From positions 62,001 to 126,000 of the forward strand of contig NZ_VIRG01000053.1 in the NCBI RefSeq assembly GCF_008107695.1: a stretch of DNA of 64,000 nt, in the 5' to 3' direction. This document shows, one piece after another, positions 1-64,000 of this stretch (the first letter of the stretch is position 1; each line of letters begins with the position of its first letter). Below the pieces are notes generated by a model. The model worked only from the letters and a program-made list of their open reading frames with translations. It did not search any database and was not told where the DNA came from. The stretch is from Stappia sp. BW2 (GTDB taxonomy: Bacteria; Pseudomonadota; Alphaproteobacteria; Rhizobiales; Stappiaceae). Both the position numbers and the translations under genes were made by a program.

Positions 1-555
1 GACCGCGACCCGCCGGTGAATGCCGCGGCCGACATAGCCGAACACCCCCTTGCCATCGACATCCTGGGAAGCGCGGATGCAGCGCCCGCAGGAAATGCAG
101 CGGTTGGTGTCCAGCGCGATATCGGGATGAGACGCATCCAGCGCCCGGCAGGGTTCGAGATAGGGAAACTTGGTAGCCTCCGTCATATCCAGCCGGTAGG
201 CCATGGCCTGAAGCTCGCAATTGCCGCTGGCTTCGCAGATCGGGCAAAGGTGATTGCCCTCGTGAAACAGCATCTCCACCAGGTCCCGGCGCATCTTGGT
301 CAGATGCGGGGTCTCGTTCTCCACCGCCTGCCCGGGTGCCGCCGGTTGCGTACAGGCCGCCACGCTGCGCCCGCCTGCCTTCACCGTACACACCCGGCAA
401 CTGCCCTGGTGGCGCAGGCCTTCGTGGTCGCACAGACGCGGAATATAGACCCCGGCCTCGTCGGCAGCTTCCATGATGGTCTGGCCCGCATAAGCGGTGA
501 TCTCCACTCCGTCGATGGTGAAGGTAAAGCCGGTCTCTTTCTTCGTGCCGCTCAT
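1..555 (-). CDS. hoxU: HoxU-like [2Fe-2S]/[4Fe-4S] diaphorase subunit, 3' end outside window
   Basis: N-terminal 185 residues of a NuoG/HoxU-type electron-transfer subunit. An N-terminal plant-type [2Fe-2S] ferredoxin domain has Cys in YIPRLC, GSCRVC and ACTQP. It is followed by the His/Cys cluster motif EGNHLCPICEASGNCELQ and the start of a 4Fe-4S motif, CISCGRC. The EGNH-CP-CE-SG form resembles HoxU of NAD-linked [NiFe] hydrogenases more than FdsA of formate dehydrogenases. The ATG overlaps the stop of the upstream HoxF-like gene by an ATGA, so the two are translationally coupled. Partners HoxY/HoxH (or a formate dehydrogenase catalytic domain) would lie left of the window. If the reading frame continues far beyond about 240 residues the protein is a larger FdsA/NuoG-type subunit instead. 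Confidence 0.7.
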   Translation of the reverse strand, partial: MSGTKKETGFTFTIDGVEITAYAGQTIMEAADEAGVYIPRLCDHEGLRHQGSCRVCTVKAGGRSVAACTQPAAPGQAVENETPHLTKMRRDLVEMLFHEGNHLCPICEASGNCELQAMAYRLDMTEATKFPYLEPCRALDASHPDIALDTNRCISCGRCIRASQDVDGKGVFGYVGRGIHRRVAV

Positions 556-2432
556 TGGGTGAAATCCTTGTCGAAGATATAGGAGCGGCGCTTGGCAATC
601 TTGCGTGCACCATCGATGGCCGACTGGATGTCGAACGTGTCGCGAATGCCGTCCTTGCTCGGCTTGATCACCGCCGAATAGACCAGCGGAAAATTCTTCA
701 AGGTGGTGAGAACCGGATTAGGCGACGTCATGCCGAGGCCGCAGCGGCTGGTTTCGATGATAGTTCCGGAGAGATCCTTGAGGTAGTCGATATCCTCCGG
801 GTTCGCGAGGCCCTTGCGGAACTTCTGGATCGCCTTCTGCAGGAAGACGTTGCCGACCCGGCAGGGCGTGCAATAGCCGCAGCTCTCATGCACGAAGAAG
901 GACATGTAATATTCGACGATCTCCAGAACGTTGCACTCGCCGTTGAAGACAATGATCGCCCCGCCGGTCGCAAGGTCGTCGAAGGTCAGTTTGCGGTGAA
1001 AGCTGTCGCGGGCAATCATCGTGCCGCTCGGCCCGCCGACCTGGACGGCAGCCGCATCCTCACCGCCAACCATCGCCAGCAGTTCCCAGACCGTGTGCCC
1101 ATATGGCAGTTCATAGATGCCAGGGTTCAGGCAATCGCCACAGACGGAGAACAGCTTCGTGCCGTGCGACCCTTCCAGACCCATCGCATTGAACCAGGCC
1201 GCCCCCTTGTCGAGAATACGGGCGGCATGACAGAAGGTCTCCACGTTATTGACCACCGTCGGATACCCGAGATACCCCCGATTGACCGGAAACGGCGGCC
1301 GCGTCTTGGGTTCGCCCGGCAGGCCCTCACAGGAGCTGATGAGCGCACCTTCCTCACCGCAGATATAGGCGCCCGCGCCGAGCTGCAGGCGGATATCGAA
1401 ATCGAAGCCCTTCACGCCCAGTATGTCCGTGCCGAGCAGGCCCCGACGGCGCCTTTCCTCCAGCACCTGTTGCAGGAGCTCGCGCAGATAGACATATTCG
1501 CCGCGCAGATAAAGAATGCCCTCGCGCGCCCCGACGGCTCTTGCCGCAATCGTCATGCCTTCGATCAGGAGATGCGGCCGTTCGGTCAGGAGAACCCGGT
1601 CCTTGAAGGTGCCCGGCTCGCCTTCATCGGCATTGCAGATGACGAAATGCTTTTCAGCGCGCTCGCTGGCGGCAAAACGCCATTTTCGCCCGGTGGTAAA
1701 GCCCGCGCCGCCACAGCCGCGCAACCCGCTTTCCTCAATCGCGGATATGATCTGCGTCGGGGTAATTGTGGCCGCCTTGGCAAGTCCGGCGTCTTCCGGC
1801 ACCGGAGCGAGCAACACCTCGCCTGCGTGGCGGATGTTGTTGTCGACCATATGCAGAGCGCGTTCGGTGGGTGTCAGCGCCTCGAACCGTTCACTGATCA
1901 GCTGCTCCGGACGCTGGCCAGCCTTCAGCGCCTGTGCAGCACTGCGCGCCGTCTCCGGCGTCAGTTTCGTCAGGACGATGTCATTGACCATCGCGGCCGG
2001 CGCCTGATCGCACATGCCGATGCAAGGGGTGTATTCCAGCGAAAAGGCGCCATCATTGCTGGTCTCGCCCACCTTCACCCCAAGTACCTCTTCAAAGGCA
2101 CAGGCAACCTCGGACAGGCCGGAAAAACGATCGACGATATCGTCGCACAGCCGGATGGTGATGCGGCCTTTCGGCGTCAATGACAGAAAGGAATAGAAAC
2201 TGGCAACGCCCTCCACCTCGATCCGGGTGAGACCTGTGGCAGCGGCGATATGGTCCATGGTTGCCGGGGCAATACAGCGGTAGCGATCCTGCACGTCGCG
2301 CAGGATATCGAGCATGCGATGCTTGTCGTTGCCGAATTGCGCGCAGATCGCGTCTATCTCTTCGGCGGGAACAGGTTCGGTTCCGCAGATGGCCGTCGAG
2401 ACCCCGTTTCCGGTCTTGTGCCCGTTTTCCAT
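552..2432 (-). CDS. hoxF: HoxF-like NADH-binding diaphorase subunit (NuoE-NuoF fusion)
   Basis: A 626-residue fusion of a NuoE-like thioredoxin-fold [2Fe-2S] domain (residues about 25-180, Cys in RLCDD and TPCIGMC) with a NuoF-like FMN/NADH domain. FMN/NADH motifs are GLRGCGGAGFTTGRKW, CNADEGEPGTFKDR and GAYICGEEGALISS. The C-terminal 4Fe-4S motif is ESCGYCTPCR with a distal RCGLG. This is the architecture of HoxF, which oxidises or reduces NAD(H) in soluble bidirectional hydrogenases. Fused FdsG-FdsB is the alternative. The start at 2432 is chosen because GGAGG lies 4 bases before the ATG; upstream in-frame codons encode unconserved sequence. It is first in the operon, with an FNR/FixK-like box about 210 bp upstream. 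Confidence 0.8.
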   Translation of the reverse strand: MENGHKTGNGVSTAICGTEPVPAEEIDAICAQFGNDKHRMLDILRDVQDRYRCIAPATMDHIAAATGLTRIEVEGVASFYSFLSLTPKGRITIRLCDDIVDRFSGLSEVACAFEEVLGVKVGETSNDGAFSLEYTPCIGMCDQAPAAMVNDIVLTKLTPETARSAAQALKAGQRPEQLISERFEALTPTERALHMVDNNIRHAGEVLLAPVPEDAGLAKAATITPTQIISAIEESGLRGCGGAGFTTGRKWRFAASERAEKHFVICNADEGEPGTFKDRVLLTERPHLLIEGMTIAARAVGAREGILYLRGEYVYLRELLQQVLEERRRRGLLGTDILGVKGFDFDIRLQLGAGAYICGEEGALISSCEGLPGEPKTRPPFPVNRGYLGYPTVVNNVETFCHAARILDKGAAWFNAMGLEGSHGTKLFSVCGDCLNPGIYELPYGHTVWELLAMVGGEDAAAVQVGGPSGTMIARDSFHRKLTFDDLATGGAIIVFNGECNVLEIVEYYMSFFVHESCGYCTPCRVGNVFLQKAIQKFRKGLANPEDIDYLKDLSGTIIETSRCGLGMTSPNPVLTTLKNFPLVYSAVIKPSKDGIRDTFDIQSAIDGARKIAKRRSYIFDKDFTQ

Positions 2433-2913
2433 GGCCCCTCCATTCTGATACCCAAAGCTGACTGCACCCGAGCCGGCACAGAAAATGCGCTGTTCCATCA
2501 GCAACCGACTGGCTGGTGTTGCGCCCCGCCCTAAATCGATTTGAAGCCGAACAGGCCTGTCGCGCATAATCGCAACGAGCCGCAACAAACTTGTGAAATT
2601 TACCGGCGACCTCACGCTCACAGACTTGTAGGACAACGTCTTTGAGGAAAATCAACTTGCATAAAATCGGAGCAGCCAGTGCCGTCACAGTCTGCCAGCC
2701 GGATGCGGTTCCGCACCGGTGCAGATGCGCCTCCGGCAATCACGTGCAGGACAGACTTTTTGGGGTCGACTGGTTTGAAGGGACAGGCAGTGGATACGCC
2801 AGTTGCGCAAGCGGCTCCAGCCACAAGCGCGCTTGCGTCGTCTCAGGCGGCTTGGCGCGTGAGGGCTATGTCCCTGCTCCGGACGAATGCCGGCCGGAGC
2901 AGCGTTGCGTCAC
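2433..2913. other. Intergenic region upstream of hoxF-like operon
   Basis: About 480 bp between the diverging hoxF-like start and the 3' end of the M56 peptidase gene. Open frames here are short and overlapping and none has a convincing ribosome site or recognisable product. The only feature I can point to is the FNR/FixK-like box at 2642-2655. No terminator-like hairpin with a T tract was seen for the peptidase gene. Confidence 0.5.
2642..2655. promoter_or_regulatory. FNR/FixK-type box
   Basis: TTGAGGAAAATCAA matches the TTGAT-N4-ATCAA anaerobic regulator box at 9 of 10 conserved positions. It lies 210 bp upstream of the hoxF-like start, a plausible place for oxygen control of a hydrogenase or formate dehydrogenase operon. 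The distance leaves room for a promoter between, but I could not place a confident -10. Confidence 0.45.
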
Positions 2914-4101
2914 TCAGCGCAGTGGGCGCTGCGCGAAGGTGTTATAAGCCTGCAACTGGCCATTCGAACCGTTTCTGGTTTCCAGCCGTTCCAGGTTGAT
3001 GATGGCCGACAGCATCAGCCGGTCCTGGCTCCAATCCGCCGGTTTCTGTATCGAAAGAGCCGACAGGAACACCACGGCCACCATGGGCAATACGGCCAGA
3101 CTGGTTACACCCCAATGCGGGCGAACCCGGTTGGTTTCCAGAAGGGCCTCCACACGGCGGCGGAGTTTTTGGGCCGGCGAGCGGCGCAAGAGCTTTTCCT
3201 GCACTTCCAGAAGGGCGACGGCGGCTACACCGACGGACCGATCACGTGCTTCCCTGTCCTGGCGTTTGCGAATTCCCGCCTGGGCAGCCCGCAGCAGGCA
3301 CATGCAGTAGGACCTCAGGTCCACATGCGCGTTTTCCGCAACCTTCTGATCGCAGGCAAGTTCACGCAGACGCTCGACTTCGGACTTCCACATGTAGAAG
3401 AACGGGTTCCAGAAAAACAGCGGCCGCAGCAGCTCCAGTCCGACTTCCCAGGTGACATCGCCCTGACGCAGATGCTGGAACTCGTGCTTGAGAACCAGCT
3501 TCAGATCCTCCGGCTCGGCCAGAAGATCGGACGGGATGACCACATAATGGCGCTTCAGGCCGCGTGCCGAGAACGGCACCAATGCGCTGTCGGACAGCAG
3601 CAGTTGCACACGGCCGTTGCTCCGCCATTCGTGGCAGGTGGCCAGCACCCGGTGCAGCCGGACGAAACTGACGACGAGTTTCAGGGCGAAATAGCTGAAC
3701 CCGGCCAGAAGGCCGAGCGCAATTCCCACACCGACGCCATTGGACAGGGTCAGGATCATTTCACTGAGCTGCCCGCGCAAACCCAAAAGGGACTGGAAGT
3801 CTTCCGCCGGAATGGCAATGCCACCACGCAGATACTGCGCTACGGCATAATCGGCCAGATTGACGGACAGGGTCCGGGGGACCACTTCCGCCGACAACAT
3901 GTGCTGGTAGCCCATGACGGCGAAAGGCGTTAGCAGGATCAGCGCGAACAAACCGTTCAGCAGCCCAAGCTGTACGGAAAAATCGACCTTTTTTCCGGAA
4001 CGGGCCAGCAGAAGTTTGGCGCTCAGCCACACCATTGCGGTGATGGCAAGTGTGATGTTCAGATCGATGTAGATATCAAAAATCTGGTTAAGTAGCGTCA
4101 T
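2914..4101 (-). CDS. M56 (BlaR1/MecR1-like) membrane metallopeptidase
   Basis: A 395-residue integral membrane peptidase. N-terminal membrane segments include LNITLAITAMVWLSAKLLLA and LLNGLFALILLTPFAVMGY. The zinc motif HEFQH (His206, Glu207, His210) is followed by the ERLRELACDQ segment, both typical of BlaR1 antirepressors. After the last hydrophobic segment (VTSLAVLPMVAVVFLSAL) only about 40 residues remain, so there is no penicillin-binding sensor domain. It therefore senses something other than beta-lactam directly, or through a partner. It overlaps the BlaI-like repressor gene by 14 bp, the usual order for this signalling pair: the peptidase is expected to trigger cleavage of the repressor. 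The start at 4101 has an AGGAGG upstream. Confidence 0.85.
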   Translation of the reverse strand: MTLLNQIFDIYIDLNITLAITAMVWLSAKLLLARSGKKVDFSVQLGLLNGLFALILLTPFAVMGYQHMLSAEVVPRTLSVNLADYAVAQYLRGGIAIPAEDFQSLLGLRGQLSEMILTLSNGVGVGIALGLLAGFSYFALKLVVSFVRLHRVLATCHEWRSNGRVQLLLSDSALVPFSARGLKRHYVVIPSDLLAEPEDLKLVLKHEFQHLRQGDVTWEVGLELLRPLFFWNPFFYMWKSEVERLRELACDQKVAENAHVDLRSYCMCLLRAAQAGIRKRQDREARDRSVGVAAVALLEVQEKLLRRSPAQKLRRRVEALLETNRVRPHWGVTSLAVLPMVAVVFLSALSIQKPADWSQDRLMLSAIINLERLETRNGSNGQLQAYNTFAQRPLR

Positions 4102-4483
4102 CTGTCCTCCTCCTGTCCAGCAACGCTCTGATTTCCTCCAGATCGTCTCCCGTAAGTTCGTATTCATCGACAAGCCGGGCCACGAGGGACGCAGGTGTGC
4201 CGTCGAACAGTTTTTCTGACAGATTTCGGAGAGATCGGGACTGGTAGGTATCCCTGGTCAGCCGAGGGGAATAGATGAATGTCTTGCCTTCTTTGCGGCT
4301 GTCCACGAAGCCTTTTTCATCCAGAATCCGCATGATGGTGGCACAGGACGTATAGGCGAGTTTTCTCTCCGGCGGCAGACATGCAAGGATGTCCCGCACG
4401 GAACCTTCGCCGAGCTTCCAGAGTTCAGTCATGAACTCCAGTTCGACTTCGGTCAAAAACTCGTTGCTTTTACGCTTTCTCAT
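4088..4483 (-). CDS. BlaI/MecI-family transcriptional repressor
   Basis: A 131-residue winged-helix repressor. The LTEVELEFMTELWKLGEGSV start and the recognition segment AYTSCATIMRILDEKGFV are characteristic of BlaI/MecI (Penicillinase_R). The C-terminal part is a dimerisation helix region ending in an Asp/Glu-rich ELTGDDLEEIRALL segment. In this family the repressor binds DNA as a dimer and is cleaved after the partner M56 peptidase is activated. No beta-lactamase gene is adjacent, so the target is probably this operon itself and unlinked genes. An AGGA precedes the ATG by 5 bases. Confidence 0.88.
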   Translation of the reverse strand: MRKRKSNEFLTEVELEFMTELWKLGEGSVRDILACLPPERKLAYTSCATIMRILDEKGFVDSRKEGKTFIYSPRLTRDTYQSRSLRNLSEKLFDGTPASLVARLVDEYELTGDDLEEIRALLDRRRTDDAT

Positions 4484-4518
4484 TACAGTCCTGCACCGAT
4501 TGCGGAATGGATGTGGCT

Positions 4519-4561
4519 TACGACATCTATTCTTGCACCAGAATATCGGAAATTACTATGT
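4519..4561. promoter_or_regulatory. Possible BlaI-type half-sites
   Basis: TACGACAT at 4519-4526 and TACTATGT at 4554-4561 resemble the TACTACAT-like half-site of BlaI/MecI operators and lie just upstream of the repressor gene. They do not form a clean dyad, so this is only a suggestion. Confidence 0.2.
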
Positions 4562-4653
4562 CTTTAGTCGATGAAGGCGTTCGGGTCTTTTCCCGTCTTT
4601 AAGACCTCCCACGGGGACGAAGCGCGCGGAAAATCCGCGCGCCCGGTTGCTCA

Positions 4654-4931
4654 TCAAACCTTCCAGAAACAGAAGACGCCCCACCCGATGCTCAGGGCCA
4701 GCGGCCACCAGAGCGGGTTGCCCACCAGGCCAAGCCAGGCCAGGAAGATGTAGGCCGCACCGAGCAGGGTGATGAAGAGGCGGTCGCCACGGGTCGTTTC
4801 CAGTCCCAGGATCCCCCTTCGTGCAGCACCGCCCGGAAATTTGAATTCCACAACAGTCAGCACGCCGATTGCGGAGAAGATACCGACAAACAACAGGGCC
4901 GTCGGCAAGGTCCATGCCATCCAACCGAGCA

Positions 4932-4935
<4 letters not shown>
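4654..4935 (-). CDS. glpU: DUF2160 small membrane protein of the glycerol transporter operon
   Basis: A 93-residue protein with about three hydrophobic segments (MAWTLPTALLFVGIFSAIGVL, the LFITLLGAAYIFLAWLGLVG region and WWPLALSIGWGVFCFW). It matches the DUF2160 proteins found with rhizobial glycerol ABC transporters, where the gene is called glpU. Its biochemical role is unknown to me; position implies an accessory of the GlpPQ membrane complex. Start and stop overlap the glpQ stop (ATGATG), and GGGGAGGG precedes the start. It is the last gene of the operon. Confidence 0.8.
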
Positions 4936-5729
<794 letters not shown>

Positions 5730-5740
5730 GACGGTTCTCC

Positions 5741-6603
<863 letters not shown>

Positions 6604-6607
<4 letters not shown>

Positions 6608-7695
6608 CGGGCCCCTCCCTCGGGCTGGCTCGCCAGCCAGCCGTCCTTGTAGAGACGCGTCTGGGATTGTTTGAAGTCGAGCATCACGTCGTCTCCGGCG
6701 TTGGGCGCTTCGCCCTCCAGAATGGCGTTGATGCGCATGTCGTGCGCGACGGCCTCGACCACCTTGTGGCGGCCGATGTCGGCAACCTTGCGAACCTTCG
6801 CCGCAATGCCTGCGCCGCTGGCGGACACATTGACGAATTCGGGCCGAACGCCGATCTGGGCTGCGCCATCGCCGGCACTGGCCACCGGTCCTTCCAGCGC
6901 GACCCTTTCGCCGCGGAAGAAGGCCGCTCCGTTCTGGACCTCGCACGGCAGGACGTTCATGCCCGGAGAGCCGATGAAGTGACCGACGAAAGTGTGGGCG
7001 GGACGCTCGAATAGGTCCACGGGCGTGCCGATCTGCACAACCTCGCCGTCCTGCATCACCACCACCTGATCGGCGAAGGTCAGCGCTTCGGTCTGGTCGT
7101 GGGTCACATAGATCATGGTTGCCTTGACCCGCTGATGAAGCTCTTTCAGCTTGGACCGCAGCTTCCATTTCAGATGCGGATCGATCACCGTCAGCGGTTC
7201 GTCGAACATCACCACGTTGACGTCCTCACGGATGAGGCCGCGGCCCATGGAGATCTTCTGTTTGTTGTCCGGCGAAAGATTTGCCGCCCGGACCTTGAGC
7301 ATGTCGGTGACTTCCAGCATTTCGGCGATCGCGGCGACCCGGCGCTTGACCGTATCCTCGTCGCGCCCCCGGTTTCTCAGCGGAAAGGCCAGATTGTCGT
7401 AGACGGTCATCGTGTCGTAGATGACCGGAAACTGGAACACCTGCGCGATGTTACGCTTTGCCGGCGGCAGGGCCGTGACATCCTGATCGTTGAACAGGAT
7501 CTTGCCTTCCGACGGCACCAGCAGGCCGGAAATGATATTCAGCAGCGTGGACTTGCCACAACCCGACGGGCCAAGAAGGGCATAGGCCCCGCCGTCGTCC
7601 CAGGTCAGGTCTATCTTCTTCAGGGCGTAATCTGCGTCGCTGGCCGGGTTCGGCTGATAGCTGTGGCGCAGATTGGAGAGTTTGATTTGTGCCAT
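6604..7695 (-). CDS. glpT: Glycerol ABC transporter ATPase GlpT, with aberrant signature motif
   Basis: A 363-residue ABC ATPase with a C-terminal regulatory/TOBE-type domain. Walker A is GPSGCGKST (42-50), the Q-loop is VFQFP, Walker B is VVMFDEP (Asp165, Glu166) and the switch His199 lies in YVTHDQTEA. The signature motif is not LSGGQ but LSPDNKQ (from residue 140), and the D-loop reads LTVID instead of LSNLD. GlpS has an intact LSGGQ but no switch His, so the pair should form one complete and one incomplete ATP site (see findings). The gene lies between glpS (12 bp) and glpP (ATGA overlap). Confidence 0.85.
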
Positions 7696-7707
7696 GATGT
7701 CCTCTCC

Positions 7708-8772
7708 TCAGGCGGCCAGCTGGCCGTCAGGCGCAAAGAAGAAACAATGGCTCGGATCCAGGTAGAAGCTGTGGACCTCGCCGACGGAATAGGGATGGAC
7801 ACCGGGTGACAGCGAAACCCAGGCATTGCCGTCCATGTCGAAATGCGCGCTGCTTTCCGATCCACTGAGCTCGGTTACCAGAACGTGGCCGTCGAGCTTC
7901 ACCGTGTGATGCGCACTTTCCACCGGCATGACATGGTGGGGCCTTATCGCCAGAGTGTATGTGCCGTCCTGAAGCCCAGAAGCGGCGCCTGTCACCTGCC
8001 AGCGCGTGACGTCGTTGAGCATGACCATGTCACCCTGCTTCGTCACGGAGGCGACGTTGATCGGTGGATTGGAGAAAACCTTGGCCGCATCCAGATCTTT
8101 CGGTTTGCGATAGATGTCCGCGGTCGGGCCGAACTGCACCACGTTGCCATCGGTCATCAGGGCCGTGTGCCCGCCCAGAAGCAGGGCTTCCTCAGGTTCG
8201 GACGTTGCGTAGACGACGACCGCGCCGCGGCCTGCGAAAAGCTCGGGAAGCTGGTCGCGCAGTTCCTCGCGCAGCTTGTAGTCGAGGTTGGCAAGCGGTT
8301 CGTCGAGAAACACCGCATCACTTTCCTTGACGATGGCGCGCGCCAGCGCGGTGCGCTGCTGCTGGCCGCCGGAAAGTTCATGCGGATTGCGCTTGAGATA
8401 AGGCTTCAGCTTCATCAGCTGGGCCGCTTCTTCCACCCGACCCTCGATTTCCGACTTGGCAACGCCCGCGACTTTCAGCGGCGAGGCAATGTTGTCGAAA
8501 ACTGACATATGCGGGTAGTTGACGAAAAACTGATGCACCAGGCTGATGTTGCGCTTTTGCGCGGACAGACGCGACACATCCTTGCCGTTGAGCACGATCT
8601 GCCCGCTGGCCAGACTGTCGAGACCAGCCATCAGCTTGATCAGCGAGGTCTTGCCCGAGCCGGTTTCTCCAAGCAAAACATTGAAGTGACCGGGATGCAG
8701 CGTCAGGCTCGTTTCCTTGACATGGGTGATGCCCGCAACGCGCTTGCTGACGTTCTTGAGTTCTAGAGACAT
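7708..8772 (-). CDS. glpS: Glycerol ABC transporter ATPase GlpS, lacking the switch histidine
   Basis: A 354-residue ABC ATPase. Walker A is GETGSGKTS (35-43), the Q-loop is VHQFFVNYPHM, the signature LSGGQ is at 133-137 and Walker B is AVFLDEP (Asp157, Glu158). At the H-switch the canonical VTHD is replaced by YATSEPEEA, with Ser191 at the His position. The C-terminal third is a TOBE-like regulatory domain. The family works as a GlpS-GlpT heterodimer, unlike MalK homodimers. The start at 8772 has a GAGAA just upstream. It is separated from glpV by a 174-bp gap holding a stable stem-loop. Confidence 0.85.
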   Translation of the reverse strand: MSLELKNVSKRVAGITHVKETSLTLHPGHFNVLLGETGSGKTSLIKLMAGLDSLASGQIVLNGKDVSRLSAQKRNISLVHQFFVNYPHMSVFDNIASPLKVAGVAKSEIEGRVEEAAQLMKLKPYLKRNPHELSGGQQQRTALARAIVKESDAVFLDEPLANLDYKLREELRDQLPELFAGRGAVVVYATSEPEEALLLGGHTALMTDGNVVQFGPTADIYRKPKDLDAAKVFSNPPINVASVTKQGDMVMLNDVTRWQVTGAASGLQDGTYTLAIRPHHVMPVESAHHTVKLDGHVLVTELSGSESSAHFDMDGNAWVSLSPGVHPYSVGEVHSFYLDPSHCFFFAPDGQLAA

Positions 8773-8845
8773 TTATTCTCGCCCGCGTCCGGACAGGTTC
8801 AAGTGGCGAAACATCGATTTCGCGCCCTGTCGCTTCGGATCGGTG

Positions 8846-8868
8846 GTGGACCGGGGAAACGCCCCGGT
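8846..8868 (-). repeat. Intercistronic stem-loop between glpV and glpS
   Basis: A perfect 9-bp inverted repeat, GGACCGGGG with a 5-base loop and CCCCGGTCC, in the gap after the binding-protein gene. There is no T tract on the glp strand, so it is more likely an mRNA-stabilising or partially attenuating hairpin than a full terminator. Comparable hairpins follow three other leading binding-protein genes here. Confidence 0.6.
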
Positions 8869-8946
8869 CCGGTTTGTCGGGTGATGAGTGCCCGGGCACC
8901 GTATTCTGCCTGGCAGAAACAATGCCCGTGCACGTCGCGCCGGGGT

Positions 8947-10686
8947 TTACTTTTCAGCCCAGCGAGCAACCAGCTCGTCGTAGTTCACGGTCTGGCCCTG
9001 GGGCTTCTCGTTTTCGAGCTTGGCTTTCGGTGCGCCCGGCTTGTCGAGCCATACCTGCGGGTCGGACTCTTCGTTCAGACGCGGGCCGCATCCGCCGTAG
9101 ACATTGGCACGCTCGTCAGCCTGCTGCATGCGGGCCATGACGATGTCCATTTCCTCGGCCAGACGGTCCATTGCTTCCTGCGGCGTGAAGGCGCCGGAGT
9201 TCACGTCACCGATCTGCTGCCACCAGATCTGGGCCAGCTTCGGATAGTCCGGAACGTTGATGCCGGTCGGGGACCAGGCAACACGGTCGGGCGAGCGATA
9301 GAACTCGACCAGGCCGCCAAGCTTCGGAGCACGCTCGGTAAAGGACTCGTGACGGACGGTACTGTCGCGGATGAAGGTGAGACCGACATGGCTCTTCTTC
9401 ACGTCAACCGTCTTGGAAACCACAAACTGGGCATAGAGCCAGGCAGCTTTCGCACGGTCCGCCGGAGTGGAGTTCAGGATGGTCCAGGACCCCACGTCCT
9501 GGTAGCCGACCTTCTGGCCTTCTTCCCAGTAGGGACCATGGGGGCTCGGTGCCATGCGCCACAGCGGCGTGCCTTCGTCGTCAACCGTGTTGTTGCCTTC
9601 GGACTTCGGCTTAACCATGTCCGCGGTGAACGCGGTGTACCAGAAAATCTGCTGGGCAACGTTGCCCTGGCTCAGAGCCGGCAGGGACTGGTAGAAGTCG
9701 AAGCTGGCAGCCCCTGGAGGCGCATAATTGCGCAGCCATTCGTCCCACTTGCGGATGGCGTAGACGGCCGCCGGGCCGTTTGCAGCACCGCCGCGGGAAA
9801 CCGAAGCGCCAACCGGGTTACAGGTGCCGGCTTCCATGCGGATGCCCCACTCGTCAACCGGAATGCCGTTCGGCTCGCCCTTGTCGCCCGCGCCCGCCAT
9901 GGACAGCCAGGCATCGGTCATGCGCCAGCCGAGATCCGGCGCGCGCTTGCCGTAGTCCATGTGACCATAAATCTGAACGCCGTCGACTTCCTTGACGTCC
10001 TTGGTGAAGAACTCCGCAATATCCTCATATGCGGACCAGTTCACCGGCACACCGAGGTCGTAGCCGTATTTGTCCTTGAAGGCCTTCTTCAGGTCTTCGC
10101 GGTCGAACCAGTCCTTGCGGAACCAATAAAGGTTCGCGAACTGCTGGTCGGGCAACTGATAAAGATCGCCGTCCGGACCGGTCGTGAACTGGGTGCCCAT
10201 GAAGTCTTCCAGGTCGAGACCCGGGTTGGTGACATCCTTGGCATCGCCGCTCATCCAGTCGGTCAGATTGTAGGCAAGCTGCAGACGGGAATGGGTGCCG
10301 ATCAGGTCGGAGTCGTTGACATAGGCGTCATAGAGGTTCCGGCCGGTCTGCATCTGGGTCTGCACGGCCTGCACCACTTCCCCTTCGCCGAGGATCTGGT
10401 GATTGACCTTGATACCGGTGATTTCTTCGAAGGCCTTGGTCAGAACTTCCGACTCGTAGGAGTGCGTCGGAATGCCTTCGGACAGGACGTTGATTTCCAT
10501 GCCGTTGAACGGTTCGGCCGCCTTGATGAACCACTGCATCTCTGCAAGCTGCTCGTCTTTGGACAGAACGGATGGCTGGAATTCCTGGTCGATCCACTTT
10601 TGCGCCGCTGCTTCATCGGCAAAAGCGGACCCTGCCCCCGCAAGCACAGCACCAGCTGCGACTGCGGTGAGTAGATACTTACGCAT
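8947..10686 (-). CDS. glpV: Glycerol ABC transporter substrate-binding protein GlpV
   Basis: A 579-residue periplasmic binding protein with signal peptide MRKYLLTAVAAGAVLAGAGSA ending near AFA-DE. It is much longer than the usual 400-450 residues of CUT1 binding proteins, which is typical of the GlpV/DUF3502-free glycerol-binding group. The start at 10686 is preferred over an ATG at 10692 because GGGAGG lies 8 bases upstream of 10686 but touches 10692. It is the first gene of glpVSTPQU and should be the most abundant product. In the rhizobial system the operon supports glycerol uptake; no glycerol kinase or glpD lies in the window. Confidence 0.85.
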   Translation of the reverse strand: MRKYLLTAVAAGAVLAGAGSAFADEAAAQKWIDQEFQPSVLSKDEQLAEMQWFIKAAEPFNGMEINVLSEGIPTHSYESEVLTKAFEEITGIKVNHQILGEGEVVQAVQTQMQTGRNLYDAYVNDSDLIGTHSRLQLAYNLTDWMSGDAKDVTNPGLDLEDFMGTQFTTGPDGDLYQLPDQQFANLYWFRKDWFDREDLKKAFKDKYGYDLGVPVNWSAYEDIAEFFTKDVKEVDGVQIYGHMDYGKRAPDLGWRMTDAWLSMAGAGDKGEPNGIPVDEWGIRMEAGTCNPVGASVSRGGAANGPAAVYAIRKWDEWLRNYAPPGAASFDFYQSLPALSQGNVAQQIFWYTAFTADMVKPKSEGNNTVDDEGTPLWRMAPSPHGPYWEEGQKVGYQDVGSWTILNSTPADRAKAAWLYAQFVVSKTVDVKKSHVGLTFIRDSTVRHESFTERAPKLGGLVEFYRSPDRVAWSPTGINVPDYPKLAQIWWQQIGDVNSGAFTPQEAMDRLAEEMDIVMARMQQADERANVYGGCGPRLNEESDPQVWLDKPGAPKAKLENEKPQGQTVNYDELVARWAEK

Positions 10687-10760
10687 CTGCATCTCCTCCC
10701 GTGAGATAATATACGCCGTCGTTATCCGGCTCGGGATAGAAGGTCACAGCATTGCCATGT

Positions 10761-10780
10761 TGTCAAACTAAATTTTTAGT
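10761..10780 (-). promoter_or_regulatory. Putative glpV promoter element with adjoining palindrome
   Basis: On the minus strand TTGACA (10766-10761) directly adjoins the palindrome ACTAAATTTTTAGT (10767-10780, 6-bp arms). This looks like a -35 element abutted by an operator, 75-95 bp before the glpV start. No good -10 match was seen at 17 bp, so the call is tentative. Confidence 0.3.
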
Positions 10781-10981
10781 AGATAGATCAGCCTCCAAAA
10801 TACAGAGGCAATATCTTGTTTTTAAAGGCTTTTCATAGCCTGAACGCTTATCCGAATGCGATCCGAAAACCCGGCCGCCTGTCGAGCGCTGCCCACAGTG
10901 TGGCACAAATTAGACATTGGATGTAGCACGAATTCGGGTTTCGAGTCTTTCATATTCTTCCGCGCAAAGCTTCCATTGACA

Positions 10982-11004
10982 TTCGTTTTGCATCGCAAAA
11001 CGAA
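10982..11004. promoter_or_regulatory. Palindromic operator candidate
   Basis: A perfect inverted repeat with 10-bp arms, TTCGTTTTGC and GCAAAACGAA, separated by ATC. It sits in the divergent region, about 265 bp before the SDR gene and 296 bp before glpV. The form suits a LacI- or DeoR-type dimer, but no regulator gene is adjacent. Confidence 0.45.
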
Positions 11005-11268
11005 ATATGAATAAATGTTTCGCACTGCGGCACAGTGTGATCGGCCAACAGTCGACGCTGCGTCACGTCCGGCAATGGAGCCCGGCCGAACTCCGATGAC
11101 CGGTACCCTGGGGTGGTCGCAAGGCGCTTTGCCTGGACCGGCGGACTGGATCAAGGGACCGGGCGCAGAAAGTTTCCTGCGTTGACGCGACAACCTCAAA
11201 GGCTATGTCACATGGCGGATGATCCACCAGTGCCTGACCGGTCTTCAAGAGAAGGATGACAGCAGCCA

Positions 11269-12327
11269 ATGACCACTTTTCCAACCGATGCACCGGTGCT
11301 GGTAACAGGGGCCACAGGGTATGTCGCCGGCTGGCTGGTGAAGGAACTGCTCGACGCAGGAAGAACGGTCCATGCTGCTGTCCGCGACCCGGATGACACG
11401 AGAAAGACCGCCCACCTTCAGGACGTTGCCGCCACATCGCCCGGCACCTTGCGCTTCTTCAAGGCCGACCTGCTGAACGAAGGCTCCTATGCCGAGGCAA
11501 TGGCAGGCTGCGCGACCGTCTTCCACACCGCCTCTCCCTTCACCGTTTCGGTCAGGGACCCGCAAAGGGAACTGATCGACCCGGCCGTGAAAGGCACACG
11601 GAACGTTCTGGAGGAAGCCGCACGGACACCTGATGTCAAACGTGTTGTCGTCACCAGTTCCTGCGCAGCCATTTACACCGATGCGATCGATTGTGCGAAA
11701 GCGCCCGGCGGCGTTCTGACGGAAGATATCTGGAACACTACGGCCTCCCTCGATTACCAGCCCTACAGCTATTCCAAGACGCTTGCGGAGAAAGAAGCCT
11801 GGAAGATTGCCGGCGCTCAGGACCGTTTCAAACTGGTCACCGTCAATCCCTCACTGGTGATCGGCCCTGCCCTTAACGACAGACCGACCTCGGAAAGCTT
11901 CAACATCGTCCGCCAGATGGGCGATGGCACCATGAAGCGCGGCGCGCCGAAGTTGGGTCTTGGAGTCGTGGATGTGCGTGACCTGGCCAGGGCCCACATG
12001 GAAGCAGGCTTCAGAAAAGATGCCGACGGCCGTCACATTATCTCCGGCCACAACACCAACATTCTGGAACTCGGCAAGGCCCTGATCGAAAAATACGGCG
12101 ACCGCTACCCGGTGCCGCGCCAGTCTCTGCCGAAGTGGATCGTCTGGCTGGTCGGGCCGATTGTCGGCGATATTTCCCGGAAATTCGTCACCAACAACGT
12201 CGACGTGAAATGGCGTGCCGACAATTCCAAAAGCAAGCGCGCCCTGGGTGTTACCTACCGGCCGATGAAAACGTCCATGGAAGAGATGTTCCAGCAGATG
12301 ATTGACGCCGGGGCGTTCGGAAAGTAG
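11269..12327 (+). CDS. NAD(P)-dependent extended SDR, dihydroflavonol-reductase-like
   Basis: A 352-residue Rossmann-fold reductase of the extended short-chain dehydrogenase class. The nucleotide motif is VTGATGYVAGWLV (residues 12-24), the central VVTSSCAAIY carries the active-site Ser and the catalytic pair is YSYSK. The best family likeness is dihydroflavonol-4-reductase/cinnamoyl-CoA-reductase-like proteins, which reduce carbonyls using NADPH. The natural substrate in bacteria is usually unknown. It is monocistronic, diverging from glpV. An AAGGA lies 12 bases before the ATG. Nothing in the context reveals the pathway. Confidence 0.75.
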   Translation: MTTFPTDAPVLVTGATGYVAGWLVKELLDAGRTVHAAVRDPDDTRKTAHLQDVAATSPGTLRFFKADLLNEGSYAEAMAGCATVFHTASPFTVSVRDPQRELIDPAVKGTRNVLEEAARTPDVKRVVVTSSCAAIYTDAIDCAKAPGGVLTEDIWNTTASLDYQPYSYSKTLAEKEAWKIAGAQDRFKLVTVNPSLVIGPALNDRPTSESFNIVRQMGDGTMKRGAPKLGLGVVDVRDLARAHMEAGFRKDADGRHIISGHNTNILELGKALIEKYGDRYPVPRQSLPKWIVWLVGPIVGDISRKFVTNNVDVKWRADNSKSKRALGVTYRPMKTSMEEMFQQMIDAGAFGK

Positions 12328-12451
12328 CTCGCTTCAAATCACGCCCTCTCCGTTCGCTGAGGTCACGGCATGGATTGCAGGGTCAAGGTGCGGATTACAG
12401 CCCCCGTGATTCCGGCGAAACGTGAGCCGGGACCGGGGAGCCCCAGGGTTT

Positions 12452-12487
12452 CAAAAAACAAAAGGCGCGGCCGGTAGCCGCGCCTTT
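12452..12487 (-). terminator. Rho-independent terminator of the orphan binding-protein gene
   Basis: A perfect 11-bp stem, AAAGGCGCGGC / GCCGCGCCTTT, with a 5-base loop. On the minus strand it is followed by TTTTGTTTTTT. It lies 28 bp beyond the stop of the gene at 12515-13651. Confidence 0.9.
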
Positions 12488-12514
12488 CCCGATGAGGAAA
12501 ACCCGAAGCAGGTC

Positions 12515-13651
12515 TTACATCTTGCACTCGTCCGAATAGGCATCGCCGTGATCGGTCAGGGCCGTTCCGACAATCTTGTTGGTGTAGACGTCGCCTTCCT
12601 TGATCACCTCACGGACATAGATGTCCTGGATCGGGTGATGGTTCGGGCCGAAGCTGAACTTGCCGCGCACGGACGGGAAGTCCGCAGCCTCAAGAGCTGC
12701 GCGGAACGCGTCCGCGTCCGTCACATCCGCCTTGGCCATGGCCGACAGCAACAGGTTGGCCGTGTCGAAGCCCTGAGCCGCATAGAGCGACGGCAGGCGG
12801 CCGTATTCGGCTTTAAAGCTATCCACGAAAGCCTTGTTGGCATCGTTGTCGATGTCCTTGCTCCACTGGCTGGTGTTCTTCACCCCCAGCGCCGCATCGC
12901 CAACCGCCTGCAAGATGCCCTGATCGAACGAGAAAGCCGGACCGACGACAGGAAGATCGATGCCGCTGTCGGCATATTGCTTCAGGAAGGAGATCCCCAT
13001 GCCGCCCGGCAGGAAGAAGAACACGCTGTCGACGCCCGACGAGCGGATCTGGGCCAACTCGGCCGCATAGTCGGTCTGGCCCAGCTTGGTGTAGATCTCG
13101 CCCGCCAGTTCGCCGCCATAATAGCGTTTGAAGCCGGTGAGCGAATCCTTGCCGGCCGGATAGTTCGGCGCAAGGATAAAGGTCTTCTTGAAACCGGCTT
13201 CCTTGGCGTAGGCACCAGCGGCTTCATGCAGGTTGTCGTTCTGATAGGCGACGCTGAAATAGTTCGGGTTGCAGCCTTTGCCGGCCAGTGCGGACGGACC
13301 GGCGTTCGGCGACAGGTAGAACTTGCCCTGAGCGGTCACCGACGGCACGACGGCCATGGCCAGGTTCGACCAGATGATACCGGTCAGGACGTCGACCTTG
13401 TCCGACTGGATCATCTTGTCGGCAAGCTGAACCGCGACGTCCGGTTTGCGCTGGTCATCCTCGACGATCACCTCAAGGTCCTTGTTGCCGGCCTGTTTGA
13501 CCGCCAGCATGAAGCCGTCGCGCGCATCGATGCCTAGGCCCGCACCGCCGCCCGACAGCGTCGTGATCATGCCGACCTTCACGGGCTCGGCCTGCGCGGC
13601 TCCAGCCAGAAGGGCCACAAGGCTGGCGGCCGCAGCAAATTGTTTTAACAT
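12515..13651 (-). CDS. Orphan LivK-type ABC substrate-binding protein
   Basis: A 378-residue type I periplasmic binding protein of the branched-chain amino acid/amide group. It has a signal peptide (MLKQFAAAASLVALLAGAAQA) and a mature start EPVKVGMITTLSGGGAGLG typical of LivK-like proteins. No permease or ATPase gene is nearby and a strong terminator follows, so it is a single-gene unit. It must either feed a transporter encoded elsewhere or act as a sensor partner. The neighbouring kynA-like gene is separately transcribed, so any link to tryptophan is speculation. Confidence 0.8.
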   Translation of the reverse strand: MLKQFAAAASLVALLAGAAQAEPVKVGMITTLSGGGAGLGIDARDGFMLAVKQAGNKDLEVIVEDDQRKPDVAVQLADKMIQSDKVDVLTGIIWSNLAMAVVPSVTAQGKFYLSPNAGPSALAGKGCNPNYFSVAYQNDNLHEAAGAYAKEAGFKKTFILAPNYPAGKDSLTGFKRYYGGELAGEIYTKLGQTDYAAELAQIRSSGVDSVFFFLPGGMGISFLKQYADSGIDLPVVGPAFSFDQGILQAVGDAALGVKNTSQWSKDIDNDANKAFVDSFKAEYGRLPSLYAAQGFDTANLLLSAMAKADVTDADAFRAALEAADFPSVRGKFSFGPNHHPIQDIYVREVIKEGDVYTNKIVGTALTDHGDAYSDECKM

Positions 13652-13773
13652 GGGAAATCCCCTCTCTTAAGTCCCTTGAGCCCACTTGCGGGGCTCTTGA
13701 AACCACACTCTATCGGCACAATCGCGGATGGCAAACATGCAATTCGTCTGGGAGTGACGAGGGGCCGCCTGTG

Positions 13774-14628
13774 TCAAAGAGCCGTGCGCACGTGCCAGAG
13801 TTCGGGGAAGAGTTCCACTTCCAGCATGCGCTTCAGATAGGTCACCCCGCCGGTGCCGCCGGTGCCACGCTTGAAGCCGATCACCCGTTCCACGGTGGTG
13901 ACATGGTTGAAGCGCCAGCGGCGGAAATAGTCTTCCAGATCAACCAGTTTTTCGCCGACCTCATAAAGCGCCCAATGAGCCGCCGGATCCCGGTAGACCT
14001 TTTGCCACAAGGCCATGATCTCGGGGACTTCCCGGTGCGGGGCAGAGGAAGGTTCGGCGATGGCATCCTCCGGCACATCCAGACCCTGACGGCGGGCAAA
14101 GGCAAGCACGACCTGATAAAGGCTCGGCCGTGCCAGTTCCGCATTCAGCAGGGTAACGCCTTGCGGATCGTGTTCATGCGGGCGGATCATCGCCGTGTTC
14201 CGGTTGCCCAGCGCGTATTCGATCAGCCGGTATTGCAGCGACTGGAAACCGGAGGACATGCCAAGCGCATCGCGGAACTGCGTGTAGTCGCTGGGCGTCA
14301 TTGTCCGCAGAACGTCCCACGCGGAATTCAGCTGCTCCATGATGCGGCTGACCCGGGCAAGCAGTTTCATCGCCTGCGGCATGTGATCGTCTTCTATGGC
14401 CTCGCGAGCGGCATTCAGCTCATGCAGCATGAGCTTCATCCAGAGTTCCGAGGTCTGATGCTGAATGATGAAAAGCAGTTCGTCGGATGCATCCGACAAA
14501 GGCGCCTGAGCGTTCAATATCTGTGTCAGGCCCAGATAATCGCCATAGGACATCTTGTCCGCAAAGCGCATCTCGGCGCCTTCGGTTTCCGGATTATAGG
14601 CTTTTTCCGGCTCGACTTTATCGTTCAT
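13774..14628 (-). CDS. kynA: Tryptophan 2,3-dioxygenase
   Basis: A 284-residue haem enzyme that opens the indole ring of L-tryptophan to N-formylkynurenine, the first step of the kynurenine route. Family hallmarks are MSYGDYLGLTQILNAQ, the distal-His segment FIIQHQTSELWMKL, and the proximal-His segment RWRFNHVTTVERVIG followed by the GTGGTGGVTYL loop. Length fits bacterial TDO. The start at 14628 has GGGGAGAACC immediately upstream. Kynureninase and formamidase genes are not in the window, so the rest of the pathway lies elsewhere. Confidence 0.93.
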   Translation of the reverse strand: MNDKVEPEKAYNPETEGAEMRFADKMSYGDYLGLTQILNAQAPLSDASDELLFIIQHQTSELWMKLMLHELNAAREAIEDDHMPQAMKLLARVSRIMEQLNSAWDVLRTMTPSDYTQFRDALGMSSGFQSLQYRLIEYALGNRNTAMIRPHEHDPQGVTLLNAELARPSLYQVVLAFARRQGLDVPEDAIAEPSSAPHREVPEIMALWQKVYRDPAAHWALYEVGEKLVDLEDYFRRWRFNHVTTVERVIGFKRGTGGTGGVTYLKRMLEVELFPELWHVRTAL

Positions 14629-14762
14629 GGTTCTCCCCGCTGGTCTCTTCGAACGACCGATTGAAGGCATCTATAGCCTCGACATGGCAGAGTTGGATAG
14701 AAGAGATATCCAGCAGGCATGACAAAACGGGTGAGCAACCGCTGCGTCCGATCAGGGCATTC

Positions 14763-15851
14763 TCAACCGTCGGCGGCTTCCAGAATGGCGGCTGCGGAGA
14801 AGTCATAGTGGCTGCGTTTGGATATCGATTTGCTGAAGCTCGAAAAATCTATCTTCTCCCAGTTCCCGTTCCCGAGCCGGCTGAGGTAAGTGTCCACATT
14901 CCGCGAAGTGATGGGCGACATCCTGAACAGCACATCGACGGAAAATTCGCTCTGGATGCGTCTGAAATAGTGGTCCCGCAGCACAACAATCGCCCAGCCC
15001 CCTGAAAAAAAGTGCCCGCCATGGGTCATGGTCATGTCCCCCGATTTCACCGCCTCCATACCCCGGTTGGACCAGTTGAGCCCCGCAAACAGAATGTCCT
15101 TGCCGACAAGCAATCCGGCATCGGCAGCTGCCCGTTTTGCACCGAGGGCGATGTCGTCGTTCGCCCCCCACACCACATCGATGCGCGTCCGGTCCAGGAC
15201 GTCACGCGTGCGCACGAAAGCAAGTTCCTCGTTCCAATTGACCGGAATGGCATGCAACAGTTTGACATCGCTGTTGTCCGCGACAGCGCGCATCATGCCG
15301 AGTTCGCGCCGCAGGGCCCCTGATGTTGTCGTGTCGCCCGTCAGGGCGAGCAGCCGGATCTCCTTTGCCTGCGGATGAAGCTTCCGCGCCTCGGCAAACA
15401 ACGACTGCGCCATTTCGTAACCGGCCGCTTCATTGTCCGGAACGATCGAGGCAATGATGCCACGAAGATCGATATTCCGGCGTTCGAGTTCGCCCGTTTG
15501 TTGCGGCGTCAGCTTGTTCAGCAGAAACAGAACCTTGCTGGGCAGGCCTGCCAGCTGCTGCATCAGCCTGGCTGCCGACTGGCCCTCGTTGACCAGGATG
15601 AAATAGTCGGGAAGATCTCCCTGGCTCAGACGCTGGCTGAGAAGTTCTTCCATGCCATAGGGGCGCCTGTTTGCGTTGAGGATTTCCAGGTCGACATTCA
15701 GATCGGCTGCGGCAGCAAACATCGTTTTGGACACTTCGCCCCAAAAGCCCGTTTCACCACCCGGATTGATGAAGGTCACGCGAAAGTCCGCCGCCTGAAC
15801 CACACTGGCAGCAATCCAGAACCAAACCAGATACAGCAGTCTGACGAACAT
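14763..15851 (-). CDS. Periplasmic sugar-binding-type (type I PBP) protein, orphan
   Basis: A 362-residue protein with signal peptide MFVRLLYLVWFWIAASVVQA and a ribose/galactose-binding-protein-like fold. Recognisable segments are FRVTFINPGGETGFWGEV, the hinge region LALTGDTTTSGALRRELGMM and VVWGANDDIALGAKRAAADAG. No transporter genes accompany it, so it could be the periplasmic partner of a sensor kinase or cyclase, as some RbsB-like proteins are. The start at 15851 is chosen because AAGGA lies 5 bases upstream; an upstream GTG would place the ribosome site inside the gene. It is 134 bp upstream of kynA, same strand. Confidence 0.65.
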   Translation of the reverse strand: MFVRLLYLVWFWIAASVVQAADFRVTFINPGGETGFWGEVSKTMFAAAADLNVDLEILNANRRPYGMEELLSQRLSQGDLPDYFILVNEGQSAARLMQQLAGLPSKVLFLLNKLTPQQTGELERRNIDLRGIIASIVPDNEAAGYEMAQSLFAEARKLHPQAKEIRLLALTGDTTTSGALRRELGMMRAVADNSDVKLLHAIPVNWNEELAFVRTRDVLDRTRIDVVWGANDDIALGAKRAAADAGLLVGKDILFAGLNWSNRGMEAVKSGDMTMTHGGHFFSGGWAIVVLRDHYFRRIQSEFSVDVLFRMSPITSRNVDTYLSRLGNGNWEKIDFSSFSKSISKRSHYDFSAAAILEAADG

Positions 15852-16331
15852 ATTTATCCTTCGCACTCAAACGAGGGCTGGAACAGCTTCGGGTTCATAA
15901 TAGCCACCACACACATTCTGAAGACACGGCAAGCACTTGCATGCATTTCAAGCATTCAACACCCAGGATTTTCGGGAGCCGGACTTTAAGACAGCCTGCG
16001 AGCGAGCCGACTATGGCAGAACTGCTGTCACCAGGTCATTTACATCGAGCGGGCACCTTGATCCGATTTTCTTAATCAAAGCAAAATCTGCCCTGAAAAA
16101 GCGTCCTTCAAAACCGGCGACACCGGAAGGAGTGCATCGTGCATAACGAACGCCGACCGGTTGAACGGGGTTTCGTCGGAAGGTTTGCCTCAGCGTCAGC
16201 CGTACCATCTTCAAAAGACGCTTCGGATCGTTAGCAAGGCAAAACTGCCTACAGAAAGACGTGGTTATACGTTTGATTTTGTGAAAATCTGATATCCGCG
16301 CCTTGAAACGGACACTACCGGGACCCTGTTA
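15852..16331. other. Intergenic region before the transglutaminase cluster
   Basis: A 480-bp gap between diverging genes. It should contain promoters for both sides, but I see no clear -35/-10 pair, strong palindrome, RNA gene or believable small gene. The ATG at 16332 lacks an obvious purine-rich ribosome site. Confidence 0.4.
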
Positions 16332-19300
16332 ATGTCAATTCGTGCAAGCATTTATCATCTGACGCATTACCGATACGACCGCCCAGTTACGCTAAGCCCG
16401 CAGATCATACGCCTGCGGCCGGCTCCACACAGCCGCACCCGGGTCCTCTCCCACTCGCTGAAGGTTTCGCCAGAAGGGCACTTCGTCAATCATCAGCAGG
16501 ACCCGTACGGCAACTGGCTGTCCCGCTTCGTGTTTCCCGAGCCTGTGCGCGAATTCAAGATCGAAGTGGATCTGGTCGCCGACATGGCCGTCTACAATCC
16601 CTTCGATTTCTTCATCGAGGAAAGCGCCGAGGAATGGCCCTTCGACTATCCGCCTGAACTTCGTGAAGATCTCCAGATCTACCGGAAGCTCGACCCGACC
16701 GGCCCGCACCTGACCGCATTCCTGGAAACGGTGCCGAAGGATCGCCAGAGAACTGTCGACTTTATCGTCGGCCTGAATGCCAAAGTCTCCCAGACCGTCA
16801 ACTATGTCATCCGGATGGAACCCGGGGTCCAGACGCCGGAAGAAACATTCGAAAAAGGCACCGGGTCCTGCCGCGATTCCACCTGGCTGCTGGTGCAGGC
16901 TCTGCGTCATCTCGGTTTTGCTGCCAGGTTTGTTTCCGGCTACCTCATCCAGCTGAAACCGGATCTGGAAGCGCTCGATGGCCCTTCCGGCACCGACCAC
17001 GACTTCACCGATCTGCACGCCTGGGCCGAGGTTTACCTGCCCGGCGCCGGCTGGATCGGGCTGGACCCCACGTCCGGGCTGCTGGCGGGGGAAAGCCACA
17101 TTCCGCTGGCCGCAACACCTCATTACGTCAACGCCGCACCGATTGTCGGCATGGCGAGCAAGGCGGAGGTCGACTTTGCCTTCGACATGAAGGTCTCCCG
17201 CGTTGCCGAACACCCGCGTATCACCAAGCCTTTCTCGGATGATGCCTGGTCGGCGCTCAATCAGCTCGGGGCCAAGGTCGACCGTATCCTGGCGCAGGAA
17301 GATGTCCGGCTGACCATGGGCGGAGAGCCCACGTTCGTCTCAATTGACGATTTCGAAGCCGACGAATGGAACACCGATGCCGTTGGCCCCACCAAACGTC
17401 AGAAGGCGGACACGCTGATCCGCCGCCTGCGCGAGCGCTTCGCCCCGGGCGGTTTTCTGCACTACGGCCAGGGTAAGTGGTATCCGGGGGAAACCCTGCC
17501 TCGATGGACGTTCTCGCTCTATTGGCGCCGGGACGAAAAACCCATCTGGAAAGACCCGGATCTGATTGCGGAAGAAGGCCAGGAGACCGGCGCGAACGCC
17601 GAAAAGGCCGAAGCCCTGTTGCAGGAGATCGCGACAAAGCTGGAAATCGACCCGGACTTCGTCGTGCCGGCCTATGAGGACCCGGCGGTCTGGCTGGTAA
17701 AGGAAGCCAACCTGCCGGAAAACGTCACCCCGGAAAATTCCAAGCTGGAGGATGCCGAAGCACGGCATCGTATTTCGCGCGTCTTCGACCGCGGACTGAC
17801 CGCACCTGCCGGCCACGTACTGCCGATCCAGCGCTGGCAGTCGAAAGCCGGTGGCCATCGCTGGCGGTCCGAGCAATGGAAGTTACGCCGCAACGCCCTG
17901 TTCCTGGTTCCCGGAGACAGCCCGGTCGGTTACCGCCTGCCGCTGGAGTCCCTGCCTTACGTCCCACCGGCGCAATATCCCTATACCAACATCGCCGACC
18001 CCACCGTGCCGCGAGATCCCTTGCCGGAATTCCCCGCAGGCCCGCGTGCCGAACGCGAACAGAGCATTGCACGTTTCACGGCGGGCGAAGCTCAGCAGGA
18101 CAGGCGCGAACAAACCCTGCCGGATGCCGAAATCGGCGATTCCGCCGTCAGGACAGCCTTGTCGGTTGAGGCGCGTGACGGCCGTCTGTGTGTATTCATG
18201 CCGCCGGTGGAACGCATAGAGGACTATCTGGAGCTGGTGGCGGTGGCGGAGTCCGCCGCTGCAGATCTGAATCTGCCGGTCCATATCGAGGGGTATCCGC
18301 CACCAACGGATCCCCGCATGAATGTCATCCGTGTCGCGCCGGATCCCGGCGTGATCGAGGTCAACATCCACCCGGCCTCGAACTGGCAGGAATGTGTTGC
18401 CATCACCGAAGGTGTCTACGAGGAAGCCCGGCAGACACGGCTCGGCGCCGACAAGTTCATGATCGACGGCAAGCACACCGGCACCGGCGGCGGCAACCAT
18501 GTGGTGGTTGGCGGCGCGACACCGCTCGACAGCCCTTTCCTGCGCCGGCCGGACCTGCTGCGCAGCCTGATCCTGCACTGGCAGCGTCATCCCAGCCTGT
18601 CCTACCTGTTCTCGGGCCTGTTCATCGGCCCCACCTCGCAGGCCCCGCGTGTGGATGAGGCCCGGCACGACGGCCTTTACGAGCTTGAAGTTGCCCTGGC
18701 TCAGATCCACCGTCCCGACGAAGGCCCGACACCCTTCCCCTGGCTGGTCGACAGGTTGCTGCGCAACCTGCTGGTCGATGTCACCGGCAACACGCACCGG
18801 GCGGAAATCTGCATCGACAAGCTTTACTCCCCCGATGGCCCGACCGGGCGGCTGGGTCTGGTTGAGTTCCGCGGTTTTGAAATGCCGCCGGATCCGCGCA
18901 TGAGCCTTGCCCAGCAGCTATTGCTGAGGGCCCTCATCGCGCGCCTGTGGCAGCAGCCGCTGTCCGGCAACCTGACACGCTGGGGCACGGCCCTGCACGA
19001 CCGCTTCATGCTGCCGCATTACGTGTGGACGGATTTCCTGGATGTTCTGGGCGATCTGGAGCATCACGGATTTTCGATGCGCCCCGACTGGTTCGAGGCC
19101 CAGGCCGAATTCCGCTTCCCCTTCTGCGGTGAACTTGAGGTCGACGGCGTCCATCTGGAACTGCGCCAGGCGCTGGAACCCTGGCACGTCCTCGGTGAAA
19201 CCGGCGCCATCGGCGGCACCGTGCGCTATACCGACAGCTCCACCGAACGGCTGCAGGTCAAGCTTACCACCAGCGATCCGGACCGTTATGCCGTCACCTG

Positions 19301-19664
19301 CAACCGCCGCACATTGCCGCTGAGGAAAACCGAGACCAACGGCGTCTCTGTTGCCGGTGTTCGCTACAAGGCCTGGCAGCCAGCCATGGCGCTGCATCCG
19401 GTGCATCCTGTGGACGCCCCGCTTACCTTCGATATTTTCGACCGGTGGAGCGGCCGGGCGCTCGGTGGCTGCGTCTATCATGTTGCCCATCCGGGCGGAC
19501 GGAACTATGAAACGTTTCCCGTCAACGGGAATGAGGCAGAGGCCCGCCGCCTTGCCCGGTTCGAGCCCCACGGCCACACGCCCGGGCTCTATATGCCGGG
19601 GCTGGAACGGCCGCATCCGGAGTTTCCGTTGACGTTGGACCTGCGCAGACCGCAGAATGTCTGA
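16332..19664 (+). CDS. Transglutaminase-like / DUF2126 large protein
   Basis: A 1110-residue cytoplasmic protein with no signal peptide. Residues 1-80 are the bacterial transglutaminase N-terminal beta domain. Residues about 165-260 form the transglutaminase-like peptidase/amidase core with an intact triad: Cys180 (GSCRDST), His229 (LHAWAEVYL) and Asp245 (GLDPTSG). From about residue 300 to the end is the long DUF2126 region, including [12 protein letters not shown] and [15 protein letters not shown]. This is the first gene of the widespread transglutaminase/DUF2126, circularly permuted ATP-grasp, alpha-E, transglutaminase set. That set is predicted in comparative genomics to make and break amide bonds on an unknown peptide. 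The next gene starts 33 bp downstream. Confidence 0.9.
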
Positions 19665-19697
19665 CGGACCGGCAGGCCCGCCGATTGGAAACGACGT

Positions 19698-22103
19698 ATG
19701 AGCTTGGACGAAAACGCAGAACCCGGAGCACTTCGCTACGGCCTCTTGAAGGCCTATCGTCCTTTTCCGGATGTCTCGGACGAGCTGCTGTTTCCTGACG
19801 GGCGGGTCAGACCGGTCTGGCGACCGTTTCTCGATCACCTGAGCGCATTGACGGCGGATGAGATCGCCGAGCGGTTTGCACGCGGCAATCAGTATCTGAA
19901 CGATGCCGGTGTCTATTTCCGTCAGTACGGGCAGGACGGGGCCAACGAACGGGAATGGCCGCTAAGCCACATTCCGGTGATCATCAGCCAGGACGACTGG
20001 CAGGTGATCACGGACGGTCTGACGCAACGTGCTGAACTGCTGGAGCAGGTTGTCGCCGACCTCTACGGCGACAACAGCCTGGTGGCGAACGGTTACCTGC
20101 CCGCAAGCCTGATTGCCCAAAGCTCCGAATGGCAACGTCCGCTCGTCGGCATCAAACCGAAGTCCGGGCACTTTCTGCATTTCCTGTCCTTTGAGATCGG
20201 CCGCGGGCCCGACGGCACCTGGTGGGTTCTGTCCGACCGGGCCCAGGCGCCCTCCGGCGCCGGTTTTGCGCTGGAAAACAGGGTTGCTACCGGGCGCGTC
20301 TTCAACGAGTTCTTTGCCCGTGCGAACGTTCACCGGCTGGCCGGGTTTTTCCGGCGGTTCCGCGATCATCTGGTGGAACTGCGCGGAGAGAGCGAAAGCC
20401 GCGTTTCCATCCTGACCCCAGGACCCTTGAACGACACCTATTTCGAGCATGCCTATATCGCCCGTTATCTCGGCTTCATGCTGCTGGAAGGCGAGGACCT
20501 GACGGTTGAGAACGGCAAGCTGATGGTTCGCACGGTGGCCGGCCTGAAGCCTGTCAGTGTTCTCTGGCGGCGCCTCGATGCCGGCTGGGCCGATCCGGTC
20601 GAACTGAACGAAACCTCACAGATCGGAACACCCGGCCTTGTTCAGGCCGTGCGCAGCGGTGCCGTGACCATGATCAACGCGCTCGGGACCGGCGTCCTGG
20701 AAACACGGGCGCTGCTGGCCTTCCTGCCGCGTATCAGCGAGCATCTGCTTGGCGAACCGCTGAAACTGCCGAATGTCGCGACCTGGTGGTGCGGGGAAGA
20801 GGCAACCAGAGCCTATGTGAAGGAACACGCGGAAAGCATGATGTTCAGCCCCGCGCTGTCGACCGCTCTGCCCTTCACCTCCTCCAAGACCGATTTTATC
20901 GGCAAGGATTTCAGCAAGTTCCACAAGGGCATTCTGGAATCCTGGATCGACAGCAAGAGCGACAAGCTCGTGGGACAGGAAGCCGTAACCCTGTCGTCAT
21001 CGCCGGCCTACGACAATGGTCTTCTGGTTCCCCGGCCGATGAGCCTCCGGGTTTTCCTGGCCCGGACGGCCAACGGCTGGGAAGTGATGGCAGGCGGTTT
21101 TGCCCGGATCGGGCGGACGGAAGATGCCAGCGCCATAGCCATGCAGTCCGGTGGATCCGCCGCCGATGTCTGGATCGTTGGTGGCCAGAAGCAGCACAAG
21201 GAAACCCTGCTTCATCAGACGGAATCGCCGTTCTTCAAATCGCAGCCAGGTACCCTGCCCTCCCGCGCAGCCGACAACCTGTTCTGGCTCGGCCGTTACG
21301 TGGAACGGGCGGAAGGCGCGGTGCGACTGCTAAGGGCCTATCACGCCCGGCTGATGGAAACGGCAGACCCGGAAGCCCCGCTCGTCGCCCTGACGGCGGA
21401 ATATCTCGACAAGATCGGCATGTCACCGGACGAACCGGTTCCCGCTGGTTTGTGCGACATGCTGCAATCGGCCGTAGCCAGCGCTTCGAAGGTACGCGAC
21501 CGGTTTTCCGTCGACGGCTGGCTGGCGCTCAACGACCTGGCGCAGACCGCAAACGGCGTCAGGCGCACAATGCATGGCAATGCCGATGTCACACGGGCAA
21601 TGGGCCTGCTCCTGCGCAAGATAACCGGCTTTTCGGGCCTCGTTCACGAGAACATGTACAGGTTCATCGGCTGGCGCTTCCTGTCCATCGGCCGTGCATT
21701 GGAACGGGCCCACCGAATGGCCGATCTCCTGTCGGTCTTCACCGACGAGGAAGCGCCGGAAGGCTCTCTTGAACTGCTGCTCGAGGTTGGCGACAGCGCC
21801 ATGTCCATGAGCCGGCACTACGCCGTGTCCCTCAGCCACACCACGGTGCTTGACCTTTTGGCAATGGACATCAAGAACCCGCGCGCGGTGCTCTATCAGC
21901 TTACCGACATGAAAGATCATATCAGCGTGCTGCCCAACGCAACGGAAAACGGGCACCTGTCGGAGCTGGCCCGCTCGGTTCTGCAGGTTCACACCCGTTT
22001 GGCAATCGCCACCCCGGACACGCTGACACCGGACACTCTCGGCGACCTGCGGGACCAGATCGCCTATCTCTCCGTGGAGCTGACCGATGCCTATATCCGA
22101 TGA
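19698..22103 (+). CDS. Circularly permuted ATP-grasp (DUF404/407) fused to alpha-E (DUF403)
   Basis: An 801-residue fusion. Residues about 60-480 are the circularly permuted ATP-grasp type 2 domain (NQYLNDAGVYFRQYG, GRGPDGTWWVLSDRAQAPSG, ILTPGPLNDTYFEHAYIARYLG, LVGQEAVTLSSSPAYD), predicted to ligate an amide bond with ATP. Residues about 510-800 are the helical alpha-E domain, starting LPSRAADNLFWLGRYVERAEG. In many genomes these are two genes; fusion here supports a direct physical partnership. It sits between two transglutaminase-like genes on the same strand, and all three are probably co-transcribed. Substrate unknown. Confidence 0.9.
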   Translation: MSLDENAEPGALRYGLLKAYRPFPDVSDELLFPDGRVRPVWRPFLDHLSALTADEIAERFARGNQYLNDAGVYFRQYGQDGANEREWPLSHIPVIISQDDWQVITDGLTQRAELLEQVVADLYGDNSLVANGYLPASLIAQSSEWQRPLVGIKPKSGHFLHFLSFEIGRGPDGTWWVLSDRAQAPSGAGFALENRVATGRVFNEFFARANVHRLAGFFRRFRDHLVELRGESESRVSILTPGPLNDTYFEHAYIARYLGFMLLEGEDLTVENGKLMVRTVAGLKPVSVLWRRLDAGWADPVELNETSQIGTPGLVQAVRSGAVTMINALGTGVLETRALLAFLPRISEHLLGEPLKLPNVATWWCGEEATRAYVKEHAESMMFSPALSTALPFTSSKTDFIGKDFSKFHKGILESWIDSKSDKLVGQEAVTLSSSPAYDNGLLVPRPMSLRVFLARTANGWEVMAGGFARIGRTEDASAIAMQSGGSAADVWIVGGQKQHKETLLHQTESPFFKSQPGTLPSRAADNLFWLGRYVERAEGAVRLLRAYHARLMETADPEAPLVALTAEYLDKIGMSPDEPVPAGLCDMLQSAVASASKVRDRFSVDGWLALNDLAQTANGVRRTMHGNADVTRAMGLLLRKITGFSGLVHENMYRFIGWRFLSIGRALERAHRMADLLSVFTDEEAPEGSLELLLEVGDSAMSMSRHYAVSLSHTTVLDLLAMDIKNPRAVLYQLTDMKDHISVLPNATENGHLSELARSVLQVHTRLAIATPDTLTPDTLGDLRDQIAYLSVELTDAYIR

Positions 22104-22145
22104 TATCAGGCCGCGTTCCACCAACACGCCCGACGTGAGGCGCCC

Positions 22146-23021
22146 TTGTTCTACGATGTAACGCTTGAAATTACCTACGATTACGCCAGTCCGGTCAACT
22201 ACGGTCACCACGCGCTCAGGCTGATGCCGGCGACCATTCCCGGTGAGCAGACGTTGATCGACGGACAGATCCACATCGTTCCCTCTCCGTCCGAGCGGCA
22301 TGATCGGGTGGACTTCTTCGGCAATGCCGTCACGGACGTCGTTTATCGCCGCAATCACAGCGAACTTGCCTTCAAGCTGAAGGCACGGATCGACAGAACC
22401 GCGACGCCGGAAGCCTTCGACATTTCTCCACCGTTGAATGCCCTGCCGAAAGAGCTCTCCGCAGTCCAGTCTCTCGCGCCCAAGGCGCCAGTCCATTTCC
22501 TGTCCGCCTCGCCGCGCCTTCCCCTCGACCCTGCCTTCGCGGTCTATGCCCAGGATCTCGTCGTGCCGGGCATGAGCACGATTTCGGCGGTGGAATCCAT
22601 CGGCAAGGCCTTGAACAGGGACATGCAATTCGACGCCGAAGCCACGACGGTCGACACCCCGGCCATCGAAGCCTTCGAGCGCCGCAACGGCGTCTGTCAG
22701 GATTTTTCGCATATCATGATCGCCTGCCTCAGAAGCATCGGGATCCCGGCGGGCTATGTCAGCGGCTTTTTGCGGACCATCCCGCCGGAAGGCAAGGAGC
22801 GGCTGGAAGGCGCCGACGCCATGCACGCCTGGGTCATGGCCTGGTGCGGCATCGATATCGGCTGGATAGAATACGATCCAACGAACGCGCTCCGGGTCGG
22901 CCAGGATCATATCGTTGTCGCCCATGGCCGCGACTATGGCGATGCAGCACCGGTAAAGGGCATCTTGCGCACGTCCGGATCGCAATCGACCGATCACAAG
23001 GTCGATGTTGTTCCGCTTTGA
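22146..23021 (+). CDS. Transglutaminase-like cysteine peptidase family protein (TTG start)
   Basis: A 291-residue protein with the bacterial transglutaminase N-terminal domain (YDVTLEITYDYASPVNYG) and a catalytic core. The triad is Cys184 (NGVCQDFSH), His227 (AMHAWVMAW) and Asp244 (IEYDPTNA). It starts at TTG 22146: GTGAGG lies 5 bases upstream, the conserved N-terminal strand begins right there, and the next in-frame ATG would delete it. It closes the three-gene amide-bond cluster and probably hydrolyses or transfers the product made by the ATP-grasp enzyme. No proteasome-like Anbu gene, a frequent companion, is present here. Confidence 0.9.
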   Translation: MFYDVTLEITYDYASPVNYGHHALRLMPATIPGEQTLIDGQIHIVPSPSERHDRVDFFGNAVTDVVYRRNHSELAFKLKARIDRTATPEAFDISPPLNALPKELSAVQSLAPKAPVHFLSASPRLPLDPAFAVYAQDLVVPGMSTISAVESIGKALNRDMQFDAEATTVDTPAIEAFERRNGVCQDFSHIMIACLRSIGIPAGYVSGFLRTIPPEGKERLEGADAMHAWVMAWCGIDIGWIEYDPTNALRVGQDHIVVAHGRDYGDAAPVKGILRTSGSQSTDHKVDVVPL

Positions 23022-23159
23022 GGCAAGACGTCTTTCCAGCACTGCGCCTGAACATTGGCTTTAGATATTATCGCGAGATATCCCCGGATGAGCCGGGTGA
23101 ACCTGTTTCCATGAGAGCCATTTTGTTAAAACGTGGAACGCGACCAAGGGGAGTTGGTT

Positions 23160-24611
23160 ATGCGTTCTTTTCTTCATGCCATCGTGTTCCTGCTGGTTTC
23201 GGCCAGCACCGTCCAGGCAGGTTATGACCAGTCGAAGGACTGGTTCCATGCCAAGGACTGGCGGGAACGGGTTCGCATCCAGTTTCTGCTGGTTTTCACC
23301 GGCGACTATGCCTTCCAGGTGGATGGCACTTTTGGCAAGCTCACCTACAAGGCGCTGACCGACTTCCAGAAACATCGCGACTTCTATCCGAACGGCGTGC
23401 TCGACAGCGAGCAGATGCAGATCCTTCAACGCGATGGTCTCGACCTTGTCGAGCGGGTTGGATTTGAAACCTATTTGGATGCCATTGCCGGTTTGCAGCT
23501 TGGCGTTCCGGGCAAACTCTTCGAACCGTTTACGCGTACGCGGCGCGGCCAATTGTGGCGGGCCTATGACCACAGCATCGAACTGGAAACGCTGCAGGTC
23601 CCGGCAGACGAAACCGGCTACGCCGCCCTCTACAAGCGTCTGACCAATACCAGCGATGGCAGGATCGTGGAACACAAACGATTCCGCAACGATTACTTCG
23701 TCGTTTCCGGCCAGCAGAACGGACGCGATTTTTATCTGAGGATGATGAAAACATCTTCAGACAGCCGTGGCTTCTCACTTGCCTGGCAGGCTCGCCATGC
23801 GGTCTTCATGGATCGCGTGGCGGTTGCCATGTCAAACAGCATGACGTTTTACGACGGTTCAGGTGACAGGAAGCCGGACGACGAGAAACTGGACGCGGTT
23901 ACCTCGGCGCCCGCTCTGAAGCTTCCGGAAGAGGATAGCCGCAGTACTCCGCTTCCCAAGGGTGCGCGCAAGAATGCGCACGGCCAAACGACCACCTCAT
24001 CCGGCAGCGGCTATTTCCTGACCACCAAAGGCCATATCGGGACCAACGCCCATGTGGTCGGCAATTGCCGGTCGCTGGATATTCCGGGTCATGGAACTGC
24101 AAGGCTGGTGAGGGCGGATACGGAAAACGATCTTGCGATCCTTCAGCTCGACAGCGGCAAATCGGAACATGCCGCACAATTCCGGTCTGAACAGCCGATT
24201 GTACGCGGCGAGGAAATCTTCGTGATCGGCTACCCGTTCGCCGAGATCCTGGACAACAACTTGAACTTCACCCCCGGCATGATCTCGTCATTGGCGGGTG
24301 TGAAGGGCGACAAGCGGCATTTCATGGTGACCGCACCAGTCCAGCCCGGCAATTCAGGTGGCCCGGTTCTGGACCGGACCGGAGCAGTGATCGGCACCGT
24401 GGTATCCCGCCTCGACACGTTCAAGACGCTGAAACTTGCCGGGGACCTGCCGGAGAACGTGAACTTCGCCGTCCGCGGAAAGCTGATGGCGCAGTTCATG
24501 GAAGAGCTTGGCCTGGCCCCACGCTACAACACGATCACCACCCTCAAGAGCCCGACGCGGATCGACGAGGAAGCCTCGCAGTACACCGTTCTGGTGCTGT
24601 GCCGGAACTGA
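23160..24611 (+). CDS. Exported trypsin-like serine protease with peptidoglycan-binding-like domain
   Basis: A 483-residue protein with signal peptide MRSFLHAIVFLLVSASTVQA. Residues about 30-100 resemble a PG_binding_1 domain (FQVDGTFGKLTYKALTDFQK). A linker region follows, then a chymotrypsin-fold protease domain from about 270 with an intact triad: His298 (GTNAHVVGN), Asp324 (TENDLAIL) and Ser399 (QPGNSGGPVL). There is no PDZ domain, unlike DegP. It follows the transglutaminase/ATP-grasp genes by 138 bp on the same strand, so it may be part of the same system in the periplasm, or merely a neighbour. The start at 23160 has GGGGAG 6 bases before the ATG. Confidence 0.82.
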   Translation: MRSFLHAIVFLLVSASTVQAGYDQSKDWFHAKDWRERVRIQFLLVFTGDYAFQVDGTFGKLTYKALTDFQKHRDFYPNGVLDSEQMQILQRDGLDLVERVGFETYLDAIAGLQLGVPGKLFEPFTRTRRGQLWRAYDHSIELETLQVPADETGYAALYKRLTNTSDGRIVEHKRFRNDYFVVSGQQNGRDFYLRMMKTSSDSRGFSLAWQARHAVFMDRVAVAMSNSMTFYDGSGDRKPDDEKLDAVTSAPALKLPEEDSRSTPLPKGARKNAHGQTTTSSGSGYFLTTKGHIGTNAHVVGNCRSLDIPGHGTARLVRADTENDLAILQLDSGKSEHAAQFRSEQPIVRGEEIFVIGYPFAEILDNNLNFTPGMISSLAGVKGDKRHFMVTAPVQPGNSGGPVLDRTGAVIGTVVSRLDTFKTLKLAGDLPENVNFAVRGKLMAQFMEELGLAPRYNTITTLKSPTRIDEEASQYTVLVLCRN

Positions 24612-24652
24612 GCCTGCCGAAAAGAAACCCCTTGCTGCCGGCAGGCGGGAAT

Positions 24653-25711
24653 TCATCGGATGGCCTTGTCCTCTGCGTCGAAGAAATGCAGGCGGGTTTC
24701 GTCGAAGGTCAGACCAATACGAGTGCCTTCTTCCACTTGCTCAGCACCGCTGATACGCACCAGGATCGTGTCCAAACCGTCGAGAGCCACGTAGAGGAAC
24801 GTGTCGGCCCCCAGATATTCGGCGACTTCCACCGTGCCGCTGCAATGCCCTTCGCCGGGTGCGGTGATGCCGATATGTTCCGGCCGGATGCCCAGTTTCA
24901 CCGGGACTTGCGCGCTTCCGGCATGCGGATAAGGACCACCGCCGTGCCCTTGCAGCGAAAACTGCCCCTCTTCCAATGAACACGGCAGTACGTTCATCTT
25001 CGGCGAGCCGATGAACTGGGCAACAAACAGATTGTCCGGCCGCTCATATAGCTCGCGCGGAGACCCAACCTGCTCGATCTGGCCGGCCTGCAACACCACG
25101 ATCTTGTCGGCCAGCGTCATCGCTTCAACCTGGTCGTGGGTCACATAGATCATCGTGGTGCCCAGGCTCTTGTGAAGCCGTGCAATTTCAAAGCGCATTT
25201 CCACGCGCAGGGCCGCGTCCAGGTTTGACAGCGGTTCGTCGAACAGGAAGGCACTCGGCTCACGCACAATCGCACGGCCGATGGCCACTCGCTGGCGCTG
25301 ACCACCTGAAAGCGCCTTGGGGCGCCGGTCGAGATAGTCGTCCAGCTTCAGCACCTCGGCTGCAGCATTCACCTTGCGATCAATCTCTGCCTTGGGAAAG
25401 CCTGCCGTCTTCAAACCGAAGCCGACATTCTCGCGCACCGACATATGCGGATAGAGCGCATAGGACTGGAACACCATCGACAATCCGCGCCCTGAAGGAG
25501 GCAGAGCGGTAACGTCCTTGCCGTCGATCTCGATGGCGCCGCGGCTGGTTTCCTCCAGGCCCGAGATCAGGCGCAGCAGTGTCGATTTTCCGCAGCCGGA
25601 AGGCCCGACAAAGATGACGAACTCGCCGTCCTTGATATCGAGGTCAATCCCCTTGATGACCTGCAGGTCGCCGAACCATTTTTCGACCTTGTTGAGCTGG
25701 ATCGCTCCCAT
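24653..25711 (-). CDS. MalK/UgpC-type ABC transporter ATPase
   Basis: A 352-residue ATPase with canonical Walker [11 protein letters not shown]-loop [11 protein letters not shown], signature LSGGQRQR, Walker [13 protein letters not shown] and switch VTHDQVEA, then a TOBE domain. It energises the adjacent CUT1 permeases and is the last gene of the LacI-controlled operon, 10 bp after the glycosidase gene. All catalytic residues are intact, so a normal homodimer is expected, in contrast to GlpS/GlpT. Paralogous to the ATPase at 57101-58162. Confidence 0.92.
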
Positions 25712-25721
25712 CCCGTCCCCC

Positions 25722-27011
25722 TTAAGCTGCCTGTTCGGCGTGTGAAGGCGAAGCCCAGGTCAGCCAGATGGCCGACGTCCAGGAGAACGACCTCCCCCCT
25801 GCTCCCGCACCGGTTTCCGGACTGAAATATTCGGCAAAACCACCGCTTTCGATCAGCCGTGCCGTATCGGCACGCAGCCGCTCGGCACGGGTGGCATCGC
25901 CCGCTTCGGCAAAGCCTTTCGCGATCATGTAATTGATCATCGCCCACACCGGCCCCCGCCAGTAGCGCAGGGGCTCGTAGCTGCGGTGGTCCGGGTCGTA
26001 GGAGGGCATCAGATAGTCGACCCGTGCCGCAATCCTGTCGAAGTGGTCCTGAAGCGCGCTGAGGGTTTGCGGATCGCTGAGCCCTGCATAAAGCGCCAGA
26101 AAAGATGCGCTGGAGAGGCCATCGGTCTGCTTGCCGCTGCGTTCGTCGAAAGCGACATGAGCCTGGACCTTATCGTTCCACAATGTCCGGCTGCCTTTTT
26201 CCATCGCAGCGATCCAGCCCCGGATCTCTTCGGCTTCCGCACTCTTGCCGAGCTTTTCCGCCAGCGCCAGAAGATCCCGGTTGGCACGCAGGAAGATGAA
26301 GGTCACTCCCGGGTCAGCGACGAAGAAGGGGCAGGTCTCGGCGACCTTTGCCGGATCCCAGCCGACTTTTCGGCAGGCCGCGACGATGCTGAGATAGCGG
26401 TCATAATCCTCCTTGTGCGGCCGCATGGCCGGGTCCACATGCGAGGTATCCTTGCGCTCATAAGGACCGATGTCCTTGACCTCAACCGCCCTCAGAGCCT
26501 CATCCCAGTCCGGCAGGTTGTCCCGGCCGGATTCCCATGGGTGAATAACGGCGATGACGCCAAGGTTTTTCGGGTCGCGATAGGCCAGAAACCAGCGGTG
26601 CCAGGCCATCAGCTTGGGCAACAGCGCTTCCGCCCGTTCCAGCGCCTTGCCGGTGCGGTCAGCCTCCACCAGACTGTGAACGACAGACGCGGCCACCGGC
26701 GGCTGAGAATGTCCGGAGCTCGGGATCGGGCCGCCGTCGGTGCCCCAGACACTCGGACCTGGAAAATAACTTGGATCATCCTTGCGGAACAGGATGTGAG
26801 GCACCATTCCGTCGCGCCACTGGCCCTGAAACAGCATCTCGATTTCCTGCCAGGCACGGTCCTGATCGAATTCCGCGAACCCCAGCGCAACGAAGACGGA
26901 ATCCCAGTTCCACTGGTACGGATAAAGCCCCTTGGTCGGGATCGTATATCCGCCCTGGTCGTTTTCGGTCAGGATGGCCCTCGCCGCCTGGTCTAGATCT
27001 GTGTGTGCCAC
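25722..27011 (-). CDS. GH63-like glycosidase, candidate glucosyl/mannosylglycerate hydrolase
   Basis: A 429-residue (alpha/alpha)6-barrel glycosidase with no signal peptide, so it acts on imported substrate. Motifs of the GH63 mannosylglycerate/glucosylglycerate hydrolase group are [11 protein letters not shown] (about 31-40), [14 protein letters not shown] with probable acid Asp164, [14 protein letters not shown], and [12 protein letters not shown] with probable base Glu394. The start is GTG 27011 with AAGGGAG upstream. It lies between permease and ATPase genes in one operon, and a glycerate 2-kinase is encoded 7 kb away, which fits release of glycerate. Trehalase-like or other alpha-glycosidase activity remains possible. 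Confidence 0.68.
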
Positions 27012-27054
27012 AGCAAACTCCCTTGGGCTCTTCGCAGCCCCTTCTCTTGATCGG

Positions 27055-28287
27055 TCAACCCTTGACGCTGCCGGCCGTCAGGCCCTGGACAAGGAAACGT
27101 TCGAACCACAGGAAAATGAAAAGGACGGGCACGGTCGCAATCACCGCGCCCGCCATGAGGTGCTGACGCGGCACCTCGGAGGAATTGAGGGACACCACGC
27201 CGCGCGACAGCGTGAAGATGTCCGGATCGTCCAGGAACATGAACGCGAACAGGAACTCGTTCCAGGCGATCATGAAGACGTAAAGCGATACGGAGGCCAG
27301 CGCAGGCAGCGACAGCGGCAGGGTGATCTTCAGGATCACGCCGATGCGCGACAGCCCGTCCATCAGCCCGGCTTCTTCCAGTTCCGACGGCAGGCCGCGG
27401 AAATAGCCCTGCAGCATGTAGAGCGCGACCGGGATCGTGGTTGCCGGATAGACGATCAGAAGGCCGGTGAGCGTATTGCGCAGGCCAAGCTGCGAGAAAA
27501 CCGCGTAGAGCGGGATTACCAGAACGATGGCCGGGACCATGTAGATGAGCAACACGGAGCGGGCCAGAAAGGCCTGCCCCGGAAACCGCAAGCGCGATAC
27601 CGCATAGGCACCCGGCACCGAGAACAGCAGCGTCAGCACCACGGTTGCCACGGAAACGAAGGCGGAAACCATCAGGTAGCGGCCAAAATTGAACTGGGTG
27701 AAAAGTTCGACATAAGACCGGAACAGACCGCTGATGCCCTGACTGACGTCTATCGACAGGTCCAGCGGGTTGGCGAGCAGCGCCTGCTGGCTTTTCAGCG
27801 ACGTCATGATCATGACGTAGAACGGCAGGGCCACGATGATGGAAAAGACGACGAAGCCGATGCCCTTGGCAATGCGGATATAGACGACCTCGCGCTCATA
27901 GCGCGACATGGCGCCAAGCTGGGCACCATCGAGACAGATGGCGTTGGCACCGGCGACGCCGGCGACAAACAGTACCAGACCGAGGCCCTGCCAAAGCGTG
28001 TGTTGTCCAAGCGACAGTCCGAAGGGAGCCGCGAAAGAGACCACCATCACCACAACGAACAGGATGGCAGCCGACAGCCCCCTGTCCGCCATGGCGCCAG
28101 CGTGTCCCGCCGACTGCCGCCAGACCAGAACAAGAGCGCTGATGAGCCCGGCAAGACCGGCGGCCGATGCCTGCGGCAGGGCCACATCGCCAGTCACCAG
28201 CGTCAGCGTGACCCCGATCACCACCATGGCTGTGACGCCCCAGATAAGGCCCGTCAGGGCAACGAGAACGATGCTGCCGGGTTTCAT
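27055..28287 (-). CDS. CUT1 ABC permease (MalG-type) with N-terminal membrane extension
   Basis: 410 residues, about 130 longer than typical MalG permeases. The C-terminal 275 residues are a normal six-helix permease with coupling loop ELEEAGLMDGLSRIGV. The extra N-terminal part (residues 1-130) holds about four hydrophobic segments, e.g. IVLVALTGLIWGVTAMVV, AGLAGLISALVLVW and LSAAILFVVVMVVSFAA, not seen in MalG. Start 28287 overlaps the upstream permease stop (ATGA) and has GGAGG upstream, so the extension is genuinely in frame and translated. Its function is unknown. Confidence 0.85.
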   Translation of the reverse strand: MKPGSIVLVALTGLIWGVTAMVVIGVTLTLVTGDVALPQASAAGLAGLISALVLVWRQSAGHAGAMADRGLSAAILFVVVMVVSFAAPFGLSLGQHTLWQGLGLVLFVAGVAGANAICLDGAQLGAMSRYEREVVYIRIAKGIGFVVFSIIVALPFYVMIMTSLKSQQALLANPLDLSIDVSQGISGLFRSYVELFTQFNFGRYLMVSAFVSVATVVLTLLFSVPGAYAVSRLRFPGQAFLARSVLLIYMVPAIVLVIPLYAVFSQLGLRNTLTGLLIVYPATTIPVALYMLQGYFRGLPSELEEAGLMDGLSRIGVILKITLPLSLPALASVSLYVFMIAWNEFLFAFMFLDDPDIFTLSRGVVSLNSSEVPRQHLMAGAVIATVPVLFIFLWFERFLVQGLTAGSVKG

Positions 28288-29588
28288 AGCCCTTCCTCCT
28301 TCGGTGAAAAGCGGATGAACAGGGTGGCGAAGGTGACAAGGACGACGAACACGACGACCGCGACAGCCGCACCGGCGCCGAGATTGGACAGGGCAAACCC
28401 CTGTTCATAGACATCGACGGTCAGCGTGCGGGTGCCCGCATTGCCGCCGGTCAGCAGGAAGATGTCGTCGAACTTGTTGAAGGTCCAGATGAAGCGCAGC
28501 AGGAACAGGACCGAGAGGATGCCCATGAGCTGGGGTAGCGACAGGTACCAGAACTGCTGCAAGGGCGTCGCCCCGTCCATTTCGGCAGCTTCATACATAT
28601 CCGTGTTGATCGACTGCATGCGTGCCAGGATGAACAGGAAAGACAACGGGAAATAGCGCCACGCCTCAAAGGCGATCACCGTCGTCAGCGCCAGGGGAAA
28701 CTCCATCGGAATGCCGAGAAAGGAAAACTCGATGGCCCGCTGGCCGAAGAAATTGATCGGATCGGTGACGACGCCCATCTTGGTCAGCAACGCATTCAGC
28801 GTGCCGGAGAACGGGTCGAACAGCACCACCCAGGTAAAGGCTACGGCGATCACCGGCGACACATAGGGAAACAGGAACAGGCCGCGCAGGACGCCGCGCC
28901 CCGGAAAGGACGTGTTCAGCAGCTGCGCCGCAAAGAGCCCCAGCACAAGCGCTCCGCCGGTGCCGAAGATGGTGTAGTAGAAGGTGATGCGCAGCACGGA
29001 CCAGAATTCGTCGGCGCTGAAGATCCGGCTGAAATTCTCGAACGTGAAATCGAAGTTGGTCAACACGTTGTTGGCTTCGCCGGTAATCACGGGCTCACTC
29101 GCCCGCTCCGGACGGTGCGCGGCCAGAAATGCTTCCGAAACCGTTCCGACCAGTTTGACGTCGCCGCGCCAGCCGGGCGCCACCGTTCCAAGGTCACAGG
29201 TCATCTTCGCGCCGTTCAGGGAACAGCTTTCGGAGTGCGAGATAACCGTGAAACCTTCGGGAACCACATCGCTCAGCGTGACGTCGCGGATTTCCTCGTC
29301 CTGTGAGGAATTGCGCAGCCGGTATTCCAGCCGGGCCTCGTCGCCCGGCGCTTTCGGTCGGCCACGCACGCGCTCGTTGACCAGCACTGTGGGCGGCCGG
29401 AGGTCGGCGAGCTGAACCGGTTTCACGCTGATCCAGAAATTGGCAAGCAAAGGCCCGGCGACAATTATCAGGATGATGGCGAAGGTCGGCGCCAGCATCA
29501 GATAAGCCAGCCACATTTCACGCCGCTGCATCGGACCTATACCTTTCGGTGGCCCAGAGGACGCGTCAGCTTGGGATTTGGTGTTCAT
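28284..29588 (-). CDS. CUT1 ABC permease (MalF-type) with DUF11-like periplasmic insert
   Basis: 434 residues against about 290-310 for usual CUT1 MalF-type permeases. After the first helix (WLAYLMLAPTFAIILIIVAG) comes a roughly 140-residue hydrophilic insert, residues about 50-190, before the permease core resumes at VLRITFYYTIFGTG. The insert ends in a segment with DUF11-like features: LSDVVPEGFTVIS, a Cys pair in SCSLNGAKMTC, then DLGTVAPGWRGDVKL. It should face the periplasm like the P2 loop of E. coli MalF, which docks the binding protein. The coupling loop is MYEAAEMDGATPLQQFW. Start 29588 follows GGCGGAAAG. Confidence 0.85.
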   Translation of the reverse strand: MNTKSQADASSGPPKGIGPMQRREMWLAYLMLAPTFAIILIIVAGPLLANFWISVKPVQLADLRPPTVLVNERVRGRPKAPGDEARLEYRLRNSSQDEEIRDVTLSDVVPEGFTVISHSESCSLNGAKMTCDLGTVAPGWRGDVKLVGTVSEAFLAAHRPERASEPVITGEANNVLTNFDFTFENFSRIFSADEFWSVLRITFYYTIFGTGGALVLGLFAAQLLNTSFPGRGVLRGLFLFPYVSPVIAVAFTWVVLFDPFSGTLNALLTKMGVVTDPINFFGQRAIEFSFLGIPMEFPLALTTVIAFEAWRYFPLSFLFILARMQSINTDMYEAAEMDGATPLQQFWYLSLPQLMGILSVLFLLRFIWTFNKFDDIFLLTGGNAGTRTLTVDVYEQGFALSNLGAGAAVAVVVFVVLVTFATLFIRFSPKEEGL

Positions 29589-29704
29589 CTTTCCGCCCGG
29601 GGTCTCGGTCCCGTTCTGCCGCTGGCAACCGTCCGGCACCAACAGACAACTGACTAAAGCTCCATCAGGACTGCCGTCATTGCCGCGGCAGACGATGGAA
29701 AGAG

Positions 29705-29731
29705 GACCGGGCATAAGGAAAACGCCCGGTC
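29705..29731 (-). repeat. Intercistronic stem-loop after the binding-protein gene
   Basis: An 8-bp perfect inverted repeat GACCGGGC / GCCCGGTC with an 11-base loop in the 202-bp gap between the binding-protein gene and the DUF11-type permease gene. No T tract follows on the operon strand. It resembles the glpV-glpS hairpin in position and sequence. Confidence 0.55.
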
Positions 29732-29790
29732 AGGGTCTTTATGTGCGGGAATTCCCACCCCTCCGTTCAGTCCGGAGAGGTGGAAACGCT

Positions 29791-31140
29791 TTACTGGATC
29801 TTGGCCAGTTCTTCGTTGAGCTTGGCAACGGTTGCCGCCGCATCCCGCTCATCGTCGATGTACTCACGCACCAGACGGTTCATCACCTGGCTGTTGATCA
29901 TCTTGGAGGCAAGCGAAAGCTGGCCTTCCTTGACGCCCCAGCGGCTGGCGGTGTCGAGACCGGATACGATGGTCTTGATGGTGTCTGCATCGTAGAGATC
30001 GGTCAGCGGTGCCTTGCGGTCGACACCCACGGGAAGCTCCGCCCAACCGTCGACGAATTTGGTCGGATTGTCGGCCGTACCGCGGCGGATCGGGAACTTG
30101 CCTTCCGGTGCGATCGACAGGGTCGACAGGTAACCGTCGTCCATGGAGAACTCGACGAATTGCATCGCCGCTTCGGTGTCCGCATCATTGGTGATGCCGA
30201 AGTAACGCATGTCTGCCCAGGCAGCGCCATCGGGATTGGACGGCCCGCTCAAGGTGGTGACGACACCGGTCTTGGACGCAAGTTCCTTGGAGGTGGGGTC
30301 ATCCGTGATGGTCGGCGGAGCGCTGTCGCGAAGTCCGGCAAGCTCGTCCAGGATGAACGGCGACCAGATGATCATGGCCGCTTTGCCGGCAAAATAAAGC
30401 TCGCGCGACTGCTTCCAGAAGAGATCACCAGGAGGCGACGCCTTGGCGATTGCCTTGTAGAACTCCAGCGCTTCGATGGTTTTCTTCTCGTCCAGAGGCG
30501 TGAAGCCTTCCTCGCCAACCGGGCTCACGCCATTGGCCAGAAACACATGCTCCAGCACCTGGCTCATGAAGTTCTCGTCCACCTTGGTGGCGGCAACGAA
30601 GCCGAACATCTCGGGCGGGTTATGCAGCTTTTCGACGGCCGCCAGAATGTCTTCATAGCTGTCAGGCGCGGCAAGGCCATTTTCCTCGAACAGGTCCTTG
30701 CGGTAGATCACCATCTGGGTCCAGCCGTCCACGGGCACCGAGGCAACGCCGTCTTCAACGGCGGCCATCGCAACCGCGCCCGGCGCGAAGGTGTCAACTC
30801 CAAGTTTCTCGAACACCTCGGTCGCAGCTTCGGTGTCCAGAATGCCCGCTTCTGCCCAGGGCAGCGCGTATTGAACCGTGTGATAGATGACGTCCGGCAG
30901 GTCACCGGCGGCAAAGGCTGCCGTGGCGCGCGTGCCGAGGTCGGATTCGGTCACCGGAATGACATTCACCTCGATGCCCGTCTTTTCCTTGAACGCGGCG
31001 GCCATTTCTTCCTGTTTGGCCAGGCGCTCCGGTTGTTCTTCTGTTGTCCAGAACCGCAACGTATCGGCCTGTGCGGCCGTCAGACCGAGCGTCAGAACGC
31101 CCGCGATGGTCGAGGCCAGAAATGTCGTCCTCCCAAACAT
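29791..31140 (-). CDS. CUT1 ABC substrate-binding protein
   Basis: A 449-residue extracellular solute-binding protein family 1 member. The signal peptide is MFGRTTFLASTIAGVLTLGLTAAQA and the mature start is DTLRFWTTEEQPERLAKQ. It presents the solute to the two unusual permeases downstream. The start at 31140 lies 1 bp after the LacI-type repressor stop, with GGGAGAG upstream, so repressor and transporter share one transcript. The ligand is not evident from sequence; context suggests a glycoside of glycerate or a small glucoside. Confidence 0.88.
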   Translation of the reverse strand: MFGRTTFLASTIAGVLTLGLTAAQADTLRFWTTEEQPERLAKQEEMAAAFKEKTGIEVNVIPVTESDLGTRATAAFAAGDLPDVIYHTVQYALPWAEAGILDTEAATEVFEKLGVDTFAPGAVAMAAVEDGVASVPVDGWTQMVIYRKDLFEENGLAAPDSYEDILAAVEKLHNPPEMFGFVAATKVDENFMSQVLEHVFLANGVSPVGEEGFTPLDEKKTIEALEFYKAIAKASPPGDLFWKQSRELYFAGKAAMIIWSPFILDELAGLRDSAPPTITDDPTSKELASKTGVVTTLSGPSNPDGAAWADMRYFGITNDADTEAAMQFVEFSMDDGYLSTLSIAPEGKFPIRRGTADNPTKFVDGWAELPVGVDRKAPLTDLYDADTIKTIVSGLDTASRWGVKEGQLSLASKMINSQVMNRLVREYIDDERDAAATVAKLNEELAKIQ

Positions 31141-31141
31141 A

Positions 31142-32248
31142 TTACTCTCCCTTCCTGCCGGAATGTGGCTGTTGGTTCAGCCGGTCGCGGAGCGCGCTTG
31201 CAAGCGCCTCCGATGAATTCGCCGGAGCGCCATCCGAGGCGCGCCGGATTAGGTTTGCCGTGGCAAGTGCCTGCAGATCAGTCGGATTTTTGCCGTCCAG
31301 AACATCAATCAGCATGCGCGCAACCCTGCCGCCTGCTTCCTGCGCGCTTTGCGAGAATGTCGTCAGCGGCGGGTCCAGGTATTCCCCAACCGGCAGGCCG
31401 TCATATCCAACGATGGTGACATCCGCGCCGACCTTCAGGCCGAACTTGCGGCAGAACTGGACCGCCCCGATGGCCAGAGCGTCCGTCGCACACAAAAGCG
31501 CGGTCGGCGGCGCCTCGAGCGACAGCAGCGCCTCGGCGCCTGCAAACCCGCCCTTCTCGGTGAGCAACTGCAGCGTTTCCAGCTCCGGGTCATGCGCAAC
31601 CCCCAGGGCCTCAAGGCCCTGCCGGTAACCGTCGCGCCTCTGAAGTGCGAAATTGAGTTCCATCGGTCCGCCGATGAAACCGATCCGCTCGTGCCCGAGG
31701 CTGTAGAGATGGCGCACGCCATCGGCAAAAGCCGCCTCGTTGTCGATATCGAACCAGGCATAGCCAGACGGGTCGCGCGTTCGGCCGTGCGCGACGAAGG
31801 GAAAATTGTGCTCCCGCAGATAGGCGATGCGCGGATCGTCCACCTCCGTACGGGTGACGATGAAGCCGTCCACCTTGCGCCGGGCGATCAACCGCTTCAC
31901 GGTTTCAATCATGTGTTCGCGCGAATGGGCCGTCGTCACCAGCAGGTCGAGCCCCAGTTCGTCGAGGGCTCTGGCGATGCCGTCGATGAACTCCGACAGG
32001 AACGGATCGGCGCCGCTGCCGTGACCAACGGGAATGACGATGCCGAGCGTATCCTGGCGTCCGCGCTTCAGATTGCGCGCTGTGGCCGACGGCTGATAGC
32101 CCAGTTCCTGAACCGCCGCCAGGACGCGCTTGCGGGTAGCTTCGGAAATATCGGTGTAATTGTTGAGGACCCGCGACACGGTTCCCTTCGCAACGCCCAC
32201 ATGGCGCGCCACGTCATCAATCGTGACGGAACCGCGAAGTCGCGACAT
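31142..32248 (-). CDS. LacI-family transcriptional regulator
   Basis: A 368-residue repressor. The N-terminal helix-turn-helix is VTIDDVARHVGVAKGTVSRVL with hinge-helix segment GYQPSATARNLKRG, followed by a ribose-binding-like effector domain. The start at 32248 is set by GGGAGG four bases upstream; the longer frame to 32305 lacks a ribosome site. It heads the operon LacI, binding protein, MalF, MalG, GH63-like hydrolase, MalK. Overlapping palindromes at 32327-32366 are probable autoregulatory operators. Confidence 0.92.
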   Translation of the reverse strand: MSRLRGSVTIDDVARHVGVAKGTVSRVLNNYTDISEATRKRVLAAVQELGYQPSATARNLKRGRQDTLGIVIPVGHGSGADPFLSEFIDGIARALDELGLDLLVTTAHSREHMIETVKRLIARRKVDGFIVTRTEVDDPRIAYLREHNFPFVAHGRTRDPSGYAWFDIDNEAAFADGVRHLYSLGHERIGFIGGPMELNFALQRRDGYRQGLEALGVAHDPELETLQLLTEKGGFAGAEALLSLEAPPTALLCATDALAIGAVQFCRKFGLKVGADVTIVGYDGLPVGEYLDPPLTTFSQSAQEAGGRVARMLIDVLDGKNPTDLQALATANLIRRASDGAPANSSEALASALRDRLNQQPHSGRKGE

Positions 32249-32326
32249 CAATCCTCCCTGCGAGCCTTGCTGGCTCGATTCCCTTTCCGCAGCCGCTTTC
32301 GACAACGGTTTGTTTTATCGCCAAAA

Positions 32327-32366
32327 GTTTTGCAAAACCGATTTTGTAAGTCAACAAAATCGGTTT
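32327..32366. promoter_or_regulatory. Overlapping palindromes upstream of the LacI gene
   Basis: GTTTTGCAAAAC (32327-32338) is a perfect 12-bp palindrome of the kind bound by LacI-family dimers. It overlaps a second inverted repeat with 13-bp perfect arms, AAACCGATTTTGT and ACAAAATCGGTTT, spaced by AAGTCA (32335-32366). Both lie 79-118 bp before the LacI start, suitable for repression of the sugar operon. The longer repeat could also form an RNA hairpin. Confidence 0.6.
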
Positions 32367-32448
32367 CGGAGATCGAATAATTCTTTTTTTGCAAAGCGGG
32401 AAGAGTTTGAGGCAACAACGAAACATGCCTCTGCAATGTTTCGGAAAT

Positions 32449-32481
32449 CAAAAAAGGGAGGAGCATTTCTGCTCCCCCCTT
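32449..32481 (-). terminator. Rho-independent terminator after rbsD-like gene
   Basis: On the minus strand, a 12-bp stem AAGGGGGGAGCA / TGCTCCTCCCTT (one G-U pair, GAAA loop) runs into TTTTTTGATTT. It separates the glycerate kinase-CofD-RbsD unit from the LacI operon. Confidence 0.85.
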
Positions 32482-32546
32482 GCATGGATCAATCTCTGCT
32501 CAGCAACCTTTGAAACAGCTTTGGACGCCAAGGCCAGCGATGATTG

Positions 32547-32957
32547 TCAGAACGGCACTCCGGACACGAGAATCAGGTTGGCGTAAGGCGTGCACTCACC
32601 GGTACGAATGACGGCACGTGCTTTCGCGCAACGCTCCTTGAAATTCTCATGGGACATCCGGACGTGCTCGATGGGCTTGCCCGCATCGGCCGCCCAATGG
32701 GCCAGCCGGACCTCGATCTGCGTGACGAGATCTTCCGAGGCTTCCTCTGCGAAGACTGCCTGCTCGACGATCATTTCATCGGCCAGCGCTTCCAGCACAT
32801 CGAAAAAGCCGGGCACCCCCGGGCTCACCGCCAGGTCGATCACACCGACATTGGCAGGCACCGGCAGGCCCGCGTCCGCCAGGACGATTTCGTCCATATG
32901 GCCGAGCGAGGCAACCAGTTTGCTGAGGTGCCGGTTTAAGAGCTTGGTACGTTTCAT
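32547..32957 (-). CDS. rbsD: RbsD/FucU-family sugar mutarotase (D-ribose pyranase-like)
   Basis: A 136-residue protein with the RbsD N-terminus LLNRHLSKLVASLGHMDEIVLADAGLPVP and C-terminal VRTGE-like (IRTGECTPYANLIL) motif. Family members interconvert cyclic forms of ribose or fucose without cofactors. There is no ribose ABC transporter or ribokinase nearby; instead it closes a unit with a CofD-like protein and glycerate 2-kinase. This suggests it processes a sugar released by the neighbouring glycosidase system (inference). The gap to the CofD-like gene is 27 bp. Confidence 0.85.
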   Translation of the reverse strand: MKRTKLLNRHLSKLVASLGHMDEIVLADAGLPVPANVGVIDLAVSPGVPGFFDVLEALADEMIVEQAVFAEEASEDLVTQIEVRLAHWAADAGKPIEHVRMSHENFKERCAKARAVIRTGECTPYANLILVSGVPF

Positions 32958-32984
32958 GGCCTTGTCCTGAATGTTCGGTAGTGC

Positions 32985-34166
32985 TTACGTGAGCGAGACC
33001 AGTGTTTCGCAAAGCGGCACGGGGTCATAATAGGGTGCGGAGGCCTTGCTGACGAGAGCAAGACGAAGAACGGAAAGTCCCAGATCCCGCAGCCCTTCCG
33101 TTTCACCTTCCGGAACTGCCTGGTCGACGATCACGAAATTCAGCAGCCGATCCACCGGGCAGTCGCTGCCCGCGTCCCGCCGCAGGTAGGCAAGCAGGGT
33201 CATCACCTTGTCCGCAACGCTCATTGTTCCCGTTTCCGGGTCGTGCCCCATTCCGGGCACAAAGACCTTCGGCACAGTGCGCGCAGCGATGGCCGTTCCG
33301 ACACCAGTCGGCAGAAGATTCGCGATCAGGCTGGTGTAGAAGCTGCCCGGCGCGTAGCAGATCAGATCCGCGGACTGGATCAGGCTCTGGTTGCGCTCCG
33401 GAAACGCAGCTTCCGCAGGATCCTTGCCGGACAGTCCCCGGTTGAGAAAAAGGAATTTGATCGGCGACACCAGCGGGGGATGTTCCTTGCCGGTCAGAAG
33501 ATGCTGGCCGATGACCACCTCGCCATTCTCCAGCTCCGCGCCCAGATGCAGGTTATCCTCGGCAATGGCCCGCACGGTGCCCTGCACACCTACCAGCTTG
33601 GCCACCAGAAAGATGATCGGTTCAAGCTGCTGGTTCTGGTTGAGATAACCCCCGGCCAGGATCAAATTGCCGATGCTGGCTCCCCGCAAATCGAAAGCAT
33701 CCGGACGCGCGGCGTAAAACGTGCCCAGCTGGTTCTGGATCAAAGTGCGCATCGGCTGCTCGATCGCCGTCACAAGACCATGCGTTCCGGCAATCATGCT
33801 ATCCAGCTCGCCGGCCAGATCCGCTTGCGGCGCCGTTTTGGAAAAACGGTGCGTGAACAGGCGAAAGATATCGGGGTGACCAAGCACCGTCTCGTCGGCA
33901 AGAGCCATCAGCCGGCTTCTGAGATCGCCGATGGCAGGCATGTTGAAGGCAATCCTGAGGCCTTGCGAACTGCCGCCGCTGTCGAACGGTGTTACCAGAT
34001 GAATGGAATTATGCGTGTAGCGTTTCAGGTTCTGGGCAACACCGTTGAGCGCCGAGCCCCCACTGAAAAACAGCGTACTTGGACCAAGCTTGGGATTGGA
34101 CAGAAACCGTTCGATCCGGAACGGATCGGGCAGGCGCGCCACACGGGTGATGGTAATTTCAGTCAA
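32985..34166 (-). CDS. CofD-like (GAK-system-type) 2-phospholactate-transferase-family protein
   Basis: A 393-residue member of the CofD/YvcK Rossmann-like family. The N-terminal signature FFSGGSALNGVAQNL and the LVTPFDSGGSSQGLR motif match the subfamily annotated as CofD-like protein of the GAK system. True CofD makes coenzyme F420, but no F420 genes are seen here and this subgroup is uncharacterised. It starts at TTG 34166 with AAGGGA about 6 bases before the TTG; no better in-frame start retains the conserved N-terminus. It lies between glycerate kinase and the RbsD-like gene on one strand. Confidence 0.72.
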   Translation of the reverse strand: MTEITITRVARLPDPFRIERFLSNPKLGPSTLFFSGGSALNGVAQNLKRYTHNSIHLVTPFDSGGSSQGLRIAFNMPAIGDLRSRLMALADETVLGHPDIFRLFTHRFSKTAPQADLAGELDSMIAGTHGLVTAIEQPMRTLIQNQLGTFYAARPDAFDLRGASIGNLILAGGYLNQNQQLEPIIFLVAKLVGVQGTVRAIAEDNLHLGAELENGEVVIGQHLLTGKEHPPLVSPIKFLFLNRGLSGKDPAEAAFPERNQSLIQSADLICYAPGSFYTSLIANLLPTGVGTAIAARTVPKVFVPGMGHDPETGTMSVADKVMTLLAYLRRDAGSDCPVDRLLNFVIVDQAVPEGETEGLRDLGLSVLRLALVSKASAPYYDPVPLCETLVSLT

Positions 34167-34237
34167 GTCCTGTCCCTTGGGATGTCCGGCAAGATCAACC
34201 GGGTAAAGGAAGTGCGGCGCCTATCCATGCCAGTATG

Positions 34238-35494
34238 CTATCCAATCCATATGGCGCGGAAATCATTGACATTCGTCAGTGTCGGTCCGGTGACAATCTG
34301 ATCTCCGATCGTGTCGAAAAAGCGGTGAGCGTCGTTGTTGAGCAAGGCTTCTTCCACATCGGCACCGGCCTTGTCCGCCCGGGCGAGCGTATCGGGTCCG
34401 ATTACGGCTCCGGCAACCTCCGCGGCCCCGTCGACACCATCCGTATCACAGGCAATCGCATGGATACCTTGAGCGTCGCGCAAGGCAAAGGCCAGAGCAA
34501 GGGCATATTCGGCGTTCGGTCCGCCGACCCCTTCACCGCGCCGCGTGACCGTCAACTCGCCGCCGGACAAAAGCAACAGGGGCCGGCTTCCCTCAGGCCG
34601 TTCGCGCTGGCGGCTCAAGGCAAGTTCCGCATGGGCGCGCGCGACGTCCCGCGCCTCGCCTTCCAGTGCATCGCCCAGGATCTCGACATCGCAGCCTTCC
34701 GCCTCCGCAAGGCTTTTGGCTGCCTCCAGCGACTGGGAGGGGGCCGCGTAGATGGTATTCGAAACGCGGCTGAGCTTTTCGTCATCCGGCTTCAGAACAC
34801 CACTGCCCTCAGACAGAACCTGCTGAACCGAGTCTGGCACCTCGATCTTCCACTGGTCCAGGATGGCCTTTGCATCGTCTGCCGTGCTTTCGTCGCCCAC
34901 AGTCGGACCGGACCCGATCTCGGCAGGACTGTCGCCGGGAACATCCGAAATGAGCAGGGTCAGCATTTTGGCAGGATAGGCAGCGGCAGCCAGTTGGCCG
35001 CCCTTTACGCGGCTCAGATGTTTCCGCACGACATTCATCTGGCCAATGGGGGCCCCGGAAGCCAGAAGCGCCTGATTGACCGCCTGCTTCTCCGCAAGCG
35101 TGATGTCGCCCGCAGGCGCGACCAGAAGCGCCGAAGCACCGCCGGATATCAGCGCCAGCACAAAGTCGTCCTCACCCAGGCCGGACACGAGATCGATCAT
35201 CCGCTCGGTTGCGACCAAACCCATTTCGTCCGGAACCGGATGCGCCGCTTCCACAATCTCGATGCCCTCGCACGGTCTCCCGTAGCCGTAGCGCGTAATC
35301 ACCAGACCTTCGCAAGGCCCCCAGGCCTTTTCGACCGCCTCAGCCATACGGGCGGAAGCCTTGCCTGCACCGATCACCACAACCCGGCCTGCCGGTTTTT
35401 CCGGCAGAAACCCGGCGAGACTTTGCATCGGGTCAGCCACCTCGACAGCCCGCAGAAACAACCGCTTCAAACAATCCCGAACGCTTTCGGCCAT
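34238..35494 (-). CDS. ttuD: Glycerate 2-kinase (MOFRL family)
   Basis: A 418-residue kinase with DUF4147 N-terminal domain (VVVIGAGKASARMAEAVE, ALISGGASALLVAP, NVVRKHLSRVKGGQLA) and C-terminal MOFRL domain (LLLSGGELTVT, GVGGPNAEYALALA, CDTDGVDG). It phosphorylates D-glycerate to 2-phosphoglycerate, feeding lower glycolysis; such enzymes occur with tartrate/hydroxypyruvate or serine-cycle genes, neither seen here. Its neighbourhood with a GH63-like candidate glycosylglycerate hydrolase gives an obvious glycerate source (inference). A GGAAG lies 11 bases before the ATG. Symbol follows the TtuD/GckA group and is approximate. Confidence 0.88.
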   Translation of the reverse strand: MAESVRDCLKRLFLRAVEVADPMQSLAGFLPEKPAGRVVVIGAGKASARMAEAVEKAWGPCEGLVITRYGYGRPCEGIEIVEAAHPVPDEMGLVATERMIDLVSGLGEDDFVLALISGGASALLVAPAGDITLAEKQAVNQALLASGAPIGQMNVVRKHLSRVKGGQLAAAAYPAKMLTLLISDVPGDSPAEIGSGPTVGDESTADDAKAILDQWKIEVPDSVQQVLSEGSGVLKPDDEKLSRVSNTIYAAPSQSLEAAKSLAEAEGCDVEILGDALEGEARDVARAHAELALSRQRERPEGSRPLLLLSGGELTVTRRGEGVGGPNAEYALALAFALRDAQGIHAIACDTDGVDGAAEVAGAVIGPDTLARADKAGADVEEALLNNDAHRFFDTIGDQIVTGPTLTNVNDFRAIWIG

Positions 35495-35684
35495 GGCACC
35501 ACTTCTTCCGTAAATCGTGTTCTCCTGTTTGAGCGCAGAACCGCAGGCATTATCAAGGCCGAAACGCTGTCTTCCCGTCTGGCAGGCTCCAAAACCCAGC
35601 GAAACTGTGTGCCCCGCAGCATAGAAATGTTTTGCGTTTCACCGTTGCCAACCACACATGAGCACCAATTCCAAGGAGGACAAA

Positions 35685-36074
35685 ATGACCGCGCAGACAA
35701 TGCCCGCCTTCGAGACGGCAATCCGCAACCCGGATAATCCGGGCCACCTGATGGTGATCAAGGACGTCCCCCGGCGCATCCGCATCTACCAGGGCGCGGC
35801 CCTGCTTGCAGACAGCACCCGCGCGCTCCGCGTTCTGGAAGTCGGCAAGTCTTTTTACGATCCGGTGATCTATGTGCCCGAGGCCGATCTCAAAACCCGG
35901 TTCGGATATGTCGACAAATCCACCCACTGCCCCATCAAGGGCGATGCCAGCTATATTTCCCACGACAGTGAAGAGATCGGCTGGGTCTACCGATCACCGG
36001 TGCCGATGGCGGAGAAACTTTCCGGGCATTATGCCTTCTGGCCGTCCAAGGTCAGGGTCGTTGAAGGCGAATAG
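35685..36074 (+). CDS. DUF427 family protein
   Basis: A 129-residue protein of the DUF427 family, recognisable by FGYVDKSTHCPIKGDASYIS followed by GWVYRSPVPMAEKLSGHYAFWPSKV. The fold is small and all-beta. The biochemical role is unknown; a structural resemblance to sugar-phosphate or nucleotide-transfer domains has been proposed for the family but not proven. The start at 35685 follows AAGGAGG by 6 bases, ruling out an upstream in-frame ATG at 35658. It is single-gene, between diverging glycerate kinase and converging MaoC genes. Confidence 0.85.
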   Translation: MTAQTMPAFETAIRNPDNPGHLMVIKDVPRRIRIYQGAALLADSTRALRVLEVGKSFYDPVIYVPEADLKTRFGYVDKSTHCPIKGDASYISHDSEEIGWVYRSPVPMAEKLSGHYAFWPSKVRVVEGE

Positions 36075-36101
36075 AGCGAATAGAAATCTGTAAACTTCGG
36101 C

Positions 36102-36473
36102 TCAGCCCTTGCCGACATCCTCGACATAAACCAGCGCCCGGCCCTGGCAGATCCTTGTGCCATCTTCAGCTTCGCAGATCGTTTCCAGATCGACCAGGTG
36201 TTTTTCCGGCCGCAGACGCGTGATGGTGACCGATGCCGTCAGTATTTCCCCGACGGGCGCAGGCGCCACAAATTCCAGACTTTGCTTCAGGTAGTTGGTG
36301 CCTCTTCCCGGCAACTCCACCCCCAGCAGATAGGAGAACAGCCCCCCGATCAGCGGCCCCGGAACGGAAACCGGCACCTCAGTGCCTTCGCCGGCAAGTT
36401 GCGCGAAACCAAGCATGTCTTCCTCGGTGTATCTGCGCCGCACTTGGGCGCGTGCCCCGACTTCCAGGCTCAT
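36102..36473 (-). CDS. MaoC-like hotdog protein, active-site motif absent
   Basis: A 123-residue single-hotdog protein. The segment PGPLIGGLFSYLLGVELPGRGTNY and the strands after it fit the MaoC-like dehydratase fold. Where catalytic MaoC proteins have the DxNPxHxD loop this protein reads LAGEGTEVPV, with neither Asp nor His. Its ATG overlaps the stop of a second, complete MaoC gene (ATGA). The pair probably form a heteromeric hydratase in which this subunit shapes the acyl pocket. Last gene of the TetR-led acyl-CoA operon. Confidence 0.75.
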   Translation of the reverse strand: MSLEVGARAQVRRRYTEEDMLGFAQLAGEGTEVPVSVPGPLIGGLFSYLLGVELPGRGTNYLKQSLEFVAPAPVGEILTASVTITRLRPEKHLVDLETICEAEDGTRICQGRALVYVEDVGKG

Positions 36474-36859
36474 GTCCGCCTCCCCAGTTTGCAGGTGCCG
36501 GACAAGGTCACTGCCCCGTCCGCCGCGCGTGCGACCTCGATCAGGATCAGGTCCGCCTCATCCTCACTCGGTGTGAACGAAAACGTCAGTTCCTCGTTTG
36601 CATACGCCGGGTTCGGGAACATCATGGTCTGAACGGCATGGGTCCGCTGCGGATAGAGCGCTGCCAGATGGGCGAAGACCCGCGTATAAAGCAGCATCCC
36701 GTGCGAAACGGTGCGGCCGAACCGCGTGCGGCTCGAAAAGTCGGGATCGACATGGATCGGATTATCGTCACCGGACAGATCCGCAAAGGCGTCGAAATCT
36801 TCCTGACGGGGAATCCAGCGAAACGTCGCGCCGTGCTGCGCGTCAGCGGTGAGGCTCAT
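36470..36859 (-). CDS. MaoC-like enoyl-CoA hydratase subunit
   Basis: A 129-residue hotdog-fold hydratase with the full catalytic loop LSGDDNPIHVDPDFSS (Asp and His of the DxNPxH motif) and FGRTVSHGMLLYT. It would add water to an enoyl-CoA thioester. It overlaps the degenerate partner gene downstream by 4 bp and follows the acyl-CoA ligase gene by 3 bp. Together with the ligase and the enoyl-CoA hydratase/isomerase it forms part of a beta-oxidation-like path for an unidentified acid. Confidence 0.85.
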   Translation of the reverse strand: MSLTADAQHGATFRWIPRQEDFDAFADLSGDDNPIHVDPDFSSRTRFGRTVSHGMLLYTRVFAHLAALYPQRTHAVQTMMFPNPAYANEELTFSFTPSEDEADLILIEVARAADGAVTLSGTCKLGRRT

Positions 36860-36862
36860 CGG

Positions 36863-38404
36863 TTATGCTTTCTCCAGCGGTTTGTCGGCAAGGAAGTCGT
36901 CTTTGAGAATGTTCTTGCGCACCTTGCCCGCAGCGGTGCGCGGAAGGTCGTCCGTAACGGTGAAGCTTTTTGGCACCTTGTAGGGCGCAAGCTGCTTGCG
37001 GCACCAGTCGGCGAGCGTCGCCGTGTCCAGATCTTCACCCGGCCGCGCTATCAGAAAGGCCGCACCGACCTCGCCCCATTTGGTGTCCGGCACGCCGATG
37101 ACAACGGCCTCAAGGATGGCGGGATGACCGACCAGCACCTTCTCGACTTCGGCCGGATAGACGTTCTCGCCACCGGAGATATACATGTCCTTGATGCGGT
37201 CGACGATGTAGTAGTAGCCGTCCTCGTCGCGGCGCCCGATGTCGCCGGACTTCAGCCAGCCGTCGACAGTGAAGGTCGCGACCGTCGCTTCCTTGTTGTC
37301 CATGTAGCCCGGCGTGATGTTCGGCCCGCGAAACTGGACCTCCCCCTCACCCGGCCCTTCGACAATGCCGCCATCGCCGTCGACCAGACGGACGTCCGTG
37401 AGGATCTGCGGCTTGCCGACCGAGCCGATCTTGGCCGATGCGTGATCCTTGTCCATCAGGAACACGGTTGGTCCGGTTTCGGTCATGCCCATGCCGTTGC
37501 AGATGGTGACGCCGCGTTGCTGAAACTCGGACAGCAAATGTTTCGGCACGGGCGCACCGCCACAGCCAAGCGACCGGACCTTCGAAAAATTCGTCTTGCC
37601 GATCCTGGGTGACAGGGCCAGTGCCTGATAGATCGCCGGAACACCGAAGAAGCAGGTGACGTTTCCAGCGGAAACGAGATCGAGAACGGTCTCCGCATCG
37701 AACTTGCGCAGAACCGTCGACATGCCGCCGTTGAGGAAGATCGGCAGCGTTGGCAGATTGATGCCCGCCGTATGAAAGAGCGGCAGGAAGTTGACGCCCT
37801 TTTCACCGACGGAAAGCCCGGTGGCCTGGCAGTAGTTGATCATGTTGGCATAGGCCATGCCCGCCGTCTGGATAACCGCCTTCGGCAGGCCCGTCGTTCC
37901 GGAGGTGAAGAGCAGATACCAGGGCGCCGACGCCTTGACCTTGCCGCAACCGATTGCAGCAGGACTTGCCTCAGCCAGCAGATCGTCGAGAGCGCTGACA
38001 CCTTGACCTTTTGCGCCCATCGGCAGCAGTGACAGGTCGGCACCGGCGGCAAGCTCTGCAGCGGTCTCCGCAAAGTCCTGATCATGAAACAAAAGCTTCG
38101 CCCCGGAAGCGGCCAATATGGGCTGCAGTTCGGCAACCGGCTGGCGCCAGTTCAGCGGCACCAGAAGGATGCCGGTCTTTTGGGCGGCAAACAGCAGCGC
38201 GAAGAAATCCGGATGATTGTGGCAAAGCACCGCCATGCGGTCGCCCTTGGCAAGCCCCCGTGCGAGCAACAGATTGCCCAGGCGTGTCGCCCGCTGGTTG
38301 ATGTCGCAGAAGCTGAAGGCTCTGCCGCTGTCCCGGTCGACAAAGGCAGTTGCTCCGGGCGTGAGCTCCGCCCGTTTTGCAGCCATGTCGGTCACATACT
38401 CCAT
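36863..38404 (-). CDS. AMP-forming acyl-CoA ligase (long-chain/aryl acid type)
   Basis: A 513-residue member of the ANL superfamily. Motifs: the P-loop-like LLFTSGTTGLPKAVI, A5 GMGMTETGPTV, A7 GDIGRRDEDGYYYIVDR, hinge RIKDMYISGGENVYP and C-terminal catalytic Lys in PRTAAGKVRKN. It activates a carboxylic acid to its CoA thioester in the cytoplasm via an acyl-AMP. The start at 38404 follows GGGAGGACCT. It belongs to the operon TetR, enoyl-CoA hydratase/isomerase, ligase, MaoC, MaoC-like. Acid specificity cannot be read from the sequence. Confidence 0.9.
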   Translation of the reverse strand: MEYVTDMAAKRAELTPGATAFVDRDSGRAFSFCDINQRATRLGNLLLARGLAKGDRMAVLCHNHPDFFALLFAAQKTGILLVPLNWRQPVAELQPILAASGAKLLFHDQDFAETAAELAAGADLSLLPMGAKGQGVSALDDLLAEASPAAIGCGKVKASAPWYLLFTSGTTGLPKAVIQTAGMAYANMINYCQATGLSVGEKGVNFLPLFHTAGINLPTLPIFLNGGMSTVLRKFDAETVLDLVSAGNVTCFFGVPAIYQALALSPRIGKTNFSKVRSLGCGGAPVPKHLLSEFQQRGVTICNGMGMTETGPTVFLMDKDHASAKIGSVGKPQILTDVRLVDGDGGIVEGPGEGEVQFRGPNITPGYMDNKEATVATFTVDGWLKSGDIGRRDEDGYYYIVDRIKDMYISGGENVYPAEVEKVLVGHPAILEAVVIGVPDTKWGEVGAAFLIARPGEDLDTATLADWCRKQLAPYKVPKSFTVTDDLPRTAAGKVRKNILKDDFLADKPLEKA

Positions 38405-38506
38405 AGGTCCTCCCAACACCTGGTGCGGCTACGAACCGGCGGCCCTCGGAAGGTTGAGGCGATCACGTTGGCGATCATCGCTCGAACCTTCAGGCCGGGC
38501 CTCTCC

Positions 38507-39280
38507 TCAAGCCCACTTCCTGGTGAATTCCTTCATCCCCTCGAGCGTGCTCGGACGGGTTACCAACTCCAGAAACCTGGTCTTTTCCTGATCCAGACGC
38601 TCACGCACGATGCTCCGCCTGCGCTCGTCCCAAACATTCTGCCGTGTCGCACGATGGGTCTGCGCGAAGCCAGAAGCGAGTTCCGCGACCCAGCCCTCAA
38701 CGGTTGCGGCAAGGTCAGCCCCTTGCACGCGGCACTCGGCAAGGTCCAACGCAACCGCATCCGCCGCTCCTATGCGCGTGTTGCGATACTGGATCGCAAG
38801 GGCCCTGGAGGGGCCGATCCGTTCCGGCAGCAGCGCAGTCCAGCCGCCGTCCGGCCCAAACCCCACCTGATTGTAATAGGGCTGCACGAAAGCCGTCTCC
38901 GACATAGCAACTAGATCCGCCGCCAGCATCAGACCGGCAGAGCCACCCGTCACCGGCCCGTTGACGGCTGCAAGCACCGGCGCCGGAAAGGCCAGCAGGT
39001 CAAGGATTGCCTCGTGCAAGCTCCCGACCAGCACGTCGGAATAGGCGTGAAGATCCTCGGCAGACCCGGCATGGTCCATGAAGCTGCCAATGTCACCGCC
39101 AGTCGAAAAACTGGTGCCACGGCCGGACAACACCAGCGCAACCGGCTCGGCAGTGGCTGCTGCTGCAAGGGCATTTCGCAGATCGCTGACCAGAGCCGGA
39201 ACAAGGGCATTGTGCCGCTCCGGCCGGTTCAGCCAAAGCCAGATCGCACCGCCGCGCGTTTCTGTCTCGACGAGGCTCAT
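38507..39280 (-). CDS. Enoyl-CoA hydratase/isomerase family protein (PaaG-like active site)
   Basis: A 257-residue crotonase-fold enzyme. Oxyanion-hole segments are SGRGTSFSTGGDIGSF and NGPVTGGSAGLMLAADL. In place of the second catalytic Glu of hydratases it reads VGFGPDGGWTALLPERIG, with the Asp of the PaaG/enoyl-CoA isomerase type, so isomerase activity is at least as likely as hydratase. Start 39280 lies 10 bp after the TetR stop, with GAGG 8 bases upstream. Second gene of the TetR operon. Confidence 0.85.
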   Translation of the reverse strand: MSLVETETRGGAIWLWLNRPERHNALVPALVSDLRNALAAAATAEPVALVLSGRGTSFSTGGDIGSFMDHAGSAEDLHAYSDVLVGSLHEAILDLLAFPAPVLAAVNGPVTGGSAGLMLAADLVAMSETAFVQPYYNQVGFGPDGGWTALLPERIGPSRALAIQYRNTRIGAADAVALDLAECRVQGADLAATVEGWVAELASGFAQTHRATRQNVWDERRRSIVRERLDQEKTRFLELVTRPSTLEGMKEFTRKWA

Positions 39281-39290
39281 GACATGCACC

Positions 39291-39917
39291 TCAGGGCTTG
39301 ATGCCGTTGGCAATCAGGTCGTAGGCGCTGGCCACAAGATCGGCAATGGGCTTTTCCGACTTGAAAACCACCAGTTGCTCGCCCAGTGCCCGGGCAATTC
39401 CCATGAGCGCCCAGGCGCGGGTTTCCGTGTCGCCTTTCGAGATCTGGCCGGCGGCCTCGGCAGCCACCAGCCCCGACCGGTACCCCTCGGCAAATGTCCT
39501 GTAGTATTCCTCATAGGCGGCGGGATCGACAAACAGCGCTTCCTGAACGATCCGGTAAAGATCGGGATGGGCCTGGACGAATTCCAGAAACGCCCGAAGA
39601 CCGGCCTCCTCCGCTTCCAGGCGGTTGTCGATGTCCTGCGTTGCCTCGGCAATCGTATGGCGGACAAGGCGGCCCATTTCCAGAACAAGCTCGGAGAACA
39701 CCTGCTCCTTGGTGGTGAAGTAGATATAGAAAGTGCCTTGGGCGACGCCGGCCTCACTGGTAATGTGACCGATGGAAGCGTCGTTATAGCCTTTCTCGCC
39801 AATCACCCGTTCTGCAGCAGTCAGGATTGCCTTCCTCGTGGCTTCCCCGCGCGCCGTTTTCGGCTGATTGCTCGCACTCTTTTGTGCTGTTTGTGCTTCT
39901 GCGGCCGGTTTACCCAC
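39291..39917 (-). CDS. TetR-family transcriptional regulator (GTG start)
   Basis: A 208-residue repressor. The helix-turn-helix region is AILTAAERVIGEKGYNDASIGHITSEAGVAQGTFYIYFTTKEQVF, as in acyl-CoA-responsive TetR proteins; the C-terminal ligand domain is FadR/TetR_C-like. The start codon is GTG at 39917 with GGGAGG upstream. It heads the acyl-CoA operon and a perfect palindrome 24 bp before the start is its likely operator. An identical 14-bp core recurs upstream of livK at 56411. Confidence 0.9.
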   Translation of the reverse strand: MGKPAAEAQTAQKSASNQPKTARGEATRKAILTAAERVIGEKGYNDASIGHITSEAGVAQGTFYIYFTTKEQVFSELVLEMGRLVRHTIAEATQDIDNRLEAEEAGLRAFLEFVQAHPDLYRIVQEALFVDPAAYEEYYRTFAEGYRSGLVAAEAAGQISKGDTETRAWALMGIARALGEQLVVFKSEKPIADLVASAYDLIANGIKP

Positions 39918-39940
39918 CTGCTGTTTCCTCCCAACTCCTG

Positions 39941-39964
39941 AAACATGAATCAGTATTCATGTTT
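39941..39964. promoter_or_regulatory. TetR operator palindrome
   Basis: AAACATGAAT-CAGT-ATTCATGTTT is a perfect inverted repeat with 10-bp arms. The TGAAT-N4-ATTCA core is like operators of TetR-type fatty-acid regulators. It lies directly upstream of the TetR gene, where autorepression would act. The rest of the 462-bp gap to hemA holds the FNR box at 40204 and no gene. Confidence 0.75.
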
Positions 39965-40203
39965 GACACATGAAAGCAAGAACCTTCTGCACGCAGACCC
40001 GCGCGATGCGGCCATCCGGTACCGTCAGAAATCCCGGATCGGTTTGCTTTCTGCGGCGGCGCTGCAAACTTTCCGGCAATGAATTTTGGGTATCCTTGCG
40101 GCTCGCCCGAATTCACGAGCGTTTTCCAACGCTGGATTCGCATCGGTTTCTCGGGCTAAACTGCGGCGGCAGAGACTATGGCGATTGGACGCAGCCGTGG
40201 TTT

Positions 40204-40217
40204 TTGACCTTGATCAA
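40204..40217 (+). promoter_or_regulatory. FNR/FixK-type box upstream of hemA
   Basis: TTGACCTTGATCAA matches TTGAT-N4-ATCAA at 9 of 10 positions. It lies 163 bp before the hemA ATG. Oxygen-responsive FnrL control of hemA is established in Rhodobacter, which makes this site credible. Confidence 0.65.
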
Positions 40218-40379
40218 GGCCAAAACTTTGAATAGCAGTTTTGAATGGCTATAAGTTAGCTGCTATTCTGGAATCGGACGGAAAGGCTCCAGACGGCAAA
40301 GTTGGCCGCGCGGGACGCGAGTTGCGCGGGCAGGAGAGAGGCGCTGGCAAAAAGTGCCCGCGATGAGAGGATCCTGAGA

Positions 40380-41597
40380 ATGGACGTGAACGCGTATCTG
40401 GAAGAACGCCTGGGCAAACTGCATGACAATGGTAATTACCGCGTCTTTGCAGATCTGGAACGCCAGGCAGGTGATTTTCCGCGCGCAACCCGTTACCGCG
40501 AGGATGGTTCGGTTCAGGATGTGACCGTCTGGTGCTCCAACGACTACCTCGGTATGGGCCAGAACGAAAAGGTCGTGTCCGCAATGCAGGACGTGATCTC
40601 CAAATGCGGCGCTGGCGCTGGCGGAACGCGCAATATTTCCGGCACCAACCACTACCATGTTCTTCTGGAGAACGAGCTGTCCGACCTTCACGGCAAGGAA
40701 GCGGCTCTGATCTTCACCTCCGGTTATGTTTCCAACTGGGCAGCGCTCGGCACGCTCGCCTCCCAGGTTCCGGGCATGATCGTCTATTCGGACTCGCTCA
40801 ACCACGCCTCCATGATCGAGGGCATCCGCCACGCCCGTTGCGAAAAACGCATCTTCAAGCACAACGACTATGAAGATCTGGAACGCCAGATGGCAGCGGA
40901 CGATCCGGACGCGCCGAAGCTGGTCGCATTCGAGAGCGTCTATTCCATGGATGGCGACATCGCGCCGATCAAGGAAATCTGCGACGTTGCCGACAAGTTC
41001 GGCGCGCTGACCTATCTCGACGAAGTGCATGCCGTCGGCATGTACGGCCCACGCGGCGGCGGCGTTGCCGAACGCGAAGGCCTGATGGACCGTCTGACCA
41101 TCATCGAAGGCACGCTCGGCAAGGCTTTCGGCGTCATGGGCGGCTACATCACCGGCTCGAAGACGGTGGTCGACTTCGTCCGCTCCTTCGCATCCGGCTT
41201 CATCTTCACCACCGCCCTGCCGCCGGCACTGGCAGCAGGCGCAACCGCCTCCATCCGGCACCTGAAGGACAGCCCTTTCGAGCGCAAAGCGCACAAGGAC
41301 CGGGTCGCCCAGGTCCGCGCCGCCCTCGACAAGCGCGGCATCCCGCACATGGAAAACCCGAGCCACATCGTTCCGGTGATGGTGGGCGATGCCAAGAAGT
41401 GCAAATGGATCTCCGACATCCTTCTGGAGACCTACGGCATCTACGTTCAGCCGATCAACTACCCGACGGTTCCGGTCGGCACCGAGCGCCTGCGCTTCAC
41501 TCCGACCCCGCTGCACACGGCCGAGGACATCGAACACCTCGCCAGCGCGATCAACGACCTGTGGTCGCAGTGCGCACTGGCCCGCGCTGTCGCGTAA
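40380..41597 (+). CDS. hemA: 5-aminolevulinate synthase
   Basis: A 405-residue PLP enzyme condensing glycine with succinyl-CoA to 5-aminolevulinate, the first step of haem synthesis by the C4 route used by alphaproteobacteria. Seen: [41 protein letters not shown], and the PLP lysine Lys248 in [13 protein letters not shown]. Length and residue number of the lysine agree with Rhodobacter-type enzymes. The start is the ATG that begins the conserved [11 protein letters not shown]; a GAGG lies 11 bases upstream. Upstream lies an FNR/FixK box, downstream a strong terminator, so it is monocistronic. Confidence 0.97.
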
Positions 41598-41621
41598 GCG
41601 CTGGAAAAAACAGATCCTGCA

Positions 41622-41656
41622 AAACCCGCTTTCCGATGGAAGGCGGGTTTTTCTTT
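41622..41656 (+). terminator. Rho-independent terminator of hemA
   Basis: A 13-bp stem AAACCCGCTTTCC / GGAAGGCGGGTTT (one G-U pair, 3-base loop) followed by TTCTTT, 25 bp after the hemA stop. Confidence 0.92.
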
Positions 41657-41854
41657 GACCGTTTTCCACCGTGGTTATCCCGTGACTTGAGCACGAGTTC
41701 CAAGCCTTTGCGGTTCCTGTAAACGATAAAGCGCATCGGCATGGACTACAGGATCGAGCTTCCATGATTTGTCGCCCCGGTTTGATGCGTCAGCAGCAAG
41801 ACCGGGACCCAGTACGCCGTGTCGTTCGAGGCTAAGACACACACTCAGCCGGTT

Positions 41855-41884
41855 ACTGGATCCCTGCCTGCGCAGGGATGACAA
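41855..41884. repeat. Dispersed intergenic palindromic repeat, copy A
   Basis: ACTGGATCCCTGC...GCAGGGATGACA with 8-bp arms ATCCCTGC/GCAGGGAT. Similar CTGGATCCC...GGGATGACA elements occur at 47888-48000 and 56803-56914. Such small palindromes are common in alphaproteobacterial intergenic DNA. The remaining 468-bp gap between hemA and the DUF1194 gene shows no gene. Confidence 0.6.
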
Positions 41885-42065
41885 GTTGCCATTACCTTCG
41901 CGCAAAAGTCTGTGTCGAGGGTTTTCCCGAATACGAGCGGGGCGAACCGTACAAGACGCGTGACACCAACAACAAACGTCTCGACGCGGCCATCGTCCGC
42001 CCTGCCCTTTTCCCATCCCCGCCCTAGCTACTCTCAGATGCCTTTGCCATGGGGAGACGGTTGCG

Positions 42066-42800
42066 ATGCGGATAATCCTTGCTGTTGTTGTCTGGTGCCT
42101 GGCCCTGATCCCGCCTGCTTTTTCGGAAGAACTCGACCTGGAACTGGTGCTCCTGGCGGATGCGACCGGATCCATCGATGAGGCAGAAATCCAGTTCCAG
42201 CGCAAGGGATATGCCGACGCGATCACGGATCCGTCCGTGCTGAATGCCATATCCAGCAATATCTACGGCAAGATCGTCGTCACCTATGTCGAATGGGCCG
42301 ACGTGCACTCCCAGGATGTTGTCGTCGACTGGACAGTCATCGACGGACCGGAGAGCGCCCGGCAATTTGCAGCGGAGCTGATGGCAGCCCCGCGCCGCGC
42401 CTATGGCCGCAACGCCATCGGCGCCGCTCTCCTGAAGGGCAAGCAACTGATCGACGGCAATGCCTATTCGGGCCTGCGCAGGGTGATCGACCTGTCCGCC
42501 GACAGCGCCAACAACTGGAACGGACCGACCATTCCCGAAGCCAGGGATATCGTGGTGTCCTCCGGGATCGTGATCAACGGGTTGGCGGTTCTGTGCCGGC
42601 ATTGTTCCGGGCGGCCGATAGCCTACGATCTGGAACAACGGTTCTACCAGACCATCATCGGCGGACCCGCCGCCTTCGTAGTGACAGCCGACAGTGCGCA
42701 AACCTTTGCCGACGCCGTGCGCAAGAAACTGATCCTGGAGATTGCCGCCAAACCCTCTGACGCGCAGCGTATCCTGAAACAGTTGGCAGCCTTGCAGTAA
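42066..42800 (+). CDS. DUF1194 (von Willebrand factor A-like) exported protein
   Basis: A 244-residue protein with signal peptide MRIILAVVVWCLALIPPAFS. The mature start LELVLLADATGSIDEAEI carries a MIDAS-like DxTGS motif where vWA domains bind metal, and the middle RRVIDLSADSANN is typical of DUF1194. Expected in the periplasm or outside. The function of the family is unknown to me. It is followed by the antiporter gene after 148 bp on the same strand. Confidence 0.85.
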   Translation: MRIILAVVVWCLALIPPAFSEELDLELVLLADATGSIDEAEIQFQRKGYADAITDPSVLNAISSNIYGKIVVTYVEWADVHSQDVVVDWTVIDGPESARQFAAELMAAPRRAYGRNAIGAALLKGKQLIDGNAYSGLRRVIDLSADSANNWNGPTIPEARDIVVSSGIVINGLAVLCRHCSGRPIAYDLEQRFYQTIIGGPAAFVVTADSAQTFADAVRKKLILEIAAKPSDAQRILKQLAALQ

Positions 42801-42948
42801 CCGTGAAACGGCCCTTGCACGGACCTTTCCAGTTGCATTTTCGCTTTTGGCAAATCACGGCTGTCACACAAGCGCGTCATCGCATTATGATTTGAGACGA
42901 CAGCCCAAGCTATCCTAACGTCACTGCGTGCAAGGGGGAATTCGTTTC

Positions 42949-44196
42949 ATGACAACCGGCCTGTTGCTTCTGGCACTGTTTACGGTCAGCTACACACTGC
43001 TGGCCAGAACACTGTCCAACGGCATATTGACGGCGCCGATCCTTTTCATCGGCTTCGGTTACCTGATGGCGCAGACCGGACTGATGCCCGGCACCGACGC
43101 GGAACGCCTGCTGCACATCGTTGCCGAACTGGCTCTCATCGTCCTGCTGTTTCTGGACGCGGCACAGATCAACCTGCAGGCCCTGCGCCAGCGCCACCAA
43201 TGGCCCTTGCGCATGCTTGCCCTCGGCCTGCCGTTGGCCATCATTATCGGCACACTGGCCGCAATACCCTTTCTGAGCGGTGAACCGCTTATCGTCGCAG
43301 CCCTTGCCGCCGCGCTACTCGCCCCGACCGATGCCGCGCTCGGCCAGGCGGTCATCACCAACAAGGCTGTGCCGGAGCGGGTAAGACGGGCCCTGACGCT
43401 GGAAAGCGGTCTCAATGACGGGCTGGCGCTGCCGGCCGTTCTGCTGTTCGCGAGCCTTGCCGGCGAAATGATGCAGCCGGGCGCGACAGACTGGCTGATG
43501 TTCGGCGCCAAGCAGCTGCTTCTCGGCCCGCTGGCAGGCGCAGCTCTCGGCGCGGTGGGCGGAGTCCTGTTTCTGGCGGCCAAACGCCGGGGCATGACCA
43601 CCGACACCATCGAAGGCATCGGCGCCATCGCCATGGCCTGCGGTGCATATCTTGCCGCTGACGAAATCGGCGGCAACGGCTTCATTTCAGCGTTCGTTGC
43701 AGGCCTCTTCTTCGGCAACGTCATCAAGGGCCAATGTGCCTTCATTTACGAATTCACCGAAAGCGAAGGGCAGATGCTTTCCTGGGGCGCGTTCTTCCTG
43801 ATCGGCCTTGCCCTGGTGCCAGAAGCCATCGCGCACCTTGATGCCGGCAGCCTGACACTCATTCTGGTGAGCCTGTTCGTGGTGCGCCCGCTAGCCGTCT
43901 GGCTCTCGCTTTCCGGGACGGATGCCGCCCCGCTGACCAAGCTCTTCTTCGGCTGGTTCGGCCCGCGTGGACTGGCGACCGCCCTGTTTGCGCTTCTCAT
44001 CGTTGACCAGATCGATCACGCAATCGGCCAGCAGTTGCTGAACCTGGCCGTCAACGCGGTCTGGATCAGCGCGGTCCTGCACGGCATCACGGCCGTGCCT
44101 TTTGCAAGGTGGTACGCGGCCCATATGTCCGGCCAGGACGATGCCGCGGAACTCAAGGCGATGCCCGCCATGCGGCCGGAGGTAACGGCAGACTGA
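42949..44196 (+). CDS. CPA1-family cation/proton antiporter (NhaP-like)
   Basis: A 415-residue inner-membrane protein with about 12 hydrophobic segments. The ion-binding motifs of CPA1 antiporters are present: APTDAALGQAVI and the ESGLNDGLALP helix with the Asn-Asp pair. It should exchange Na+ or K+ for H+. Its soluble C-terminus is short (about 25 residues) compared with eukaryote-like NHE proteins. The start at 42949 follows AGGGGG; an in-frame GTG upstream overlaps that ribosome site. It lies 53 bp ahead of the Rieske operon on the same strand, possibly co-transcribed. Confidence 0.88.
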   Translation: MTTGLLLLALFTVSYTLLARTLSNGILTAPILFIGFGYLMAQTGLMPGTDAERLLHIVAELALIVLLFLDAAQINLQALRQRHQWPLRMLALGLPLAIIIGTLAAIPFLSGEPLIVAALAAALLAPTDAALGQAVITNKAVPERVRRALTLESGLNDGLALPAVLLFASLAGEMMQPGATDWLMFGAKQLLLGPLAGAALGAVGGVLFLAAKRRGMTTDTIEGIGAIAMACGAYLAADEIGGNGFISAFVAGLFFGNVIKGQCAFIYEFTESEGQMLSWGAFFLIGLALVPEAIAHLDAGSLTLILVSLFVVRPLAVWLSLSGTDAAPLTKLFFGWFGPRGLATALFALLIVDQIDHAIGQQLLNLAVNAVWISAVLHGITAVPFARWYAAHMSGQDDAAELKAMPAMRPEVTAD

Positions 44197-44249
44197 AGTA
44201 AGACAAATCCGATAGCCAGGGCGTAGAGCGCCAGTAGCCGGGGGAAGAC

Positions 44250-45860
44250 ATGACAAGACAGGTTGTTGCCAAACTCAGCGAACTGCAGGACAGGAAACCG
44301 CACTACGCCCTCGTCGCCGATGTCGACCTTGTGGTCGTCCGCTTCGACGACGACATCTCCGTCTTCTACGGCCGCTGCCTTCATCGCGGCGCGCTCATGT
44401 CCGATGGCTACGTCAGCGGCAACAATCTCATCTGCGGCGTCCATTACTGGGACTACCGGCTCGACAGTGGTGTGTCCGAGTACAACAACTCCGAGGCCCT
44501 GCCGAAATTCACGAGCTGGGTTGAAGGCGACGATGTGCTGGTGGACGCGGACGAAGTCGCTGCCTGGGCACAGGAAAATCCGCAACCGTTCAACCGCGAA
44601 AGCTATCTTGGGCTTTATGCCGACACCAGCCACGGCACCGAGGAAGAACCGTATAATGGCCTGATCCAGCAATATGCCCGCGATGGCCTCAGCAAGACGG
44701 GACATCATGGCCGTGTCGACGCCATGGGCGTGCCGCGCAACCAGTTGCCAGACTGGGACGACATCCAGATCCTGACGGCTCAATTACAGAAATTCCCGCT
44801 TCTGGAGGACGAGCCGGTCGGCACCGATGTGGTGGTTGGGCCGAACGCCCAGAAGCCGCTGAGGCTGAAGATACCGCTACTTGTGTCCGATATGAGCTTC
44901 GGTGCCCTGTCGGAGCCGGCCAAGATCGCCCTTGCCAGAGGCGCGGAGCTTGCGGGCACCGGCATCTGCTCAGGTGAAGGCGGCATGCTGCCGGAAGAAC
45001 AGCAGGCCAATTCAAGGTATTTCTATGAACTTGCCTCGTCCCGTTTCGGCTTTTCCTGGGACAAGCTCGACAAGGTTCAGGCGTTTCACTTCAAGGGCGG
45101 CCAGGGCGCCAAGACCGGCACCGGCGGCCATCTGCCCGGAGCCAAGGTCAGGGGCAAGATTGCCGAAGTGCGCGGTCTTGAGGAAGGTGAAGACGCCATC
45201 TCGCCGCCCCGTTTTCCGGACTGGACGGACCTCTCCCAGATAAAGGATTTCGCCGACGAGGTGCGCACCCGCACCGGCGGCATTCCCATCGGCTACAAGC
45301 TGTCGGCCCAGCACATCGAAAACGATATCGATGCGGCGCTGGAAGTGGGTGTCGATTACATCATCCTCGACGGCCGCGGCGGAGGCACCGGGGCCGCGCC
45401 GATCATCTTCCGGGACAACATCTCCGTTCCAACCATCCCCGCCCTCGCCCGCGCCCGGCTGCACCTGGACAACTCGGGACGGCCGGACGTCACGTTGATC
45501 ATCACCGGCGGCCTGCGCAAACCGGCCGATTTCATCAAGGCTCTGGCGCTCGGTGCCGATGCTGTGGCGCTTTCCAATTCGGCCATGCAAGCCATCGGCT
45601 GCATAGCCATGCGAGCCTGCCAAACCAACAATTGCCCAGTCGGGATCGCCACCCAGAAGCCGCATCTGGTCAACCGGCTGGAAATCGAAAAATCCGCCCG
45701 CCAGCTCACCAACTTCTTCGAGGCCTCGGTCGAGCTGATGCAGGTCATGGCGAGGGCCTGCGGCTATTCGCACCTGAACCAGTTCGCTCTGGAAGACCTG
45801 ACAACCTGGAAGCGGGAAATGGCCGAGCTATCCGGCGTTGCCTATGGCGGCATCGCCTGA
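44250..45860 (+). CDS. Rieske domain fused to glutamate-synthase FMN domain
   Basis: A 536-residue fusion. Residues about 1-105 are a Rieske [2Fe-2S] domain with Cys43-x-His45 (CLHRG) and Cys62-x2-His65 (CGVHYWDY). From about 145 to the end is the FMN-binding alpha/beta barrel of the glutamate synthase large subunit: SDMSFGALSEPAK, FHFKGGQGAKTGTGGHLPG, DGRGGGTGAAP. The 3Fe-4S Cys set is 451, 457 and 462 (CIAMRACQTNNCPVG). There is no amidotransferase or GXGXG domain, so it is not an ordinary GltB; MgsC of N-methylglutamate synthase is a similar stand-alone FMN domain. Electrons probably pass Rieske to 3Fe-4S to FMN or the reverse. First gene of the redox operon, with GGGGGAA before the ATG. 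Confidence 0.85.
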   Translation: MTRQVVAKLSELQDRKPHYALVADVDLVVVRFDDDISVFYGRCLHRGALMSDGYVSGNNLICGVHYWDYRLDSGVSEYNNSEALPKFTSWVEGDDVLVDADEVAAWAQENPQPFNRESYLGLYADTSHGTEEEPYNGLIQQYARDGLSKTGHHGRVDAMGVPRNQLPDWDDIQILTAQLQKFPLLEDEPVGTDVVVGPNAQKPLRLKIPLLVSDMSFGALSEPAKIALARGAELAGTGICSGEGGMLPEEQQANSRYFYELASSRFGFSWDKLDKVQAFHFKGGQGAKTGTGGHLPGAKVRGKIAEVRGLEEGEDAISPPRFPDWTDLSQIKDFADEVRTRTGGIPIGYKLSAQHIENDIDAALEVGVDYIILDGRGGGTGAAPIIFRDNISVPTIPALARARLHLDNSGRPDVTLIITGGLRKPADFIKALALGADAVALSNSAMQAIGCIAMRACQTNNCPVGIATQKPHLVNRLEIEKSARQLTNFFEASVELMQVMARACGYSHLNQFALEDLTTWKREMAELSGVAYGGIA

Positions 45861-45889
45861 CCGGCGCGTTTCTTGAGGGAGGAAGACCA

Positions 45890-47866
45890 ATGGACGCTCA
45901 GGATCTCGACTGGATCAAGGTGGGACACGTCAACGATCTGCCGCAAGGCCGGGTAAAAACGGTGACGGCCCGAACGACATCGATCTGCCTGTCGCATTTC
46001 GACGGCCAGTGGGCCGCCATGGACAACCATTGTCCGCATCAGCGCGGCCCGCTGGGAGAAGGCTCCATCGAAAAGGGATCGGACGGCAAATGCTGGATCC
46101 GCTGCCCCTGGCACGGGTGGGATTTCGACCCGCTGACGGGCGCTCCTCCCGGCGGTCATGAAGACAGCGGCCAGAAGCTCTATCCCCTGCGAATCGAAGG
46201 CGACGAGATCTTCATCGGTCTGGAACCGGAGCCGCCCCATGAACGCACAGTCACCGACGTCATGGCCGAAACGATGGTCAACTGGGGCGTCAAGCGTGTC
46301 TTCGGCATGGTCGGCCATTCCAACCTCGGCCTTGCCGATGCCATCCGCCGGCAGGTCAACACGGGCGCATTGGGCTATGTCGGCATTCGCCACGAGGGCG
46401 CAGCGGCCTTCGCCGCCTCCGCCTATGGCAAGCTGACCGGCAAACCGGCGGCCTGTCTCACCATTGCCGGGCCCGGCGCGACAAATCTTCTGACCGGCCT
46501 CTGGGACGCCAAGGTTGACCGGTCTCCGGTACTGGCCCTTACCGGTCAGGTGCAGACCCAGGTGTTCGGCCCGGGGGCCTTTCAGGACATTGATCTGAAA
46601 TCCGCGTTCGAAGCCGTCTCGAAGTTTTCCCAGCCGGTGCTCAGCACCTCCAACCATGCCGAACTGATGTCGCTGGCCTTGAAAACCGCGCTGGTGGAGC
46701 GGGACGTTGCCAACCTGATTTTCCCGGACGATGTCCAGACCAACCCGAGCAGCAGGGACGCTGGCAAACCCGAGGGTCGCCTTGGCGGAACCTCCGTCAC
46801 GCCCTCCGGTGAAGACCTTGCCAGGGCCGTTGAGATGATCAACACGGCCAGACGCCCCGTTATCGTGCTCGGTTATGGCGCCAGGGATGTCCGCGACAAG
46901 GTCATCGCGCTGGCCGAAAAGATCGGCGCGCCGGTTCTTACCACCTTCAAGGGCAAGGGGCTGATCCCCGACACGCACCCGCTGGCAGCCGGCGTTCTTG
47001 GGCGTTCCGGAACCCCGATTGCAAGCTGGTTCATGAATGAGGCGGATCTGATCGTCTCGCTCGGGTCGTCTTTTGCCAATCACACCGGCATCGCCCCCTA
47101 CAAGACCATCATCCAGGTGGATTTCGAGCGCATGCAGCTTGGCAAGTTCCATCCCGTGACCCTGCCTGTCTGGGGCGAGATCGGCACCTTCTGCGAGGCG
47201 ATTGTCGATCAGGTCCTGAAACCGGCCGATGCCCCCGACCAGGCAAGCGAACTGGTGGAACGCTGGACGATCTGGCGCGCAGAAAAGGAACATCGCCTTG
47301 CAGAGGACAGCGGCAGGGGCATTCACTCGGCGGCCGTCTTCAAGGCATTGAGCGATCTGTGCCCACCGGACGCGATCCTCCCGGTCGACGTCGGCAACAA
47401 CACCTATTCCTTCGGCCGCTATTTCGAACCTTGCGGACAACGCATCCTGATGTCCGGCTATCTCGGCTCCATCGGCTTCAGCCTGCCTGCGGCCCTGGGC
47501 GCCTGGAGCGCGACCCAGGATTTCGAGGAATTCCGCGGCCGCAAGGTGATCTCGATTTCCGGAGACGGCGGCTTCGGCCAATACGCCATGGAGTTCACCA
47601 CCGCCGTCAAATACGGAATGGATATAACCCATATCCTTTTGAACAATTCAGAGCTCGGCAAGATCTCCAAGGAACAACGTTCCGGCGAATGGCCGGTCTG
47701 GGAAACGAACCTCACCAACCCCTCCTTCGCCGCCTTCGCGCGCCTCTGCGGCGGGCACGGCCACAGGGTGACGGAGGCTGCCGAACTGAAAGACGCCATC
47801 ACGGATGCCATCGCCCATAACGGCCCCTCACTGGTGGAAATCATCACCGATGCGGATCTGGTGTGA
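45890..47866 (+). CDS. Rieske domain fused to a ThDP-dependent (acetolactate synthase/pyruvate oxidase-like) enzyme
   Basis: A 658-residue fusion. Residues about 10-110 are a Rieske domain with Cys48-x-His50 (CPHQRG) and Cys72-x2-His75 (CPWHGW). From about 120 onward is a complete ThDP enzyme: N-terminal PYR domain with catalytic Glu169 (IRHEGAAAFA), middle domain (RPVIVLGYGARDV), and PP domain with GDG at 558-560 and Asn585-Asn586. It should decarboxylate or cleave a 2-oxo acid and hand electrons to the built-in Fe-S cluster. ThDP oxidoreductases usually use FAD or a separate ferredoxin. The start follows GAGGGAGGAAGACCA. It lies 29 bp after the Rieske-FMN gene. Confidence 0.85.
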   Translation: MDAQDLDWIKVGHVNDLPQGRVKTVTARTTSICLSHFDGQWAAMDNHCPHQRGPLGEGSIEKGSDGKCWIRCPWHGWDFDPLTGAPPGGHEDSGQKLYPLRIEGDEIFIGLEPEPPHERTVTDVMAETMVNWGVKRVFGMVGHSNLGLADAIRRQVNTGALGYVGIRHEGAAAFAASAYGKLTGKPAACLTIAGPGATNLLTGLWDAKVDRSPVLALTGQVQTQVFGPGAFQDIDLKSAFEAVSKFSQPVLSTSNHAELMSLALKTALVERDVANLIFPDDVQTNPSSRDAGKPEGRLGGTSVTPSGEDLARAVEMINTARRPVIVLGYGARDVRDKVIALAEKIGAPVLTTFKGKGLIPDTHPLAAGVLGRSGTPIASWFMNEADLIVSLGSSFANHTGIAPYKTIIQVDFERMQLGKFHPVTLPVWGEIGTFCEAIVDQVLKPADAPDQASELVERWTIWRAEKEHRLAEDSGRGIHSAAVFKALSDLCPPDAILPVDVGNNTYSFGRYFEPCGQRILMSGYLGSIGFSLPAALGAWSATQDFEEFRGRKVISISGDGGFGQYAMEFTTAVKYGMDITHILLNNSELGKISKEQRSGEWPVWETNLTNPSFAAFARLCGGHGHRVTEAAELKDAITDAIAHNGPSLVEIITDADLV

Positions 47867-47887
47867 TGGGGTTTCAGGATGAGACTT

Positions 47888-48000
47888 GCCATCCCCGCGA
47901 AGGCAGGGAGCCAGTAGACACCGCGAGGGGTTTGTTGCGATACTTCATCGTCCGCAAATACTGGATCCCGGCCTCCCGCTACGCTTCAGCCGGGATGACA
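47888..48000. repeat. Dispersed intergenic palindromic repeat, copy B
   Basis: A composite element: a left half CCATCCCCGCGAAGGCAGGGA and a right half CTGGATCCCGG...CCGGGATGACA with inverted arms ATCCCGGC/GCCGGGAT. It occupies most of the 163-bp gap inside the Rieske gene run, so it may split that run into two transcripts or add an mRNA hairpin. Related to the copy at 56803-56914. Confidence 0.6.
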
Positions 48001-48029
48001 AGGAGTGGACAGGACGCAGGGGGAGCGCG

Positions 48030-48251
48030 ATGCAAACAGCAGCCATTCTGATTGACATCGGAAAATACTATCTCATGGCCGGCGGGCTGGTCGCGGCACT
48101 GTTTCTTGTTATCGGCATCGATCGAGTGGAACCGTCCGCACGCGGATCTCATGTGTTCCGGCCCTTGCTCATTCCCGGTATCTGCCTGATCTGGCCTCTG
48201 GTGCTCTATCGCTGGTACGTGCTTGAAAAACACGGGGAGGCTGGCCGGTGA
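48030..48251 (+). CDS. Small two-helix membrane protein of the redox operon
   Basis: 73 residues with two hydrophobic segments, ILIDIGKYYLMAGGLVAALFLVIGID and FRPLLIPGICLIWPLVLYRW. I do not recognise a family. GGGGGAGCGCG precedes the ATG. Its stop overlaps the next gene's GTG start, placing it firmly in the operon. Likely a small subunit of the membrane complex built around the ferric-reductase-like protein. Confidence 0.7.
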   Translation: MQTAAILIDIGKYYLMAGGLVAALFLVIGIDRVEPSARGSHVFRPLLIPGICLIWPLVLYRWYVLEKHGEAGR

Positions 48252-48415
48252 AACGTGCGCACCGCAAGGTTCATACCCGTATCTGGACCATCCTTGGCCT
48301 GCTCCTGCCGCTGGTCTTCTTCACCATTCTGGCCATGCGCCAGTCGCCCCCCGCGGACAGACCGGCTGTGCTGATCGAGGCCCCGGCAGAAAGCTCCGGG
48401 GAGGCAAGCCAATGA
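48248..48415 (+). CDS. 55-residue single-helix membrane protein (GTG start)
   Basis: A very short gene: GTG start at 48248 inside a GTGA overlap with the previous stop, TGA stop overlapping the next ATG (ATGA). The protein has a basic N-terminus (KRAHRKVHTR), one transmembrane helix (IWTILGLLLPLVFFTILAM) and a short acidic/proline tail. Topology by positive-inside is N-in, tail outside. The overlaps at both ends are the main evidence that it is real. No family recognised. Confidence 0.65.
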   Translation: MKRAHRKVHTRIWTILGLLLPLVFFTILAMRQSPPADRPAVLIEAPAESSGEASQ

Positions 48416-49479
48416 GCGTGCAATACACACCGGTCATCTGGAACCGCAACAAGATGGTCTATGATGCCGTCCTGCTGATTGCCGTCGCGCTTTATCTTTA
48501 CGTCTTTATTCGTGTCGGCCCGTTCTACGAGGACGTCACCCGGCCAATCGATGGGGCCATCCTGAGGATGCGCGCTTTCGGAAGCTGTGCCTTCCTGATG
48601 CTGACGGTGATCCTGTGCATCGGCCCGCTGGCACGGCTCGACCGTCGCTTTCTGCCACTGCTCTACAACCGCCGCCATTTCGGCGTGATGACCGCCGGTA
48701 TTGCCGCCGTTCACGCCAACTATGTGCTCGGCTGGTATTTCAATTTCTCGCCGACCGACCGCTACATTGCGCTGCTGTCCTCCAACACCAGCTACGGGCA
48801 GATCCTCGGCTTTCCCTTCGAGGCTTTCGGCATTGCCGCGCTGTTGATCCTCTTCGTGCTGGCCGCCACCAGCCATGATTTCTGGCTCAGCTTTCTGGGA
48901 GCGCCGATCTGGAAGGCGCTGCACATGTTCATCTATGCCGCCTATGTTTTCGTGGTGCTGCATGTGGCGCTCGGTGCGTTGCAGGGATCGTCCGATCCCA
49001 TCTTCACCGGCATGGTTGCGGCAAGCGTTGTTCTGGTCTGCGGCCTTCACTTTGCAAGCGGGCGTCTGGAAGCCAATCGGGAAAAGAACGATGCAACGGC
49101 AAAGGCTTCGCTGGAGGAAGCCGGCTGGGTTGTTGCCGGAGAGGTGGACGAGATCGACGACAACTGTGCCAAGGTCGTAACCCTGAGCGATGAGGAACGT
49201 GTCGCCATCTTCAGGTATGACGGCAAGCTGTCCGCCGTCACCAATGTCTGCGCCCACCAGAATGGCCCGCTTGGCGAGGGCAAGGTGCTGTGGGGCTGCA
49301 TCACCTGCCCCTGGCACGGATATCAGTACAATCTGGCCGACGGCTGCGCGCCCGCGCCCTTCACCGAGAAGATCGCCACCTACAAGCTGAAGCTGGTCGG
49401 CTCCACCGTTCTTCTGGCCCCGAAAGCCCTGCCGCCCGGAACCTATGTCGAGCCGGTCGTGATCGGAGGTGCGTCATGA
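48412..49479 (+). CDS. Ferric-reductase-like transmembrane protein with C-terminal Rieske domain
   Basis: 355 residues. Residues about 1-225 contain six or so hydrophobic helices of the ferric-reductase-like haem b fold, with His89/His101 (RRHFGVMTAGIAAVH) and His171/His184 (HMFIYAAYVFVVLH) as probable bis-haem ligands. Residues about 245-355 are a Rieske domain with Cys280-x-His282 (CAHQNG) and Cys299-x2-His302 (CPWHGY). The FAD/NAD domain usual in ferric reductases and NOX is replaced by the Rieske module. It would move electrons between a cytoplasmic-side Fe-S cluster and the membrane haems. Coupled by 4-bp overlaps to both neighbours. Confidence 0.82.
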   Translation: MSVQYTPVIWNRNKMVYDAVLLIAVALYLYVFIRVGPFYEDVTRPIDGAILRMRAFGSCAFLMLTVILCIGPLARLDRRFLPLLYNRRHFGVMTAGIAAVHANYVLGWYFNFSPTDRYIALLSSNTSYGQILGFPFEAFGIAALLILFVLAATSHDFWLSFLGAPIWKALHMFIYAAYVFVVLHVALGALQGSSDPIFTGMVAASVVLVCGLHFASGRLEANREKNDATAKASLEEAGWVVAGEVDEIDDNCAKVVTLSDEERVAIFRYDGKLSAVTNVCAHQNGPLGEGKVLWGCITCPWHGYQYNLADGCAPAPFTEKIATYKLKLVGSTVLLAPKALPPGTYVEPVVIGGAS

Positions 49480-50237
49480 GCTGGAAACAAACCAAGGCGG
49501 CTCCGTTTTTCGTCGGCTATCTCAACAAGGTGCCAAAACCGCTGGTCGCTTTTGTCGGCGTCTTCTCCCTGTGCTTTGTCGCAGGGCTTGGCCTTGCGGC
49601 CTTTGCCCTGTCCTCCACCCAGAACGACCCGGGCAACGGTGCGTTTCAGTGGGGCAACCGGTTCGAACAAACTGGCCTGCTGGAACTGCGCCCCTATCCG
49701 GTGTTCCGCCTTCCCGCCGATGGCGACACCCCTGCCCGCACCTACATGCTGGCCGGTCAGGGCAAACGGGGTGTGTTCAAACAGGCGGAAGCCAATCGCG
49801 AGACGCCAGTGACCTTGCGCGGAGTGCCGGTAAACCGGGGCGACCTGACGATGATCCAGGTCGGTCAGGTGGAAGCTGCAACGAACGCTGCCCCCGGTTT
49901 CAATCCAGCCGAACCGGTCTCGCTGGGACGCTGGAAACTGACCGGCGAAATCTGCGACGGCAAGTGCTACGCGGGCGCCATGCGCCCGGGCCGGGGCCTT
50001 GCACACAAAGCCTGCGCGGATCTCTGCCTCACCGGCGGCATTCCCCCGGTCTTCGTCTCCTCCGGACCAGTCGAGGGACGCACCTTCTTTCTCATGGCCG
50101 GCAAGGACGGCCAGCTTCTTGGCGAGGCCATTGATCCACTGCTGGCGCTTTACATCGAGGTCGAAGGCGAGGTCGAAAAACTGGACGACCTGATGGTCTT
50201 CAAGGCGGACCTTCTGACCGCACGGGTGTTGAAATGA
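49476..50237 (+). CDS. Membrane-anchored protein with Cys/His metal-site-like motif
   Basis: 253 residues. A transmembrane helix (PLVAFVGVFSLCFVAGLGLAAFAL) follows a short N-terminal tail, then about 200 residues likely in the periplasm. A striking cluster, Cys160-x3-Cys164 ... His177-x2-Cys180-x3-Cys184 within CDGKCYAG and HKACADLCLTGGIPP, suggests a metal or haem-linked site. I have no firm family name. GGAGG precedes the ATG, which overlaps the previous stop, and its own stop overlaps the next ATG. Likely the periplasmic arm of the same redox complex. Confidence 0.7.
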   Translation: MSWKQTKAAPFFVGYLNKVPKPLVAFVGVFSLCFVAGLGLAAFALSSTQNDPGNGAFQWGNRFEQTGLLELRPYPVFRLPADGDTPARTYMLAGQGKRGVFKQAEANRETPVTLRGVPVNRGDLTMIQVGQVEAATNAAPGFNPAEPVSLGRWKLTGEICDGKCYAGAMRPGRGLAHKACADLCLTGGIPPVFVSSGPVEGRTFFLMAGKDGQLLGEAIDPLLALYIEVEGEVEKLDDLMVFKADLLTARVLK

Positions 50238-50479
50238 GTGACCATCCGCAGAAGCCGCTCTGGCAGACCATCGTGATCTCACTCATGATGACGGCACTCC
50301 TTGCCACGATTGTCTGGGCCGTCTGGACCTACGCGAACAAAGGCGTTCAGGAATTCGCGCCCGGCTCGTTTCTGCGCGACTTACGCTTCTTCATCGGGCT
50401 GCTCGCCGTGTTTATGGTGCTCAGCGTGCTGGACCGGATAGTCGAGTTCGTGAAGGCGAAACTGGGCGGCGGGCACTGA
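50234..50479 (+). CDS. Small two-helix membrane protein, last gene of the redox operon
   Basis: 81 residues with two hydrophobic segments, TIVISLMMTALLATIVWAVWTY and LRFFIGLLAVFMVLSVL, separated by a short polar loop. Family not recognised. Its ATG overlaps the previous stop in ATGA. It ends 86 bp before the convergent alpha/beta hydrolase gene. Confidence 0.7.
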   Translation: MSDHPQKPLWQTIVISLMMTALLATIVWAVWTYANKGVQEFAPGSFLRDLRFFIGLLAVFMVLSVLDRIVEFVKAKLGGGH

Positions 50480-50565
50480 CTGGAAGCCTATCTGGATGGC
50501 CACTCCAGTTCCTGGTCCTGCCACCAGCGCTTCAAACTTGAAGACATCGCAGCCTGCTTATCAAT

Positions 50566-51348
50566 TCAGCCCTTCACCAGCTCCCGCAGCAGACTGTTGA
50601 ACTTTTCCGGTTCTTCCATGTGCGGTGCATGGCCTGACACCTCGAAACCGTGAAAGTGACAGTCCGGAACATTGTCCGCGTGCCAGCGATGCACGCCCGG
50701 GCCGTAGAGTTGGCTGCACAGACCGGCGACCAGATGAAACGGCACGGGAAAGGCTTTCAGAAGCGGGCGGAAATCCTGCGCCGTCAACGAGGCCCACATC
50801 GGCTTCAAAAGCACGGGATCGGCTGCGGCAATTTCAGTACGGGCAAGCGCTTCGGCGGCCTCCGGCACCGGCAGACCTTCCGCGAAAAGCCTTCTTGCAA
50901 TCCGGGCGGGTAACCGCGCCCAGTCCGCGACGATGGCGTTCAGGAAATGACCGTTGAGGTCTGCATTGAGGCCGTTCAGCGTTCCATTCTGCCAGTCCGG
51001 ATCATTGAGCACCTTCGGCGTCATGTCGATGGCAACGAACTGGGAAACCCTCTCCGCGCCATGGCGCTCGATCATCGCGTAAGACACCAGTGCGCCCATG
51101 GACCAGCCGCACAGGATCGCATCCGTCAGGCCCCGTTCGGCAAGGGCCGCATGAACCGCATCGGCAGCCGCCTCGATCGTCAGGGGCAGCCGGTCGGCCG
51201 TTTTGCCATGTCCCGGCAGGTCCGGAACGATGCAGCGGGCATCTGCCTTGAGCGCATCGACCTGAGCATCGAAGAAACCGCCTGGACAGGACCAGCCGTG
51301 GATCAGCACCAGCGGTCTGCCCGTTCCCTCGTCGCGGATGTGCATCAT
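50566..51348 (-). CDS. Alpha/beta hydrolase (BioH-like fold)
   Basis: A 260-residue hydrolase. The oxyanion region is LVLIHGWSCPGG, the nucleophile elbow GWSMG and the catalytic His SGHAPHMEEP. At the usual acid position after strand 7 it reads AGLCSQLYGPG, without an obvious Asp, so the acid may come from another strand. Start chosen at ATG 51348; a GTG at 51360 overlapping the livM stop (GTGA) is an alternative adding four residues. Last gene of the liv-type operon, it may cleave an ester or amide of the imported compound. Confidence 0.8.
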   Translation of the reverse strand: MMHIRDEGTGRPLVLIHGWSCPGGFFDAQVDALKADARCIVPDLPGHGKTADRLPLTIEAAADAVHAALAERGLTDAILCGWSMGALVSYAMIERHGAERVSQFVAIDMTPKVLNDPDWQNGTLNGLNADLNGHFLNAIVADWARLPARIARRLFAEGLPVPEAAEALARTEIAAADPVLLKPMWASLTAQDFRPLLKAFPVPFHLVAGLCSQLYGPGVHRWHADNVPDCHFHGFEVSGHAPHMEEPEKFNSLLRELVKG

Positions 51349-51356
51349 ATTCCCGC

Positions 51357-52418
51357 TCACGCACGCCCTGCCCGTAACCGTCCGACAATGCCCGTCGGGA
51401 AAAAATAGACCGACAGAATGAAGAGGACACCCAGCCACAGCAGCCAGCGTTCCGGCGCTACCAGCGTCGAGACCACCGGCACCGCGCTGGTCGCCTCGGC
51501 AGCAACCCCCATCAGATAATGCAGGTAGGTCTGCGCCAGAATGAACAGGGTTGCCCCGAGCACGGCCCCGTAGAGCGTGCCCATGCCCCCTATCACGACC
51601 ATCAGCAGAATGTCGATCATGATCTCCATGGAGAGCGTTGTCGCCGGGCCGGTGTAGCGGAGCCAGATGGCCAGAAGAGAGCCGGCAAGCGCTGCCATGA
51701 CTGCGGACAGAACGGTGGCTGTGGTGCGGTACCAGACCACGCGGTAACCGATCGCTTCCGCCCGGAAGGCATTGTCGCGCACCGCCTTCAGCGTGCGCCC
51801 GAAGGGGGAATTGACGATGCGCAGCATGACCAGGAACAGAATTACAGCGGCGAAGAAGACCAGATAATAGGCCAGGATCTTGCCGTTGATGCTGACGTCG
51901 AACACCTTGGCCTTGATCAGCTTGAAAGCCGGCGTCAGCTCGCGCGGGATCTTGTAATTGAGCCCGTCCTCACCGCCTGTCAGCCACGACATCTGCGACA
52001 CCAGCACGGCAAAGGCGCTTGCCACCGCCAGCGTTACCATGGCGAAGAAGATCGCTTTCACCCGCAGCGAAAACAGCCCGATGGCCAGCGCAAACAGCGC
52101 CGCGACACCAGCTCCCGCCGCCGTGCCCCAGACCAGGGCTCCATAGCTCGGCCCGGTGGTCGAGAGCGCCAGCGCGGTGCCGTAGGCCCCGATGCCGAAG
52201 AACATGGTGTGCGCGAAGGAAACGATGCCGGCATAGCCCAGCAGCAGATCGTAGCTTGCCACCAGCACGATGAAGATGCAGATGCGCGCAGCCGTCTCCA
52301 GCGACTTGGTGCCGGGAAAGAGAAACGGCGCGAAGGCCAGCGAGATCAGCACGATCAAAAGCAGCGCGGTCAGAAGACCGCTGCGCGGTGTGTCGCCGGA
52401 AAGAAGTCTGGTCAGCAT
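51357..52418 (-). CDS. livM: LivM-type branched-chain ABC permease
   Basis: A 353-residue membrane permease of the HAAT family with 9-10 hydrophobic helices. The ICIFIVLVASYDLLLGYAG and FGRTLKAVRDNAFRAEAIGY segments are diagnostic for LivM, the latter being the ATPase coupling region. It pairs with LivH 15 bp upstream in the operon. Substrates in this family range from branched-chain amino acids to amides, urea and aromatic acids; the C-terminal RLRAGRA tail is not informative. Confidence 0.88.
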   Translation of the reverse strand: MLTRLLSGDTPRSGLLTALLLIVLISLAFAPFLFPGTKSLETAARICIFIVLVASYDLLLGYAGIVSFAHTMFFGIGAYGTALALSTTGPSYGALVWGTAAGAGVAALFALAIGLFSLRVKAIFFAMVTLAVASAFAVLVSQMSWLTGGEDGLNYKIPRELTPAFKLIKAKVFDVSINGKILAYYLVFFAAVILFLVMLRIVNSPFGRTLKAVRDNAFRAEAIGYRVVWYRTTATVLSAVMAALAGSLLAIWLRYTGPATTLSMEIMIDILLMVVIGGMGTLYGAVLGATLFILAQTYLHYLMGVAAEATSAVPVVSTLVAPERWLLWLGVLFILSVYFFPTGIVGRLRAGRA

Positions 52419-52433
52419 TCTCTTGTCCCGTCC

Positions 52434-53462
52434 CTACTTCGCCTTGACGACCGGATAGAGGCCCTGCGGCCGCCACATCAGCACCGCAACCATCAAGGCG
52501 ATGGTCGAGATCAGCGCCACCTTTGGCGCCAGAAACGCGGTGTAATTGGCGAGCAGCCCCACCAGCATGGCGCCGATGAAACAGCCTTCGACCGAGCCGA
52601 GCCCTCCGATGATCACGACGATGAACACCAGCACCATGATCTCCGAGCCCATGTGCGCGGTAATCGTTTCCTGATAAAGGCCCCACATGACGCCGCCCAG
52701 CCCGGCCAGTGCCGATCCGGTCATGAACACGATCAGGAACAGGCGGCGGACGCGGTAGCCCAGCGCTTCGACCATCTCGCCGTTCTCCACCCCGGCCCGC
52801 ACCAGCAGGCCGATCTTGGTGTTCTTCAGGATGTGGCGCATCCCCAGGAACAGGGCGAGGCCGATGCCCACGGCCACAAGCCGGTATTTCTCGATGGCCG
52901 CTTCGCCGATCACCAGCGAGCCCTGCAAGGCTTCCGGGCGGGACATGTGCAGCTCGTCCGGGCCCCAGACCACATAGATCATCTGCTGCGCGACAATAAG
53001 CCCGCCCATGGTGACAAGGATCTGCTTCAGGTGTTCGCCATAGACCGGCATCACGATCACCCGTTCGAAGGCAAGGCCAAGCAGACCGGTGACAAGCATT
53101 GCTGCAAGGATCGCGACCAAAACCGCAGTCAGGTTCATGAACACGCTTGGCGAAGCCGTCCAGCCTGCCAGCCAGGCCAGAACCGTGAAGCCGACAAAGG
53201 CCCCGACAGCGACAAAGGCGCCATGGCCGAAGTTGATCACGTCCATCAGCCCGAAGACCACCGTCAGGCCAGACGCCATGATGAAGATCATCATGCCCAT
53301 GGCAAGCCCGGCCACCGTCAGCGTCAGCCAGCTTGCCGGATTGCCGATGGCGATGAGGCCCACAGCGGCCAGCACCGGCACCAGCAGTACCGGCAGTTTC
53401 TGGGCAAGCTGTTCTTTCAGCGGGATTTTCTCGATCCGCGGTTTGATCGCCGTCTCGCTCAT
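52434..53462 (-). CDS. livH: LivH-type branched-chain ABC permease
   Basis: A 342-residue HAAT permease with a longer cytoplasmic N-terminus (about 22 residues) than E. coli LivH. Hallmarks are GLTVVFGLMDVINFGHGAFVAVGA and the coupling segment KIGLLVRAGVENGEMVEALGY. Its ATG overlaps the livF stop (4 bp). Works with LivM as the inner-membrane channel. Confidence 0.88.
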   Translation of the reverse strand: MSETAIKPRIEKIPLKEQLAQKLPVLLVPVLAAVGLIAIGNPASWLTLTVAGLAMGMMIFIMASGLTVVFGLMDVINFGHGAFVAVGAFVGFTVLAWLAGWTASPSVFMNLTAVLVAILAAMLVTGLLGLAFERVIVMPVYGEHLKQILVTMGGLIVAQQMIYVVWGPDELHMSRPEALQGSLVIGEAAIEKYRLVAVGIGLALFLGMRHILKNTKIGLLVRAGVENGEMVEALGYRVRRLFLIVFMTGSALAGLGGVMWGLYQETITAHMGSEIMVLVFIVVIIGGLGSVEGCFIGAMLVGLLANYTAFLAPKVALISTIALMVAVLMWRPQGLYPVVKAK

Positions 53463-54184
53463 TGATGTGCCTCCAGGCTCAGTCCCATGAGTTTTTCCTG
53501 CAAGGCCACATCCGCCACCAACTCGTCCATGCGTCCGGAATGAATAATGCGGCCATCATCCATCACCGCGACCGTGTCGCCGATGCTGGAGGCCATGGCG
53601 AAATTCTGTTCCACCAGCAGGATGGTGGTGTCGGTTTCCTTCAGTTCCTTCAGCGCGTCGGTCATCGCCTTGATAATCGCCGGGGCGAGACCCTTGGTCG
53701 GCTCGTCGATCAGGATCAGCCGGCGCGGTTCGATGATCGCACGCGCCACGGACAGCATCTGCTTCTGACCACCGGACAGCGTGCCCGCAGAAGAGTTCCA
53801 GAAGTTGCCGATCGGCGGAAACAGCTCCTTGATCCACGCAAGACGTTTTGGGTCCATCGGTCCGTTGGCTGCGGCCAGGATCATGTTTTCGGCAACCGTC
53901 AGATCGGTGAAGATGCCCATGTCTTCCGGCACCAGGGCGATCCCCCTGCGAGAGATTTCCGGGGTCGATAGCTTCGTGATCACATGATCGCCAAACCGGA
54001 TACCGCCCTGGCTCGCGGTCCAGAGACCCATGATCGTCCGCAAGGTGGTGGTCTTGCCAGCGCCGTTGCGGCCGAGCAGAACGGTCACGCCGCCCTCCGG
54101 CACCGCAAGATCGACACCCTGCAAAATGTGATAGGGGCCGATATGAGTATGAACGCCGGACAGGGTGAGCAGGTTCTCCGCCAT
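53459..54184 (-). CDS. livF: LivF-type ABC ATPase
   Basis: A 241-residue short ABC ATPase. Walker A is GRNGAGKTT, signature LSGGQKQM, Walker B LILIDEPTKGLAP and switch LVEQNF, as is normal for LivF where the switch His is absent in this subfamily's VEQN form. The ATG at 54184 shares its A with the livG stop; a GTG one codon upstream is possible. GGGGAGG lies upstream. Paired with LivG. Confidence 0.9.
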   Translation of the reverse strand: MAENLLTLSGVHTHIGPYHILQGVDLAVPEGGVTVLLGRNGAGKTTTLRTIMGLWTASQGGIRFGDHVITKLSTPEISRRGIALVPEDMGIFTDLTVAENMILAAANGPMDPKRLAWIKELFPPIGNFWNSSAGTLSGGQKQMLSVARAIIEPRRLILIDEPTKGLAPAIIKAMTDALKELKETDTTILLVEQNFAMASSIGDTVAVMDDGRIIHSGRMDELVADVALQEKLMGLSLEAHQ

Positions 54185-54966
54185 CACGCAACCTCCCCGG
54201 ACGAGGCCGGCGCCTTGCCGAGATAAGCCTCCTGCACGATTGGCAGGGCAATCACCTCCGACGGTTCTCCATCGGCCACCAGTGCCCCGTTGTGCAGAAT
54301 GATGATGCGGTCGGCCAGGGTGCGGATGACATCCATCTTGTGTTCCACCAGCAGGATCGTGCGGTCCATGTCGCTCTTCAGTTTCTTGATCAGCTCCAGG
54401 ATCACCGGCACTTCATCGACGCTCATGCCCGCGGTCGGTTCGTCGAACATCAACACCTGCGGGCCAAGGGCGATCAGCAGCGCCACTTCCAGCTTGCGCT
54501 GGTCGCCGTGTGGCAAGGCGGAAACGGTCTGGTCTGCCTGATCGCTAAGCCGGACCTCCGCCAGCACATGGTCTGCCCGCTCCAGAAGCTCGACATGGCT
54601 TTCGGCAACGCTGAAGAGATCGAAGCCCTTGCGGGCCTTTGCCTGTGCCACCAGGCGCACGTTTTCGCGCACGCTCAACGTCGGGAACAGATTGGTCAGC
54701 TGGAAGGCGCGGCCGATGCCCCTGTCCGTGCGCTCGGGCACCGACAGTCTGGTGATGGCCTCGCCGTTCAGGAGAACCGAGCCGGCGGTTGCGCTCAACT
54801 GGCCGGAGATCAGGTTGAAATAGGTGGTCTTGCCGGCGCCATTCGGCCCGACGATTGCCGTCAGCGTGCCGCGCTCGAACGCGCAGGAAACGTGATCGAC
54901 CGCCACATGACCGCCGAAGCGGATGGTCAGGTCTCTCGTTTCCAGAATCGGGTGTTCCTTGGCCAC
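54184..54966 (-). CDS. livG: LivG-type ABC ATPase
   Basis: A 260-residue ATPase with Walker A GPNGAGKTT, the LivG-typical ERTDRGIGRAFQLTNLFPTLSV region and Walker B VLMFDEPTAGMS with switch VEHKMD. The signature is degenerate: LPHGDQRK rather than LSxGxQ, the form common in LivG-like proteins. Separated from livK by a 143-bp gap with a stable stem-loop. Partner of LivF. Confidence 0.9.
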   Translation of the reverse strand: MAKEHPILETRDLTIRFGGHVAVDHVSCAFERGTLTAIVGPNGAGKTTYFNLISGQLSATAGSVLLNGEAITRLSVPERTDRGIGRAFQLTNLFPTLSVRENVRLVAQAKARKGFDLFSVAESHVELLERADHVLAEVRLSDQADQTVSALPHGDQRKLEVALLIALGPQVLMFDEPTAGMSVDEVPVILELIKKLKSDMDRTILLVEHKMDVIRTLADRIIILHNGALVADGEPSEVIALPIVQEAYLGKAPASSGEVA

Positions 54967-55013
54967 GATGCGCGTTCCCAGGTTTGAAATGTCGCGAAAG
55001 CTGTATCGGAAAT

Positions 55014-55049
55014 GTGCCCGGCCGAACGGGCGTCTCGCCAGCCGGGCAC
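55014..55049 (-). repeat. Intercistronic stem-loop between livK and livG
   Basis: A 9-bp perfect inverted repeat GTGCCCGGC / GCCGGGCAC around an 18-base loop. No T tract follows on the operon strand. Probably protects the livK message or reduces read-through into livGFHM. Confidence 0.6.
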
Positions 55050-55109
55050 TTTATTGGTTCTTGGGGCCACGCAGGCGAAACGCAAGGCTCCGCCGCGTCT
55101 TCGCAAGGC

Positions 55110-56309
55110 TTACTGGTTGCGCACCGGGATGTTCATGTCCTCTATTTTCAGTTCGCGCACCAGCTCCGGGATGCCCCATTCGACATCCGGGTCGACCTTG
55201 ATCTTGAAGTGATACATGGACTGCAGAGCCTGGTGATCGTCCGCACGGAACATCATCTTGCCCTTGGGCGTTTCGAACTCCATGCCTTCCATGGCGGCAA
55301 TCAGATCCTCGGTCTCCGTGGAACCCGCCTTGCGGATCGCCTCGACAATGGCGATACCGGCCGACATGCCACCCGCGGTGAAGAAATCCGGCGGAGCGTC
55401 AAAGCGCTTCTGGTGCTCTGCCACCAGCCAGTCGTTCACCGGGTTCTTCGGGATCTCGTAGTAATAGTAGGTCGCACCTTCCATACCCGGCAGTTCCTTG
55501 TAGGCCGCCATGGCCGCCAGGATGTTGCCGCCCGTGGCAATCTCGACACCGAAGCGCTCGGGCTCCATTGCCTTGATCTTGCTGATCGGGTTACCGCCGC
55601 CGGCCCAGATCACGAAGAGGAACTTGCGGCCCGGCTCATCTTTCAGGGCATCGAAGACGCGCTGTGCGTTGGCGGTGAAATCCTTGGTATCGGTCGGAGC
55701 GTATTCCTCGAACACCAGCTTGGCTCCGCTGCCTTCCAGCGCTTCCTTGAAGGCGGCAACGCCGTCACGGCCGAAAGCATAGTCCTGGGCGAGCGTCGCG
55801 ATGGAGACGCCTTCCTGCCCGAGCGCAACGGCGTTGGAAATCGCGTCCTGGGATGAATTGCGCGAGGTGCGGAAGATATAGCGGTTCCAGTTCTCGCCGG
55901 TGATGCTGTCGGCCACCGCCGGCTCCACCAGCAGCACCTTCTCGTATTCTTCGGCGACAGGCAGCATGGCCAGCGCAACACCGGAGGAGACAGGGCCGAC
56001 GGCGATATCGACTTCATCGTCGCCATAAGCTTCCGCCAGCGCGGCCTTGCCGATATCCGGCTTCAGCTGCGTGTCCTTCTCGATGACCACGATCTTGCGG
56101 CCGTCGATTTCCATGGTGCCGTCAGTGGCATATTCGAGGCCCATCATCAGGCCGGTATGCGACTGTTTCGCATAGGCCTCCAGGGCACCGGTCTTGCCGT
56201 AGACGTGAGCGATCTTGATATCGTCGGCCTGGGCGCCGGCAATTCCGGCAGCCGCCACACCGATGCCGGCCACAAGCGGCACGGCCCAGCGAAAAACGCG
56301 TTTCGTCAT
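55110..56309 (-). CDS. livK: LivK-type ABC substrate-binding protein
   Basis: A 399-residue periplasmic binding protein with signal peptide MTKRVFRWAVPLVAGIGVAAAGIAGAQA and mature start DDIKIAHVYGKTGALEAYAKQ. It belongs to the type I LivK-like group, but the KTGALEAYAKQ start is like those of aromatic- or carboxylic-acid-binding members rather than leucine-binding LivK. First gene of livKGFHM-hydrolase. Start 56309 follows GGAGGAGAATTC. A TGAATCAGTATTCA site about 100 bp upstream suggests TetR control. Confidence 0.88.
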   Translation of the reverse strand: MTKRVFRWAVPLVAGIGVAAAGIAGAQADDIKIAHVYGKTGALEAYAKQSHTGLMMGLEYATDGTMEIDGRKIVVIEKDTQLKPDIGKAALAEAYGDDEVDIAVGPVSSGVALAMLPVAEEYEKVLLVEPAVADSITGENWNRYIFRTSRNSSQDAISNAVALGQEGVSIATLAQDYAFGRDGVAAFKEALEGSGAKLVFEEYAPTDTKDFTANAQRVFDALKDEPGRKFLFVIWAGGGNPISKIKAMEPERFGVEIATGGNILAAMAAYKELPGMEGATYYYYEIPKNPVNDWLVAEHQKRFDAPPDFFTAGGMSAGIAIVEAIRKAGSTETEDLIAAMEGMEFETPKGKMMFRADDHQALQSMYHFKIKVDPDVEWGIPELVRELKIEDMNIPVRNQ

Positions 56310-56410
56310 GAATTCTCCTCCCGTTGCGCGAAAGGCCGAAAACCTGCCGAGCCGCTCCCACGACTTTGGACAGGGCAACATCATCGCCTGACGCGGCATC
56401 ATATGACACC

Positions 56411-56424
56411 TGAATCAGTATTCA
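56411..56424. promoter_or_regulatory. TetR-type site upstream of livK
   Basis: TGAATCAGTATTCA is identical over 14 bp to the core of the palindrome before the TetR gene (39946-39959), including the CAGT spacer. It lies 102 bp before the livK ATG. Flanking arms are weaker than at the TetR gene. Confidence 0.6.
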
Positions 56425-56802
56425 CGTCAAGGCAAGATACGTGTTCAAATCAGCCGCCTCACCGGCCTGGCCGTCGGTGAGTGCAAATGATGACCGAGAC
56501 CGGAGACCGCTGCGGCGGACACAAACGCATAGCTCCACGAGCGGCGGCGCGATCCATGACGGTCATCTGCATAAAGGATGTCTGGGGTATTATAATGACA
56601 ATGGGAAAAGAGTGGGGCTGACTGGCGAGCCGTCGAATGTGTTTAAGAGCAGCCCAATGCCGACGAAACGAATGCTTCGGAAAGACCCACCGATCAGACA
56701 CTCTGCAACGGCATGAGTGAACAAGGCTACTCTCGATTGCTGGCGCAATCCGGTTTCCAGCCGCAAACAAGCGATCCGAAAGACGCAGACACCAGGAAAG
56801 AT

Positions 56803-56914
56803 GTCATCTCCGCGAAAGGGGAGACCGAAGAATCCTCACCGGCATCTCATTGCGCGATAACAACCGCTCAGGTGTCCTGGATCCCGGCTCGCGCTGCGCT
56901 TGGCCGGGACGACA
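56803..56914. repeat. Dispersed intergenic palindromic repeat, copy C
   Basis: GTCATCTCCGCGAAAGGGGA at the left and CTGGATCCCGG...GGCCGGGACGACAAT at the right, the same two-part layout as copy B at 47888-48000. No coding content or target-site duplication recognised. Confidence 0.55.
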
Positions 56915-57100
56915 ATCGGAGAGGTTTGCGTTCCTCACCGTTGTTCAGGGATCCGCAGGTACAGGATAAGTGTAGCGAAGTCTTTTTCGAACGAAGAGAC
57001 GCGCAAAAGGCGTGACTGATATCTGGGTTCCGGATCGGCGTTCGGCTTTGCTTCGCTTGTACGGAAGGCGGCGGCGCCTCGGCTGACGGCCTCGGCGAGA

Positions 57101-58162
57101 CTACCGCAGCCGCTTCTCCGTCTTCGCATCGAAGAACAGCGCCGAGGCCGGATCGAAGTCGATGGCAACAAGGCCATCGGAAACCGGTGCATCCTCGCCC
57201 TTGGTTTCCACGATCACACGTTCTCCCGTCGGGCAGATGAGATACGAATAGGCGACACCGCCAAGCTGCTCGCACAGATCGACCTTTGCGCCTTCCTGCG
57301 CCGGAGAGACTTTCAGATGCTGCGGCCGCAGCCCGACCAGCACCTTTTCCCCCTTGGCCGGCAATGAGACCGATGTCGGCACGGCAACGCCGCCGAACGC
57401 AGCAATGCTGACAGTGCCGTCTCCGGCAATGCCTTCGACAAAATTCATGCTGGGGGAACCGATGAAACCGGCAACGAATCTGTTGTCCGGATCGGAATAG
57501 AGCTGCATCGGCGAGCCGACCTGCTCGATAATGCCGCCGCGCAGCACCACGATCTTGTCGGCCAGCGTCATCGCCTCGACCTGATCATGCGTCACGTAGA
57601 TCATGGTCGCGCCGATGTCCTTGTGCAGGCGGGCGATTTCAACGCGCATGTCGACGCGCAGTTCCGCATCGAGGTTGGACAGCGGTTCGTCGAACAGGAA
57701 CACTTCCGGCCCGCGCACGATCGCACGGCCGATTGCGACGCGCTGGCGCTGACCGCCGGAAAGCGCCTTCGGCTTGCGCTTCAGATAGGGGTCCAGCTTC
57801 AGGATGCGGCTCGCCTCGGCAACCTTGGTCTGGATCTCGGCCTTGGGGTGACCGTTCATCTTCAACCCGAAGCCCATGTTCTCCTCAACCGTCATATGCG
57901 GGTAAAGCGCATAGGTCTGGAACACCATGGCCACGCCCCGCTCGGCCGGGTCAATCCTGGTCACATCCCGGCCGCCGATCTTGATCCGGCCGTCGGTCGT
58001 CTCCTCCAGCCCGGCGATCATGCGCAGGAGCGTGGACTTGCCACAGCCGGACGGACCGACAAAGACGCAGAATTCGCCATCCTCGATCTGAAGGTCCACT
58101 CCGTGGATGACTTCCAGATCGCCATATTTCTTGATGGCTTTGGTCAGTGTGACGCCAGACAT
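57101..58162 (-). CDS. UgpC/MalK-type ABC transporter ATPase
   Basis: A 353-residue ATPase with intact Walker [10 protein letters not shown], signature LSGGQRQR, Walker [13 protein letters not shown] and VTHDQVEA switch, plus TOBE domain (VLVGLRPQHLKVSPA). It lies 27 bp downstream of the IclR gene on the minus strand, divergent from the alpha-galactoside binding protein and permeases, which lack their own ATPase. It is therefore the likely energiser of that transporter. Confidence 0.92.
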   Translation of the reverse strand: MSGVTLTKAIKKYGDLEVIHGVDLQIEDGEFCVFVGPSGCGKSTLLRMIAGLEETTDGRIKIGGRDVTRIDPAERGVAMVFQTYALYPHMTVEENMGFGLKMNGHPKAEIQTKVAEASRILKLDPYLKRKPKALSGGQRQRVAIGRAIVRGPEVFLFDEPLSNLDAELRVDMRVEIARLHKDIGATMIYVTHDQVEAMTLADKIVVLRGGIIEQVGSPMQLYSDPDNRFVAGFIGSPSMNFVEGIAGDGTVSIAAFGGVAVPTSVSLPAKGEKVLVGLRPQHLKVSPAQEGAKVDLCEQLGGVAYSYLICPTGERVIVETKGEDAPVSDGLVAIDFDPASALFFDAKTEKRLR

Positions 58163-58189
58163 GTAATTCTCTCTCCCTTGGAAATTCTT

Positions 58190-58978
58190 TTACGCCGGGA
58201 ACTGCCAGTCCTCGACCGCCGCCGCGATCTTCGAGGCTGCGTCCAACAGCGCGGGCCGTGCCTCCAGAAGCTGCTCCAGGCTCTTGCGCTGCGTGGAAGT
58301 TGTCACGGAAAGCGCACCGACCGGCCGCCCCCTGGATGACAGGATCGGCGCTGCAATGCAGATGATGCCCGGCTCGTGCTCCTCCCTGTCGTAGGACAGG
58401 CCCTCTTGGCGGATCTTCTCCAGATCCGCCCGCAGCGCCGCTTCGCTGGCAAGCGTTGCCGGGGTGTATCGATAGAACGACTGCTTCTTCAACACGCGAT
58501 CGAGCTCAGCCGGCTCCAGGAAGGCCATCAGAGCCTTGCCGACGCCGGTGCAATAGGCCGGGCCAACCTTGCCGGCCTGCGAAAACATGTCGATGGCGTT
58601 GGTCGGATTGCGCTTGTCGACATAAAGCACCTGTCCGCTGTCAAGCTGCGCCAGATGTACGGTTTCCCCGACCGCTTCGGACAAGGCGCTGACGAAAGGA
58701 CGCGCGATTGGCGCAATGGAACTTTGCCGCCAGGCCGCATGTGCCAACCGCACGAGGCGGATACCCAGCGAATAGGTCTGCTGGCGTTCGTCATAGGCAA
58801 GCATGCCCTGACTGACGAGGGTCTGCAGCAGCCGGTAAAGGGTCGCCTTGGGATGGGTGCTGTCGGACAGAAGTTCGGAAAAGCGCACAGGCCGGCCGAC
58901 GGCCGCAACCTTGTCCAGCACTTCCAGCGCCTTGCCGACCGTGCCGTCACCTGTCGATGACCTCTCCTGTTTGTTCAT
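58190..58978 (-). CDS. IclR-family transcriptional regulator
   Basis: A 262-residue regulator. N-terminal winged helix (VGKALEVLDKVAAVGRPVRFSELL, HPKATLYRLLQTLVSQGML) and the IclR effector domain (GKVGPAYCTGVGKALMAFL, GIICIAAPILSSRGRPVGALSV). The start at 58978 is set by GGAGG five bases upstream. It shares a 117-bp divergent promoter region with the binding-protein gene at 59096 and probably controls both sides. Confidence 0.92.
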   Translation of the reverse strand: MNKQERSSTGDGTVGKALEVLDKVAAVGRPVRFSELLSDSTHPKATLYRLLQTLVSQGMLAYDERQQTYSLGIRLVRLAHAAWRQSSIAPIARPFVSALSEAVGETVHLAQLDSGQVLYVDKRNPTNAIDMFSQAGKVGPAYCTGVGKALMAFLEPAELDRVLKKQSFYRYTPATLASEAALRADLEKIRQEGLSYDREEHEPGIICIAAPILSSRGRPVGALSVTTSTQRKSLEQLLEARPALLDAASKIAAAVEDWQFPA

Positions 58979-59062
58979 GAGCTCCTCCATCGGCGCGTTC
59001 TTGCGGTCGAGCCTGTTGACAACTTATCGCCATCGCATCAGAGTATCAATATACAAAACTAA

Positions 59063-59079
59063 GTTTCACATAATGGAAC
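59063..59079. promoter_or_regulatory. Possible IclR operator
   Basis: GTTTCACATAATGGAAC is an imperfect dyad (GTTTC/GGAAC) of the size and base content seen in IclR-family operators. It lies 17-33 bp before the binding-protein ATG in the divergent region. A TTGACA at 59016-59021 may be a -35 for the plus-strand operon. Confidence 0.35.
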
Positions 59080-59095
59080 AAAAAGGGAGGACACC

Positions 59096-60355
59096 ATGCG
59101 TTCCATGCTGAAAACGTCCGTAGCGGCCTTTGCCATGTTGGCAACCGCGATGGGCGCAGCTTCTGCTGACGGCCTGACCGGCAATCTGAAAATCTTTCTC
59201 GACACATCGAACCCGGCGCCACGCGCAACCATGGAAGAGATGATCGCGCAGTTTCAGGAGAAGAACCCGGAGCTGACCATCGAGACGACGGTGATCGACC
59301 GGGAGGCCTACAAGACTCAGATCCGCAACTTCCTGACGGCAAACGCGCCGGACGTCGCCACATGGTACGCGGCCAACCGCATGCGTCCTTACGTGGAAGC
59401 AGGCCTTTTCGAAGACGTGTCCGACCTGTGGGCGGACCCGGCCATCGGCGAAAATCTCGCCTCCACCAAAGGCGCGATGACCATCGACGGCAAACAGTGG
59501 GGCGTGCCCTATACCTACTATCAGTGGGGCGTTTACTACCGCAAAGACATCTTCGACGAGCTTGGCCTGTCCGAACCCACCACATGGGAAGAGGAAAAGG
59601 CGAACTGCCAGAAGATCCTCGATGCCGGCAAGAAGTGCTACACAATCGGCACCAAGTTCCTCTGGACCGCAGGCGGCTGGTTCGACTACCTGAACATGCG
59701 CACCAACGGCTTCGACTTCCACATGGACCTGCTCACGGGCAAGGCCTCCTGGAAGTCCGACGAAGTCCGCAAGACGTTCGCCAACTGGCGCGAACTCATC
59801 GACATGGGCGCCTTCATCGACAACCACCAGACCTACTCCTGGCAGGAAGCCCTGCCGTTCATGGTCAAGGGCGATGCAGCCGCTTACCTGATGGGCAACT
59901 TCGCCGTGGCACCGCTGCGGGACGCCGGTCTCAGCGACGACCAGATCGATTTCTACCAGTTCGTGGAAATCACGCCGGGAGTCGCCAAGGCCGAAGACGC
60001 ACCGACCGACACCTTCCACATTCCGGCCAATGCGGAGAACAAGGAAAACGCGCGCGAGTTCCTGAAGTTCGTGGTGTCGCCGGACGTCCAGACCTGGATC
60101 AACGACGGCGAGCACCTTGGTCAGCTGCCGGTCAACTCCAAGTCGTCGGTAGACAACGACAAGTTCCTGGAACAGGGCTTTGAAATGCTGTCCTCGAACT
60201 CCCCGGGCGGCGTTGCCCAGTTCTTCGACCGCGATGCCCCGGCAGAAATGGCGAAGGTTGCCATGGAAGGCTTTCAGGAATTCATGGTCAAGCCGGACAA
60301 CCTGGACAGGATCCTGGACCGTTTGGACCGCGCCCAAAAGCGTATCTACAAGTAA
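59096..60355 (+). CDS. CUT1 ABC substrate-binding protein, alpha-galactoside cluster
   Basis: A 419-residue family 1 solute-binding protein with signal peptide MRSMLKTSVAAFAMLATAMGAASA. The PYTYYQWGVYYRKDIFDELGL segment is a typical ligand-side motif of oligosaccharide-binding CUT1 proteins. GGGAGG precedes the ATG. First gene of an operon with two permeases and a GH36 alpha-galactosidase, so the ligand is probably an alpha-galactoside such as melibiose or raffinose (inference). Confidence 0.9.
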   Translation: MRSMLKTSVAAFAMLATAMGAASADGLTGNLKIFLDTSNPAPRATMEEMIAQFQEKNPELTIETTVIDREAYKTQIRNFLTANAPDVATWYAANRMRPYVEAGLFEDVSDLWADPAIGENLASTKGAMTIDGKQWGVPYTYYQWGVYYRKDIFDELGLSEPTTWEEEKANCQKILDAGKKCYTIGTKFLWTAGGWFDYLNMRTNGFDFHMDLLTGKASWKSDEVRKTFANWRELIDMGAFIDNHQTYSWQEALPFMVKGDAAAYLMGNFAVAPLRDAGLSDDQIDFYQFVEITPGVAKAEDAPTDTFHIPANAENKENAREFLKFVVSPDVQTWINDGEHLGQLPVNSKSSVDNDKFLEQGFEMLSSNSPGGVAQFFDRDAPAEMAKVAMEGFQEFMVKPDNLDRILDRLDRAQKRIYK

Positions 60356-60374
60356 GGTCCGCCAGCGCGTGACC

Positions 60375-60400
60375 GGACAGGGGGCAACCGCTCCCTGTCC
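60375..60400 (+). repeat. Intercistronic stem-loop after the binding-protein gene
   Basis: GGACAGGG and CCCTGTCC form an 8-bp stem with a 10-base loop, 20 bp after the binding-protein stop, followed only by TCTTTT. Positioned like the hairpins after glpV, livK and the LacI-operon binding protein; partial terminator or mRNA stabiliser. Confidence 0.6.
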
Positions 60401-60442
60401 TCTTTTCCGGTATACGCCGACGACTCACGAAGAGTTCCGAAA

Positions 60443-61360
60443 ATGGCCCAAGCATCCGTCACCGAGATCCGCCAGAGTTCCTGGTGGCATCGAAACCAGC
60501 AACAGCTTACACCCTGGCTGTTCCTGGCGCCCGGGATCCTGTTTTTCCTGTTCTATGTGATCTTCCCGATTTTTCAGTCCTTCAACCTGTCGCTCTACGA
60601 GTGGGACGGTCTGGGCAAGGCGGAATTCGTCGGGCTCTACAATTACGAGGAACTCTACTGGGACGACGCGTTCTACACCTCACTGAAGAACAACGTCCTC
60701 TGGCTGCTGCTCTATCTGCTGGCCATTCCGGCAGGTCTGTTCATCGCGCTGTTCCTGAACCAGACCGTCACCGGCATCCGGCTCTACAAATCGCTGTTCT
60801 TCTTTCCCTTCGTGATCTCCCAGGTCGTGGTCGGCCTGGTGTTCACCTGGTTCTACGACCCGACATTCGGCCTCCTCAACGTTCTGCTCGGCGCGGTCGG
60901 CCTGCCGCCGCTCAACGTTCTGGGAGACGAGAACACGGTCACCATCGGCATCATCGTCGCGGGCCTCTGGCCCCAGACAGCCTATTGCATGATCCTCTAT
61001 CTCACCGGCCTCAACGCAGTCGATCCGGAACAGATCGAGGCCGGGCGGCTCGACGGCGCCAAGGGCTGGCGCATGCTCTGGTACATCATCGTGCCGCAGC
61101 TTCGCCCGGCCACCTTCATCGCCTTTGTCGTCACCATCATCGGCGCGCTGCGCTCCTTCGACCTGATTTCGGTCATGACCAACGGCGGCCCCTTCGGCGC
61201 CAGCCGGGTGCTCAGCTTCTACATGTTCGAGGTCGCGCTCTCCGAATACGGTTTCCGCATGGGCTATGGCGCGGCCATTGCCGTGGTGCTGTTCCTGATC
61301 ATGCTGGCCTTCATCGCCTATTTCCTCTGGTCGATGTACAAAGAAGAAAAGGCGCGCTGA
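60443..61360 (+). CDS. CUT1 ABC permease (MalF-type)
   Basis: A 305-residue permease with six hydrophobic helices, first WLFLAPGILFFLFYVIFPIF. The coupling loop is DPEQIEAGRLDGAKGWRMLWY. Normal length, with no periplasmic insert. It lies 87 bp after the binding protein gene and 1 bp before the second permease gene. Confidence 0.9.
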   Translation: MAQASVTEIRQSSWWHRNQQQLTPWLFLAPGILFFLFYVIFPIFQSFNLSLYEWDGLGKAEFVGLYNYEELYWDDAFYTSLKNNVLWLLLYLLAIPAGLFIALFLNQTVTGIRLYKSLFFFPFVISQVVVGLVFTWFYDPTFGLLNVLLGAVGLPPLNVLGDENTVTIGIIVAGLWPQTAYCMILYLTGLNAVDPEQIEAGRLDGAKGWRMLWYIIVPQLRPATFIAFVVTIIGALRSFDLISVMTNGGPFGASRVLSFYMFEVALSEYGFRMGYGAAIAVVLFLIMLAFIAYFLWSMYKEEKAR

Positions 61361-61361
61361 C

Positions 61362-62210
61362 ATGTTCCCGACACCGATCGAACGCACGTCCCGCTCCTGG
61401 CAGATCACTTATCAGTCGCTGCTGCCACTGGCGCTGATCCTGTGGCTGTTACCGCTGATCGCGGTCGCCATCTTCTCCGTCAAGCCGGACGCGGATTTCT
61501 CCAACGCCAACTACTGGGGCTGGCCGTCTTCCTTCGAAGGCTTCACCAACTACGCGCTGGTCTTCACCGGCTCGGACATGCCGCAGTATCTCCTGAACTC
61601 GTTCAAGATCACCATTCCGACGGTCATCGGCGCGGTTGGCCTGTCGTGCATGACCGGCTTTGCCCTTGGGGTCTACAAGTTCAAGGCCAACATCTGGATC
61701 TTCTTCATGTTCGTGGCCGGCAACTTCGTGCCGTTCCAGATCCTGATGGTGCCAGTGCGCGATCTGACCCTGCAGATGGGCCTCTACAACACCATCACCG
61801 GCCTTGTGCTGTTCCACATAGCCTTCCAGACCGGCTTCTGCACGCTGTTCATGCGCAACTTCATCCGCGCCCTGCCCTTCGAGCTGATCGAGGCTGCGCG
61901 TGTCGAGGGCGTCTCCGAATGGCGGATCTTCTGGTACGTGGTTCTGCCGCTGATGAAGCCGGCCATCGCCGCGCTATCGGTGCTGATCTTCACCTTCATC
62001 TGGAACGACTATTTCTGGGCCGTGGTGCTGACGCAGGGCGTTGAAAGCCAACCCGTTACTGCAGGCATCACCTCCTTCAACGCCCAGTACCGCGCCGCCT
62101 ACCACCTGATGAGCGCTGGCTCCATCGTGGCTGCCCTGCCGCCGGTTGCCATGTTCTTCCTGATGCAACGCCACTTTATCGCAGGCCTCACACTCGGAGC
62201 CGTGAAATGA
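61362..62210 (+). CDS. CUT1 ABC permease (MalG-type)
   Basis: A 282-residue six-helix permease. The coupling loop is PFELIEAARVEGVSEWRIFWY. The gene follows the MalF-type gene by one base and its stop overlaps the ATG of the alpha-galactosidase gene (ATGA). Standard length for the family, unlike the extended permease at 27055-28287. Confidence 0.9.
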   Translation: MFPTPIERTSRSWQITYQSLLPLALILWLLPLIAVAIFSVKPDADFSNANYWGWPSSFEGFTNYALVFTGSDMPQYLLNSFKITIPTVIGAVGLSCMTGFALGVYKFKANIWIFFMFVAGNFVPFQILMVPVRDLTLQMGLYNTITGLVLFHIAFQTGFCTLFMRNFIRALPFELIEAARVEGVSEWRIFWYVVLPLMKPAIAALSVLIFTFIWNDYFWAVVLTQGVESQPVTAGITSFNAQYRAAYHLMSAGSIVAALPPVAMFFLMQRHFIAGLTLGAVK

Positions 62211-64000
62211 TCCGCAGCTGGCATCTTGGAGATGACAGACAGAGCCTGGTCCTGGCCAGCTTCGACAACCGATTGCCGGAAGCCGTCTACTGGGGGCCCG
62301 CCCTTCCCACTGGCGAAAACCTGGAGAGGCTTTCGGCAGCCACGCTCGCCGATGTCACCGGCGGCATGGTCGACCGCAACGCCGGCCTGAGCCTGTGCCC
62401 CGAAGCCTCAGAAAGCTTCCCCGGGCAAACCGGCCTCGCCGCCAGAAATGCAGCCGGCACCTCGCTCATGCCGTCTCTCCGCTTCGAACGCGAAGCCACG
62501 ACCGAGCATGGGATGACCTTGGTTTTCACCGACAAGGCTCTCGACCTCGGTCTTGTCTTCGATCTGACCCTGACACCGAAAACTTCCCTGCTGAAATTGC
62601 AGACACGGCTGGAGAGCGCGGACGAGATAACGGTCGACTGGCTGGCGGCACCTGTTCTACCGGTTCCGGCCCACACCGGTGAGATGATCGAATTCTCCGG
62701 CCGCTGGTGCGCGGAATTCCTGACCCGCCGCGTGCCGTTTGCACCCGGCGCCCGCGTCCGCGACAACCGCACGGGCCGCACCGATCATGCGCATTTTCCG
62801 GGCCTGATCGTCTGCGGCGCGGGAACGTCCAACACGGCAGGTGAAGCCTTCGCGTTTCACTACGGCTGGTCCGGTGGCCACAAGATGGTGGCCGAGGAAC
62901 TTGCCGACGGCCGCCGCCAGGTCCAGTTCGGCCACGCCACCGCGAGCCTTCCAAGCGGCCGCCAATTCGTCAGCGCGCCGCTTTATGCCACCTATTCCGC
63001 CACCGGCTTCAACGGCGCTGCCGTAAGGTTCCAGCGCCATGTCCGCGATCACATCGTTCAGGCGGCCCGCACACCACGCCCGGTGCATTACAATTGCTGG
63101 GAAGCGGTCTATTTCAATCACGATCTTGAAGAACTCAAGGCCATCGCCTCCCAGGCGGCGGACCTGGGCGCCGAGCGCTTTGTCCTGGACGACGGCTGGT
63201 TTGGGCGCCGGGATGACGACACCTCGTCTCTCGGCGACTGGGTGATCGACACACGCAAACATCCGGATGGCCTCACCCCGCTGATCGACCATATCAAGGC
63301 GCTCGGCATGGAGTTCGGCATCTGGTTCGAGCCGGAGATGGTCAATGAGGACAGCGACCTCTACCGCACTCATCCGGACTGGGTCCTCGGTCACGCCGAC
63401 CAGATCCGCGGACGCCAGCAGCTTGTGCTGGACATGTCCCGCCAGGACGTCCGGGACTATCTTTATGCCCACATCGCCGATGTCTTGAAAAACAACGACA
63501 TCGGCTACATCAAATGGGACCACAACCGCATCCTGCCCATCGTCGATGCCCGGCAGGCAGAAGGCTTCTATGAGCTGGTCGACCGTTTGCGGGCAGACTT
63601 TCCCGACGTGGAAATCGAAAGCTGTTCTTCCGGCGGCGGGCGCATCGATTTCGGTGTTCTGCAACGCACGCACCGGGTCTGGCTCTCGGACAGCAACGAT
63701 GCGCTGGAGCGCCAGCGTATCCAGCACGATGCCGCCCTGTTCCTGCCGGCCAGCGTAACCGGCTCTCATGTTGGCCCCCGTCACTGCCATACCTCCGGCC
63801 GCACGCTGGACATCCGCCTGCGCGCCTGGACCGCGGCTCAACGCCATATGGGCTTCGAGATGGACCCGCGAGAGTTGACGGAGGCCGAAGCCGATACGCT
63901 GCGCACAGTGACGAGCTGGTGGAAGGCCAACCGGGACTGGATGATGCAAGCGGATATCCTGCGGCTCGACAGCGCGGACCCGGCAGTGATTGCAGAACAG
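62207..64000 (+). CDS. GH36 alpha-galactosidase, 3' end outside window
   Basis: The first 598 residues of a cytoplasmic (no signal peptide) glycoside hydrolase family 36 enzyme; the frame is open to the window end. It has an N-terminal beta-sandwich, then a TIM barrel with FVLDDGWFGRRDDDTSSLGDW, IWFEPEMVNEDSDLY, the nucleophile Asp438 in YIKWDHNR, the substrate-contact CSSGGGRIDFGVL and the acid/base region SDSNDALERQRIQ (Asp495 or nearby). It hydrolyses terminal alpha-galactosyl residues from the imported oligosaccharide. Full-length relatives are about 700-730 residues, so about 100-130 are missing. Confidence 0.95.
   Translation, partial: MIRSWHLGDDRQSLVLASFDNRLPEAVYWGPALPTGENLERLSAATLADVTGGMVDRNAGLSLCPEASESFPGQTGLAARNAAGTSLMPSLRFEREATTEHGMTLVFTDKALDLGLVFDLTLTPKTSLLKLQTRLESADEITVDWLAAPVLPVPAHTGEMIEFSGRWCAEFLTRRVPFAPGARVRDNRTGRTDHAHFPGLIVCGAGTSNTAGEAFAFHYGWSGGHKMVAEELADGRRQVQFGHATASLPSGRQFVSAPLYATYSATGFNGAAVRFQRHVRDHIVQAARTPRPVHYNCWEAVYFNHDLEELKAIASQAADLGAERFVLDDGWFGRRDDDTSSLGDWVIDTRKHPDGLTPLIDHIKALGMEFGIWFEPEMVNEDSDLYRTHPDWVLGHADQIRGRQQLVLDMSRQDVRDYLYAHIADVLKNNDIGYIKWDHNRILPIVDARQAEGFYELVDRLRADFPDVEIESCSSGGGRIDFGVLQRTHRVWLSDSNDALERQRIQHDAALFLPASVTGSHVGPRHCHTSGRTLDIRLRAWTAAQRHMGFEMDPRELTEAEADTLRTVTSWWKANRDWMMQADILRLDSADPAVIAEQ

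Follow-up and report, generated by a model that had tools for sequence, protein, structure and literature searches.

Rieske domains are known from cytochrome bc complexes, from oxygenases and from oxygenase ferredoxins. Relatives of single proteins described below have also been reported: a passage of PMC3591440 gives the spacing of the haem-position Arg/His/His/His in YedZ-type domains and describes ferric reductase domains joined to Rieske modules, including module M4 with Rieske and FMN; a passage of PMC6237917 gives an FMN-binding GltS family protein as the nearest relative of MgsC, a subunit of N-methylglutamate synthase; and a CDGSH-Glu_synthase architecture is already in print in a section of PMC5859297. 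Within a window of 64,000 nucleotides from the marine bacterium Stappia sp. BW2, a sequence-only reading had noted seven same-strand genes at 44250-50479 in which three Rieske domains are combined with three different partners. Gene calls and Pfam matches confirmed these genes and their products (Table 1), and the three tiny membrane proteins of that reading are C, D and G. Its remark that the set matches no known pathway holds for the system as a whole, on which an open-access literature search found no paper, but not for its parts, which have precedent in the cited portions of PMC3591440 and PMC5859297.

Table 1. Genes of the Rieske locus and the adjoining antiporter gene, numbered from the first letter of the window
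Gene	Product	Position	Strand	Length	Basis
A	N-terminal Rieske [2Fe-2S], GltS-type FMN/[3Fe-4S] domain	44250-45860	+	536 aa	Pfam
B	Rieske-ThDP, pyruvate-oxidase-like	45890-47866	+	658 aa	Pfam
C	Small protein, two predicted TM segments	48030-48251	+	73 aa	Hydropathy
D	Small protein, one predicted TM segment	48248-48415	+	55 aa	
E	Ferric-reductase-domain cytochrome, C-terminal Rieske	48412-49479	+	355 aa	Pfam
F	N-terminal TM anchor, then two OB-like barrels, Cys/His motif	49476-50237	+		Model
G	Small protein, two predicted TM segments	50234-50479	+	81 aa	Hydropathy
Antiporter	NhaP-type CPA1 cation/proton antiporter	42928-44196	+		PF00999, 131.6 bits

The genes overlap by 4 nt at C-D, D-E, E-F and F-G. 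No inverted repeats were found in the B-C gap, and the promoter and terminator scan gave a count no higher than in shuffles. All three Rieske domains scored above the Pfam cut-offs (PF00355; 46.9 bits in A, 60.3 in B and 62.4 in E). Their ligand sets (C-x-H and C-x2-H), previously described as intact, proved to be so and are also conserved in homologues. In an alignment of the window proteins with homologues from 87 loci (L017 and L077 being one locus counted twice), C43/H45 of A occur in 33/33 sequences and C62/H65 in 32/33 (one gap), C48/H50/C72/H75 of B in 24/24, and C280/H282/C299/H302 of E in 87/87. The 6.44 Mb genome holds 10 Rieske matches, for which about 0.0002 triples within 5.2 kb would be expected under random placement. 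A, B and E have the Rieske cluster ligands in common with cytochrome bc1 and Rieske oxygenases, but Pfam matched neither a bc1-type cytochrome b nor an oxygenase catalytic domain in any of the seven proteins, and a bc1-like complex or a Rieske oxygenase was therefore rejected.

Protein A contains the FMN/[3Fe-4S] synthase domain of glutamate synthase (Glu_synthase, PF01645, 302.4 bits, above the cut-off). It retains the three cluster cysteines of that domain as C-x5-C-x4-C (C451 and C462 in 33/33 aligned sequences, C457 in 32/33) and adds a Rieske domain of its own. The glutaminase domain is absent from A, as from all seven proteins, by Pfam, and the score of A against the glutamate synthase model NF008730 was 128.8 bits, not reaching the cut-off of 1047. 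A thus differs from MgsC and GltS in having its own Rieske and no glutaminase domain. No second GltS-type match was present in the Stappia sp. BW2 genome at E<=1e-60. At another locus (L140), the A-type enzyme bears two CDGSH motifs instead of the Rieske domain, and its FMN domain is 69% identical to that of A over 406 aa; as in the printed CDGSH-Glu_synthase proteins, the FMN domain is alike, with N-terminal CDGSH where A has Rieske. Such a variant is what would be expected of an exchangeable electron port. An aminotransferase gene starts at the end of A in L139.

Protein B combines its Rieske domain with the three TPP_enzyme domains (N/M/C, PF02776, PF00205 and PF02775; 114.6/122.6/110.4 bits, all above cut-off). 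Its four nearest curated models are pyruvate oxidases or dehydrogenases, and it scored 386.6 bits against the nearest pyruvate oxidase model, NF006377, below the cut-off of 742. Residues 119-653 align with the ThDP domains of E. coli PoxB (PDB 3EY9/3EYA), with which B shares the ThDP glutamate (E169, 24/24) and the GDG motif (23/23); the alignment ends at residue 527 of the 572 of PoxB. B differs from PoxB by the N-terminal Rieske, by the absence of the C-terminal tail and by lysine K591 (23/23) at the place of Phe465. We take this active-site phenylalanine and the C-terminal membrane tail to be important for pyruvate oxidase. Given the lysine at this place, B need not carry out redox chemistry on FAD.

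Among the membrane genes, Pfam gave no match at E<=1 for C, D or F, and for G sub-cut-off matches only. Homologues of C occur in 82/87 loci, 37 of the 82 being as long as a C-D fusion; D has a separate match in 32/87, and the longer C proteins carry a D-like tail. E contains a ferric reductase domain (Ferric_reduct, PF01794, 43.4 bits, cut-off 28) with His 89, 101, 155, 171 and 184 in 87/87 sequences, His 213 in 86/87 and Arg87 invariant in 63 aligned sequences. Its predicted model has six long helices (pLDDT 86.6), and among the 50 Foldseek matches listed the best are Rieske ferredoxins of dioxygenases. The MsrQ model is matched weakly, at 33.7 bits (cut-off 130, not reached). The predicted model of F (pLDDT 86.0, residues 166-168 below 50) places the motif D161-x-K163-C164-x12-H177-x2-C180-x3-C184 in the second barrel, with the motif residues in 86/86 sequences. 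F gave no significant sequence match in the PDB and, by structure search, weak OB-fold matches only (best E 0.025). G-like proteins occur in 9/87 loci; elsewhere F is followed by a small protein with no detected similarity to G, with matches in 23/87 loci.

We found at least 590 E loci (L015 and L043 are the same one) and counted linkage in the best 80 with a name. A is near E in 32 of these, B in 24 and both in 20, and the copies located by script (32 of A and 23 of B) have midpoints within 4.2 kb of the E midpoint. At least four gene orders occur: A-B-CDEFG, A-C(D)EF-B and C(D)EF-A-B, as well as A-C(D)EF without B. Twenty loci having A, B, E and F were compared in detail; A and C overlap by 4 nt in 7 of the 21 loci shown. 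One E locus (L052) is a Nitrosovibrio record, so the E-locus records are not all titled alphaproteobacterial.

Co-occurrence was also counted across genomes, where Rieske-less A matches (the sole kind in 34 of the 40 class and 10 of the 24 family genomes with any A match) and B matches below 50% identity (other ThDP enzymes) were not scored. One sample covered 149 genomes of another alphaproteobacterial family, that of genome G154, inferred to be Rhodobacteraceae from genes in common with named Roseobacter-group loci. Here E is present in 14, Rieske-bearing A in 14 and B in 8. A and E occur together in 9 (side by side in 6, apart in G190, G206 and G314), B and E in 7, and A and B in 8 (Fisher p = 4e-8, 9e-8 and 6e-10, respectively, phylogeny ignored). 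All 8 genomes with B thus have A, and 7 have E; in G190, G314 and G315, A and B are adjacent though E is elsewhere or absent. Among 190 genomes of the class, A occurs in 6, B in 10 and E in 10, each pair in 5, and all three in 5, of which G009, G143 and G123 have the genes at separate places. E is found without A in 5/10 class and 5/14 family genomes, A without E in 1/6 class and 5/14 family genomes, and B without E or A in 5/10 class genomes. Partial A matches numbered 13 in 12 genomes.

From the varied orders, the overlaps and the co-occurrence across genera, we conclude that A-B, A-E and B-E recur together, contrary to the outcome named beforehand as refuting the proposal, that these genes rarely co-occur. 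Three Rieske proteins standing together by chance, with no common function, would be compatible with each component also occurring alone and with genomes that hold all three apart. The present counts already speak against this reading, as the linkage is repeated in different orders and with overlaps, the co-occurrence tests are positive and the A+B pair recurs in another domain of life; we regard it as highly improbable.

The gene set most naturally suggests a part in membrane-linked electron transfer. As a whole it is best explained, in our view with slightly less than even confidence, by A and B being flavoenzymes that pass electrons through their Rieske domains to E and then outward. A and B would be soluble, B presumably holding a flavin, and electrons would leave each enzyme by the attached Rieske [2Fe-2S] cluster. 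They would enter the membrane at the matching, probably cytosolic, Rieske domain of E by a putative Rieske-to-Rieske transfer, and E would carry them by way of haem b in the direction of the outer side. There the acceptor may be F, with its anchor and Cys3-His site, or a quinone; C, D and G would be small subunits of the membrane complex. As B is without the membrane-docking tail of PoxB, its Rieske would replace direct quinone reduction. The sequence-only reading had likewise inferred a membrane-linked system of a ThDP enzyme, an FMN enzyme and a cytochrome b; the recurrent co-occurrence supports it in part, but the three-Rieske set is not obligatory, E being often without A or B and the genes sometimes unlinked.

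With up to 10 kb fetched on each side of E, and some loci stopping at contig ends, 48 of the 80 named loci have no A and 56 no B; the membrane module therefore needs other donors or another use. E and F could form an MsrPQ-like system for periplasmic reduction, repairing oxidised or chlorinated targets or reducing metal, with A and B as two of several cytosolic donors. In addition to the majority of the 80 loci, which have neither A nor B nearby, the YedZ/STEAP-type haem residues of E, its weak match to MsrQ and the anchored F with a conserved Cys/His site fit such a role, as does a Rhizobium C-G locus near genes for a sigma-70 factor, a chlorite dismutase family protein and an NrsF family protein. 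In a comparison with 91 other loci, however, the chlorite dismutase gene recurred in L068 alone, and neither the sigma factor nor NrsF recurred at all. Further, F has neither a Pfam family nor a clear solved-structure match, so that an MsrP-like partner, as in the MsrQ system, is not seen, and no molybdopterin oxidoreductase was found by Pfam among A-G, the antiporter, a DUF1194 gene and a hydrolase. We consider this role unlikely, though worth keeping in view. Other neighbours were tried and rejected: a second recurrent set near C-G, made up of a ThDP enzyme without Rieske, a CoA-transferase, OpgC and a TPR protein in about ten loci, indicates no clear function; the downstream hydrolase is present in L024-L028 only; genes similar to the downstream transport genes (labelled by eye) are present in L024-L028 and L042 and partly in L019; and TRAP transporter and DctBD-like genes (also labelled by eye) near some loci recur little.

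The antiporter gene, whose tracking with A was missed in the earlier reading, ends 53 nt upstream of A, just outside 44250-50479. It is present in 11/32 named loci with A and 0/48 without A, counted over L022-L101; a weak half-length match (25%) near the A-less C-F locus L018 was left out. It also adjoins A in L141 and L142, in which A stands apart from C-G, and lies near B in L134, and is probably an extra member of the unit. A and B are found together on three haloarchaeal plasmids at about 60% identity (two full-length A homologues, 61-63%), and E was not found on these plasmids. An antiporter is beside B in Halorarius, and 3.1 kb separate B from a cation:proton antiporter in Mycobacteroides.

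These contexts would suit a biosynthetic cycle, in which B oxidises a 2-oxo acid and low-potential electrons pass via Rieske to A. With these, A would use free ammonia to aminate 2-oxoglutarate (or a different 2-oxo acid), and E would be a lateral point of exit or entry. Salt-loving hosts would thereby gain glutamate, which serves as counter-ion and as compatible solute, and Na+/K+ transport would fall to the antiporter. The conserved GltS domain of A agrees with this cycle, but A is without a glutaminase domain, and C-G often adjoin A and B in Alphaproteobacteria although a purely soluble cycle needs none of them; we judge it improbable without dismissing it. The antiporter linkage would also agree with a sensor role, in which the Rieske domains of A and B respond to redox state or pH and gate their enzymes but conduct no electrons; His-ligated [2Fe-2S] clusters are pH-sensitive, and the CDGSH variant of A is compatible with this. 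The presence in this gene cluster of a third Rieske, borne by a membrane-spanning protein of haem type, together with the gene overlaps, makes a sensor role quite unlikely.

Under Rieske-mediated electron transfer from A and B to E, A, having the GltS FMN/[3Fe-4S] domain without glutaminase, would interconvert amino acid and 2-oxo acid. As A would yield or use a 2-oxo acid and B would cleave one, consecutive oxidative steps are the simplest pathway: an amino acid would putatively give a 2-oxo acid, and this in turn a shorter acid and CO2, with one electron exit in common, the antiporter perhaps handling the ions or ammonium involved. We tentatively propose, as a rather doubtful version, NAD-independent oxidation of amino and 2-oxo acids by the GltS-type and ThDP enzymes, Rieske-coupled to a haem b-Rieske complex with a periplasmic Cys3-His protein. 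This would be a hitherto undescribed route of entry into respiration, with its soluble half common to halophilic archaea. The A+B pair spans Alphaproteobacteria and haloarchaea, and the hypothesis that Rieske is a common electron plug can be tested with a few purified proteins and deletions.

Among described membrane proteins, E resembles YedZ/MsrQ and the bacterial ferric reductase family in its domain, in the Arg at the first haem position and in the His at the other three, Arg87 and His101/171/184 fitting the YedZ-type spacing given in the cited passage of PMC3591440; module M4 of that family would be a candidate counterpart of E. Compared with these systems, a recurrent gene cluster with Rieske domains on two metabolic enzymes and on a membrane haem protein is apparently undescribed; in it, two enzymes of central-metabolism type and a transmembrane cytochrome recur together and share a single type of domain.

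The unit at 44250-50479 of the 6.44-Mb genome consists of seven genes on the plus strand, with the coordinates that the sequence-only reading had assigned. Every junction from C through G is a 4-nt overlap, and B and C are separated by 163 nt, a gap ranging from 9 to 204 nt across the seven Roseibium-group loci holding both genes; Roseibium and Labrenzia supply the nearest named loci among the best 80 of at least 590 E-family matches. In a site scan, promoter-like and terminator-like sites were not commoner than in shuffled sequence. The 5-aminolevulinate synthase-type gene upstream of the unit, 91.6% identical to its L027 counterpart and also found in five Roseibium-group loci, possibly serves haem supply. 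An alpha/beta hydrolase gene and further minus-strand genes, which by eye resemble a LIV-type ABC transporter, face the unit from downstream; among the best 80 of at least 590 loci the hydrolase occurs there only in L024-L028.

Genes of the unit and its flanks (window positions)
Feature	Position	Strand	Remark
5-aminolevulinate synthase-type gene	40362-41573	+	upstream of the unit
NhaP-type antiporter gene	42928-44196		53 nt before A
A	44250-45860	+	Rieske and GltS-type FMN domains
B	45890-47866	+	Rieske and ThDP-enzyme domains
C	48030-48251	+	small membrane protein
D	48248-48415	+	small membrane protein
E	48412-49479	+	ferric reductase and Rieske domains
F	49476-50237	+	anchored Cys/His-motif protein
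G	50234-50479	+	small membrane protein
Alpha/beta hydrolase and further genes	50566-56402	-	facing the unit

The FMN domain of A bears three [3Fe-4S]-cluster cysteines, B joins its Rieske domain to three ThDP-enzyme domains with pyruvate oxidases as nearest relatives, and the Rieske domain of E is C-terminal. C, D and F matched no Pfam family and G gave only a match below the cut-off. The three Rieske ligand sets, read as intact in the window, proved conserved in homologues as well: in 32-33 of 33 A sequences (the exception being a gap), all 24 B sequences and 87/87 E sequences, the last count including one locus twice (L017 = L077). With ten Rieske matches in the genome, about 0.0002 triples within 5.2 kb are expected by chance.

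The E-family scan matched at least 591 stretches, at least 590 of them encoding a relative, many perhaps through the Rieske part alone; since it gave the best 80 of at least 590, the linkage fractions apply to the closest relatives of the window's E. Among these 80 named loci, fetched with flanks of up to 10 kb (shorter in some), A adjoins C-D-E-F in 32, B in 24 (two copies incomplete), and both occur together at 20. Roseibium and L034 have the order A-B-CDEFG and three loci C(D)EF-A-B; others show A-C(D)EF-B, and several lack B and have A-C(D)EF. Among copies placed by script, 30/32 of A and 22/23 of B share the strand of E; seven of 21 loci compared show a 4-nt overlap between A and C, and 37 of 82 recovered C homologues are as long as a C-D fusion. 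Pairwise distances (20 loci and the window) correlate at r = 0.97 for E-F, 0.79 for A-B and 0.69-0.85 for A or B against E or F, values of a size that also arises from shared ancestry alone. On a Rhizobium plasmid (L171:704-13385) a C-G cassette lies near genes for a non-Rieske ThDP enzyme, a CoA-transferase, OpgC, a TPR protein, a sigma-70 factor and chlorite dismutase and NrsF family proteins; about ten loci share the ThDP/OpgC/TPR portion.

Among 149 genomes from another alphaproteobacterial family (that of G154), almost every one representing a different genus, E and A (the latter counted with its Rieske part) were each found in 14 and B in 8; A and E share 9 genomes, B and E 7, A and B 8, and all three 7 (Fisher p = 4e-8, 9e-8 and 6e-10 for the pairs, phylogeny ignored). 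By coordinates, A adjoins E in 6 of the 9 genomes with both, and in G190, G314 and G315 A is next to B while E is elsewhere or absent. In a sample of 190 class genomes, of which 10 have E, 10 have B and 6 have A with Rieske, every pair shares the same five genomes, phylogeny again ignored; in three of these (G009, G143, G123) the genes lie at separate places, and five of the ten genomes carrying B have neither A nor E. These linkage and co-occurrence counts show that the association of the three Rieske proteins, whose co-occurrence the sequence-only reading had proposed to check, is strong but not obligatory, and is partly genomic instead of by operon.

Full-length relatives of B are carried by four haloarchaeal plasmids (57-60% identity) and one Mycobacteroides plasmid (51%), and three of the four haloarchaeal plasmids also bear full-length relatives of A including the Rieske domain (60-61%), with distances to B of 1.4, 4.0 and about 17 kb. 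Because a search for E at E<=1e-40, with archaeal chromosomes outside its scope, returned five Rhizobium plasmid records only and none from haloarchaea, the soluble A+B pair stands without this membrane module on those haloarchaeal plasmids at least. Neighbors of A or B on haloarchaeal plasmids (L165, L166, L168, L169, L170) include, in varying sets, DsrE, rhodanese, TauE/SafE, DUF3179 and mercury reductase genes, hinting at sulfur or metal stress.

Of the named loci (best 80 of at least 590), 32 have A and 48 lack it; the antiporter gene that precedes A in the window was found at 11 of the former and 0 of the latter (p 1e-5), five of the 11 being Roseibium or Labrenzia. It also adjoins A in L141 and L142, from genomes with A unlinked to C-G, and lies near B in L134. 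Against this link count L163 and L164, where A and B are present without it, and L018, a C-F locus lacking A that has a weak match of half length (25%) nearby. A sodium:proton antiporter gene follows B by 43 nt in Halorarius, and the Mycobacteroides B locus holds a cation:proton antiporter gene and a flavodoxin-family gene; the product of the latter shares 44% identity with an FMN reductase-like protein encoded next to B in L134. Since these antiporters match the window's at 27% identity over part of the length or not at all, several antiporters may have been recruited separately. The products of L141:9840-10688, beside an A set apart from C-G, and L132:10364-11107, beside a B in a genome where E was not found, are related (35% identity), the latter having no Pfam match.

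In L140 a relative of the FMN domain of A (69% identity over 406 aa) carries two CDGSH-type motifs in place of the Rieske domain; its gene (L140:8608-10140) is followed by one that by eye resembles an MscS-type channel. CDGSH-Glu_synthase proteins are already described (PMC5859297). Partial A-type matches without the Rieske part numbered 13, in 12 genomes of the G154 family. That CDGSH can stand for Rieske on an A-type FMN domain is in keeping with these domains serving as an electron port. In L139, whose genome yielded no E, an aminotransferase gene starts where A ends, in line with amino acid metabolism. As for B, Lys591 occupies the position of PoxB Phe465 in 23/23 sequences, a replacement that argues against a plain pyruvate oxidase and could suit a substrate with a second acidic group.

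In E, His 89, 101, 155, 171 and 184 are kept in 87/87 sequences and His 213 in 86/87 (one locus counted twice). The structure model (pLDDT 86.6) has six long helices, five by hydropathy alone, and positive residues in the loop preceding helix 3 suggest that both termini, and hence the Rieske domain, are cytosolic. The model of F (pLDDT 86.0) comprises an anchor helix and two barrels, for which Foldseek found weak OB-fold matches to solved structures and nothing stronger; D161, K163, C164, H177, C180 and C184 are kept in 86/86 sequences. Full-length F-type matches occur in 7 of 299 genomes of the phylum, every one from the window's class or order, and partial ones in two more. At L158:7390-7851, L159:7552-8073 and L157:7493-8077 lie genes for small proteins that resemble F over its second half, with a SCO1-like gene (labelled by eye) among the next genes in two of the four such loci fetched (L158, L159).

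We favour a scheme in which A and B would act as cytosolic donors passing electrons through their Rieske domains into E, from which they would leave towards F or quinone; we infer its substrates, its potentials and the sequence of its steps. The single parts are members of known families and the arrangement is new to us; consistent with the earlier impression that it matches no known pathway, the open-access literature searched, a scope leaving aside subscription journals and preprints, held no description of the system. The invariant R87 of E is spaced 14 from H101, and H171 13 from H184; these are the spacings of the haem positions in PMC3591440, where YedZ and STEAP, like E, have Arg at the first haem position.
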